Of a stretch of DNA of 64,000 nt, positions 1 through 64,000 are shown one piece after another. Position 1 is the stretch's first letter. The number at the start of each line of letters is the position of its first letter. Both the position numbers and the translations under genes were made by a program. Origin of the DNA: Cymodocea nodosa (lineage: Eukaryota > Streptophyta > Magnoliopsida > Alismatales > Cymodoceaceae); assembly GCA_036874045.1 (NCBI GenBank), contig CM072339.1, positions 2,735,501 through 2,799,500 on the forward strand. The letters run 5' to 3'. The notes under the pieces were generated by a model, which saw only the letters and a program-made list of their open reading frames with translations, did not search any database and was not told where the DNA came from.

Positions 1-485
1 GAGCTTCACATGTAGTGTTCGTCTTTCGACGTCTAACAACTCATTTTCACCCTCGATGAGTCTTTGGTTGCATAAGATAGCATCTGCCTCAACTTTACAT
101 GCTGAAGCCCCTTTTATAGTTATAGCCTACAATCAAGAGTCTCATCTCTTGAGCTTCACCATCACTCTATGGTGTGACGTTGTCTTCTTCGACATTACTT
201 CAATGGTGCTCTCCTACTAACACATGTTGGTGTTTGTCAACCTGTGCATCTCTTCGCAATCTTAGCTATGCATTGACTTCCCTTGCCAATTGACGTATTC
301 TTTTGCTATTCCAACTTTAGGTCACTTGCCTTACGACTCTTCGTTTTCCATAGCCATTGGCGTTCCACTCCACTACTCCCTCAACAGGTGGATTAATTAC
401 AATCGATATTATTACAATGTTAGTCTGAGTGCCCCTTTGAACCTTAGCTTCGTTAACTTACCTTATGTGAGTCGACTTCACGTAG
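1..485 (-). repeat. 3' LTR of minus-strand gypsy element (partial)
   Basis: This stretch lines up with 4997-5482 (both begin GAGCTTCACATGTA) and, inverted, with 5530-6000. It is the distal LTR of the minus-strand element, and its outer end lies beyond base 1. Confidence 0.75.
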
Positions 486-3400
486 ATGTAACATTCTTCC
501 CTACTTAATTCGTTTTCACCTTTGATGACTTCATGAAGTCTTGAATGAGATCTTCAAATTGTCAAAGTGTGATGTCCTTCTCCTAGGTTGCCTTCTGTAG
601 TGGTTGACCCTTTTATTGCACTAGGAAGAATGTTCGCTTATTCTTTCGACTATGACCTTTAATCAATTTGTTAAGTATCGTTGTTGTCTTTTTATTAAAC
701 TCTTTTCAAACTTGAGCTAGTGCATAGTGTGATTTTCCTATTAAGGCATCCTTCGAGTCCTTGTGGAAAGGTTTAAGGAAACTAATGTTGAAAACCAAGT
801 GAAGTTTAAACTACTAGGCAACTCTAGCTAATATTCCAACTTCTCAACTCATCTCTTTACAACAAATGACCTTTCGTAATGTTGTACTAGTGAGTGGTGC
901 ACTTCCTTCTTGTAGATCTTGAAGATTTGCAATATTAACTTGAGTAAGGTCTTGTTGCCCACATCAAACTCTAGTGGCCTATGAATTTGGTTTGCCCATT
1001 TTTTCATCCTTTCTTATGTCATTTATAAATAGTCTTGGGCTTCTTCCAAGCTGTCTTGTCGACTTTTTGTGAAGCGATAGGTTCTTGAGCACTGATTGTG
1101 TGCGTTTTTCGCGAGCTCATTCGGAATTAAGTGTTGACGTCTTGTTGCTAACTCGAAAGGACTCTTACCTATTGATGAATTTTAATGAAAGTTGTGACAG
1201 AATTAGGCATCGTCTAATAGTTGAACCTAATTGTATTGGTTTGTTGTTACAAAGTGTCTTAAGTATTCCTCCAAGAGAGTATTTATTTGTTCTGTTTGTC
1301 CATTAAACTGTGGATGATTTACTGTGATTCACTATCGAGAAGTTGTGTCGGGTTCTCAACATTTCGGACAATGTTATCCAAAATCTCTTTGTAGAGCGAG
1401 TGTCCCTATTGCTCACAATGTCCTTAGGAAGACCCCAGTATTTAACGACGTTTTACATGAACAACCTCACTGTCATCTCAACAATACACTCTTTTAGTGT
1501 CATCACAAAGATTGCATACTTTGACAATCTATCAACCACCACCATGATCAACGTGCACTTTGACATTTTCGATAATTCACAAATGAAGTCCATAGAGATA
1601 CTCTCCCATGACTTCTTTAAGATGGGCAAAGGTTGTAGTAAGTCTGCTTCATTTCTCCTTTCTATTTTATCTAGTTGACACACTAGATAGGTACAAACAT
1701 AGTGATTAACATCCTCCATTTTCAATCAGTAGTAGCTTGAGCTTAGGAGTATCATGATCCTCTCCTAACTTGGATGACCCGCCTATTGTGAATCATGCGT
1801 CTCTCACAATAGCTCTTTTTGAAGTTTACTAGTCTTTGATACGTATGACCATCGACCTTTGACGAAGAGGACTTTTTCCTCTTCCCAAAAGCTCGAGTTG
1901 TCCTATCTTGGACTTGTTGTAGGATTTTGGTTGAGACAATGTCCTGTGTTGTCTTCTCCTTTATCCTTACTAGTATATCATCCTATGTTAGTGATGTGTT
2001 GGCCACCATGAGTTCTGAGTCAACCATTCAACTCAATACATCAACAACCTTGTTAGATTTCCCTAGTTTGTACTATAATTGGAAGTCAAACTCAATCAAG
2101 AAGTCCTACCATCGAGTCTATTTTGGTGTCAACTTCTTCTACCCTTGGAAATAGCTCATTGTCACATTATCTGTGCAAATGATGAACCTCGACCTTAAAA
2201 GGTAGTATCTCCAAACCTTTAGATAATGTACGATTGCTGTCATTTACCTCTCGTGGATAGAGTATCTCCTTTCCATCTTGTTCAACTTCTAGCTTTCAAA
2301 GGTGAGAGACTTCCTTGCCTACATCAAGATGCCTCTGATGGCTAAGTTCGAGGCATCAGTCTATACTTCGAAGCTCTTTTGTAAATACGATAGTTGTAGT
2401 GCGAGTCCTTTGACAATCTCTTCCTTGAGTCCTTGGAATGCCTTCATGCGTTCTTGTGACCATTTCTATCTCTAATTTTTCTTTAAAAAATTTGTGAGAG
2501 GAACTTCAATCTTCAAGTACCATTCGATGAACCTTCGGTGCTAGTTAACCAACCTTAAGAATGAGTGTAGTTTTGTGACGTTCTTTGATGTTGTCCACTC
2601 GATGATCATTGTAACTTTTCATAGGTCCATTTGGATGCCTCCAACCCCCACGATGTGTCTAGGGAAGTCCACCTCCTTTTCAAATGAACACTTTTTTTTC
2701 TTGAGGTAAAGTCGGAACTCTCACAGTTTCCTTACAACTTTCCTTAAGTGCTATACATGCTCTTACAACGATCAATTATAAACGACAATGTCATCTAAAT
2801 ATGCTATTACAAAGTCATCTATGTACTCGAAGAACACATTATTCATAAGATTACAAAAGATGGTTGGGACATTTGTTAGCTTAAATGATATTACAAGAAA
2901 TTCAAATGACCAATAACACATTATATAAGTTGTCTTTTGCTCGTCCCCCTCTTTGATGTACACCTAGTAGTAGCTTGATCGTAAGTCTATCTTCATGAAG
3001 ACCTTGATGTTTTATAGTCAGTTGAACAAGTCCTCAACATTCGACACTAGATATTAATTCTTCATTGTTACCTTGTTGAGCACCTGATAATCCACATATA
3101 TTTGTAGATTTCTATCATTTTTCTTTTGAAAAAGCACTAGTGCTCTGTAAGGTGTATTGTTCGGTCATAGCATTTTGTCATCTATGAGCTTTTTGAGCTA
3201 TCTCTTCAGCTCCTTGAGGTGGGTAAGTGGTATCTGATATGGTGCTTATGCTAGAGGAATGACTCTTGGGACCAACTCAATCGTATGGTCCACGTCTCGT
3301 TTCAAAGGTAATGTCTTTATCAATTCGTCAAACATTATATCGATGAACTCTCTTAAGTGTTCCTAGATCTCCTTAAGTAGAGACTGGTATTCGTCTTTTA

Positions 3401-4869
3401 CAAATTCTTTGGCAACTTCTCAGATGTAAGCGATGTACGTTAGTTTACCCTTTTGTAGTTCGTTGTTAAGTTGCATGATCGACAACATTGCAGCCTCCTC
3501 CCACTCCTTTTAGACTTTGATTAAACAAAAAGTAACAACATCATTAAACATGATTTCATTCAGATAGGGCATTATAGTTACTTTTGCTATTTAGATGAAG
3601 TCCATGCCTAATATGACCTGAAAGTCGTCAACTGGCATGACAACGAACTTGCAACGTCCCCTTCACTCTTTGATGTGGATGTTGACTATTGCATTCTCCT
3701 TTGTTTATTTGGCTTGGAAGTCTCCATTCTATTCTTCGCATGCCTAAGTTAAAAAATGGAGTATCCTTCTTTAAGAAGAAGTTGTGGGTGACACCAGTGT
3801 TTACCATGACTAGTGCCTCCTTACTATTAATGTTGGTGTCTACATGCATCAAGTTGTCACTTCAGGAATGACTTCTTTTTGCTCGCATGGCGTTGAGTCA
3901 GAATGAGTTGATGCGATAGTTCTTTAATGTTGACGACTTGTTGCCTTATTGGATTAAGGCATTGAGTATCTCTTTCTTTGGATAGTCTCTCATGCAATAT
4001 AGTTCGTTGCAAATATAACATCCATTGGGCTTCTTCTTGCCTTTACCTACTTTTGGTTTGGATTCGTTAGACTTTGGTTGCTTACCCTTGTCTTTGCCCT
4101 TAGACTTGTCATTCTTGTTAGGTTTACATCTACCTTCCATGGAGCTAGCCTTGTAATCGACGAATGCTTCTATGACAATAAGGGCACTTGGTATATCATT
4201 GACGTATTGTTGTCAAAGTTTTATTTGAGTCCAACTCTAAAAGTTTGAGAAGAAGTTGTATAACTTGTCTTCTTCGGCTATGTTAGTGATCTATAACATC
4301 AATGAGTTAAATTCCTTAACATAGTCCTATATAGTGCTTGTTTACTATAACTTTCGTGTTTTATCCTTTGCTACCTAATAGGTGTTGGTCAACAGGAATT
4401 GTTGTTGAAGTTCCTTGTTGAACATGTCCTATGTTGTCATAGGGTTTGTACCTCATACACAGAATGCCATCTACTATAACTTCACGTTGGTTGTTATGAA
4501 CATACTAACCAACGTCACATTCTTCTCCTTTAGAGTATGACAAACTTTGAAGAAGACTTCCATATCTTCGAGAAAGTTTTCCAACTCCCTAGTCTTGTGT
4601 ATCTTAGTGAAAGCTCTAGGCTTTGAAACACATAGTTTAGAAGATGAAGAGGAGAAAGTTGTGGTACTTGCAACTGCCTTCTTTAGAATACACAATTCAT
4701 TTTAAAGAACGTTAACCTCTAAGATGATCTCATTCGTCTTTTCTAACAACCTTTGGATACTGTCGTATGATTTCTCCAAAAAGTCAACCTATGTTCAATG
4801 CTCTTCATTGATCGCTTTATATCATTATTAATATCTGAAGAGGAGCTTCCTTTTGCCATCTTGACAATG

Positions 4870-5482
4870 AAACTACTATCATGGGATTTTTTTTGAAGAT
4901 CGATGAAATCCCCATTGACATCAGCAAACTCGTTCTTTGGTCAACCTATTTTTATACTCCTTGGTTGAAAAGTTAGTAGTCGCTCTATCACTAGTAGAGC
5001 TTCACATGTAACATTCATCCTTTGACGTCTAGCGATTTACTTTCACCCCTAACGTGTTCTTAGTTGTGTAAAGTAGTGTTTGCCTTAGTTTTGCTTGTTT
5101 AGACCTCTTTTATAGTCACAACTTGCATTTAAGAGTCTTGTCTCTCAACCTTTGTGATCATTTCATGGTGTGAAACTTAGTCTTCTTCAATGTCGCTTCA
5201 GTGGTGTTCTCTTGCTAGCACGGGTTGACATAACTCACCAACTGATGCATCTCTTCATAGCTTCAGCTACATATTAGCTTCCCTCACCAATTGATGTGTC
5301 CCTTCGCTATTTTTGTTTTAAGTCACTCGCTTCGCAACTCTTCATATTCTGCAACCATTGATGTTCCATTTTGTTGCTCCTTTGGTAGGTGGATTGATTA
5401 TGATTGACATTATTACGGTGTTGGTCTAAGTGTTTCTTTAAATCTTAACTTAGTTAACTCACATTATGTGAGTCAACCTCAC
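4870..5482 (-). repeat. 5' LTR of minus-strand gypsy element
   Basis: This is the partner of the LTR at 1-485. Its inner part (4870-4996) matches, inverted, the inner part of the neighbouring element's LTR (6000-6120), which sets the inner border just upstream of gag. The exact ends are approximate. Confidence 0.65.
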
Positions 5483-5529
5483 AGGTTGGAAAGCTAAAGT
5501 TAACTAATATTATGCCCACTTGTGAAGTT

Positions 5530-6120
5530 GACATATATGAGATGAATTAACGAAGTTAAGGTGCGAAGAGACACTTAGACCAACACCGTAATAATATCGA
5601 TCATAATCAATTCACTTGTTGAAGGAGTAACAGAGTGGAACATTGATGGTTGCAAAAGATGAAGAGTCGTGAGACGAGTGACATAAAACTAGAATAGTGA
5701 AGAGATGTGTCGATTAATGAGGGAAGCTAATGCATAGTTAGGGTTGCAAAGAGATGCATAAGTTGGTGAGTGATGTTAACACGTACTAGTGGGAGAGCAT
5801 TGCTGAAGTGACGTCGGAGAAGATGAAACATCACATCATGGAGTGATAGCAAAGTTTGAGAGATGAGACTTTCGAGCATAGGTTGTAACTATAAAAAGGG
5901 TCTGAACAAGCAGAGCTGAGGTAGATGTTACCTTATGCCACTAAGGACTCATCGAGGGTGAAAGCGAGTTATTGGACGTTGAAGGACAAATATTGTGTAT
6001 GAAGCTTCGTTGATGGTAAAATGATCACTAACTTTTCAACCAAGGAATACAAAGATAAATTGGCTAGAAAATGGGTTCACTAGTGTTGGTAGGGATTTCA
6101 TTGATCTTCAAGAAAATCTC
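5530..6120 (+). repeat. 5' LTR of plus-strand gypsy element
   Basis: It matches the 3' copy at 10448-10866 through several long blocks, including the start (GATGAATTAACGAAGTTAAGG against GTGAGTTAATGAAGTTAAGG) and the end near the ATTTCATTGAT motif. The borders are approximate. Confidence 0.7.
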
Positions 6121-9100
6121 ATGATAGTGGTTCCATTGCTGGAATGACATAAGAAAACCTCTCTTTAGATATCAATGGTGATATGGAGCAGTCCATTGAG
6201 AGCATCGAATGTAAGTTGACCTTGTTAGTGAAATTGCATGATAACATTCAGAGGTTGCTGGAAAAGATGAATGAGATTGTCTTGGAGGTTAATGTTTTTC
6301 AAGGTGAGCTGTGCATCCTAAAGAGGGTAGTTGTAGATACCACAACTTTCCCCTCTTACTCTTCTAAATCATGGGTTTTAGAGCTTAGAGTCTTCACTAG
6401 GATATGTGAGTTGAGGAAGATGGAGAACTTTCTTTGAGATATGAAAGTCTAATTTAAAGTTTGTCATACCTTGGAGGAGGAGAAGGTGATGTTGGCCAAC
6501 ATGTTTTTGATGGTCGATGCAATGTTGTGTTGGAGAATATTCTGTGCATGAGGTATAGATCTTACAACGACGTAAGACATATTCAGTAAGGAACTCTGAT
6601 AATAATTCCTGCCAAGCAACACCTAGCAAGGGATAGACTACAAAAGTTGCGACAAATGAGTACCATGTAGGATTACATCAATGAATTCAACTTCTTAATA
6701 TTGTAGATTACTAACATAGTTGAAGAGAACAAACTGTACAACTTCCTCTTAGACTTTTAGAGTTGTGCTCAAGTAGAGCTCCGACGATAAGGCGCCAATG
6801 ATCTACCAAATGCCCTCATCGTCGTAAAAGCACTCATTAATTACAAGGTTAGCTCTACAGAAGGTAGATGTAAGCCTAATAAGAATGACAAGTTCAAGGA
6901 CAATGGTGAGTAACCAAAGTCTAATGATTATATCAAGAACATGCAAATCAAGGTTATATCTGCAATGGACCATATCGCATGAGAGACTATTCGAAGAAGA
7001 AGAGACTCCATGCCTTAATCCAAGAAGGCAATGAGTTGTTAATGCTAGAGGACTATCATGTTAACCCGCTTCGACTTAACACCATGTGAGCTAAGAGAAG
7101 TCACCTTCAGGATGATCTGATATACATGGACATCAACGTCAACAGTAATGAGACATTGACCATGATAGACATTAGTGTCATCTACAACTTCTTAGAGGAG
7201 GACACTCTATTCTTCAACTTGGATGTGTGAAGAACAGGATAGAGCGTTGAAATCATCAACACCTAGACTAGACAAACAAAAGGGAATGCAACAGTTGACA
7301 TCTACATTGAAAAGTAGAGGGGATGTTACGAGTTTGTTGTCATGTCGCTTGACGACTTCCAAGTCATCTTAGGCATGAACTTCATTCAGACAACAAAAGT
7401 AACCATAGTGTCTTATTTGAATAAGAGTATGTTTAATGATGTTACCACCCTTTGTTTCGTCAAAGCTTGAAAAGAGTGAGAGGAGTCTGTAATGTTGCTG
7501 GTCATGTAACTTAGCAATAGACTACAGAATGATGAACTAACGTATGCCTCTTACATTTAAGAAGCTGTCAAGCTACAGGAGATGAGGATTAGTCTCCACC
7601 TAAAAGGATACAACCCTTAAGAGAGTTCACTGACATAATGTTTAATGAACTACTAAGACATTACTTTCGAAGCGGGACGTAGACCATATAATCAAGTTGG
7701 TCTCGAAAACCATTCTTTCAGTGCAGGTACCTTATAGGATGCCACTTGCCCACCTTGAGGAGCTCAAAGATGGCGGAATGTTACGATCGAGTAAGACACC
7801 TTATAGAGCATCAGTGTTTTTTTAGAAGAAAAAAGATAGAACCCTATGAATGTGTATAGACTATCGAATGTTCAATAAGGAAACAATGAAGAATCGATAT
7901 CCAATGTCGAATGTTGAGGACCTATTTGACTGATTGGAAAGTACTGAGGTCTTCACGAAGATGAATTTGCAATTAGGCTACTACCATGTGTGCATTAAGG
8001 AGGAGACAAACACAAGACAACTTATATAATGTATTACTAGTCATTTAAATTTCTTGTAATGTCATTTGGGCTAACAAATGCCTCAACCATCTTTTATAAT
8101 CTTATGAATGATGTATTCTTTGAGTATATAGATGACTTTGTAGTAATGTATTTTAACGATATCGTCGTTTATAGTCGATCATTGCAAGGACATGTATAGC
8201 ACATGAGGAAAGTTCTAGGGAACCTGTAAGAGTTCCAACTTTACCTCAAGAAAGAAAAGTGCTCATTTGCAAAAAAAGAGGTAGATTTTCTTGGACACAT
8301 CATAGAGGCTGGAGGCATCTAGATAGGCCTGCAAAAGGTTGCAGCAATCGAGTAAATAATGTAAATGAACGTCACAGAGTTATGCTCGTTCTTAAGATTT
8401 GCCAACTAATATCAAAGGTTCAATGAAGGGTACTTAAAGATTACAATCCTCATGAATCTTTTGAAAAAAGATTAGAGATGAGAATGGTCATAGAATGCAC
8501 AAAGGCATTCTAGGGACTCAAGGAAGAGATTGTCAAGGGACCCATACTCTAACTATTGGATTTTCAGAAGAACTTTGAAGTATGGTTCGATGCCTTGAAC
8601 TTGGCCATCGAAGGCATCTTGATGCAACTAGGGAGGCCTCTCACCTTCAAAAGTCGGAAGTTGAACGAGACAAAGAACAAATACTTTATCCACAAAAGGG
8701 AGATGGCAATAATCGTGCATTGTCTAAGGGTGTAGAGACACTACCTCTTAAGGTCGAGATTCATCGTTTATATAAATGTAGTAACAAGCTGTTTCTAAGG
8801 GTAGAAGAAGTTGACACTAAAGTAGACTCGGTGGTAGACCTTCTTGGCTAAATTCGACTTCCAACTATAGTATAAGTCAAGGAAATCCAATAAGGTTGTC
8901 GATGCATTGAGTCAAATGGTCAACTCAGAACCCATGACAGCCAATATGTTACTAATGTAAGGTGGCATATTAGTAAAGATAAAGGAGCAGACAACACAAG
9001 ATGCTGCATTAACTAAGATTCTACAATAAGTCCGAGATGAGAGAACTCGATGCTTCTAGGAAGATAAAGGAGAGTTCTTTGTGAAAGGTCGACAAATATA

Positions 9101-10447
9101 TGTATTGAAGACTAGTAGACTTTGGAAGAAGTTGTAGGAGACGTATAGTTCGTAGTGGGTGAATCATCTAAGTCAGGAGAAGACCATGACACTTTTAAGC
9201 TCAAATTACTATTGGCTAGAAATGGAGAATGAGGTTGATCACTACGTTTGCACTTGTCTAGTATGTCAATTAGACAAAACAGAGAAGAAAAAGGTAGTAA
9301 GCTTGCTACAACCTTTGTCCATCCTTGTGAAGTCATGGGAAAGTGTCTTTATGAACTTCATTTGTAGACTACCAAAAGCATTGGAGTGCACGTCGATCAT
9401 GGTAGTGGTCCATAGCTTGTCAAAGTATGTGATTTTTGTGACGATGCTAAAGGAGTATATTGTTGAGCCAATGGTGTGGTTACTCATGCAAAACATTGTC
9501 AAATACTAGGGTCTTTTTAGAGACATTATGAGGGAACCTACAAGAGTTCCAACTTTACTTCAAGAAAGATGCTTGTTTCACAGGGAGATTTTAAGGAGCA
9601 TTGGGAACCCAACTCATGCTTCTTGACAACGAATGATCTATAGTTTGACAAACAGATAGAACAAATAAACGTTTTTTTGGAAGAATACTTAAGATACTTT
9701 GTAACAACCAACCAGCACAATTAAATTCAATTGTTAGACGTTTCCTAATTCTATCATAACCGTTATCATCGATGGGAAAAAGTCTTTTCGAGTTGGCGAT
9801 AAGATGTCAACCCTTAACTTTGTATGAACTTGCGAAGAACATGCATGATCAATATCTAACAATCTATCACTTCACGAGAAGTCGATAAGATAGTTTGGAG
9901 GCCCAAGATTATTTGCAAACGACGCAAGGAAAGATGAAGAAATGGGTAGATCAAAGTTCATTAGAGATTGATGTGGACGATAAGGTCGTACTTAGGTTGA
10001 CACCGTAAATCTTGAAGAAGATCAATGAGATGCATCACTTGCTGGTGCAACGCTATGAATAATCATTTGTTGTAAAGTGACAGGTTGGGAAGTTGACCTA
10101 TTAGCTAGAGTTGCTTGATAGGTTGAAGTTTCATTTGGTCTTCAATATTAGTTTCCTTGAACCTTTTCACAAGAACTCGAAGGATGCCTCGAGAAAAAAG
10201 TCACATCGTGCACCAGTCTAAGTTTGAAAAAAGTTCAACAAAAAGGTGATAGTGATACTCAACAAATGGGTTGAGGGTCATAATCAGAAGAATAGGCGAA
10301 TGTTCTTCTTGATGCAATGCGAGGGCCAACCATCAGAGGAGACAACCTAGGAGAAGGATACTATAGTTTAGCAATTTGAATATCTCATTCAAGACTTTAT
10401 GAAGTCGTCGAGGGCGACGATGAATTAGGTGGAGAAGAATGTGACGC

Positions 10448-10866
10448 TCACATGAGGTGAGTTAATGAAGTTAAGGTTCAAAGGGACATTTAAACCAATA
10501 CCATAATAATGTCGATTGTAATCAATTCACCTGTTAAAGAAGTAGCGGAGTGAAACATCAAAGGTTGTGAAAGACGAAGAGTCACAAGACAAGTGACTTA
10601 AAATTGGAATAGTGAAAGGATACGTTGGTTGGCAAGGGAAGTCAATGTATAACTGTGACTACAAAGAGATGCTACCTTATGCAACTAAAGATTCATCGAG
10701 GGTGAAAGTGAGTTGTTGGATGTTAAAGGATGAACACTACGTGTGAAACTTTGTTGGAGGTAAAGTGACTATTGACTTTTCAATTAAAGAGTATGAAGAT
10801 AGACTGATTAGAGAATGAGTTCATTGGTGCCGATGGAGATTTCATTGATTTTCGAGTAAAACCTCA
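10448..10866 (+). repeat. 3' LTR of plus-strand gypsy element
   Basis: This is the downstream partner of 5530-6120, about 420 bases against about 590 for the 5' copy. Identity by eye is roughly 75-80 percent in shared blocks. Confidence 0.7.
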
Positions 10867-11699
10867 TGACCTAGGATTAAGAGTAAGAAAAATAAAAAAT
10901 TTCTCTTACACAGAGAGGTCCAAATATTTACAGATAAGGGTGACTTCACATAGTTTTGATATACCATTTTCTTAAAATAGTATATCGGTATGTCGTTCTC
11001 AAAAGTAGTATACTGAAAATTCCTCCATAATCTACTGGAATGTACCATTGGTATGTTGATCTTACTCTCATCATATTAAAAATGTCCAAAATTAGAAGTC
11101 CTTGATTTCCTCTTCGGTATGTCAAAAAATGGGTCAGAGACCTTGGAAGCTATTAGACTATTTTTCAATTAGTATGGTGAAAAACAGAACAAAGTCTTAG
11201 GAAGCTATTGAAGCCATTTTTGTGATTACTGTTGCTTCAAAATGACATGTTGATTTGGGGTAGTGTCTACAGGATCACCTTTTTCAGCAGACCACTATTC
11301 TTGAGTGGCATACCAAAACTGTGGGCAAAATTTGGGACACTGATGTAGAAATTGATATGTTGATGAAATAATGTCCTAGGTACCAGAGCAATAGTACCCC
11401 TACCCTATAGAAATAAAAGACAATATAATAAATCTCCAAAATCCATATCATTAGATTAGTTAAGCTGAACATATGCATCTTTGCAAATTGTACATTGGAG
11501 TAACTGAAGAACAATTGGTTTTGATGTAGTTTCTTGAATCCTCCATGTCTCAAATAGAAATACTATTTTGTTGGTCATGAACTCATGATAATGTAACTTG
11601 AGTATATGGAATGGTGAAAACTGTGTAGTAGGGCACCATTTTCATGAATCTGTATTACATTTTCTGAATGGTTTCATTTGTACCATATTACTGTCTTCA
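10867..11699. other. No gene recognised
   Basis: This is AT-rich sequence between the gypsy 3' LTR and the Pcc1 exons. Short phrases of the kind GGTATGTC / AGTATATCGGTATG near 10960-11060 resemble the GGTA-rich motifs seen in some plant LTRs. No exon that would supply the missing N-terminus of the next gene was found. Confidence 0.5.
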
Positions 11700-11700
11700 G

Positions 11701-12197
11701 TGACTTGGAAGTGGATTACTTGTCTGAGGAACATGCATCCATGGTTTATGCAGCTTTAGCCGTCGACGAGGAGGTCATTCTTCAACTCTGATATTTTATT
11801 TGTAATTTATTTAGTGATGAAGTTGGTTTGTCTGACTTGGATTCTTCTAAGCATCAAGGTGCCATACTATTATCTAACAAAACAACTCATCCCTTCTTTC
11901 CAACAGCTGCAACCAGATAAGGTGAAGAGGCAAATGCTCGTTTCTGATGGAAAACTTTCAGTGTGAGTAGTTTTTTGGATTGTCCGATATCTCCTATGGT
12001 TTCACCTTCCTCTCTTGCAACAGTTTCTTTCGTTTGTTTTCATTCGAATTTTTCATGCATCTAGACACTTGGAGGCAGTAGAGCCAAGGTTTCTGCGAGC
12101 CTCATTCAATGCATTTGTTGACATTGTGATACTCGTGACCAAAACCATTGAACAATTTGGGCCGCTGAAGTCACAATCAGTACGAGCAGATACGTAA
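11701..12197 (+). CDS. Pcc1-type KEOPS/EKC complex subunit, exons 2-4 (first exon not found)
   Basis: Three exons read cleanly in one protein when joined: 11701-11773 (DLEVDYLSEEHASMVYAALA...), 11907-11961 (LQPDKVKRQMLVSDGKLS) and 12065-12197 (HLEAVEPRFLRASFNAFVD...), ending in TAA. Introns are GT-AG: the donor after 11773 is GTCATT and the donor after 11961 is GTGAGT, with acceptors CAACAG and ATCTAG. Phases match at every junction. The sequence strongly resembles plant Pcc1/LAGE3-like proteins (motifs SDGKL and RFLRASF). Pcc1 is the dimerisation subunit of KEOPS, which makes the t6A modification of tRNA. The first exon should end in phase 2 before 11701, but none was recognised. The plus-strand gypsy element ends about 830 bases upstream, so the gene may be 5'-truncated. 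The visible exons show no decay. Family call is firm; functional status is open. Confidence 0.8.
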
Positions 12198-12464
12198 ATC
12201 TTTTGTAAACTTCGGGCAAGGTTATCTCATCAAGTGCCTTGTCGATTTGAAGAATTGGAACTCTATGTAAACCACATGAAATAATGCTTTCGTCATTCAA
12301 CATTTGAAGTTTGAGCTCTTTTATTCCAATTTTTGATGTTTTGCCAGTTTTATCTAGAATTTTTTTATTTTAAATGATATCATTTTTTTTTAATTTTAAA
12401 TGTTGTCATCCTTTGTTTATTATTAAACCATGCCAAAGATCTTGCTTCAGATGCAGAAAACCTT

Positions 12465-12915
12465 TGGGCTTCATTTGGTTGTTCCTAATTGTGCATGTTG
12501 ACCTTTTTTAATTGACTGTAATGTTAATGTAATGTAATTATATTATGTAATTAAATAAGAGTTGATTATAAAATTATATAAAGAATGAATTTTACCATTT
12601 AAACTCATGTTTAGTTTATTTATAGAGTAATGCCACAAACAACTTGATTAATTTCTTGTAATCAAAATCTAAAGCTTGATTACAGTCTTAAAACACATGC
12701 TATAATCTAGCTAATAAATATAATTCAATTACATACATTGCACCATGACTATGGCTTCCATTTGTTGACTCTAATTAATTGAGTGGCATTTTTTAAATTA
12801 AATTACAATATTTATGTTTTTATAATTAATTTACATCTGATTATCAAATATTGAAATTTGATGACATAATGGAATTTGAATTACATTATATTAAGATTAT
12901 AGTCAATCGAATGGA
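12465..12915. mobile_element. Possible short MITE
   Basis: An AT-rich segment of about 450 bases is bounded by TTCATTTGGTTG on the left and CAATCGAATGGAAC on the right. These are roughly inverted to each other and resemble the CATTTGGTTG ... CAATCGAATG ends common in plant MITEs. No convincing target-site duplication was resolved. It lies just 3' of the Pcc1 exons. Confidence 0.35.
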
Positions 12916-12919
12916 ACGG

Positions 12920-14130
12920 TTGAAACATCAAGGGAATCATGAAGCAAAATCTTCTTGTAAGTGTACGAAGAGGCTTCTGATTTCGACCATCAAGACTAGC
13001 ATATTCTCTCTTATTCTATGCTAGGGTTTTGCTCTACTTCATACAAATTCCCTAATTTTTTCTGACTCAAAAAGTGCTGATCATTCTATTTCATCATATA
13101 TTTGATAGGTAATTTCTTTTTTGATAGAAGAAAGTTAGAGAACAGATCTGTGGAATCAACAACTATCAAGGAAGGGGAAAATATCATTTCAGATATGGAT
13201 TTTAAATGATGATGTGTGAGAAATTGCATCAGAAATCTTCTGGATGCAAGTGCCTCAATTTCTGAAATATTGTGACTTCTCCAGTCAATGGGATTTGGAT
13301 ACAAATGTCTTTCACAGATGACAACACCCCCTGTTTGAGATATAATTTATCCAAAGAATTGCTTCATCTTACATGGAAGTTTGATAATTTTTCTGTCAGC
13401 AACCTTCTCAGCCTATGTATTGTTTGTTCTTCATGGAGCAGTAGTTCCATGCAAGAATGTTTGCTTTTTCTAGCATATGACCTTTTTGGATTTTGCTTCA
13501 ATCACTTCTCAGTCTTCTTGGGTTCTTCCTGACCTTTGACTTCTTGATTTCTTGCCATTTTTCTCACTCAAAATACATAGATCAATCTAATCCACCGTAT
13601 ATTTGGTGTGTTAGGTAATAAAGAAAACTGCAAAATAGTTGTGGATTTAGTTAAGAAAGAAAGCAAATAATTTAGAATTCCAAAGAATGAGGAATAATTG
13701 TTTGATTAGATCAGTCATCTGCCTAAGTGTAATGGATGTAAGATCTGGGTGTGTGACTGGATGTTTGCTTACCTCTTTTACTACCAACCTTGAACTTGGA
13801 ATGAGATTTCTAATTGGTTCTAGTCAAATAATCCATGTTATGATCACAAAAGTAATGTATTTCCAGTTATTATTAAATCTTCTTACTCCAACAACCATAG
13901 TGCAAATTGTCAGTAAATGGTTCATTGAAAATTGTAAGTCTCTCTATGCCTTTCACAATGACCCATCATGGTAAGGCTTTTAGGTTCCAACACCTCCCTT
14001 TTCTGAATCTTACATGAAAATAATCATTACGGATTAATAATAAGTAATGTTATTGACCTTTCCTCTCTATAAAACTTATAAGCGAAGACATTTTTAAATT
14101 CAAATTAAGATAGAAATCATTATAGAAAAT
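12920..14130. other. No gene recognised
   Basis: There are open frames at 13272-13532 and 13687-13974 on the plus strand, but they lack recognisable domains and have intergenic composition. Nothing here is supported as a gene. Confidence 0.5.
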
Positions 14131-14133
14131 ACT

Positions 14134-14385
14134 CACCACAGAGAAATAGCAAATGGTTCCTAGTAGTGCCACCTGAGGATTTCTACGCAGTGACTGTTTT
14201 TCAAAATTATTTTATTTTTAAAATTATATATATATATATATATATATTTAATCATATTACACCACAGAGAAATAGCAAATGGTTCCCAGTTGTGCCACCA
14301 GAGGATTTCTATGCAGTGCCTGTTTTTTAAAGTTATTTTATTTTTAAAATTAAATAAATATATATATATGATTATTTAATCATAC
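14134..14385 (+). repeat. 126-base tandem duplication with a coding-like core
   Basis: Two copies begin CACCACAGAGAAATAGCAAATGG at 14134 and 14260. Each runs through a (TA)n tract to TTTAATCATA. In one frame both copies encode RNSKWFxVVPPEDFYAV. Several of the differences fall at third codon positions, which suggests the unit was once an exon that was duplicated. No family was recognised. Confidence 0.75.
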
Positions 14386-14765
14386 TGTAATCTAATGTGT
14401 GTTAAATTATCAATTTAATCTAAGAAATATTTTTTTTGTTATTTTTTAGTTTAAGATCAATGGATGAAATTCAATAAAAAATAGTGAATTTTAAGATCTT
14501 TGGATCGGTGATGAATATTATTTAAGTAATGTTTTTTTCATGTATATTTAATTGTCTAATATGAAAATCCTTAGAGCTATCTAATACGAAATAAATGAAA
14601 TTTTTTAAAAAAATTTTATTAGCATAACTAGAAAATTTACCCTCGAATTGAAAATAAATACTTCTCCACTTTTCGGGTGGATCCGGTAAGGTTCCAGAAA
14701 GCCGAACATGGAGAACCGGGTTATCGGATCTGATCTGGACGTGAAAAAAACTTCCTTTGTCCGGC

Positions 14766-14811
14766 AGAGGAGAGAGAGAGAGAAAGAGAGAGAGGGAGGA
14801 GAAGAGGAGGA
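14766..14811 (+). promoter_or_regulatory. GA-rich leader of the B9 gene
   Basis: A purine tract of GAGA type lies 13 to 58 bases before the start codon of the next gene. Such GAGA/CT tracts are common in plant 5' leaders and core promoters. No clear TATA box precedes it, which fits a housekeeping gene. Confidence 0.5.
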
Positions 14812-14823
14812 GCTGAGAACGAG

Positions 14824-17800
14824 ATGGGGGTCATGGATAGACTGAAGATCTTCGTCGTCCAGGAGCCCGTAGTGGCTGCTTCTTGCCTCATCGCTGGAGT
14901 CGGTACATCTCTTACCTTCCAACCTTCACTCCTTTCCATTTGCATATGCCCTCGATCAATCACGTACCTATTTATGCAATTAGGTCGATTCCTTGTATGT
15001 TCTTATTCCTTGATACAGCTAATTAATTCGATTCATCGCCTGAAAAAATTTCTTATCCGAGAAAATGATGGTTGCTGTTTTTTTGAATTTGGTGTTCGCT
15101 CGCTCGAGTAATCGGTGAGTAGGTGGAAGTTTGTTGTTATGATTTCATATGTGATATTCGTTTACTACGTCTTCAGTCTTTGCGAGATTGTATTTGGAGA
15201 TTTTGTAAAATGTCTCTTTTGTATGTTATAAAAAAGTGAGGCTCTGGTGGAAAGCAGCAAAGCTACGGCTGTTCTATCGTGACTTAAAGGCTAGTGATTT
15301 GAGTGCTAGAACATTGTTCTTCATGAAAAGTGCAAAGAAATGGCTTATCTGCAATCATAGGATGAGGATGCTCGCCTGATTGAATTTTGTGCATTAAGTT
15401 TATTTTATAACTAAGGCGAACTGTGGTGCAATGTTAATGTTGCTCCATTTGGGTCCTAGATGTTATGGTTCAAATCTTGAAAACAACTTCGCCTCATAAA
15501 ATGATTAACATAGTTTGTTGAGCTATCATCCTTATCCTCACTATCATCGACATCTCATCACTCCCATTTTCTTTGATTTCCACCCAAACTGTAACCAATG
15601 ACAGAGAAGAAGGCTTTGCTATGTAGAGATTATCTAGAGGACATTTATGTGTTAAGAGAATGACGATAAACTTTTTTAACAGTGAATATCTCCTATTGGC
15701 AGAAGGAGAAAGAAAAATGAAGAAGAGGCTTAGGCAACAGGAAGCATAAGTCTCAAAAATGAATCTGGCTCTGGAAATTTTCTGGAAGATGGAGGCATGT
15801 GTAGGGAGAGAGAAAGCTAAGTTGTTGTAACAAAAGAAATAGGAAAGTAGCCATTGATATCTGAATTGTTACACGTTTCAACCTGTTATTGTTTTATTTT
15901 AAGAGAATTGGGCATCTTAATAGATTATCTAAACCATTTTAACTCAAGAACTAACTAGTGGGATTTATGCTGGTGACTGGGAATGGAAAGTATCCATTAA
16001 TTTTTGAATTGTTAGGCATTCAAGTTCTGATGTCATATTTAAACAAGATCAGGCATCTGAATGAATATTCCAACCCATTTTAACTTTAGAGATAACTTTG
16101 AGGAGGAGGCATGCTGATGAATAGGAATGATTTATCAGAGGTTCTGGAGAAGCACCCATTGGTCTTTTGCTTGTTAGGCATCTCTGGCCTTTTGTTTTGT
16201 TTTAACTAAATCACACATCATAGAGAATATTCCAATCAGTTTCCCTCTCATGAAATAACTCTGCCAGTCTGCTGGTAAATGTCATTTTGGTGTTTGAGGA
16301 GGGCATGCACATTTTCGAAAGAGCAAATGTTCAAATGGTATACATTTATGGAGCTGTATGTGCACAAAATTTGATAGAAAATGAAATTTTGGAGTTAACA
16401 GAAATAGGCCTACCTCCACTTTTAGCTTTTCTTGGAGGAAATGTTCAAATAGGCCTACCTTCACTTTTACTTTTTTTACACTAATTAATTCTCTCCTTCT
16501 AATTAGTGCATTATTTATTGGTTTCTCAAGGATATCATCAAACCACCGTAATTGATTTTCTCTTATCTTATCTTTAATAGGTGTAACTCTTACTCTAATT
16601 TTAATAAAGTTGTTTTTTAGCTTATTCCTTGGATTATTACTATTTATTTATTGAAGCGTATGCATCTTAGTAACACTAACTTCTTGCATATGTTTACATT
16701 TTACAGCCTAGCATTTTAAGCCATAAATTATAATTGGCAAATGATAGTTTTATAGAAATTTTCTTTTAATTTTAAGGATATTATCTTATTACATGACACT
16801 ATAAAAATATTTCTCTACTTCATCTATCATACTTTAATCCCATAAATAACATCCTTTATAATTTCACTATTGCTATTTATTATAAATCCTAAGTATTTAA
16901 ATGTCTTTCTTTTATGAATATCATAGTCATCTAAGTATATACCTTCATTAGTATTCCTATTTTTTCTGAACCTACATTTTATATATTTAATTTTTAACCT
17001 ACTCAATTTAAATTCTTTGGACTCTAAAGTCTTTCTATAATTTTAATTTAAAATTAATTTTTGACTTACTTTCATCAATTAAAACTATATCATCAACAAA
17101 TTGTATATACTAGGATATTTCTCTTTGAATTTCCTTGGTTGTTTCATCTATAACCATGATGAACAAATCTTAAGGAAGACCCTTGGTGTAAATTTATGTC
17201 TATAGGAAATTTCTTAGTTTCTCTACCTATAGTTTTGACACTTGTAATTGCTCTGTTATATATATCATTTATAATATCAATATATTATATTAGTACTCCT
17301 TTTCTTTCTAAACCAATCAAAAATTCACAATAGATTTTTCAGTAATTTATCCTAAGTTTTTCTAAATCAATGAAAATCATATGGAAATCATTTTTCTTAC
17401 CTTTAAAATTTTCTACTAGTTATCTAAGTAAATGAATAGTTTCCATTGTTAGTTTAATTGACATAAATCTAAATAGATTTTCTGTGATTTTAGTTATATG
17501 TCTTAGTCTTTGTTCAACTCCTCTTTCTTATAATTTCATAGTGTGACTTATTAACTTATCATCATGATAGTTGTTATAATTTTGTATGTCTCCCTCATTC
17601 ATAAAAATAGGTATTAAATAACTTTTTCTCCAATCATTTGGCATATTCTGTCTTTAAAATTATATTAAATGGGAATACCATCTAGTCCAATAGTTTTTCC
17701 ACATTTCATTTTCTTAATAACTTCTTCTACCTCTGAATTACTAATTCTTCTAAAATAACTATAATTTATATCCTTTCCATTGCTACCCAAATTTTGCATG

Positions 17801-19620
17801 GAAGAGTTTCTTTCGATAGATTTATCAATTTACATTAGATATATGATATGTTAAATTATCCTATATTTTAGAATTATAATATAGCAATATTTGCATAAGC
17901 CACTATATGCTATATAATTTATAGTTTTTCATAAATAAAATCTTATTGTAATTTTCTATTTTCATCTGGATCTGAAAATAATAAATATTAATAATTTAAA
18001 AATAATTAAAACATGAGAAAAATGTAAGTAAAAACAAGCATATTTTCTTCATAAGTGATTCTCTTGAATTCCTTTTAAATTCTATGGTATGAGGTAAGGA
18101 AATAAAGGCCATTATATTTAGACATACTTGAAAAGGTATTGGAATTCACTTTTCAAATCACTTGTTGTGCACATGCCGTGATTCCAATAGTCACGGAAAT
18201 TTAAATTCATTTGATATTAATTTCTGTGCTTTCTAAGTGCACAAACCCTCATACCTAGTTAATGTGCTAAAAAGTGGAAAATGAAATGATGCCATATTGT
18301 TGCTATTATGAAACTATGCTGCACTTGACTATTGATTGAGATCAATTGAACATTGAAGTGTCTACACAATGCTTCACATAGAGGTGCCTTAATTAAGTGG
18401 TCAACTTTGTTTAATTAAGTATATATTTTTGATGTCTTTTCTTGCAAAATTATTATGACTCTGATTCATTTTTTTAGTCATATTATTTTATTTTTTCTGA
18501 CATTTCAGAGCAAGTTAATAATCACTTCTCATGTAAACACGATAATTTTAAATTTATATTAAGTATAATTTTTAGTCACGGAAATTTAAATTCATTTGAT
18601 ATTAAATTCTGTGCTTTCTAAGTGCACAAACCCTCATACCTAGTTAATGTGCTAAAAAGTGGAAAATGAAATGATGCCATATTGTTGCTATTATGAAACT
18701 ATGCTGCACTTGACTATTGATTGAGATCAATTGAACACTGAAGTGTCTACACAATGCTTCACATAGAGGTGCCTTAATTAAGTGGTCAAATTTGTTTAAT
18801 TAAGTATATATTTTTAAATTTATATTTTTGATGTCTTTTCTTGCAAAATTATTATGACTCTGATGTCATTTTTTTAGTCATATTATTTTATTTTTTCTGA
18901 CATTTCAGAGCAACTTAATAATCACTTCTCATGTAAACACGATAATTTTAATTGCCTGTATAAGCTGCTTGGATAGTGCCTAGTGCTTGCCTAGAACAGT
19001 GTGTAGCAGTAAGAATTCTTCAACCATAAAAACTACTAGTTTAGTGAGTGTGATTCCTAGAAAATATCTATGTTAATCTTTCTTTAGTTTCTCACTGTCT
19101 CATTGTTAGTGTTGGCTTATTTCTGTTTGGTTAACTTGCTCTACCTCTATTTTAGTTGGTCAGTCGTCTAATTCTATCATTTGTGGCAAAAAGTTGTATA
19201 CTTCTCTATAGTAGATGGGGAACTGTTTCTTTTCTTTGCCATTCTTATTTTCATTAATTTTCAAAATGGTAGCCTTTTAATATTCTTGTTTGTTATGTTG
19301 CTGTTGCTAAACGACGGTGTTGTTTGCTATGAACGCCAAAGTCTCTCATCCTTGCTTAGTTCGTTGATTACAAAATACAATTTATCTTCGTTTACAATTT
19401 TCCAGGCATCTTTCTCCCGGCTGTTGTGAGGCCCATTCTTGATTCCTTCGAAACAGCCGAAGAAGTTCCACAACCTGCTCTTGGTGATGTATGAATCTGG
19501 ACCCGTTCAACCATTAAATTTGAGGGAATGGGCTGAAATGGAAAATTCCTACTACTGTCTCCATGACTGACCTACTATCATTTGCAGGTGGTTGCTGGCG
19601 TGACAGGGAAAAAGCGCTAA
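14824..19620 (+). CDS. Mitochondrial complex I small subunit, plant B9 / NDUFA3-like
   Basis: Three exons join into a 64-residue protein: 14824-14902, 19406-19488 and 19588-19620 (TAA at the end). Introns are 14903-19405 (GTACAT...TTCCAG, 4.5 kb) and 19489-19587 (GTATGA...TTGCAG, 99 bases). All phases agree. The protein starts MGVMDRLKIFVVQEPVVAAS, has one membrane segment at about residues 16-36 (through GIFLPAVVRP), and ends DVVAGVTGKKR. I recognise this as the conserved plant protein of about 65 residues assigned to the membrane arm of respiratory complex I (B9). The start was chosen because the MGxMDRLK beginning is typical and no longer frame exists. The leader is GAGA-rich. The long first intron holds an RTE LINE and two sets of duplications without disturbing the exons, so the gene looks functional. 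Confidence 0.85.
15838..16290 (+). repeat. Three degenerate tandem units of about 140 bases in intron 1
   Basis: Units begin near 15838, 15978 and 16140. Each carries the series (GG)AAAGTA.CCATT, TGAATTGTTAGGCAT or a close variant, a TTTTAAC..(A)ATC..GCAT(CT) block, ATATTCCAACC/CAATCA, and ATGCTGATGA.TAGGAATG. Divergence between units is high, so the amplification is old. No coding potential is visible. Confidence 0.6.
16490..17850 (-). mobile_element. RTE-clade LINE remnant, 5'-truncated, in intron 1 of the B9 gene
   Basis: Minus-strand translation, in pieces, gives the RTE reverse-transcriptase series in order. From about 17800 downward it reads EEVIKKMKCGKTIGLDGIPI. Near 17200 comes LHQGSSL (family GLRQGSTLSP), and near 17100 FVDDIVLIDESK with the catalytic DD. 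Near 16900 is RKTFKYLGFIINS, and near 16550 PIKDKIRENQLRWFDDI, which corresponds to the family stretch before the C-terminus. The endonuclease half is missing, as expected of 5'-truncated LINE copies. Several frame changes and stops separate the pieces, and the sequence has drifted to very high AT. It is antisense to the host gene. Confidence 0.8.
18189..18951 (+). repeat. Recent tandem duplication, unit about 385 bases
   Basis: The segment starting AGTCACGGAAATTTAAATTC at 18189 recurs at 18574 with near identity. It runs through GAGATCAATTGAACA, TTCACATAGAGGTGCC and CATTTCAGAGCAA to ACGATAATTTTA. The differences are a few substitutions and a small TTTTTAAATTTA insertion in copy two. It is the youngest-looking duplication in the window and lies within intron 1 of the B9 gene. 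Confidence 0.9.
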
Positions 19621-20149
19621 GGCAATCTTATCATGCATGTTCTTCAGGTCTTCACAATTAATTTATGTTTGAATTCCTCTTTTTAGCATTCTTGCGCCTG
19701 TATGATGATACTTGAGTTACTCCCTTTGATTCTTGTTCTTAAATCGACGACTTGACGTTGGAACTAGACCAAAAATCTTCAAAAAATGTTCTGCATCAAG
19801 AATAATGCCGAATGACTCTTATTCCGAAAAGATTTCCAACCATTAACATTTTCAACACTTAATTCGATTTATTGTTTGCATATTTCTTTTGTCAGGCTTC
19901 CCAACGTTATGTTCCAAAGTGATTCCTCCATGTATATGATTGAAATTGGGAATGTTCATCTTCAGACAACGTTAGTTTTGCCTTCATTCCAGGTTATTTG
20001 AGTCAGCCTTAAACATGTCAATTTGATTTCGTTTGCTTCATTTCTTGGGGCTTTTGTTCTAGTTCCCCCTTTGAACATATTGTCTTACTTGTGTATCTTA
20101 CATCAAAAACTATTTGTGCACGTGTGATCAATAAAAATGTTGTCTAGGT

Positions 20150-20290
20150 GCACCTTGCCGACTTTGTAGTAGTGTACAGAAATGACAGCAAGGTACACTA
20201 CTACAAAGTCAGCAAGGTACTCAAAAAACAAGTAATTCAAAAGACCCATTTCTAGTGATGGTATCTTTGCCGGAGTCACCTTATTATACG
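20150..20290 (-). mobile_element. Scrap of Ty3/gypsy reverse transcriptase (fossil)
   Basis: On the minus strand this short stretch encodes FFEYLADFVVVYLAVI. It resembles the gypsy catalytic-site neighbourhood seen in the element at 1-5482 (FFEYIDDFVIAYLDDIVVY). Nothing else of an element is visible around it, so it is at best a very short relic. It overlaps the hairpin at 20153-20217. Confidence 0.45.
20153..20217. repeat. 65-base near-perfect hairpin
   Basis: The left arm 20153-20177 (CCTTGCCGACTTTGTAGTAG...) and right arm 20193-20217 are inverted copies of 25 bases with one mismatch, around a 15-base loop. The arms lie within a scrap resembling retroelement reverse transcriptase. If transcribed, it would fold into a stable stem of about 25 pairs. 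No known plant microRNA was recognised in either arm. Confidence 0.85.
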
Positions 20291-20299
20291 GCATAGCTT

Positions 20300-21680
20300 C
20301 TACTTACCATACGGCATACAATTTGGAAAATAATGGCTTCATTCAAACATATATGCTTGAAACCGTAGGTTTTTATCTATGGAAATTATGGTTTGAAAAT
20401 GTCGATTCACATTCAAACGCGCGTAGTTAAGTTTGCCAAAGTTGTATGATCTCTTGTTCTTTATTAAAATTCAAATCTCAGTAACTAAATATTCTTATAT
20501 ATCAATTTGAGAGAACATATTGAACTCCCTCTTCTTGTTCTTCTTGGATGACGATTGAGGTAAAGGGTCTACAACCAGTGTGGTCGAAAATGATCAAAAT
20601 CCAACAATAACCACCAAGTAGTGCCTAAAAATACCTCTAGCTTGCTTTTTAATTCAGACTAAAAGAGATCAATATCACCATTCAAAAAAGAGAGGGAGAG
20701 AGAGAGAGGCGAATACTTGGGTTGATTAGCAACTTCTAATTTTTTTTAGATAATGGTAGTTTAATAATTTTAATTTAACACTAAAATTCATTGAACGTGA
20801 CATATCTAAGATTACAATCCTTAAAATTATCAAAAAAAAGGATTTTTGATAATGTTATCCAAAAAGATTTCAAACCTTGATAATTCCTCAACCAAGTGGG
20901 GCATCCGAAGGGGAAGAAAACGAGGGAGAGGAACAAAGTAATTACCCTTTTTTGGGGGGAATTTCCCTCCACTTTCTTTTTTGAAAAAAGAGGGCCATCA
21001 ATGCATGGATGAAGACCGAGTACGTACGTGGTAGACGATCTATTAATTACTCTTAATTAAGTATCAGAAAAATGACAATTAATTAATCTTAGCTAAGGAT
21101 TAACACGTACAAGCGAGAGATCACAATCTCACTCTTTATAGCTTGTCATAATACACGACGACGTTTCCTCCCATCCCATGTAGTTTGCACGTTATTAATT
21201 ATCTCGGGAGTCGTTCTTGCATTTATTTATATATATATGCCGGCCTTTAAACATTTTTTAATAATATTATTAATTACTCTTGTTAATTAGATTTTAACTT
21301 ATAAAGTCTCCTTCAATTAAAGTAGACTGAAATATTAGCTTACTTCTTTTTATAATGAGAATGATGATGCTTTTCTAGATCGATTTAAACGAAATCTAAG
21401 TAACTTCATTAATTAGCCGAAACCTTGCGATTTCTTAATTAATTATTTCCTATCAAGGTCAAAATCATAGTGTGTGGATGGTAAACGATGCATGATTTAA
21501 TCCATCCCTTTACCAGAATTAAAGAGAAAACCACATCGCTTGCCATTAATGTTAGTTTTCTTTTTATGATCGATGATTATTTCTATGTTTAACAATTAAT
21601 TAATATTTGAACAGTTGAATCATTGCAACTCGATCACGTCCATTAATCAAGTACTCCTCAACCCTGCATCTGATGTGCAC
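20300..21680. other. Intergenic, upstream of the RKD gene
   Basis: This is AT-rich, with TTAATTAA-type runs and a short GA microsatellite near 20690-20710. No gene is recognised. The last several hundred bases are presumably the promoter region of the RWP-RK gene. Confidence 0.5.
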
Positions 21681-21683
21681 GCG

Positions 21684-21690
21684 TATATAA
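21684..21690 (+). promoter_or_regulatory. TATA box of the RKD gene
   Basis: TATATAA lies 77-83 bases upstream of the start codon at 21767, after GCACGCG. Spacing is suitable for a short plant 5' leader. Confidence 0.6.
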
Positions 21691-21766
21691 TTAAGGCAAG
21701 GGACGGTGTTGGATTTTGATCCCCCGGCCACCACTCCGCTCCTTCACCGTCGACGTTGGATTATTC

Positions 21767-23058
21767 ATGGATCTCCAGCCTCTGCTGGAACTCAACATGG
21801 GCAACCCAAACCTTCTCGACTGGTCTTGCAGTGACGAAACCCTAATGGAAGAAGCTCCAGTACTCCTCAGGTACGTCTGCATGTGGGTGGACGTCCCCAT
21901 TCCTCAAAGCCAGAAGAAGTTGATCGACTTGTTCTTGCCCTGCTTATTAATTAATTCCGTCTCTTCTTAATTTGCAGCGCCGTCAACTTTCCCGTCGTCG
22001 ACCACCCCACCGTCGACGGCATATTTCACGACCCACACAGGGACACGAGTATTCCGATGCACGAGGTGGTCGACGACGACCTCTTCGTCGATTGCCTCGA
22101 CCACCACGTCCCTGTGGTCCACCAGTACACCAACCCGGCCATGATGGTTGTGCAGGAGGACTGCAACTACCCGCAGTTCACGATGGTCGACACGAGTGAA
22201 CTCTTCCTCCACGGCGGTCCACCCTGCAGCAGCCAACTGCAGACGGACACGGCGGTGCAGATTAACGTCGACGCGGGAACCGGCGGCATGGTGGCGCCCG
22301 GTTATGAAAGCTTCTACTGTTCGGGCGGAGACAGCGTTGACGCCGGCAACTGCTGCAGCTACGACGGAGGAAGGGCGTCCAAGTCCAGTTCGATTGGGTT
22401 CGAGGAGATCTCCAAGTGCTTCTACATGACCATCACCGATGCGGCAAAGGAGATGAAGGTTGGGCTCACCGTCCTCAAGAAGAGGTGCAGAGAGCTTGGG
22501 ATCTCAAGGTGGCCGCATCGGAAGATGAAGAGTTTGAGCTCCCTCATTCATAATGTTCAGGTACATATATATATATATATATATATATCTAGAGAGTGAT
22601 ATTCAACTCCTATATATGAAATATATATAATTAATTGCTTAATATTTTTTCCAAAAAAACTGCAAAATTTAAATTCAGAATAGATAAATATATTAAAATT
22701 CTCGGTTGCTTTACATGCAAAAGAGAGAAGCGCCGACCGGCCGGCCGACTGCACAATTAATCTAATAATTGGTTGGCCGAAAAGCGGAAGTAGCATTAGA
22801 TTTTTTGAATGTTCCAAAAAAGATCCGCGGATTTATGCATGCATGCAGGAGCTGGAAGGAGGATCTGGGGATGTGAACATACAGAGGGAGATAGAATCGC
22901 TGGAGGAGAACAGGAGGTTGATGGAGAAGATGCCGGAGCTGGAGCTGTCGGAGAGGACCAAAAAACTCAGGCAGGCGTGCTTCAAGGCCAACTACAAGAG
23001 GAGAAGGGCAGCGCAGCCACCACCTCCCTATCTATCTCCTTGCCCAGAAAGCTCTTAA
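21767..23058 (+). CDS. RWP-RK domain transcription factor, RKD type
   Basis: Three exons, 21767-21870, 21978-22560 and 22849-23058, join in phase (donors GTACGT and GTACAT, acceptors TTGCAG and CATGCAG) into a 298-residue protein. It begins MDLQPLLELNMGNPNLLDW. The first 170 residues are acidic and low in known domains. The RWP-RK domain starts at about residue 176 (FEEISKCFYMTITDAAKEM) and runs through VGLTVLKKRCRELGI to RWPHRK at 212-217. Exon 3 gives a charged coiled region (IQREIESLEENRRLMEKM) and a basic tail. RKD proteins are nuclear DNA-binding factors acting in egg-cell and germline identity. The length and the absence of a PB1 domain favour RKD over the longer NLP proteins. The core reads RWPHRK, one step from the canonical RWPYRK. 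All exons are open, so it appears functional. Confidence 0.92.
22563..22588. repeat. (AT)n microsatellite at the start of RKD intron 2
   Basis: A run of AT dinucleotides begins three bases inside the intron, directly after the donor. A second TA run lies at about 23079-23100 in the 3' untranslated region. Confidence 0.9.
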
Positions 23059-23109
23059 TATCTGAACATCACTGCTTCTTATATATATATATATATATAT
23101 AAACCATGC

Positions 23110-24700
23110 ACTGGAGTTTATAGTTTATAAATTAACAAGCTAAGTTACCACTCCTCTGTGGACAGTGCTGTTGATGAGAATGATATATATATGTATGTAT
23201 GTATCATTTCTAGTCTCTTAATTAATTAACTAGCTTCCATATCAAACAGAATTAAAGATTGATTGATGGGATTACTATATATGTTTTTTATTTGATAAGT
23301 TGTCTTGATGAAAGAATCCTAAAATGGAAGGTACCAAAGTCTTTCAAAAGTTGATATTCCATTTACGAAAGTCAACTTTCCTTTTTATTTTAACACGTGA
23401 CGTCAACTCTCAAACCATCTTAATGAAAATAATATTTTATATCCACTTTCTTTTTAATTCTAAGTAATCAATGTTTTAAAATCCTTGCTCACGTGCTATA
23501 TTGGAATTCAATTTTACCCTAGATACTAAAGTTATTATTATTGTGTCCTCACTACACTTAATTAGGTGTTCTTCCTGAATCCTAGAATTATTTTATTGAT
23601 ATTTTAAGACGATTTTTTTTTTAATCTACGTGTGTTTATAATTTCCACATACTAAATCAAAGAATTAGATCTCACTTATATCTAATATGCACCACAAAGC
23701 ACCAAAAAATCAATACTTGCTATTATAGACCCATTGTGTTTTGACAAATGTAAAAAGCACAAAGCTATTCTCTTTTTTTGATGTTGATAATTTTTTTTGT
23801 TAGGTTTCACCGTAGAAATTTTTTAGATACTTTATAAAATATGTATGAAGCATAAAGTAACTATACCATCGCCAAACATGATTACATGTATAAAGTTAAA
23901 AAAGAGAGAGTTCAACTTGTAGTTGATAAAATCATACTTTACCAAAATGCTTGGCTAAATATGTATGATTGTCAAAGAAAAAAGGAAGATGTGGTTTTAA
24001 TATGCTTAGCTAAATATTAGGATGTAAGTATCTATTTTAAGATATAAATTATATAATTTAATAATATAGAATAATTATATATAATATAGAAAGGTGTTTG
24101 TGCATTTCATAAATGACAAAAAGGAAAATTAGTAAAATAGGTGAAAATGATTGAAATGGAAAAAAATGTAAATTAATTTCAATTTCGACATTTTTGCAAA
24201 TGATAAAAAATGAAAAAAAATTAAAATTTAATTATTTACGTATATGATGGAAAATAAAAAAATTAAAATTTAAGTATTTTTCTATAAGTAATAGATCGCA
24301 TAGATCCTTGTACACAAATCCTAAATCCTAATCACCAAATCCTACAATAATTGACCCATTCCAAATTTGTACATATAAAATCCCAACAATGGTAGTAGAC
24401 AAAACTTAGTAGATGGATGAATAAATTCAAGAAGATGATTTCAAGTACATTTGCCACAAACGAGAGTTCCGTTTAGCTACAAAGAAGAGGGTGGAAAATG
24501 TTTTTGTCTAATTTTAAGGTTAGTGACCAAATTTTTTTTGAGTGGACTCTTCATACACACAAATATTTTAAAATTTGACATTTTTAATTGTAGTGTTGTG
24601 ATTATGAAGCATGAGCATGCATTGTCGTTAATGTTCTTTCTTCTACTTATAGGAAAAAGAAAAGAAAAATGAAATTACTACTTAAGTTTAATTTAAAATT
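23110..24700. other. AT-rich intergenic, no gene seen
   Basis: No coding signal, RNA gene or clear element was found. The open frame at 24451-24672 has no domain and intergenic composition. Confidence 0.5.
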
Positions 24701-27700
24701 AAATTAAAAAATCTATATATAAGTGCAAATTGGTTCTTAAGTATTGGATAAGGCTAAAGTCTTCAAACCTAAAATTTAGGTAAGTACTTGAGGTGCACAT
24801 GAAGAAGGTATTGGACACCTCACATGTTCGAATATTTGACCTCTCGGTTATCTTTATAAGATTTAATTGTTATAGAAGTCTTTAAATGAATGATTAGTGC
24901 TAAAGCTAAGTGAGTGCAAGTCTAGGAGTAAATTAAAAGAAGAGATGAGAGGAATGGATTTAAGTAATCCATATAAGATGAAGTAGATGAGTATGAAGAG
25001 AAAAAATGAAAGGAAATGACCTAAGGAGGCTAGAAGAGAAGAGAGATAAGTTGTGTATAAAATTCACATTCAAGTGTAGGGATAAAGGAGAATGACATCT
25101 AAGTGCATCTATAGGTGACCTAGCTATAATGTGATTATGACTAACTTAGTCTAAACAAGTAAGGTAAAGAAGCAATAGATGACAGGTGCTAAGTGCATAA
25201 ATTGAAATAAACATGCAACATGAACGAAACCAAGACATGCATGAATAGATGGGCATGCATGCGAATACATGGAATATGTGACATGAGGAGTGCTGAGTGA
25301 TATGAATGTATGCATGTGTATATTTATATGGGTATAAGTATGTGTGTGCAATAGGTATACATGCATGTGTATGTAAACATATAGTATGTATGAGTGACAT
25401 ATAAATATGCATGACATGTAATATGATACATGAGGTATGATGCATAATGTGATTAAAGAATGATTAAGTATGATAATGCTATGATTATGAAAAATTTAAG
25501 ACTAATAATGCATGATCAATGTAAAATTAAGTTTAATTAAAACATATGATTAATGTATGCTTAATACATGATTAAGTGTGATTAAAGGGTATGATTAAAT
25601 TGATAATGCATGACTAAGTGTGATTAAATGTGATAATGCATAGTTAAACATGATTAAGATGAGGGATTAGACACGATAAAGTATGATCAATTGAGCTAAT
25701 AATGTGTGATTAATTATGATAATATATGATTAATTAACTTAACAAGGCATGATTATGCATGCTAATATATGATTAATTAACTAGATATGGTACATGATTA
25801 ATTAACTTAAGTATGCATGGTTAAGCATGATTGTGTACGATCAATTAACTTAGTAATGCATGACTAAGCATAATTAATAAGCATGATTGTGTATGATTTT
25901 GATAATGCATGATTAAGCATGGCTAATTAAGTTAAAAGCACATGATTAAGCATGATAATGAATGATTAATTAACATGATAATGTAATATTAATTAACTTG
26001 AATTCGTTTAGTGGAAAAAGTACATAGTTTTAGTTAAGATTACATGTTGATTTGAACTCAATTATGATTTATTGTACAATTTTATTTATGATTGTGATTT
26101 TTATAAATTAACCATAATAATTATGTTAAATTGGTGTATTTTGTGATATTATGAATTGAAAATTTAAAGATGAAATAAATGTAGTTTTGAGGAATTTTTG
26201 ACATAATTGCTTAATGTGAGATTTTGATAAATTGAAATGAGAAAACTTATTAAACATGAGCTTGCATGATTAAATAATTTGTAAATGAGTGATTTAAATC
26301 CTTAAGCCTATTTCTTGATGATATAATGCATAAATTGAATAAGTATATGTTGAATCAATTTTTATGAAAATAATTTTGGATTATCACGAAAGAATAACTC
26401 ACATGTTAATTATTTTTATTAGCTAGTGTATTGTTAATATGTTATAAGTATATTTTAAGTGTTATTAGGCCAAGGGGAAAAAGTGGAATTTACCACATTA
26501 TTTATCTCGATTGAAGAATGCACAAAATATTAACTGACCAACCTTCCTCCATCAACTACCAACGATCATGCAAGGAATCAGCACCTTCCTTCTACAGCAC
26601 CTGCCATCAAGAGATTTCCAAATTGAGCTTCCTCTAGCCATGTTGAAAGATCAAGTGTTGGACGATGAGAAGGAGCTCTATAGGAAGAGAATTAGGGCAG
26701 TAACACAAGGAATTCGATGGTTGAACTTTGCACTGTCGTTCCTAACAACCCACCCATTTCCATCCTCCGACTCTCATAAGCGTGGAGTACACCACCTTGA
26801 TCTCCATCTTGGATCTTCATTTGGTTGGACAACAAGCTTTACAAGGAGAACGTGTAAGAGGAAGTCTATTGAAGTACATCAAGTGCAGCTCATGAGCAAG
26901 CCCGATTTGATGACTTGAAAGGTTGTACTAAAGTATTGCAGAGCGTGCAGTCTTTCTAAACATCGTGAGCTACCTGTGAACCTTGCTGGAAGGGCGTTTT
27001 GTAAAGCATGTTTAGATCAGTAGAGGTGTGATAATTCTCTCAAGTGGAGTCGATTGTATCATCTTCAACATTTTGTCATTTTATTCATAGTTTATCATAT
27101 TCGTCAAACATTTGATTCTAAAATTATAGTTAAGTAATGAATGTTCATGTTACTTGCTATTGAATTTTATCTTAATCGTTGGTAAGTTATAAGTTAAGTC
27201 ATTTATAAATTCTTCCATTGCTGGTTTCATTTCTATTTTGATAATTTATTTTACGGTCAAATTTCAGTAGTGTAAGTGTAGGTTTACATCTAGGTTTCAT
27301 TATATTTTGGTCTCTTAATGTTTAGTTTATAGATTTGATAGTTTAGATAAGTTTAAATAGGTTGCAATTGAAATCAAAACAAGTAAAAAAGAAGAGGAGG
27401 TTGCTTCGAGATCCATTGTAGTTTTGTGGACTGTTTTGTAGGTTCATCATTTTCTCCTGATTTTAACATAGAAATCCCACCTTTTTATGTATTGATATGG
27501 TGGTTTATATAGTTCCCAGCATGCAAAATTGATTTCATGGTTTTTAGGGGTGTTTTGGATTTTATTTAAATTGATTCATCGATTGCACTTTTGCAATTTT
27601 TTCTGCTGGCATCTAAAATGGTGAATCACGGGGTGAACTACACCTGTTTTGTTGTTTCATAAAATTCATGTTTATGCTTGGTTCATCCAGTGAGCTTTCA

Positions 27701-30072
27701 TTTACCTTTAATTTCATTGAGGGAGATAGGAGATCTACATTTTTCAATTTGGAGGTGTAGTTCTGGGTTTTATGTTGTTTGCATTCATCTATCAAGAAAC
27801 ATTCGATTTTTACTCTAATCTAAGGAATTTCCCGTTTGATAATTTTCCTAGATTAGCAACTTGAAAGCCTTTCCATAGGTGGTTTACATGTGATTTTTTG
27901 TGGATTCTAGAAGGTGTTTTGATTCTACAAGATTGAAAAGCTTTCTGATCGCCAGATTTTTCTTGCTTGCACCTTCATTTTGTCTCTAGATTTTGAATCA
28001 TCTATCTAGCGTATTTCAAGCCACAATTATTATTCTTCATGAGGGATTCCTTGAAGTTTTTGTTGCGTATTTTTGTGTGAATTTTTGTTGTGTGGATCAT
28101 GAGAAATAAATTGTAGAATTCTAGAGAGTAGTCTGACTAGGACTTAACTTAAATTTCCATTGAATTTACTTTGGTTAATTTAACACATCTTTAATTAAGA
28201 AGATTAAATCTTTTGATAAGTGTAATTAAAATCCATTTATAATATTACCCTAGAATTGTGAAATCATTAGTGTTGTTAGTATAATAATTTAATAACTTAT
28301 TAACATAATCCTTAGAATAATTTAACTTTTAGGTTGTTAATTTGAATCCTTATTGTAATTCCCAACTCTTTGCGGTTATGATCTATATTCACTAGTATTA
28401 TTACAGCTGATATCGTGCAATTGTGGTTATAAATTTAAACTTTTAAATTCTACCTACAATGATGCAAGATTAAGGTATGATTAATTATAATGAAAGCATG
28501 ATTAATTAAGAAAATACATGATTAGTTAACATGTTGGTGCAAGATTAATTAACATGGTAATGCATGATCAATGATAATGTATGATTTATTAACATGGTTA
28601 TGTGTTATTAGTTAACATAATTATGTATGATTAACTAACAAGATGACGAATGATTAACTAGTATGATGACATGTGATTAATTGAAGATGTGATAATGCAT
28701 AGTTAGTTTGCATGATTAAGTAGCATTAAGTGTGATTAATTCATAGGGTGTGGCATAATTAATTAAACAAGTTAATGGAATAGTAAGATCTATTAACTTG
28801 ATGATTCATGAATGTGTAAAGTGAGCTATTAAGCACGGAGGAATTGAGTGTGTGGGTTGATCTGTTAAGCATGGGGTATACAAAATAAAGAAGTGTGTTT
28901 ACATTGTGTTATTTTGAGTGCAATTCAAGTAATTAAACATGAGGAATGATGTGACAACTTGTCATGTGGAATGCAATCATGAAGTGAATGTGCATCTAAA
29001 CAAAGAAGAAGAATATGAGAATGTATTTTATCATGTAGAAGCATGCATGAAATTTAATGTAAACATATGTAATTTTGGATGCCATGATTTCATATCCAAA
29101 CATGCATGTTTATGAAAAATGAAATTCATGGTCAAGCATATAGACTTAGCATAGGAAGTTTGATATTTTAATGAGCAAGAATGTAAGATGTGTTGGTGTG
29201 ATTATGTATATAAAATATGAGTGTAAGCAATTACTTCTTAAAGGTACATACATGAATGTGAAATAAGGTGCTTGAAATATAATTTGCATGAACACAGATT
29301 ATGATGCAAATGAAGTGAAGAATGAGTACACTTATGGCATGTGCATACATTCATGTTAATGTGTGTAAATGTTACAGGAAGAAATGCAAAGCATGTAAAT
29401 AATGATATGCAAATGTATTTTTTTGTTTTCAATGCATCCAGGTAATGCTGATGTGTATAAATGTTATAGGAAGGAATGCAAAGCATGTAAATAATGATTT
29501 GCAAATGTATTTTTTTGTTTACAATGCATCCAGGTAAGTGAGATAAGTAATATGAATACATATGTTAATGTACAATAACTATATGGATGAGATATGAAAA
29601 TGAAAAGATTAAGGTTTATAATAAAGATTTAAAAAATTAAATTAAGGATTAGGTTTTTAATTTAAAATTAAGGATTTAATTAAGATATTAAGGGATTTAA
29701 TTAAGGTTTTATAGTTATAAATTAAGGATTGAATTAAGTATTTTAGTTTAGGCATTTTAAATATTTAATTGGGTATTTTATAAGGTAATTTTAATTGATT
29801 AAGTGATTTGAGTGTTTTAATTATATGGTTTGGGTGTCTTGATTAAATAGTTTAAGTTACACATTTTTAATGATTAATACTTTTAATGTTTTGATTAAAT
29901 ATTTTAATTTTAATTAAGCATTTTATTTAAGTAGTTTAATCACCTAAGTGTCATGGCTGAGAGGTGGATGGTGGAAAATGAAAGATTAAAGGAGGAAATG
30001 AACAGATGAGAAAGGAAAAGGATCCAACACAAGTTTGACTAACCATTGGACTTAAAGTGGGGTGTCAACATT
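24700..30072. repeat. Long non-coding repeat block, possibly part of a large LTR-type element
   Basis: About 5.3 kb lack convincing genes. Two sub-blocks (about 25440-25990 and 28470-28760) consist of degenerate units of about 20-24 bases around ATGATTAATTAAC and TGATAATGCATG. An approximately 91-base direct duplication lies at about 29359-29540 (AATGCAAAGCATGTAAATAATG in both copies). The block ends near 30072 in GGGGTGTCAACA, a phrase typical of plant LTR ends, but no matching left end was found. A moderately GC-rich island at 26540-27030 includes a 116-codon open frame of unknown kind. I see a repeat domain. Calling it an LTR element is an inference. Confidence 0.5.
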
Positions 30073-30269
30073 AATATACACAAACGCTATAAAAATACCG
30101 AAATGATTGTTTATATTAAAAAGATCGCTAGGAAAATTTTAGGAAATTCTTATGCGATTAACTCCACTTGGTAAAAAAAAACTGGCGGTAAAATGAAAAT
30201 GTATAAAATATAATAATAATAATAATAATAAAAGAATGCAATCAAACCTATCTTAAATGTAGGAATGAG

Positions 30270-30600
30270 AAAATTTTAGAGAAGTATATATTAATTAGCA
30301 AAATGGAACGCTAAGAACATTGTTAAAGAAATTAAAAATCAATTATATAAAGAATTATATCATAATTTAAACACAAAATGAGAAAAGATATGAACTATAT
30401 CATATATGAACACAAAATAGTAAAGATGAGGATGGTATAGTTATATTAAAAGAAATGAAATAAAAGATAGCTAATGTAAGTATTTTAGTAAAGTTTTTGA
30501 TTAATATATAATAAAAAAAATTCTTGCATGCAAAATTTGGAAAATTGTACAAAGGATATGAACTATAGTTAATTTTTTAAAAAAAATATAATTAGGAGTA
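30270..30600 (+). mobile_element. RTE-clade LINE fragment
   Basis: Plus-strand pieces read LYKELYHNLNTK and then KDEDGIVILKEMK. They resemble the RTE region between endonuclease and reverse transcriptase (family pattern YnxLdTKeGekdiy ... iKDeDqkvLvkdeeIkerW). It is a short, heavily mutated, AT-drifted copy. It differs from the copy at 16490-17850 in the part of the element retained. Confidence 0.55.
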
Positions 30601-31460
30601 AAAGAAGTGTTAAAAAATGAGTGGATTGCAAGAATTATAGTGGAAGAAGAGAACAAACACACTAAAGACACAAATAATTTTATCTAGTTCACCCACACAA
30701 GGGCTACGTCTACGAAACTCTCTCCAATAACTTTTCAGAATGTTGTTACAGATCAGAATAGAGATGGGAATGGAAAAATTCAAACTTCCCCCCTACCTGC
30801 AATTGTCAACTACAAGGTAATTTATAGACTAGTTTCTAGTGACACACCTAACAAAAATTAATGCCTAATGAATACCACAATCAAACTGGCCTAATAATAG
30901 AAAGACATGGTGATATCAATATAAGCCACAAATTTGTAACTGTTGCAGAATTGTAACTAATGGATTAAAGTCTCCAATCAGTTACAAAAGGAAGAGACAT
31001 CAAGTCACACTTACAAGAAGTTATTATGAAAATGAAATGTGGAAAAACTATTAGATGTTATTCCTATTGAAGTGTGAAAGTAAAACTAATGATAGAGTAC
31101 CTAGACATTTATTTTAACGGGCTTTAGAAAAAAAGAGAATATTTATAAGATTAGTGATAAACTTTAGGAAAATAATCCAGAGAATTTTCATTAGGCATAT
31201 GTTTACACTAAAGATCTTCACTAAGTTTGTATCTATTTATCTTGATTATGAATAAAATAATCAAGAGATTTAAGGAGAAAGACTTTGGAATATACTATTT
31301 TCCAATAAAGATATAGTTTTAGTTGACAGGAGCAAGGTAAAAATTAATTTTCTAATTAGAATCATGAATAACTTTCTCATGGCATCTTTTTTTTCTATTT
31401 GCCTTCCTGTCGGTTTGGTTTTGGAGTGTCTGAGCTATAATGCTTACATTTTGGGTTTGT
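30600..31460. other. Intergenic, possible LTR scrap
   Basis: The stretch 30650-30740 (TAGTTCACCCACACAAGGGC and flanks) resembles phrases found in plant copia LTRs, but no element structure could be tied to it. Otherwise nothing is recognised. Confidence 0.3.
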
Positions 31461-31489
31461 TAATTTGTCTAATCCCGGCGCGGAAGCTG

Positions 31490-32060
31490 TTCTTTCTTCC
31501 TGTAGTGTGACAACGGGCATACACGTACTGTGCGCCACCTGTTGCAAGTCAAGGATGCACAATCGTTGCCCAACTTGTAGAGAAGATGTGGGAGATTATC
31601 AGATGTCTTGCACTGGAGAAGGTGGCAGAGTCATTAGACCTTCCGTCCAAGCAATGCTCATTGGGCTGCACTGAAGTATTCCCATATTATGGGAAGCTCA
31701 AGCATGAAGCTCGGTGCAATTTCAGACCTTATATTTGCCCGTATGCTGGATCTGAATACTCTTTTGTCGGGGACGTTCCGCTTTTGGTTGCACACTTAAG
31801 AGATGATCATAAAGTGGGCATGCAAAGTGTGGGTGCACATTTAACCATAGATACGTGAAATCCAACCCTAGAGAAGTAGAGAACGCGCGTTCTAAAACCT
31901 TCACCCATCCAGCTAAAATGTGGACTGCTAATTAACTTTCCCTTCGAAGAAGGAAGAATATCCCCGTGTCTGCTATGATCTCTTCTTTTTCCTGTATGCA
32001 GGTGTTTCACTGTTTTGGACCGTACTTCTGTTTGCATTTGGAGGCATTTTAGCTGTAAGT
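31490..32060 (+). pseudogene. SINA-type E3 ubiquitin ligase pseudogene
   Basis: Translations in three frames give successive parts of a seven-in-absentia protein. First comes the second half of the RING (CDNGHT, then LCATCCKSRMHNRCPTCRED). Next is the SINA zinc-finger region (CLALEKVAESLDLPSKQCSL ... CNFRPYICPYAGSEYSF ... LVAHLRDDHKVGM), then GCTFNHRYVKSNPREVENA, and a last scrap VFHCFGPYFCLHLEAF. The frame changes near 31520, near 31600 and near 31830, and a stop follows the last scrap. The first exon (N-terminus and first RING cysteines) was not found. A TAG precedes TGTGACAACGGG, where SINA genes have an intron acceptor, so this is a genomic rather than processed copy. Functional SINA proteins ubiquitinate targets for degradation. 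This copy cannot make one. Confidence 0.88.
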
Positions 32061-32069
32061 AGCTTCAAC

Positions 32070-32845
32070 GTACATGGCATTCTTCTTCTCGAGCGGCGAT
32101 GAGAAAGAGCCCTAGCTGCGTGTCAGTAGGGATATGGAGGGAGCGGCAGAATTAACGGTGTCCCCGAGAATAAAAAAGATGGAACGCAGTTTGTGCCTCA
32201 ATATTTGGCAAAATCGTATATAATTTCTGCTTGACAATGTGATTTAACAATACGTTAAGGGAGGATACAAATGCATCCAAATTCTTTTATTGTTCGTAAC
32301 CAATTATTCCTAAATTAAATCAATACCATTTTGCAGGAGACCAGTGGAGTTGTGACAAATGATAGAAATATTTCAAACCTTAAGATGTGTAACTCGTACC
32401 CACCCACGGCAAGTATTTGTCGTAGGACCACCTCCGTAGGGAGATGCCAAGCGTGTATACCGCCAAAGTGCAATAAAGTCACAACGCTTAGGCGATGGGC
32501 CTACTTGATCACCAAACAACATCGTCCACTTGGTTAATTGAGAAAGATCGCTACAACACGATGATATTTATGGGTAACTATTTTGTGGTCATGTTTTACT
32601 ATCATCGATGTGGGACTAAAAGTCACCCGTCCTTCGCCCATTTCGGCATTCTCGCAGTACGAAAAGGAACGATCATTTTATCGATATTTTTTTCAAACAT
32701 CCAAATAACAAATAAGGGAAAACTATTATCCAGATACCTCGTGATAAAAAAAAATCATATCATTAATAATAATAAAATTAATAGAAAAAGAACGTAGTTA
32801 GCGTAAATAAACGAACACCATCGTATCTTTGAGTGAGATCGCCGA
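32070..32845. other. Intergenic between SINA pseudogene and PME 3' end
   Basis: No gene is recognised. A phrase GATGTGGGACTAAAAGTCAC at about 32609 resembles a motif common in plant repeats. Open frames here show no domain. Confidence 0.45.
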
Positions 32846-32847
32846 TT

Positions 32848-34915
32848 CTAAAATTTCAAGCCGGCGACGAAGGCCACTCCGGTGGACGGTAACCAAGTGT
32901 CTCCGGTGATTAACCGACGGACGCTAAACCTGCTCGCCTCTTCGGCCATCGTGATCACTCTGTGCCCCGGCCATGTCACCCTGCTGCCGACGCCAGCCCC
33001 AGGGCCGAAGTTCATGTACTCCCCGTAGTAAAGGGTGTCGAGCGCGTAGTCGCCGTTCCATTCCAACCACCCTCTGGCGTCGACGTGGTCGTCGATGTAC
33101 GACATCATCACCATGACCCTGGAGTACACCTTCCACGGCCTGCCTAGGTACGTCGGGTACTGCGACTTCACGGGAGTGAGGTCCCTAGTGGGGACGATCC
33201 AGCAGTTGTGGATGGAGATCCCTGTGTTCTGGTTGGGGTCCTTCCTGTTCTGCGCGGTGATGGTGTTCTTCTGTTGGTTCATGGGCCTCCTGGCCCATAT
33301 GTTGCACTTCTGCAGGACAACGGCGGCGTTGCCGAAGATGAAGTCGACGGTGCCGTAGATGTCGCACTCGCGGTAGAACTGGCGTTGGGAATGGACGTAG
33401 AGAGTGTCCTGGTAGCCGATCATGTTGCACCGGTACACGACGGAGTGGTCCGCACCTATCCGGAGCGCCACCGCCTGGTGCTTCTCTGGGCCCGCCCAGT
33501 TCGCAAATGCCATGTCTCTCGCAATGAAACCCGCTCCCGTAGCCGCTGTTCGATAGATGATTGGTAAAATGAACAATATTATAAAGCAAACAATCCAGCT
33601 TGTTCGATCTAATAATAATACCAAAAGTTGCAGTGTGAAAAGTGGTCAAGTTATCTTGTACGCTTTTTGAGCCGGCGACGACGGTCCTGCCCTTGCCGTC
33701 TCCTATCATCATGATGTTCGTCTTCTTCCTTCCGATCTTGATCTTCTCGTAGTATCTGCCAGAAGAAGTTGGATTTGTAGAAGAAATCAAGCTTTTTAAT
33801 ACTGGGTCCTGTTCCAATGTATTCAATTTTTTAGGGCGTACATTCCAGCCTTCACGTAGATAATGATCCGACGGCTGCTCCTACGCGGCACGGCCTTGAG
33901 GGCCTTCTCGATGGTCCTGTGCGTGGCGTTACCCGTCTTCGACACGATAAAATCCACCCGGATTTCCGACGCAGGCATCTCAAGAAGTCTTCTGTCGTTT
34001 TTCTTCAGCCACGATGGGAAACCGTCGAGGTCAACGTCACCGTACCCCGTCGGCGTTGCGACGAGGAGATTTCTCCGCTTGCCTTGTATCGGAACGTCGC
34101 TGGTCTCCCTGTCTTTCGACCATAGTGCCACGATGGCCAGGCAGTTTCCGATCAGCTCGTTAAGATCCTTCATCTTCTCTGTCAAGACTTTCTTCATGTC
34201 CCCGTCCGGCACGCCTTCAAGCCCTTCAGAGCAGGTGTCCTGCCACAGAAAATGGCGTGTGTTTTTCAACACATTTATATTTCTGATCGATTTGTTGGAA
34301 GTCATATGTATGTGTGTGTACCTGGTTGGTGAGTGCAGCACTGAGCCATGTTAGCACATCGTCGTTTGATCCCCCATTGTCCTTCATCTGCTGCTGCGTC
34401 GACGCCGGCGCAATGACGGCGAGTGATCGAGACAGGTGGTCGATGGACTGGTCGAGCAGCTCCAAGCAATCCTCGTAGGCGGCGCGTGACAGGCCATCCA
34501 TCTCAAGGTTGGCAATGTCACCGGCATTGTAGAGCGCGTTTCCCAGGTGGTGCAGCGTCATGTTGACGGAGATATGGACGAGGTCTTCCCGACGGGCATC
34601 GCTGGCACCGGGAAACTTGAGCAGTGAGGTGACGCAGAGGGAAGGGTGCCGAGTGAGACTACAGGTCTGGGAGATGGTTTGGACGGGTTTCGAAAGCTCC
34701 CGGCCCCCTCCAGCGAGGCCGTACTGAGCGCCGACCGTGAGGACGGCAATCGACATGGCGGAGGCGACGAGGAAGACAGCGGCAGAGAGGCAGAGGATGA
34801 GGAGGCGCCGCCAGCGCGGGCTGCTGGAAGTGGTGGAACCAAGCTGTTTGGAGGCGAAGGGAAGGGTCTGGATCGAGCCGAGTGGAGGGAGTTGGGCTTG
34901 ATGTCCCATCCTCAC
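32848..34915 (-). CDS. Pectin methylesterase with PMEI pro-region (type I pectinesterase)
   Basis: Four exons on the minus strand, 34915-34322, 34239-33842, 33755-33622 and 33545-32848, join in phase into 607 residues. Introns are GT-AG (donors GTACAC, GTACGC and GTATTA). Residues 38-62 form a signal-anchor membrane segment. The PMEI domain has its four cysteines at 85, 94, 150 and 201. A dibasic processing site RRLL sits at 281-284. The catalytic domain keeps every key residue: Q399 (QAVAL), Q421 and D422 (YQDTLY), D443 (VDFIFG), R511 and W513 (LGRPW). The enzyme demethylesterifies homogalacturonan in the cell wall. The pro-region inhibits it until cleavage in the Golgi. The first ATG was used, though the second at 34909 (MGHQAQ) is equally possible. 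High GC and intact exons indicate a working gene. Confidence 0.95.
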
Positions 34916-34919
34916 CGGT

Positions 34920-35880
34920 AGTCTCGGCTCACGAAAGATGGAAATATAAAAGAAAGAATCTTAATTAATAAAACATTACTATTGTCTGAAAAAAATATGT
35001 TAGCTGGATACCACCGCCAGTTTCTTTTCTTCTCGGCTCAGGCCAGCCTGCATCATGAACGACGCCGCCGCTCATCCTCCTCCTCTTGGCACGTGCGCTT
35101 GATCTCCTTGCTAGCAGCGGCCCTGCCGGGGGTGTCACATTGACGGTCAAACAATGGGAGCTAGGCGGCGAGTGTGGATCAGTGGGTCCGATTGGTTTGG
35201 GGTGGTCTGAAAGATCCCTGTTGATGGAGCTGTACAGCCCACGGTCGTGATTGGTCTGTGTGCTCGAACTCGTTCTTACAACGCATTGCTGTTGGTCGCA
35301 ACGATGTTGGAGTACGTCTACCTTTTTCAATAGGTGGACAAGCGGTCGGATTTGCAAGTACTTGTTTGGATAAGTACTAAATAATATACTGAATAAATTG
35401 CCATTACGACATACCCAGTATGAAGAATGATCGGCGGCTCCGCCCACGGTAGTGATGCCGTCTGGGTTACCGTGCGGAGGCGCCTCTGTTTGCTTGAGGG
35501 TTCAGGGAGGAATAATTGCGTGCTGGTGGAATGTTGACCTTGAAGCCAACGCCGCTCTGTGGCAAAGGACCGGCAACCACAGGTTGGATCCACCCACAGC
35601 TCACGCACGCTTTCGGTTTCTTCACATGTCAACTGCGCAAACAGAGAGACGAGGTGGCCGGTCACCGGCATCGATGGCCGAGAAAGAACACCACCACCTA
35701 CAGCCCCATGGTTCTTCCACCGCCTGCTGATCGAAGACAACGCCGGCCCCATGGTGGCCAACAGCTCCACATGCCAAGGTGGGTGCTGGATTACTACTAG
35801 TCATACGCGCCAAGCCACATGGATTTTATTTGGTCACAAGTATATAAACTTTAAAATTAACAATGCAGCGGTGTCGTAGG
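34920..35880. other. GC-rich region upstream of the PME gene, unassigned
   Basis: Base composition from about 35030 to 35800 is far richer in GC than other intergenic DNA here. Overlapping open frames exist on both strands (minus 34965-35447 and 35327-35770, plus 35559-35879), but none shows a domain or composition that singles it out. It may be the PME promoter region or a decayed exon of another gene. Confidence 0.35.
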
Positions 35881-36330
35881 AATATTGTTACATATACAAC
35901 ATCAGTGCTAAGCAATGTACATTTCTCTCATTCTCTCCTTTTAAAATATACATTAATACATATATAGATATATATCCAAATGAAAATAATCTTCATCTTG
36001 TATCAATAAATGTGTATTATATATTTAATAAATGTCTAAATGAGGATATTATTATTTAAATTCAGGTACCTAGACTTAGCAACGAAGGTCTAATATACGT
36101 AATTCGAAGTAAAAAGCCTTCCAATATTACAGAGTTCGAATCATACGTACTTATATATATTAGTTGATATTTAGTGGTTATCATACTCATACTAAAAGCT
36201 TAAATTTAATTACAAATAAAATTATTCTTATAAATATTAATTTTACGAAATAGGTTTCTCTAACTAGGAATATTTCAAGATCGATTTTGCTATAAGATGT
36301 ATTTCACTTATTTAATGGTAGTATATATTT
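35880..36330. other. AT-rich intergenic, nothing seen
   Basis: No coding, RNA or element signal was recognised. Confidence 0.5.
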
Positions 36331-36332
36331 TA

Positions 36333-39105
36333 GTCGACCCAACTCAAACCAAAAAATCGAGCCAGATTTGACCAACAATTTTTAATTTTTCGGCTTGTAG
36401 GCCCATGGCTCGAATGTTACGACGTTCAAACAGGGAGAAAAACGGAGAGGGGAAGAATAATATATGAAAAATCTATAAATAAAAGAAAAAAATTTAAGTT
36501 TTCTTCGTAACTCATTCAATCCTTTATTTTTCTTTCATAAAGCATACAAAATCATCAATTTTCTTTCAAGTTTCAACTCTTAACTTTCATTTACAAAAAT
36601 TGTGCACAACTTCAATAAGTTTAACTTTAACAACTTTAAGGACAATAATTTTCTAATATCTCAGTCAAAATATCATTACTCCCAAACCATAAAAGTTAGA
36701 GCATCTTCAAACACTACTACTAAACCTAGAAGAAAATCTATTCTATAGTTAAAATTTATGATAAAGATGAAAGTCATGAAAAATGATATTATAGTAGCAA
36801 GAAGAATTTAATGTAACGTTTACAATGTAGACTTTTTACATAAAATTTTAAGTTATACAAGACATTTAACTAATTATTCATCTAAATATCTTTAAAAAAA
36901 TATATAATTTAAACATAAATTAATTTTAACTTTAAAGGTAATATTACATGATGACATTATAATGCTAAGAATGATAAAGAACTATATGCTAAATTTATTG
37001 TTGTTCAAAATTTGCAAAGTAATTTTAGTAGTAGTCAACATTTCAAGATTGCATTTCACAAGCCTATTGTTTACAATTTAAAATTATTTTTAGAAATACA
37101 ACTAGACAATATATTATTAATATATATAATAAACTTAGAATGAAACTAATTAATATAATAGATTTTATAAATACCTCTATAGCATATACATCTAATATTT
37201 GAGAAGGTAGAATTAAAGTAGAATATATTGTTATCATTGCACGTTTTATTGATGATAATTAGATTTTATAAAAAAGATTAATATGATTTAGAAAAATAAG
37301 TCATTCATAGAATGCTCAAAATATTTTGTCTACTGAAAATTTTTAAAATTTATAGAATTAAAGAAAAAGTAAGTAGTATTACCTTTGATAATGCATCTAA
37401 TAATACTACAACTATCTCTATATTTAAAAATAAATTAACTTTACCAAATGATTTTATTTTATTTCACCAAAGATGTATACATCATATAATTAATCATAGT
37501 TTAACTAGGTATTCAAGAAATAAAATCTTTTATTGAAAATAATAAAATTGTATTAGCTTATATTTTAAGTAGTGGTAAACATCAACAAGAATTCAATCAT
37601 GTATATGATTTTTTTTATTTATCATATAAGACATTTACAATAGATGTTCCTTATAGATGAATTTTTTTGTATTTAATGCTAAATAATTATTTACCTTATA
37701 AAGAAACTATAAAAACTTATTATAATGGTAGAATTGATGATAGTATAACACCATTAGATGAAAGTGATTTTGTAATAGTTAATTATTTTGTTAAATTTTT
37801 AAAATAATTTTATAATGCAACTAAACATTTATTTGGAATATATTTTTCTATCTCTATTTATGCAATACACCATTTATATAATATTTCAAGAGTTTTTAAT
37901 AACTATGGTAATTATCCATTTTTCACATTTATAATTCTAAAAATGAAAGAAAAATTTTAAAAGTATTTAAATAATATACCTCTTTTATATACATTAAGTG
38001 CTTGCCTAGGTCCTAGGACTAAAATAAAATTATTAGAAAATTAATAATTGTAATAGAAATTATTTAAATGTAGAACTTAATATAATAATTGAAAATGTAA
38101 AAGAAAATTTAAATAACATGTTTTATTTATATACTACAAAGTATAGAACACAACAAACATGATATACATCTTATATGTTAAAACAACTATCATCATTGAT
38201 TTATGATTTTAGTATATTGGTTGATAATTACAATGATTTTAGCTCAATAAGTATGTAAGAATTAATTAATTTTAATAATCCTAATCATAACTATTTAGTG
38301 AGAGAAAATCTTAATTTTCTAGATTTTGATGTAATTAGTTAATGAAAAAAATAAAAAGATATATTTTATATTTTATATTTAATGACTAAAGATTTACTAA
38401 TAATTTCAACTTATTCTATAGTATGTGAGCAAATATTTAATATTAGTGATAATATATTAGATAACATAAAAGTAAAATTAAAAGATAATATTCTAAAAGC
38501 TTTAATGTATGTTAAAGACTATGAATTTACTCACGTTCATTATATATGAACAAATATTTCATAGACAATAATTGTAAGATGATTTTACAAGTGAATTTAA
38601 AAATTTAAATATTTTAATATAATTATGTAAATCAAATATAAAAATATCTAATGTAATATTTATGTCATAACAAGTTATAATTTACTTTTAGTTTATAAAT
38701 AAAATAATTTATTTTAACTTTATGACATGTGTTTGAATATGTTGATGACTTGATGTGTTGATGAATTCATAAATGAAATAATTTATTTCTTTTATGTTGA
38801 TATGTTTAAATGTTGTGATTTAATAATATTTAGATTTAATTTAATATATTTATAATTATAAGAAAAATTTAAATATATGATTAAGTGTGAAAAAAATAAA
38901 ATAATATATAATTACATATTTATATTTATTATATAAAAATTTAATATATCTATTTTTTACTTAAAAAATATATAAAATATTAAAAAATTGGCCTATAGGT
39001 CACCAACCTGGGGTCACCGCAGGTTGGACTCGACCTGCAACCCATACGAACTTTTAGTCTATGGGCTAGATTAGCCCGACTCAACCCACTTACATATCTC
39101 TAAAC
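36333..39105 (+). mobile_element. hAT-superfamily DNA transposon, dead copy
   Basis: Pieces of an Ac/hAT transposase appear in order on the plus strand. ARFIDDN lies near 37240. KVSSITFDNASNNTT at about 37370 is the family second catalytic region. LFHQRCIHHIINHSLT at about 37470 matches the family RCxxHIxNL motif. The C-terminal dimerisation region lies at about 38380-38560 (TYSIVCEQIFNISDNILDNI). The flanks carry GC-richer ends typical of plant hAT elements: left about 36333-36420 (CGACCCAACTCAAACC...), right about 38990-39100 (AGCCCGACTCAACCC). Many stops and frame changes are present, and the interior has drifted to very high AT, so the copy is old. Exact terminal repeats and the 8-base target duplication were not resolved. 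Confidence 0.8.
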
Positions 39106-39144
39106 TATAGAAGTGTAATTTTCAGTCATGGTGCATGTCTTTTT

Positions 39145-39383
39145 CAAGTGACTCAGATTACAATCATTAATTGTCATAAATAATTATTTTCTTATGAAAA
39201 AAATTGTAATGGAAAATTGGTTATTAAAAGAAAAATAAAATTGTAACATATGCAATATTGGAATCAAGTGACTCAGATGACAATCATTAATTGCCATAAA
39301 TAATTATTTTCTTATGAAAAAAATTGTAATGGAAAATTGGTTATTAAAAGAAAAATAAAATTGTAACATATGCAATATTGGAA
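39145..39383 (+). repeat. 120-base tandem duplication
   Basis: Copies at 39145-39264 and 39265-39383 start CAAGTGACTCAGAT and end GCAATATTGGAA. They differ at about two positions, so the duplication is recent. It lies directly beside the right end of the hAT element. Confidence 0.95.
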
Positions 39384-39729
39384 GTGTCCATTGTTGGAAG
39401 ATGTGACGTGACAATTTGTCCACTTCCAACGTATCCATCCACGTGGCATTGATCAGGTGATGTAGCAACCAAGATGGGTCAGGTTATGGCTCTTGAATTC
39501 AATTCTATTAAATGATTGGGTTAGAGTTGAAGTTACAAATTAAGGACCCATGCATTTGTTAAATGACCTGTCATTCCATATACTAATTAATTAGCTTATA
39601 TTTGACATGTATTTATTATCATTATTACGTATCATATAATTTTATATTTATATATTTATTTCTTATTTAGTCAATGATATATATGATTCATATAATATTA
39701 TCAGGGAAGTAGTCAACTTGTATTAATTT

Positions 39730-39957
39730 TTGCAGCAGATCGAGTTTCTGTTGCATGGTATAATTTTGTTCATGGATGGTCGGCTTGAAGCAATGCAGGC
39801 CATACGTCCCAAGAAAGAAGTACCCTTAAATAGAAAAAAAAGGAAGCTGCCCACGGGATACCAGATCAGGAAGAAGGAGATCGAACAACAACGACAACTC
39901 ACCGATCAAACCAGAAGAACACACGGTGCCCTCGTGAATATGAGCTTCGGCAATTAA
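39730..39957 (+). pseudogene. Possible N-terminal fragment of a hAT-like MYM-type protein
   Basis: A 75-codon open frame contains RKKRKLPTGYQIRKKEIEQQ followed by RTHGALVNM. This loosely resembles the K-LPSG-xKRKKxxxx ... GALxKF opening of plant zinc-finger MYM-type (hAT-derived) proteins. The rest of such a protein is absent. The call is weak, and the stretch may instead be the leader of the CAP gene that starts 80 bases downstream. Confidence 0.25.
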
Positions 39958-40039
39958 TGGTGGTTTCTTCCAGCTTGAAAAGGTGACGTCCTCCGTTCCC
40001 CACCCTCGTTTCTTGGTCTCTTGCCGTGGATCGGGGACG

Positions 40040-40825
40040 ATGGTGGCTCCCAGATTCCTCCTCCCTTTCCTCCTCTCCCTCCTCTCCCTCAGTGACCCCT
40101 TGCCCTCTGCCTGCGCCTTCTCCAGCAGCGTCTCCGCAATAGATCAATCTGGAGCCGATGAATCCATCTCCCACAACGATATGGTGAACGACAAGAGAAT
40201 GGAATATGAGTTGGAAAAGCGCAGGCACCACCACCACCACCACCACCATCATGGTCATCATCACTACCACCACTATCACCACTACCACCACCACCACCAC
40301 CATCACCACCAGTTGGTGCCAGGGGTGGCGAGCTCAATGCCGATGCCGGTGGACCTGCTGAAGGACCAAGCACGAGAGAAGATATACGAGCGGCACGCAG
40401 CGAAGGAGTTTCTAGACGGGCACAACAGCCTGCGTGACTACTTCGGGGAGCCACGGTTCAGATGGAACAAGACGCTGGCCCAGTACGCCCGAGACTACCT
40501 GAAGCAGAAGAAGGTGTCGTGCGGGAAAGAGCACTCCGGCGGACCCTACGGGGAGAACCTCTTCTGGGGCACCGGCAACAGATGGAGGGCGGTAGACGCC
40601 GTCCAGAAATGGGCCATGGAGCATTACTACTACAACGAGGCTAACAACTCCTGCCTGAACGGGAGGATGTGCGGTCACTACACCCAGATGGTGTGGAAGA
40701 GCAGCCTCATGATCGGATGCGCTCGGATGGTGTGCAAGACCGGCGACGTCCTCGTCCTATGTAGTTATGATCCCCCTGGCAACTACGTCGGCGAGCGTCC
40801 TTTCCAGGAGAGCCCTCTGGCGTGA
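40040..40825 (+). CDS. Secreted CAP/PR-1-like protein with histidine-rich insert
   Basis: This is an intronless open frame of 261 residues from the ATG at 40040. That start was preferred over the in-frame ATG at 39983 because it opens directly into a signal peptide (MVAPRFLLPFLLSLLSLS, cleavage near PSACA). Residues 63-90 are a histidine tract: 24 His with three Tyr and one Gly in 28 positions. The CAP domain follows from about residue 112 to 255. It has the four family signatures HNSLRDYFGEPRFRWN, GPYGENLFWG, CGHYTQMVWK and LCSYDPPGNYVGERPF. All six cysteines are present (161, 205, 211, 227, 232, 241), and the cavity residues His128, Glu172 and His213 are kept. PR-1 proteins are apoplastic, sterol-binding and defence-linked. 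The C-terminus PPGNYVGERPF matches the CAPE peptide pattern, with six extra residues after it. High GC and an intact frame suggest an active gene. Confidence 0.93.
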   Translation: MVAPRFLLPFLLSLLSLSDPLPSACAFSSSVSAIDQSGADESISHNDMVNDKRMEYELEKRRHHHHHHHHHGHHHYHHYHHYHHHHHHHHQLVPGVASSMPMPVDLLKDQAREKIYERHAAKEFLDGHNSLRDYFGEPRFRWNKTLAQYARDYLKQKKVSCGKEHSGGPYGENLFWGTGNRWRAVDAVQKWAMEHYYYNEANNSCLNGRMCGHYTQMVWKSSLMIGCARMVCKTGDVLVLCSYDPPGNYVGERPFQESPLA

Positions 40826-42421
40826 CCTGCTTCCTCTTCCTTTCCAATTGAATTAATCCCTTGGCTCTTCCATCTTCGCGTCTTCTGCCCTTTCACCCAC
40901 TCTTATTAATCATCCACCTGTTCCCATGTATCCCCATCTTGTTCTCTATTAATTAACATATTATGCAAGCACGCAGGCACGTACGTACGTACTTATATAT
41001 GTATGCATGATATACAAAGTATCACATTGGTAATTAAGTATAGATCAAGCTTACGTGAGATAAAATTCAATCTGAATTTTGATAATTGATTACTGATAAA
41101 AAATGAAAGCATTAGGGTTTTAGATTGTATGAAGTAATTAAAAAGAAAAATAACATAGTCATTTGAGAAAAAGTCACAATAACTAGAAACTAGGGTTTTG
41201 AATTCACTCATATGGAATTGAGAATCATGATTAATTAGATTCATCTCCTCCTTAATTTGTCTTTCTTTTTATTTAAATAGTTTGATTCAATTTCTATCGA
41301 TCCTAACAGATAAAAAAACATGTCATGAATATTCATATGATATGAAGCAAGAAAAAAAACTGCACGCAAATCGAACCATACTAAATCAAATGAGTATGAT
41401 GGAATCATTATTAATATACACCTAATTAACCTTCGTGTTGATCTTTGAGCAAAGACTAAAAAAATGAAATCAATGTTAGTTTATTAAAATTTATTGATTT
41501 TATGAATAATCTATTTATGTAATATAAATCGAAACCATGTAATCATATCTAGTAATGCAATCTACATGCGTCTTTTATCTTCAATTCACTTTAGATGAAG
41601 ACCTAATTAAGTAAACATGGAAATGCAGTGAGAAAAGAAAAAGAAGAAAAGAGAAGATGCACACAGCATATAATTGAAGGAAAAATTTTTTATTGGTGGA
41701 ACTTGGAGATGCAAAAACGAGCTTCAATTTTTATTCAATAAGAGGAGAACAGAAAATTTGTAACCCTTTAAGGACGCCCAAGGCCCCATACCAAAAGTTC
41801 CACTACAATACATGAGTTTTTAAGGACTATTGAATTTATTTATTGTCACGGAATCAAATCCACCAAGAAATTATAAATTCAATTCAAAATTACATAATTA
41901 GAAGAGATCTCATATTACATTTTTGAGAAAATTTGCTCTTTTACTTCCAAAATGGGTACCTAAAATATAGATGCCATATTTCATTTAGATGTCTACTAAA
42001 ATTCTTGGAATTAATGTGCTTGATTGACTTCTCCAATTTTAAATTTTTTTTTTTTCTAATGCTTTGTATTCAAATTGGCTATCCAATCATTCTTCCCTTG
42101 TTGCTTTTGAACCTGAAGTTCTTTTGTATTTTTTCCCCTCTTTTGATACTTAAAGCTTACTTTCTACTGAACATAAGAAAAATAACCAAAGGACATTATC
42201 CAAATGCGAAAATAGATAGTCAAGAGAAATAAGATTTGCGTGAATCATATCCACAGTATTTGGTCATAGTACTTTAATGGATGAGATTTCAGTATCATAT
42301 ATGATTTGGTATGAATCTAGCTACTTCCTATATCTATATATACCATGTTATTGTCTATTGCTATATATATATATATACACTAGTATTATTATCTACTTGA
42401 TCCTATCGAAGTTGGCATGAT
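40826..42421. other. Intergenic, no gene seen
   Basis: This is AT-rich, with a GTAC run at 40979-40992 and TA runs near 42340-42380. Open frames at 40993-41244 and 41933-42232 have no recognisable domain. Confidence 0.5.
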
Positions 42422-42424
42422 TTA

Positions 42425-42600
42425 GGGGGTGTTTGTGCACTCAGAAAATGACGGAAAGAAAATGATGGAAAACTACGGAAAGGAAAATAACAGAAAGTAA
42501 CAGAAAATTTATAGAAAATTAGAGTGTTTGTGCACGTAACAGAAAATGACGGAATTTGAAAAACGTGTGTTTGTGCATGTAATAGAAAATGATGGAAAAT
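42425..42600 (+). repeat. Left terminal inverted repeat and subterminal repeats of Harbinger
   Basis: Three copies of GTGTTTGTGCA(C/T) followed by AGAAAATGACGG or close variants lie within the first 160 bases. The outermost copy is the terminal repeat itself. Confidence 0.8.
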
Positions 42601-42747
42601 TATAGAATGTAAATTATGTATGCTTATTCACATATTAGAAAATATTGAAGACTAACTCAATTCAATATTTATTGTTCATGTTTGGAAGATAGAGAATAAG
42701 AAAATTTGTCATAAATAATACAAGATAGTTACAACATAAAATACATA

Positions 42748-44163
42748 TCACATCTCTCTATTGTTCCACATATCTCTCATAATATTGGCACGTATTGTAT
42801 CAGCAATTTGTTTTCTATAATCCTTACTTGATTCAACAGTAGTAGATGTAGTTTTTTCTGTAAAAGTTTGTTGAACATTATCATCTGGCATTCCTTGTAA
42901 TTCTTCTTGCTCATCCTCAAGTAAATCTGTTTTGTCTGCTTTCTGAATAAAATTGTGAACTAAAAAACATGCCAATACAATCTTTCCTTGTGTTTCAAAA
43001 GGAAATGGCATATAACCTCGTAAAATTGAGAATCGATGTTTGATTATTCCAAATGTACGTTCAATTACTGTCCTTAACTGTGAATGCCTATAATTGAAAT
43101 TTTCAATTGCATTCATTGGAAGTCTATTAGCATTATAATCATTCAAGTGATATCTTGCACCTCGAAATGGTACAATAAATTCTGGCCTATTAGGAAAACC
43201 AGCATCTCCCAAGTAATATTTACCTGTAATTTATATAGAAGTTTAGAATATAATGTTAGAAACATTAATTCTACAATTTCTACTATACATAAGTATTCAC
43301 ATTATTTTTATTAGTATCATACCTGATGGAATCTTAAAAGCATTACGTCGAGAAAGTGCATCATGAAGAATACGAGCATCAGCTGCTGATCCTTCCCATC
43401 CACTAAGAACATAAACAATTTCTATATCAAAATTGCATGCTGCTAATACATTTTGTGATAATTCACCTTTTCTATTCCTCCAACGTGCAGTTTCTTCACC
43501 ATAAATTGTAGCTTTGACATGAATATCATCAATTGCTCTAATGCAATCCTAAAAGAAAAAAGAATATACATAATAAAGACCACTACATAGTAAAGAAGAC
43601 ATTGAAATATAACATTAACTCACCTTGAAATAAGGATAAACATGCCGATCATTTTGAATTCGTGCTAGTGTTGATGATTCTTGCTTAACTAATAGTTTAT
43701 ATCCTACTTTTAAAATTTCATTCAACATTTCATTGAAGTATGTACTAATTGTCCAACCAGATCGACGAAAGCGTTCATTACTTACACCATATCTTTGATT
43801 TTGTCCAATTATAACTAAAAATATTGCCACCTTTTCTTCCACATTCATACATCTACTATCTTGCACTACCCCTTCACGTCTCAAAAAACTACAAAAGTGG
43901 AAGAATACATGTTGATTCATTCTATAAATTTTCCTGCAATTATATACTTGATTAGGTAAAGATGGATTTAATAACGTAGTAATATATTCTTGTCCTTCTT
44001 TGTTGTATATTCTAGAAGTACTCCTTGCAACATAATTCGCACCACTTGCAAAAGTATTTATGAATTTCCATGCTTTCATCAAATATAAGAGTATTTGTTC
44101 TTGTTCTGCCTCTTCCTCTTCCATAAGTGCTTTCAAAAGTTTCATGTTTGCATTTGTGTCCAT
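42748..44163 (-). CDS. PIF/Harbinger DDE transposase
   Basis: Three exons, 44163-43624, 43548-43323 and 43223-42748, join in phase into 413 residues with GT-AG introns (donors GTGAGT and GTATGA). The first 180 residues include the HTH-like stretch usual in the family (MNVEEKVAIFLVIIGQNQRY). The DDE domain has D187 (AIDDIH), D262 (YLGDAGFPNRPEF) and E310 (VIERTFG). The last two are 47 residues apart, as in the PIF group. The GSAADARIL block at 234-241 is also typical. The enzyme cuts and pastes the element with its ORF1 partner in the nucleus. No stop or frameshift was found, so the protein could be active. The splice sites are inferred by eye and by family continuity. Confidence 0.92.
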
Positions 44164-44472
44164 TTGTAGTAAGTAAAATTACCTACAAAAAAAAAACCAG
44201 ATAGACAATAATATTTACATCAGATGATGACAATAACAATCTACATTAGAACATAATAAAAATATCTGGTACATCATCAACATACATAACATTAAATAAC
44301 ATGAAACATTATCTTGTACATCATCAATATCAACAACATATATAACATTCAACAACATAATACCACCAACAACATTCATAATAATAGCAAGGCCTTAATA
44401 ACAATGTTTACTGCCTAACATCAACAACATTCTTCATTTCATATTATGTCTTAACCAAGTTAGTCTCATGTC

Positions 44473-45475
44473 CTACGGTAAACGTAAAAATATTCTTCGT
44501 TTTTGATGATTTTCTAATAATGTCATTGCATTATATACTTCATCTTCATTTAGCTCACTTAGTTCAAGCAATGATGGAATAATGTCTAATTCATTTCTTT
44601 CTTCATTGTGTTGGAGTCTTAAGAATCCATTTCTTTCTTCCTCAGTTTTGGCTATACGCTCCATTATCTGCATTCTAGTTCTATTACACTCTTTATATTC
44701 CTGTAAAAATTCTTTCATATCTATTTCCATATCCCTAACTTATGCTGCCATCTTCTCAGATGATTCTGCATGAGGACGAGCTCGCGAGTGCTTCTTTTTA
44801 GAATCCAATTTTTGTGAAGATGGTGTTGACATATCATCACTAGATGGTATTGGACATGTGATGTTATTGAAGTTACTGGATAGAGATATGTCATCATTTA
44901 AATTAACATCTTCAGACTCATAGAAGTCCATAAGTATTGCGCTTGTTCCTCCTCCAGCAACACTTGTCTGAAAAATTAACTTCAACTGCTCATATATTGT
45001 ACATGACTTTCCTTTCAAGGTGGCACATTCAAGATGACTCTACAAATGAAGAAGAAATATAATGAGTACAAAATAAAGTATATATAAAATAAGAGAGAAA
45101 CATGTGCATCATAATAATTAAAGTGACCTTCACAAATTCTTCCCAGATTTCATCAGGTACAGATGTATGACCACTCATATAGTCCCATCCCCATCCACTT
45201 TGATTGGCAATCTTGCTATAATTTTTATACATTTGCTGCCAGGTCTTTAAACGACTGTCAATATTTTTTTTCTTTAACCCAGCATTTGTTTTCAAATTGT
45301 AAGCTTTGATTACTTCAATCCATGTGTCCGCTCTAATCTTGCCATCAGGTGTTTTGGCGTTTCCTTGATTAATAGTATCACAAAGAAGATTTAAGATCAT
45401 TTCATCATCTTTCTGACTCCATGTGAAATTTTTCCTTGATGTAGTCTTCTTTCCATGACCATTGCTTTCTGCCAT
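44473..45475 (-). CDS. Harbinger ORF1, Myb/SANT-like DNA-binding protein (one in-frame stop)
   Basis: Exon 1, 45475-45128, encodes a trihelix/Myb-SANT-like domain (FTWSQKDDEMILNLLCDTI ... WWQQMY-type helix, GWGWDYMSG ... IWEEFVK). Exon 2 starts at 45039 in phase 0 (SHLECATLKGKSCTIYEQL) and is open to a TAA at 44742-44740. The same frame then continues for about 88 codons to 44473 with family-like content: coiled EFLQEYKECNRTRMQIMERI and the C-terminal ELSELNEDEVYNAMTLLENH. So the stop either truncates the protein at about 215 residues, or is a recent single-base loss of a protein of about 300 residues. ORF1 proteins bind subterminal DNA and recruit the transposase. It sits just upstream of the transposase gene on the same strand. 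Confidence 0.85.
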
Positions 45476-46455
45476 TGTCTACAAATGTATTATTTGCATA
45501 ATTAAAATACCTCACAAGTAATTAAGATTGATAGAGAAACATAATGTCAAGCATTCAAGTGAAGTAGATTAACATAAAAGAATAAGTACCAATTGATTCT
45601 AGGGTTGTAATATTAACATGCAAAAGCAAATATTTGGCAACTTCAATATTAACAATGCACGAACATGTAAAAACAACATTCTACTCTATTCCTGGAATGA
45701 CCAAAAACAACACCATAGTCAATAAGATAATTAGTTTTCAACATTACCATCATAAAAAACTAAATCACCATTACATGAACATGTAAAAATATTGAATTAC
45801 TTGCATGTCTGATACTGAAAAATCACTTTTATGTGGTGTATAATGACGCAGACAAAATGATCTGTGAGAAATTGCAAATGTTGAAAGAAATATAAGTAAA
45901 AGAATCCATTGGAAATAAGTACCGATTACCTGTGCAAGGTAGCTTTCAGAAAATAGGAGAACTGGAATATTTTAAATTCACAAGAAAACAGCACCATCAA
46001 TTGCTCATGCATTATCAATATTTTGGCATGAACATGATATCCATACTTTGCTGGATATTATGATGTCCATAAATTGTATTCTTATCCTGGTTTTGTCAAA
46101 CAGTTAAGAGTACAAGTACAATAGGAATTATAATGTCTATAGCATGTGCATCAATTGTTCACACCTACCACAAATTCAACATTGCAAATTCAACATTACT
46201 AAACAATGGTGCAAATGGAAGCAAAGTCTTAATCACTACTACAGAAGATAATATTGCTGATCAGATGTCTGCTTCTGATCGCCATAAACATACATAATTC
46301 GTTACATGAAAAATAGAGTAGTGAATGTAAAATGATTACATAAATATCATACATAAATTATCAGTATTTCATAATCAGTATGCGGCCAACTTACTTTAGC
46401 ATTACTTGCTATTGCTGGGATAAACATAATAAAGGATAAAGAGAGCAGTGAATGT

Positions 46456-46810
46456 AAATCAACTAAAGCAATGTTTCGTTTATTGTTCATTAATCCCTGA
46501 AGATCATATTTCTCAAACAGTTAAGAACTACCGTCATTGTGGATTGTGCACCCAAAAAACGATGCATACTGTCATTGTTTATCACTGCACCATCCTAGCA
46601 ATATACACCACTTAAGTGATTAGAGCAGTTCTTAAACAGTTCATTGTCCTATACTGTCATTTTCGCTTTCTCTGTGACTATTTAAGAGCAATAATCTTTG
46701 TTTATTGTTTATCTAGCAAATCAACTAAAGCAATGCTTCGTTTATTGTTCATTATTCCCTGAAGATTATATTTCTCAAACATTTAAGAACTACTGTCATT
46801 GTGGATTATA
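46456..46810. repeat. Direct repeat of about 93 bases inside Harbinger
   Basis: AAATCAACTAAAGCAATG..T at 46456 recurs at 46718 and continues through TCGTTTATTGTTCATTA and TCAAACA.TTAAGAACTAC to GTGGATT. The copies differ at several bases. The region between ORF1 and the right end (45480-46880) otherwise shows no gene. Confidence 0.85.
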
Positions 46811-47074
46811 TTTTTGATGCACTAGTCAATAGGAAAGCATTACAACCAGATGTACATTAACATCGTAATTACTATCATGCAGATTAACATTACAGGAAGA
46901 TGCCATAAATCACCATTAACATCATCAACATACATAAAACTGTATGACAGTAGGGTATAATGTCACGATGGGGGTAAATCAAATTACAGGAAGATCGTTT
47001 GAAAACTAAATCAATTGAAGAAGAAAAAGAATTAGCATTACTTGGAATTTTACCGATTACTTGAAGACATCGCT

Positions 47075-47580
47075 TTCCTAGTTGCGACGAGGAGGACAAC
47101 GACGATTCTGTGTGATAAATGAGGGTGAAGATGTGCAAGGATGCGATGAGGAGACGACGGCGCAAGAAGGACGACAATGCTTCCCTAGTTGCGACGAGGA
47201 GGACGACGGCGCAAGAAGGACGACAACGCTTCTCTGGATGTGACGAGGAGATGACGGTGCAAGAAGATGCGCAAGAAATAAGTATAGAGACGATGGCGCA
47301 AGAAGATGCGCAAGAAGGACGACACCACAAGAAAATGCAACGAGGAGGAAGACAGTAAGGAGACGACGTCGCAAGAAGATGCGCAACAAATAAGTACAGA
47401 GACGACAACGGAAGAAGATGTGCTTCGGATGTCGGACGACGGCGCTTTCTGGATGCGACGAGGAGACGATGGCGCAAGAAGATGTGACGAGGAGGATGAC
47501 GACGACGAGACGACAGCAGAAGAAGATGTGACGAGGTGGCCAATAGCGAGGAGATGACAGCAGGCGAAGATGCGCAAGGG
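47075..47580. repeat. GC-rich degenerate minisatellite near the Harbinger right end
   Basis: Short units rich in GACGA, GAGGA and GCGCAAGAAG (for example GACGACGGCGCAAGAAG) are repeated about every 25-50 bases. Long open frames on both strands arise from this low-complexity composition and are not genes. It lies upstream of ORF1 in the element's own direction. Confidence 0.8.
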
Positions 47581-47629
47581 CGAGGATGCGCGAGGAGGGT
47601 TTGTTTGAGGGGTGTTTTCCATCGTTTTC

Positions 47630-47800
47630 ACCCTCGGATGTGGTTGGAAAATGACGGAAAAATGGTTAGGGTGTTCGCCAGTTTCACCAGAAAATGACGG
47701 AAAATCTTGGGGTGCACAAACACCCAAAAAATGACGAAAAATTTTCCATCATTTTCCTTTCCGACGTTTTACGTCGTTTTCTGGGTGCACAAACACCTCC
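47630..47800 (-). repeat. Right terminal inverted repeat and subterminal repeats of Harbinger
   Basis: Inverted copies of the left-end phrases are present: GGTGCACAAACACC occurs twice (near 47731 and 47784), with GAAAATGACGG-type blocks between them. The outermost copy ends at 47800, before TTA. Confidence 0.8.
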
Positions 47801-47803
47801 TTA

Positions 47804-50800
47804 GTATGTATTATTTAGAACCTACTACTGAGAGTACAGTTGACATCATTTTTCCATTTATGTGATGAGGTTAGACCTTCTGTTTGTTATTGTGATGAAG
47901 TTGAAGTAGTGACCATTCAAGGAAAAAACTAAGATGGAGGAGAAAATGGTCTTGGAGAACACTTAAAGTGTCGGTACAGCAAATTTTTTTAATAATGCTG
48001 AATGATAATTTTGAGAAGTTTGGTGATGATCTAAATCACCATACCCATAGAAGTTAGGTAGACCAATATTATTAAGAGAGCTCTCACTTCCTCAATCAAG
48101 GGTTTCACTATATGTTTGAATTCTTTTTAACCTGATTTCATAGTTAAGATTTTATACTTAATATTATCTACTTTTGTCAAAAAAATGAGTGGGATTGGAG
48201 AACGAGGAAGAGAGTTCATACCAAATCAAAGATGATACTGAAATACTGTGCAAAGATAAATTTAAGAAGAGATTTTTGTTCTCAAAGATGTTGTTTATTG
48301 GCAAAGGACTAATATTCTCGCAAATAGGCTTCTTCTTTTTTCTATAGGTATCATAAGTGTTTAAAATAATATGATAAATTTAATTTCAATATGTCATTTA
48401 CGTGATTCGTAGGAAAAATTAACAATGGTGTTAATATATGATTTATGATATCGATAAATAGAAATCAATTATATAATTTATAACGTAAAGCAAAGACAAT
48501 TCATATAATTCATAATGTCGATAAATGACAAGGATAATAAAAATTATACAATTTACAATACTTGCGAATGATAAGTTACCAGTACTATACGATTTAGGTG
48601 TGAATGATGTTAACCTAAAACCTTCGTTAGGTTATCATTAATATTTGTTGGTGTAATGAATGTTCTTCTGTTGTTAGTCTGTCATAAGATTAATTTTTTG
48701 TTAGTAGTAATCAAGTACCTACGTATGTATGCATTCTACCCTTCATCCATGCGTAAAGGCGTCGACGATCGAAGGCAATATATTTCCAGCAACGCTATTT
48801 TTCCGTCTTCTTCTTCCTCCGATCTTCTCCAGCCTCCTTCTGTTGACATCCTGTTGCACGGCCCAGGATCGTTCTCCTCCCTGCTCAGGTGAGGTCTCCG
48901 ATCGACTGGATCTGCTCGAGGACGGACAATACCTTACCTCTCCTTAACGAAGACGACAACTAGTGCATCATTCATTGGTTCACGCAAGCCACAGAGAAGA
49001 TGATTCCAAAGCTTATGCCGACGGCCAAGATTGGAGCACACAAGGCGGAGTGCAGCAGGAGTGATTGATGGACAGCAACCCGACCGGCAAAATATGTTCG
49101 ACAGCAACAGCCGACTTTCAGATGTTGCATGTCATTGTAGATCAGGTAGTACAGACGCAGTGGAAGCATGCCACTGAACGATGATGAACCACCTGTGATG
49201 TGATTATATGGCGGTGGACAACAACGCCAGCTCGCGCATACCAGAAAGTACATGATGCCGATCCTTCTTTCTCGATCAAACAACACCACTTGCCTTCCTT
49301 TTTCTGCTTTTGGAGGATTTCGTTAGAAGCTTCAGAGGTATATAAATAACTACTCGTTGAATTAGAACTAAGGGTACAGACATGCAGATCGATATATATA
49401 CACCTAGGATTACGTACTGTTGTCAATTATATAATAATGTGATATGGGCGAACGACTTCTTCCTTCGTCACTGGCATTTTCTTTTGGAAGTATTGAACGC
49501 TGATTTTAAAGAATTCAAACCAGCGATCAAATAAATAGTGAAAGTCTTTCGAAACATCTTCATACATGGTCTTATATGTTCACTGCCAAATTAGTTGAGA
49601 ACTCCAGTCCACACACACATACAAAGCAAAGTAGTATATATATGAATCTAACCCGCGACGTTGTTGACGTTCGTAAATATATATATATCTTTCATTCAAT
49701 CAGTTTCAAGATTTAACCCTAAACATTATAGTCTGCTGTGATTAATTAGAGCATATAACTTTCTATGGCAACGACTTGATTAGATTAGTCACTGCTTTAT
49801 TCTAATACTGTTTATTCCTTCAATGATTTATTTTTAGTGATTTCTTTCGTATCTATGTTTCATATTTTATTTGATGGACATATTAAACCTCATTACAAGT
49901 TATTTATTAATTAATGTCATATTTATTTATTTTCAACAATCTCAGGGAAATCAGAGTTCAGTATACTTATAAACTACATTGTACCTCTTAGGTGACATTA
50001 ACACTTATTGTAGTTAACATGTGATAAGGTCAGTAAAGATATATAGGATGGTTGGAAGGTTTACAGTCGATGCAAAAATTTGGTAGTTTATTCGTCCCCA
50101 CAATTGCCGCCAACCGTAGGGTTCAATCACTTGTGGCGCAAATGATATTTTAATTTGGTGTCCATGATAGCTAGACTGATAACTATTGAAATGCGTCGTT
50201 CTTTCTTTTTATAAGATTTGGTACTTTCAGTGCACCATCAGAGGGAATCTCCTACAATGACAATTTTAGTTGTTTGCGACGAAGATGAACTTATGTGAAA
50301 TTGAATGGCCCACGTGAGTTCTGCTGCCAAAGTTTCCTTTTAAATTCACACACTACGGTCTCCAAGTGGTGTGAACTTATGTGGAATTTTGATTTAAAAT
50401 TAACCGTATGACTATTCCAATAGTGTCGATCTACTCACAGTTTATCTAAGAGAGAAGAAAGCCGTGTCTGGTGTCTCTAGCTTATGTTAATTAATTGGGT
50501 CATGTGTGAAGGAAAAGAACTCTTATTCTAGCTGGTGGGATTTAAGAAGACCATGGAAATCATCCCAATTAATTATATATCCTTGTTAAGTTTCCAAGTT
50601 TAACGGACCATGGAAATCACACCTCCAGGAGGAAAATTTCCCAAGATTCTGCTCGTCGCAAGAATGTTATTTACATGCCAAGCTCCATAGGGATGCGTCT
50701 GCCAACACAAGCCTACATAAAAACATGGATTCCAATGGGAATCAATGGTCTCATCCATGTTGGTGTTTAAATATTGAAAGAAAACAAAAGGAGTGGTGGG

Positions 50801-53558
50801 TGGAGAACATCAGGTCTCACGGCAATTATGCTGAAAAGTGCACTTTCAAATAGGAAGGAGGAATCTCCTCTAGCTAGCTGTCTGGCTATGATAAAGATAC
50901 AGGCGTTCATCTTTCATTTCCTCTACGGCCGGGCATCTTATACATCTTGATGGGATACAGTAACCAAAGGTGCTTGCTTGTTCCTCAATCTCATACAACT
51001 TCTGAAAGGGAAAACCGGGAGATTTGTGAAATCGGAGCATCATCTGTATGTGCTGTCTATGGTGATCTAATTTGTTGAAGGGTAAGTAATTATAGACAAG
51101 AGTTATAAGTACAAGTATGTGCTTCAACTTCATGCTTGAAGGATAAATGCATATATGGGACATGATCGAGGCAGAGAAGAAGATGAATCCCAATTAATGG
51201 AGGTTCTAGATCTACATTGCGCCAGGACTGGACAATCAACAAAGGACTGTGAGAATCTTGATTGCTGCCTGGGGCAAAAACAGGCCAACTTGGTGGTGGA
51301 CCTAAACCCACCGTAGAAATGGGGACCTCTGATGAGGCAGGCATTGGAAGCCAACGCATGTGCCCTCAACATATGTATCGATCTAAAAACCACCCTTTGT
51401 TAAAATTATCCCAGTGAAAGGTAGGGACTCTGCAAACTTTTCTGCTCTCTTTCTTTGCCGGTATTTAAGCTGTTCAATATATAGCACGTACCCTAGTAAA
51501 CGACCCTTTGTTAAATTTACTAAATGAAAGAAAAGCCATTATCTTTTCTGAACACTCATCCTCCTCCTCTTAGGCTAATCGATCATCTCTCTCTCTGCGT
51601 CTGTGTGTCTCCGGAACCTGAACGGGTAGGTCCCGGTGATACCGCCGATCGACCAACACCCATTTCCAGAGTCTGCCCCCTTGGAGTCGACGGCCGTGGC
51701 TTCTTTCCATGTGCCGCGAGAGAGAGGAGGGGCTGGTACGTCTGCTAGAAGCGCAGCAGACTGGCAGCTGGTGTGCATGTGGCGGAGGAGGAGGTGGTAA
51801 TGAATAGGATATCTTCAGATCCATGTGACTTCATCGTCAGTTCATCCTCCTCCTCATCTACGCATGAACGTCAACCGTGTGGTAAAACGTTTACAAATTT
51901 AAATCACCGTTTCTAGACCTTTGATCGAGGGGCACACCTGACCCTGTAGTGAATTGCTTCGTGTTATTAACGCAAATCTAAATTTTAAGATTCATGTCAT
52001 GATCTAACCACTGGGATTACATTAATAACGTTTTCTCATGTCCTTATTTACTTATTTATATTACTATTTTTCATAATTTATCAATTATCTTTTTGTGATT
52101 CTCACTCACAAACGTAAACTTGAATAGTCTTCGGTTAAAGTATTTAATTAATTCTTTGTGTAGAACATAATCCGCATTCTCCTGATAATCAACTAAGCTT
52201 ATTGCCTTCTTTTCATTATAAAAAATAGCATGCATTTTTACAAACAAGTCTGGACAACCTTTCAGATGGTCATAATGATGATAAAATTAATTTCATTTTC
52301 TTCGTTGGAATTTAGTTTTTAATTGATTACAAGTAAAATATTAAATTATTTTTATTATATATTACTGTGAAAAAATAACCTAGGCTAATTAATGGGTGAT
52401 TCTTTAAACGTTATTGTTAGATTTCGATTATTTTTTGCAATGGTTAGTTGTTGAGTGTCAATATTTAGGTTTTGTTTGATATTGACTATTTTAATTTAAC
52501 GTATAAAAATAATAAATTAATGTTTTAAAAAATTACATCATTCACTTTTTTCATTCAACATATTTCGTTTAAACTGTAATGTTTTTTAATTAAGCTGATG
52601 CATAAAAACGAGTTAATGTATATTTGGTAATGATTATTAAAAATGCTATTGTATTTTCATAGTTACGTTGAGTGAAATAATTGTTACCAAATGCTTTCTT
52701 AATAACTTTAGATACAATAATTAAAGAAAAGTGAGCCCATCTTATAATGAGAAGAAACTTTATTACCATCGTAAACGTAGACATTTGTCAAATCCTAACT
52801 TATAAGAATCTAATTGTAATTTTATATCAGTGACGTCCTAATTTTCTTCTTCTATAAAGAAAGCAATCTTCTGTAACATGAAGTGGTTGCAAATCCTACA
52901 ATGAAAGGAAACCTTATTGCGGTTGTAACAAGCAATGGTTCTAAGCAAAATCTCATTGGTTCATTAATTTTCAAGCACTTGATGCGGCATCAACACCTAA
53001 CAAGCAACATTAATTAATAACGCGACCCACATGTTAAAAAATGAAGCCCAAAGAAATATTTCTACAGGTCTATATATTGATTAATTTATAATCGTCCAAA
53101 GATACATCAAAAGTTGATACAACAAAATAATAATATTAGTTATGACTCACTTTAAACAATCAAACTGTATGTACTTCAGTACTCCTCTTTAAGATGGGTT
53201 GAAGATATCTCCTACTCCCATCTTGCTTAGTAATTGATTAAATTGCTCGCCTATCAAGGCAAAACAAGCTTTAATTTATTTGAATGGTTGCTTTACCATT
53301 CAAAAGGACTTTTGTTGAATGTTTTGACCCAAGGTTTTTGTCTTATTAATTGTCTTCCAATAATTAATGTAACCATTGAATTTCACAAGTCACATTGGCT
53401 ATATATAGAATGATATCAACTTCGGTTGAAGACCTTGAAATCGTTTGTGATCTATGAGTGGTGGGCCTATTGCCCACTCATCATCACAATATGCTTGTAA
53501 CTCAAGAATATTATCTGCATGAAAAAATATTCCTTCTCCAGTTGCTTTCTTCAATTAT
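47804..53558. other. Long intergenic stretch without a recognised gene
   Basis: Most is AT-rich and featureless. GC-richer islands lie at 48740-48910, 48980-49260, 50860-51400 and 51560-51830, with open frames on both strands but no domain I recognise. The first contains CTGCTCAG|GTGAGG at about 48887, which could be a splice donor of an untranslated leader exon. Nothing is firm enough to call. Confidence 0.4.
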
Positions 53559-53790
53559 TGAAGAATGTAATTAAGCATGTGTAACCTTTGGTGCTTTTTA
53601 TGTATAACCTTTGGTATTCTTCATGTGTAATCTTTGTATTTCCTATGTATTAGAGTTATTAGGTGTGTTTAAGTGGGTTTAGTCTCATATTGTTAAAGTT
53701 GTGTTGTATCTATCTTTGTAGCATTTATATAAGAGACCTTATGTTTTGTTAATGTGATATCAATCTCTTCTACTATCTTATTTTTTTCCA
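53559..53790 (+). repeat. 5' LTR of copia element
   Basis: It begins TGAAGAATGTAATTAAGCAT and ends TTTTTTCCA. It matches 60493-60681 through blocks such as TTAGTCTCA(C/T)ATT and TTAATGTGATAT. Confidence 0.85.
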
Positions 53791-53794
53791 CTTA

Positions 53795-55407
53795 GGGGGG
53801 GTTTGTGCACTCGGAATTTGAATTCTGTAGAATTTGAATTCTAACGGAATTTGAATTCTGTAGAATTTGACTGAAAGAATTCAAAATCTGGGTGTTTGTG
53901 CATGTTCAGGAATTTGACGAAAATTGAATTCCAGGTGTTTGTGCACGTGACAGAATTGGAGGGAATTGAATAAAATTGATTTTTAATAAAATTAAGTATT
54001 GACTTAAAATAATTAGTGAAAATGTAATTAATTTATTAATGAATTGTTGACATTAATAAATGAATATATTATTAAAATAAATGTTTATATATCATTTATC
54101 AATTAATTAAATATATCATTATATAAAATAAATCAGAACATAACAGAAATTGATAACTTTCCCGTTATATTACATATTTAAAACAACAAAACTAAAATTA
54201 ACCGAAACTTGTAAATTATGCGAAATTTCCAACAGAGGAGTAAAATCAACACATGATTATTTGATAACTAACAATATTATTTGAAGAAAAAACACAAGAG
54301 ACCCGGCAATTCCTATCCGATGAACATTGCCCGATCAGCTTCATTACATGTAAATTCAATAAGAAATCAAAAGCTACATCGCACATGGCAGAAAGCCAGA
54401 AACAAGCCTAAATTCGCGCAACCGGGAAAACAGAAATTTCAAGAGAAAAAACAACAAGTTCTAGGAGAGCCCGAATTTTAACATCCTCGGACTAATCCAA
54501 CCCATCAAAAACAGAAAAGCCAAATTTACGGGAAAAACAGAGAGAGACAGAATCAATTAGAATTCAGTACTAGGAACTGAGAAAGCAAGCAGTCCACCTT
54601 TGAAGTCAGAAAGATTTCCTCCCTTCCAACGTCAACGGTGACGAACCACTTCACAGAATCAGCAGCAGAGTCCACCGGGACGAAGAGACCACCGGAGGAG
54701 GAAATCTTCGTTTCGCGCGGTATTGGAAGGTGAGGAATATGGATTGGAATTTGAGACCAGTCTAGTCACCGCAAGCGAAAAAGGAGCATAATTGTACCAG
54801 TGAGCGAGAGATTTCGTACTGAGAAAGAATGAAAAAGGGACCGACCTGGGGATCTATCATGCAATATTGGCGTGGCTTCTTACAGTGGTTGGCCCCTTAA
54901 CCTTGTAAATTATGCGAAATTAACCGACGAGCGTGTGGGCGAAGGCGACGAGCGAGACGACACACGCAGGCGAGGGCAACGAGTGAGACGACGAGCGCGC
55001 AGGCGAGGGCGATGGGCGAGGACGACGAGCACGCAAGTGAGGGCGACGAGTGACACGACACATGCAGGCCAGGGCGACGAGCGAGACGACGAGCGCGCGG
55101 GCGAGGGCGACGAGCGAGTCGATGAGCACGCAGGCGAGGGCGACGAGCGAGACGACGATGACGTAGGCGAGGGCGACGAGCGAGACGACGATGACGTAGG
55201 CGAGGGCGACGAGCCAAACGACGAGCACGCAGGCGAGGGCGACGAGCGAGACGACGACCGTGCGGGCGAGGACGACGAGCAGGATGCGACGGGGCCGAAT
55301 GTAGGAAAGGTCGGAATTCATTTTCCAAAATGCACAAACACCACTAACTCAGAATCTGATGGAAAAAATTTTCAATTCTGTTAGATTCCGAGTACACAAA
55401 CCCCCCC
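53795..55407. mobile_element. Non-autonomous Harbinger-like element nested in the copia
   Basis: The 1613-base segment is flanked by TTA at 53792-53794 and 55408-55410. Its ends are inverted: GGGGGGGTTTGTGCACTCGG at the left, and at the right the complement of GGGGGGGTTTGTGTACTCGG. The GTGTTTGTGCA phrase recurs inside the left end twice (near 53900 and 53937) and inside the right end once (near 55330), as in the autonomous element at 42425. There is no transposase. The interior holds an AT-rich half and a GC-rich minisatellite. The TTA duplication and shared tip suggest mobilisation by a PIF/Harbinger transposase. Beyond the tip, the subterminal sequence differs from the element at 42425. Confidence 0.88.
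54930..55300. repeat. 33-base minisatellite in the non-autonomous Harbinger element
   Basis: Units of about 33 bases around GGCGAGGGCGACGAGCGAGA are repeated roughly ten times. Two adjacent units (about 55150-55210) are almost identical. Because 33 is a multiple of three, long frames stay open on both strands (for example DDDDVGEGDER repeats), but these are composition artefacts. Confidence 0.88.
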
Positions 55408-55998
55408 TTAGTATCAAAGCATCAAGGTTTTGATCAATGTCATCGTCCACCATCCACCATTCCAATGTTGAGAATGTTGTTCTCGCATCCATCTGTTTGA
55501 GTCATCACCATTGCGCAATGACTGAGTTTTGTGGGTTGCCACTTGACGAACAATCAATCCTTTCCCATCGTCGTTGCCTATTAGTTAGCTCCCTTACATC
55601 TCATCAATTGTGATAACCTCATCTTCTTAAGCTTTGGTGGACTCTTAGCTCAGAGAACTCACTGTCACATGAGACAAGCTAAATGAAACTAATTATCATC
55701 ATGGAGCTTCTACCTTTAAGACATTCGTTATTGCACAAATGAAGGAACATTACCTTCACGAGAATCTTCCGAACTATGCTACCAACTATGCTATTTGGTG
55801 AGCCACTAACCGTGTGATTATCTCTTGGATGATTAACAGCATTGAAGATAATATCACCCAAAATATTTCATGCCTCTATCCTACTAAGCAAGTTTGGGGA
55901 CCCTTCAATCCACATATAGGAACGAGCACAATATCTAAGACATTTACGATGTATATGATCAACTCTTCTCCCCCAAGTTTGTGTATTCCTACCATTCT

Positions 55999-57154
55999 TG
56001 TCATAGGTGACGTCATCAAAAAAATAATAATAATAAAATAAAATACGTTAAGCGGTGAAACATGCAAAAACATTATTGTGTTTTTGTAATTCTCACTTTT
56101 AGGTAAGTCTTTCTTCTTTTAGTTCAAAAATAGTCTTATTTGAGATTTATGCATGATTTTGATAATTATGGTGAGTTATGTAATTATATTCATAAATAGT
56201 TATCATTAGTGTTATGCATTTTAGAATAATGCATGGATATAGTTATATTGATATTAGTATACATTTTAAATTCATAATCATAAACATATTAGTGTTATTG
56301 CAATTTTATATTGATTATAGCATAATTATGTATTTATATAAATATTAAGATTTTGCATAACTTCTTAAAATTAGTGTATGTCATTATTAGGCTTAATGTG
56401 AAAATTGATATATATTAAAATGAATGAATGTTTAGCTATGAACCCAACCACAAAGGCATAGTACTGTGATATTGTATACAATAGAGACAAATGATATGTT
56501 TGACCTTGTCTCGAGCACTCAAGGTATCCAACCTTAGTCATAAGGAGATATGTGACAATTGGTCTTTGTTATAGAGAGCAAATATACAATCATAGTTAAA
56601 TTAAATATAAAAATGTATGAATAGTCTTGATATTGGGCCCAATGTATTATTGTAATTTGTAGTATGCATTTTTATTTGTGATAGAAATGCATATTTTTTA
56701 TTATTACATTGAGTTAATAGTACAACATTTCTTTTCACATGCATAACATATTATTATATGTTGGACTAATGGTAGAATGACTTACTAGGCTTTAGCTCAC
56801 GTGTTGATATTGTTTCTTTTAAAATATCCAATAGATATTCTAAAGGAATGTGAGCAAAACAAGAGGAGTTAGTCACTTTTTGACTAACTACAATAAAATA
56901 TTGTGAATAATAGATTTTGTGGTTTGTACCTTATTTTGTATTTTTCCTTATTTGAAGTCAGATTGTAAATAACTTCTGTTATTTACTTCAAGTTTATTTA
57001 TATACATTGTAGGTTTTTGTTATTATACCTTTTTAGAATATACTAGTCTTGTAATATTAAGGAAAGGAGTTTTTCATGCACCAAAATTTTATTTATGCGT
57101 GTTTTCTTCTCTTTAATATTATGGTGATTGTCATATCATTTTTGGGGCATGACA
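55999..57154. mobile_element. Probable solo LTR inserted in the first copia gag copy
   Basis: A segment of about 1156 bases begins TGTCATAGGTGAC and ends TTTTGGGGCATGACA, so it has the TG...CA form with short inverted tips TGTCAT/ATGACA. It interrupts the copia gag copy: sequence on both sides continues in the second gag copy at 57740-57860. It contains no coding signal. The tips and the CTTACTAGGCTTTAGCTCACG phrase near 56785 resemble Ty3/gypsy LTRs of plants. No internal region was found, so it is best read as a solo LTR. Confidence 0.6.
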
Positions 57155-57747
57155 ATTTATCTCTCCATTCTTCGCCACTATTAAGAGGAACTGGTGGTCA
57201 CACTTTTTCTATTTGACCTTCATTCAAACTTAACATCACAAATTAAAGGCCAAATACTTACTACAAACACTCTTTCATCTCTTTAGATGACTTTCAATAG
57301 GGTACTACATATCTCTATTATAACTTCATTGACATCTTTCGACACTTCTACACTTGTCATTCAATCTCATCAAATGTGATAGCCTCATCTTCTCAAGCTT
57401 TGGCAAACTCTTAGCTCACAAAGTTCACCATCATATGAGACAAGTTAAATGAAACCAATTATCATCATTGAGCTTTTACTTTTGAGACATTCATTGTTAC
57501 ATAGATGAAGGAATATTACATTCACAAGGATCTTCCAAATATGAAAGCTATCAACCATGCTATGTGGTGAGCCACCAACTATGCAATTATCTCTTAGATG
57601 ATTAACAACGTTAAAGATAATATCACTCAAAGTATTTTATGTCTTTGTCCTAATAAGCAAGTTTAAGAGACCCTTCAATCCATGTATAGGAACAAACACA
57701 ATATCTCATGTGTCTACAAAGTATATGATCAACTCTTCTCTCACATG

Positions 57748-58043
57748 CAAGGAGACAACTTTGTACATTCCTACTATACTTGTCTTCCTTCCCTCCTTAA
57801 TAAACTTGAAGTGTATCAACCATGCATCACTAATCTCTCCATTCTTCACTACTATTGAAAATAGCACTTTTTTACCTAACCTTCAATCAACTTTGCAAGG
57901 AGACAACTTTGTACATTCCTACTATACTTGTCTTCCTTCCCTCCTTAATAAACTTGAAGTGTATCAACCATGCATCGCTAATCTCTCCGTTCTTCACTAC
58001 TATTGAAAATAGCACTTTCTTACCTAACCTTCAATCAAACTTA
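57748..58043 (+). repeat. 148-base tandem duplication in copia gag
   Basis: CAAGGAGACAACTTTGTACA occurs at 57748 and 57896, and both copies run to TTACCTAACCTTCAATCAA. They are nearly identical, so this duplication is much younger than the element. Confidence 0.9.
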
Positions 58044-60492
58044 GCATCACAAATTTGATGCCAAATACTTACTACAAACACTCTTCCATCTCTTCAAATG
58101 ACTTTCAATAAGGTCTTGCATACCTCCACTACAACTCCATTGACATCTTTTGATGCATCTACCCTCATCATTCAATCATGTGCATGCTCTAATTCTATTA
58201 GAGTATCTCATTAAGGAAAAGAAAAGGGGTTGCATTGTTTCAATGGTCAACCATGCACCCCCTACATCTATTGTGGATAAAAGAATCACTCATATGAGCA
58301 TTGTGGGACAAGTTTGAGTGTTTCTCCTTCATCATCTACGCATGTTATTTGTATTATTTCTCCTATTATAGTGCCTACTTTACCTACTCCCAATATGGTC
58401 CATGTTGCCTAAGCCAATTTTGATGAACTTATGATATTATAGACCCAATAGAATAGTAAGGTAATAACTAACAATATTCTTTCATCAGGTATAATTATTT
58501 TTCATACATCCTCTCTTAGTAATTCTTGGATTATAGGTTTGGGGGTTTCTAACCATGTTTCTGGTAATATATCTTTATTTAATCACCTTACCCAACTTTC
58601 AAATATCAATTCTACAGTCCTTGTCAATGGTCATAGCTACATTGCTTCTAATGAAGGCACTACACTTATTACATTTGACATGTCATTACACTTATCTTTT
58701 TGTAATGTTTAAGGACCTTTGTGTGTCACATCTATCTTTGGATTTCGTTACTATGTTATCTTTGTTGACAATTTTTCTAGAACTTTTTGTTGTATCTATT
58801 AAAAATCGTCAAACTTTATTTAATGTAATTTGTGCTTTCTTTGATGAAATTTAAATTCAGTTTGCTATTTCTCCCAAATTTTTTCATATTGATAATATTC
58901 TTGAGTTTACTCAATTTGATATTACTTCTTTCTATGCTGATTATGGTATAATTCATCAAACTACTTATGCACATACTTCTTAACAAAATGATGTCACTGA
59001 ATGCAAACATGGACATATTTTGGATATTACTCATACACATTTGATTGAGATGAATGTACTTAAATACTTATAGTTAGATGTTGTTGTTACGACTATTTAA
59101 TCAATTGCATGCTTTCTTCCCCTTTGAAGGGTTCCATTTCTTTACAACATCTTTCACTTGGTAAGGAGATTTTTCTTCTACCTCCTAAGGTTTTTGGATG
59201 TATGACCTTTGTTACAAATCTCACTCTAAGGCTTAACAAACTTTCTCCTCAATCCATCAAGTATATTTTTATTAGATACTCTTACACTCAAAAGAAATAT
59301 CATTATTATCACTCTCCCACTTATCACTTTCTTGTTTCTATTTATATGATTTTTCAAAAAGACGTCCCTTGTTTCTCATCCTTTGTTGCATCCTCTTCTC
59401 CTTTGTTATCTCTTGTCTCTATTAACTCCTCTACTATTCCTAATGAATCCCTTATGAGGTTTGGTACTTCTCCATAGTCACCACCACTACAAGTTTATCA
59501 TTGGTGATGCTATCTTGAGACTCACTTCTTCTAATATACCATCCTCCTCTATGGTTGATCTAGCCCACCTTGGCTTGCCTATTGCCCTATGCAAAGGTAA
59601 CTATTCCTACACAACCTATCTTATTTCTAACTTTATTTCTTATGATTCCCTCTCTCTTAAATGCAAATGTTTTGCCTTGGCCTTTACCTTTGAATCTATA
59701 CCTAGTAATTATAAGGAGTCACTTACCCTTCCAACTTAGAAGAAGGTTATGGATGTTGAAATGTATGTTTTACTTGTTCAAAAGACTTGGTAACTAGTTT
59801 TCCAACTTATAGATATTCTTGTTGTTAGTTGTTATTAGGTCTATACTGTTAAATACAAGCCTAAGGGATTCGTCAAATGCCATAAAGCTTAACTTGTTAC
59901 TTGTGAATTTACTTAAACTCATGGGATGAATTATTTTGAGACATTCTCTCTGGTTGCTCACCTTAAGTCTATTAAGATTCTTCTTTCATTGGTTGTTTGC
60001 AAATTGGGACGTATTTCTCAAATCTTTACTTAGATTCAAGGTATGTAAATGATCATTCTGATAAAAGATCTACCTTTGGATATTGTACCTTTGTTAGAGG
60101 TAATTTGATCACTTAGAGAAGTAAAAAATAGAATATTGTTTCTAAGTGTTAAAGTTGAATATAAAGTTGTCTCAAATTATTATTGAGTTGACTTAAATAC
60201 ATTTCTTGCAAATAGAACTTGGAATTTGTATTTCTTCTCCAATAATCATGCATTGTGACAATCAAGTAAATATATATTATTAGCAATGATACCTTACATG
60301 AACGTATAAAGTATATTGAAGTTGATTATCACTACATTCGAGAACTTGTTAGAGATTTCATTTGTACTCCTTACACAAGGTCTACTCAACAAATTGTCCA
60401 CATATTCACCAAGAGGCTTCATATGGGTCTATTTAGAGATTTTTGTAATAAACAAGGTTTGTTTAATCTTTACTCTCCAACGTAAGGAAGAG

Positions 60493-60681
60493 TGATGAAT
60501 ATAATTAAGCATGTGTAATCCTTGATATCTCCCATGTGTTAAGAGTAATAAGGTGTGTTTTAAGTGAACTTAGTCTCACATTACTAAGGTCATGTTATAT
60601 CCATCCTTATAGCTTCTATATAACAGACTTTATATTTTATTAATGTGATATTAATCTTTTCCACCATCTTATTTCTTTTCA
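60493..60681 (+). repeat. 3' LTR of copia element
   Basis: It begins TGATGAATATAATTAAGCAT directly after the purine-rich AAGGAAGAG and ends TTTCTTTTCA. It pairs with 53559-53790. Confidence 0.85.
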
Positions 60682-60819
60682 CTACTATCTTAATTAATAC
60701 CCTTAGTGCAACTAACCATACAGCGTTCTCGAGTTGGTTCTATCATAAATTGACTATAAGGTAATGAAAATTATAATTTATATTTGTTCTACTAGTTATT
60801 AGATTTGTATTTCAATGAA

Positions 60820-62660
60820 AGTTGATGGATCTTTAAATTTTTTCCCACAGATCATAAGAAAAAACCACATCCACATTATTTTCCATTGGAGTATTTACTA
60901 GCTTGACACCCAATACTCCTTTCTCCTTTAATAAATATGCGGTGTACTTGCTTTGAGTGAAGAAAATTCCTGTAGTAGTAGAATTTGCTGCTTCTATTCC
61001 TGGGAAGTATTTTAATTGTCTTAGATCAAGAACTTTGATTGATAAGTGAAAGCTCACCTGCAAAATTAATGGAGGAATCCACCAATTTTTGATTGACAAT
61101 GTCATCCACCCACGTATAATAACAGATTAATGATATGGTATTCATGTTTCCGCACAAACAATAATAGATCAACTAGGCTAATAGAAAACCCATGTTCCAA
61201 AATAAAATCACTCAACTTGGTAAACCAAGACCTATAGGCTTGTTTCAATCTGTAAAGAGTTTTCTTGTGTTTACAAACATGGTAGGGATATTCTTTGCTT
61301 TAAAAACTTGAGGATCGAGTCATAAATATTGGTTCTTCAAGTTCTTCAAGTAAAAATGCATTCTTGATATCTCTAATTAAAGAATATCCCACTTGTCATA
61401 AACACAAAGACTAGCACCATATCAATAGTAGATTTAACCACTGGATTAAAGGTTTGTATATAGTCAACACCCTTTTTTGCTCAAACCTGTAGCCATTAAC
61501 TTAGCTTTCAACCTATCTAAGCTCCCATTAGCATTAATTTTGGTTTTAAAAACCCACTTACCCTTGATAATATTACTAGCACTATCAGGATGAACCAATT
61601 CCTCCCAGGTATCATTAAAGGGAAGAGAATTTATTTCCTCATTAGCACTATATCACCCATTGTCCTTCAAAACTTGACGATAGGATCTAGGCTGCTTAGG
61701 AGGCATATAGTGATCGATCAAAACTTGGGATTGGGTTTAATAATCCCTGATTTGCTTCTAGTCATAATGTCATGAGTTAGTGGTAATACCATCATTATTA
61801 TCTACACAGATAGTATTAGGTTCCTGAAGAGCAACAATCTAATCAAAAGACATACCACCACAATCATCTTTAAGCACAATATTAGAACTATTATCAACAA
61901 GAATAAAATTCTCACCTTTGTTAGGAGAAACATTACCAATAGTTATAGATCCAGTAATATCATGAACAACATCAAATACATTAAGAAGGGAAGCATCATC
62001 AACAAACTGACTGAAAGAATTTTCTATAACAGAGGAAACAGAAGTATCATTAGACAAATTATCAACAAAGTTCTACACATCATCAGTTTGAAAATAGATA
62101 AATTACTAAGCGCCACATCCTTGGGAATGACGTTTCTGAAAGGAAGGTAAGATTAGTTAAAAATTGCATGCCTTGATATATAAATCCTCCTAGATTGCTA
62201 GCGAAAACATCTATAATCTTTATAATGAACACCATAACTGAGAAAAACACAAGGAAGGATCTTGGGTTGAATTTATTTTTAACATAATCACGAAGATAAG
62301 GAAAGCAAAGAAAAACAGATTGTTACAGAAGAATACTAAGAAAGCCTTTCAATTAAGAATTTCAAGGGAGATTCCACATTAAAAACAGTAGAAAAATGTC
62401 TATTAATTAAATAAATAGCAGTAGACAAAGCTTTAACCTAGAATTTTTTAAGAATATAAAAATCAATTATCATTTATAAACTAAGTTCAACAATATATTT
62501 ACACTTCGCTCAACTAAATCATTTTGTTGAAAGATATGGAGGCGAGAAATTTGATAAGTAAACCATAAAATTTCAAAGTATTAGTCAGTCTAGCCTTAGA
62601 AATAATCCAGTCAAACCACGGTTGCTTCATGTAAGTGTGACACCAAGGTAAGAGTGGCAC
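60820..62660 (-). mobile_element. Ty1/copia fragment (fossil)
   Basis: On the minus strand, 61105-60833 resembles the end of copia reverse transcriptase (LRQLKYFPGIEAA ... GIFFTQSKYTAYLLKEKGVL, compare family LKYFLGIEVA ... QRKYxxDLL). Upstream pieces to about 62660 have the character of the RT N-terminal part and integrase tail. No LTRs or gag were recognised. It abuts the plus-strand copia and is in the opposite orientation. It is broken in many places. Confidence 0.65.
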
Positions 62661-63260
62661 TTGCAAGTTTTACCAACAGTTCCATGTAAAGTGGATTGAA
62701 ATGATGAATAGATTATGACCCTCCTTTACTCCTACAAATTGACATTTTGTCTGTTTTATAAATGATTCCAAATTAATCAAGTCAATTGGTTCAAATTGAT
62801 GGAAGACGTCAAAACCAACCAATGATCTCCTCTACTGCCTCCACTCTTTTTCCATTTGTCCTTGTCATTTTAACAGTAGCAGCATACATAGCAAAGAAAA
62901 CATTACCACAATATTATAAATTCTATCATAAATTCTGAATTATAATGTCTACTATTATTATAAGCTTGACCACAATCTCAAAAAACTGAAGAAAAAAAAA
63001 AACATAATTCAAGTGGTTGAATAGGATTGTCAATTCCTAGTGCCCAATATTTTCTCACATTTTTCCATCAAGAAAAGGTTCCAAGTGCCCACCATGGAAA
63101 AGTGAGAGGAAGCAGACAAGCTGTTGGCTATTGGACGCTCATGAATGACCTCTCACAGGTCCCTCCCATAAGCAGTGGGAAAAAACAACAGTGTTGCAAG
63201 TTATCAAGTATCTGCTGTTTCCATGCCTCTTCTCTCTGCTTCGAAACTTTCCAACCTTCT
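62660..63260. other. Promoter-side intergenic of the last gene
   Basis: No gene is recognised. Composition becomes GC-richer after 63040. The segment presumably contains the regulatory region of the gene starting at 63435. Confidence 0.4.
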
Positions 63261-63267
63261 TCTCCTC

Positions 63268-63275
63268 TTATATAG
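63268..63275 (+). promoter_or_regulatory. TATA box of the last gene
   Basis: TTATATAG lies in the pyrimidine-rich context CTCCTCTTATATAGCCGGC, 160 bases upstream of the ATG at 63435. A CT-rich leader follows it. Confidence 0.6.
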
Positions 63276-63434
63276 CCGGCTTATACTTCATGGCCCTTTT
63301 GTAGGAGAGTTTTAGCTCCCACTCTCCACCAGTGTTTCTTCAATCCAAGTTTTTTCCCTGCTTCTTCCTCTTTCCTCTTGTTCTTCTCGCCGTTTCTGTT
63401 GATGTTGCAGTAGCAAAGTGTTGCTGGAGGAAGA

Positions 63435-63668
63435 ATGTATGCCAAAACAGAGCTGTCGATGTATCCATACCTGCAGGAGTTGGGGTCGGGTTTCATAACC
63501 GAGGAGGAATACCAACAACATCACAACCACCTCCTGGCTCAGCTCCGGAAGGAAGAGGAGGAGGAGGAGGAGTTCCTTCCCCGTCTCTATGACCAGAACA
63601 TCTCCTTTATCTGCAACAGCGACAAGAGTTTCGTTGATGATCAATATTACTACCACTTCAATAACCAG
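63435..63668 (+). CDS. First exon of an unidentified gene running off the window
   Basis: From the ATG at 63435 the frame reads MYAKTELSMYPYLQELGSGF and continues with an acidic run of seven glutamates (LRKEEEEEEEFLPRL). It contains DQNISFICNSDKSF and a tyrosine-rich end (DDQYYYHFNNQ). Codon use and GC content are gene-like up to about 63668, after which the sequence turns T-rich like an intron. The boundary CAG|GCATGT would be a GC donor, and a GT donor a few bases downstream is the alternative. A TATA box and leader support a real gene. The acidic, low-complexity start is common in plant transcription factors, but I do not recognise the family. Confidence 0.55.
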
Positions 63669-64000
63669 GCATGTCTCGCTCTTGATACTTCCCACTTGAT
63701 TCGTCTTTTTCCGATGAACTTGTTTCTTTTCCGATTACGAAGACCTATATTTCCAGATCGTGCCATTTGTTTGCTGTCTATTAGTAAAACATGATTTTCC
63801 AAAGATGGCTTCTTGTTTTGGGCCTTTTTTTTCACTTTCTATTTCTCCCGTTGTGCTTGAAACTATTCTGCTTCTGCTGGCTATTGTTCTTCACAGAAAA
63901 GGAGAAGAAAACATTTGTACAAATATTACTGCCCCGTTGTTTTATTCTCTCTTTCTTTTTCCTTTACGAATTAGGAGTAAAAATTAGTGAAACAAAAAGC

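Follow-up and report, generated by a model that had tools for sequence, protein, structure and literature searches.

A full-length PIF/Harbinger transposon of Cymodocea nodosa that is probably decaying and most likely unable to move itself

Introduction

Transposases of PIF/Harbinger elements have a catalytic triad with a spacing in the range DD47-48E. Several members of this class have been described in plants. PePIF1a of Phalaenopsis is given as 5,053 bp long, with a TTA target-site duplication, a terminal inverted repeat (TIR) starting GGG, an ORF1 of 272 residues and a transposase of 427 residues encoded in three exons; the same source reports transcription of PePIF1a and activity of PePIF1b in transposon display (PMC6327408). 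For MtPH/MtMaster and DcMaster, a 3-bp TTA/TAA duplication, the G(N)5GTT terminal motif of PIF elements and the pair of transposase and orf1 are described, with tandem-repeat stretches in one subfamily (PMC2213677; for DcMaster, PMC6327408). The rice elements Ping and Pong combine a Myb-like ORF1 and a DDE transposase with a 3-bp duplication and with non-autonomous relatives such as mPing, and their proteins have been shown to be active (PMC2836001).

Here we analyse an element of this kind in 64,000 nucleotides of Cymodocea nodosa DNA (C7:2735501-2799500; this whole stretch is the window), using the 374.6-Mb assembly of 28 contigs for the genome searches. The element resembles PePIF1a in its size of about 5 kb, its TTA duplication, the GGG start of its TIR and the presence of ORF1 beside a three-exon transposase, whereas the PePIF1a TIR (GGGYCYGTTTGGGGCAGCT) differs from it after the first bases (PMC6327408). 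It shares the duplication, the terminal motif and both genes with MtPH/MtMaster and DcMaster, and its family likewise contains tandem-repeat stretches; the TIR sequences and lengths reported for those elements (PMC2213677; for DcMaster, PMC6327408) differ from its own. Its gene content, 3-bp duplication and non-autonomous relatives are also those of the Ping/Pong system as characterized in PMC2836001. In contrast to Ping and Pong with their active proteins, the window copy has a truncated ORF1 and an altered motif around the first catalytic Asp.

Results

The element carries its genes on the minus strand, with ORF1 followed downstream by the transposase. Its features, in window coordinates, are as follows:

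42422..42424, no strand: left target-site duplication, TTA
42425..47800, minus strand: whole PIF/Harbinger element, 5,376 bp
42425..42457, plus strand: left TIR, starting GGGGGTGTTTGTGCAC
42748..43223, minus strand: transposase exon 3 and stop (codons to 42751), with a DDE_Tnp_4 match (E 2.3e-14)
43323..43548, minus strand: transposase exon 2, with the first catalytic Asp inside an altered motif
43624..44163, minus strand: transposase exon 1, 180 codons
44473..45039, minus strand: ORF1 exon 2, with a premature in-frame stop (codons to 44476)
45128..45475, minus strand: ORF1 exon 1, Myb/SANT-like domain
46308..46458, no strand: stretch present as a single unit here and as tandem units in some other copies
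47046..47600, no strand: degenerate short repeats in a G+C-richer stretch on the right
47768..47800, minus strand: right TIR, starting GGAGGTGTTTGTGCAC on the reverse strand
47801..47803, no strand: right target-site duplication, TTA

An earlier note, made from the letters of the window, had described a young and potentially active PIF/Harbinger transposon with an exact TTA duplication, matching terminal repeats, an open 413-residue transposase with a DD47E triad and an ORF1 with a single stop. The class and these structural details were borne out; youth and potential activity were not. The 3-bp TTA duplication is exact, and the inverted ends extend over about 33 bp. Aligned over 34 positions, of which the outermost pair belongs to the duplication itself, they show 88% complementarity. 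Both ends begin with the G(N)5GTT motif (GGGGGTGTTTG and GGAGGTGTTTG). Judged by this terminal motif alone, the element would be of PIF rather than Pong type. An Rfam scan of the window gave no match at the gathering cut-offs.

The transposase frame runs through three exons joined by two GT-AG introns and ends in TGA after 413 codons. Counted by hand on the translation, the catalytic triad consists of D187 (43528-43530), D262 (43204-43206) and E310 (43060-43062), a spacing of 47 that is consistent with an IS5-like DDE transposase. The Pfam DDE_Tnp_4 match of exon 3 lies above the cut-off and spans D262 and E310; exon 2 falls just under it, with 24.1 of the 24.8 bits required, and its match begins 10 residues past D187. 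A comparison of the window transposase with solved structures yielded no match at E 0.01. ORF1 comprises two exons separated by one GT-AG intron and matches Myb_DNA-bind_3 (Pfam, E 1.9e-13), which supplies the second, Myb/SANT-like gene characteristic of PIF/Harbinger elements. Its frame is interrupted once, at codon 216 of 304 (44737-44739), past the Myb domain, and none of the 28 other copies compared has a stop at this codon.

D187 itself is retained, but at codons 184-190 the window copy reads RAIDDIH, with three changes flanking the Asp. In the other copies of the family, the sequence is GAIDGTH in 21 of 32, with one residue changed in 10 and two in one (L053). Exon 2 could be matched in seven of 12 related loci outside the family, and all seven have GAIDGTH. 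Two of the window's three changes occur singly in L021 and L032, both stop-bearing copies, and are therefore not unique losses. The text IDGTH was absent from the 15 papers listed, out of 327, in a literature text search. For rice Ping, PMC2836001 reports that the DDE-domain change D295A cut excision about 150-fold and that disrupting the Myb domain of ORF1 abolished it. Conservation of the motif suggests that the changes around the window's first Asp would be harmful to activity.

The element belongs to a family of long, related copies. A DNA search of the genome gave 75 matching pieces at the best 29 places (window included) of 3,462 candidates, and the long matches of the 28 other copies are 92-97% identical to the window element. 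Because these 28 long copies align to it, the element is real beyond chance. Substitution distances over the first 3.76 kb of the 29 aligned copies average 5.0%, with 2.47% for the closest pair. Four further copies, taken from the DNA matches to exon 1, lie 3.9-6.0% from the window copy, and their addition, for 33 copies in total, changed neither the closest pair nor the window's nearest distance. That nearest copy, among the 32 others compared, is L013 at 3.06%, so the set contains neither the near-identical copies expected of recent activity nor a closer relative that could be a mother or daughter of the window element. The best other DNA match to transposase exon 1 or ORF1 was 98%, among the best 40 places scored per query. 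The earlier note had held that its reading would be refuted if all copies genome-wide were diverged and no insertion were polymorphic; as to the first half, diverged copies alone were found as far as these searches, in one assembly, reach.

A maximum-likelihood tree of the 29 copies is bush-like, with end branches of 0.0088-0.033 (median 0.018). The window's end branch of 0.013 is the fourth shortest and is not an outlier; the window copy pairs with L010 (support 96/88). Plant neutral rates are about 2.5e-9 to 1.3e-8 per site per year. At those rates this branch would correspond to about 1-5 million years, a figure inflated by the C-to-T excess described below, and we claim no absolute age.

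Copies also differ in their internal repeats. They are least alike in the right third of the element. Upstream of ORF1, the stretch 46308-46458 is present as several tandem units in L012, L018 and L035 and as one in the window, and at 46458 nine other copies have 116-257 bp extra, which the window copy and its tree neighbour L010 both lack.

Coding state, read in the frame of the window copy, points to widespread decay. Only three of the 33 copies have a transposase free of stops and frameshifts: the window copy, L028 and L031. The second intron of L028 has lost its AG acceptor, leaving the window copy and L031 as the only copies with canonical splice sites and an open transposase; L031 has six stops in ORF1. 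The earlier note had proposed looking for other copies with an uninterrupted ORF1, and there is one among the 33, L016, but it carries three transposase stops. Both proteins are thus open in none of the 33 copies, and the window copy itself falls short of encoding two intact proteins through the stop at ORF1 codon 216 and the altered first-Asp motif. A protein search, in which the best 101 of 6,422 places were scored, gave 49 exon-1 places (counted by eye) at at least 79% identity. Exons 1 and 3 were both stop-free in six of these, three of which have stops in exon 2. This search missed four exon-1 places found at the DNA level, which were then checked. An intact copy elsewhere in the genome is unlikely, a judgement that covers the best-scoring candidates.

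Several stop positions are shared between copies, for example ORF1 codons 97 and 297. C-to-T departures from the commonest base, a count that includes changes common to subfamilies, affect 13.3% of CG, 12.9% of CHG and 3.8% of CHH sites across the 29 copies, and 9.8%, 7.1% and 2.2% in the window copy alone; all other types of change in the window copy amount to 21 of 3,759 compared sites. This context bias is the pattern expected of deamination of methylated cytosines and suggests that the copies were methylated. Relative to the family's commonest codon, the window transposase differs by 16 nonsynonymous and 4 synonymous changes. Its ORF1 has 9 nonsynonymous changes, 7 synonymous changes and one stop, and the 9 to 7 ratio would make it not clearly unconstrained.

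Traces of past movement were sought by joining the flanks of seven other copies and searching them in the genome. Among the 40 matches listed, some span the junction for L028 (2 matches) and L033 (24 matches); for the other five copies, the listed matches are to their own flanks only. Four diverged paralogous sites of L028 and L033, 74-81% identical, were checked at the junction and hold a single TTA. Since these empty sites have one TTA, members of the family inserted at TTA with duplication. When the window copy's flanks were joined and searched, they matched only themselves, giving no paralogous empty site for it. Exact 3-bp duplications flank five other copies (TAA in L013, GTA in L030, and TTA in L028, L031 and L033); in the remaining copies with both ends, the duplication is inexact or an end was not placed. 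A deletion derivative, L045, measures 1,356 bp between TTA sites.

The genome also contains a related family that looks younger. Four of its copies, L039-L042, were chosen from 12 places sharing one transposase score of 80.8 bits and are not a random sample:

Related-family copies, genome G000: C2:5417700-5423200, C5:8718500-8724000, C11:16737000-16742500 and C12:15500000-15505000

Pairwise substitution among the four is 0.47-0.75% over 4,548-4,911 sites with gaps left out. When gaps are included, identity to their best matches is 97.8-99.2%, and further copies of the family range down to 90%. In all four, the matches to the three transposase exons and to ORF1 (exon 1, and exon 2 up to the position of the window's stop) are free of stops. 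The related family has the window element's gene order and the GAIDGTH motif; amino-acid identity to the window copy is 52, 74 and 61-62% in transposase exons 1-3 and 52% in ORF1 exon 1. The left end of L040 (GGGGTTGTTAGTGCAC) equals the window's first 16 bases at 14 positions, but the next 12 bases at only six. The right end of the related family was not identified in the fetched copies. With the divergence within the related family as yardstick, the window's family is the older of the two, and the related family, rather than the window copy, is the stronger candidate for recent activity.

Discussion

We regard the window element, with good confidence, as a full-length, decaying PIF-type PIF/Harbinger cut-and-paste DNA transposon that is probably silenced and most likely unable to move itself. 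By analogy with zebrafish Harbinger3 and rice Ping/Pong, we presume that the ORF1 Myb protein attached to the terminal regions and recruited the DDE transposase, which would have excised the element and joined it to a TTA-like target, producing the 3-bp duplication; the empty sites of two other copies show the insertion step. The window copy may have inserted during the past, bush-like expansion of its family. Afterwards it was probably silenced and methylated, as the context bias of its C-to-T changes suggests, and gathered mutations. Since ORF1 is truncated and the transposase is altered around its first Asp, the copy most likely cannot mobilize itself; its ends seem intact enough that movement in trans might occur, given an expressed compatible transposase.

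The reading of the earlier note, a young and autonomously active element, has in its favour the exact duplication, the matching ends, the 413-codon open transposase with canonical splice sites, the single ORF1 stop and an end branch that is among the shorter ones of the tree. We nevertheless consider it very improbable: ORF1 is broken, the first-Asp motif is changed at three positions, no copy among the 33 has both proteins open, and the nearest relative found lies at 3.06% in a genome where the younger related family has pairs at 0.47-0.75%. The open transposase frame would also be explained if it were kept by the host after domestication, since 30 of the 33 copies have stops or frameshifts in the transposase and the window copy has none. 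Two points speak against this: relative to the family majority, nonsynonymous changes outnumber synonymous ones by 16 to 4, and the frame still sits within intact ends. A frame can also stay open without selection when mutations are few; we judge domestication extremely improbable.

The element might instead be dead as a source of enzyme and yet mobile in trans, through another copy or the related younger family. Its ends are well preserved, as are its TTA sites, internally deleted members such as L045 exist, and the Ping and Pong proteins, 62-77% alike, are reported to cross-mobilize mPing (PMC2836001). With 14 of its 16 outermost left-end bases in common with the window element, L040 points to a possible partner for movement in trans; yet the agreement falls off past base 16, transposase identity between the families is 52-74% by exon, and no near-identical pair in the window's family suggests recent movement. 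Mobility in trans thus appears unlikely overall, and the narrower proposal that the younger relative, at only 52-74% transposase identity, still moves the decayed full-length family is distinctly unlikely. The preferred reading remains that of a decayed copy most likely unable to move itself.

The element carries little weight alone, being a decayed representative of a transposon class that is common in plants. It does illustrate that an exact target-site duplication together with one long open frame does not show youth or activity, and it directs attention to the related family, which shares this genome and looks recent.

The window has other features as well. A stretch of 1,613 bp at 53795-55407 has PIF-like inverted ends of the GGGGGGGTTTGTGCACTCGGAA type between TTA sites, encloses a low-complexity acidic and arginine-rich frame (54833-55384) that has no Pfam match, and looks like a non-autonomous relative. 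A frame at 39944-40825, which ends about 1.6 kb short of the element, on its left side, encodes a CAP/PR-1-like secreted protein with a long histidine-rich stretch. Further away are a frame with an RWP-RK domain (21955-22599) and, on the minus strand at 32848-34960, a pectinesterase gene with a PMEI domain, which lies in the 4-kb stretch with the highest G+C content of the window.
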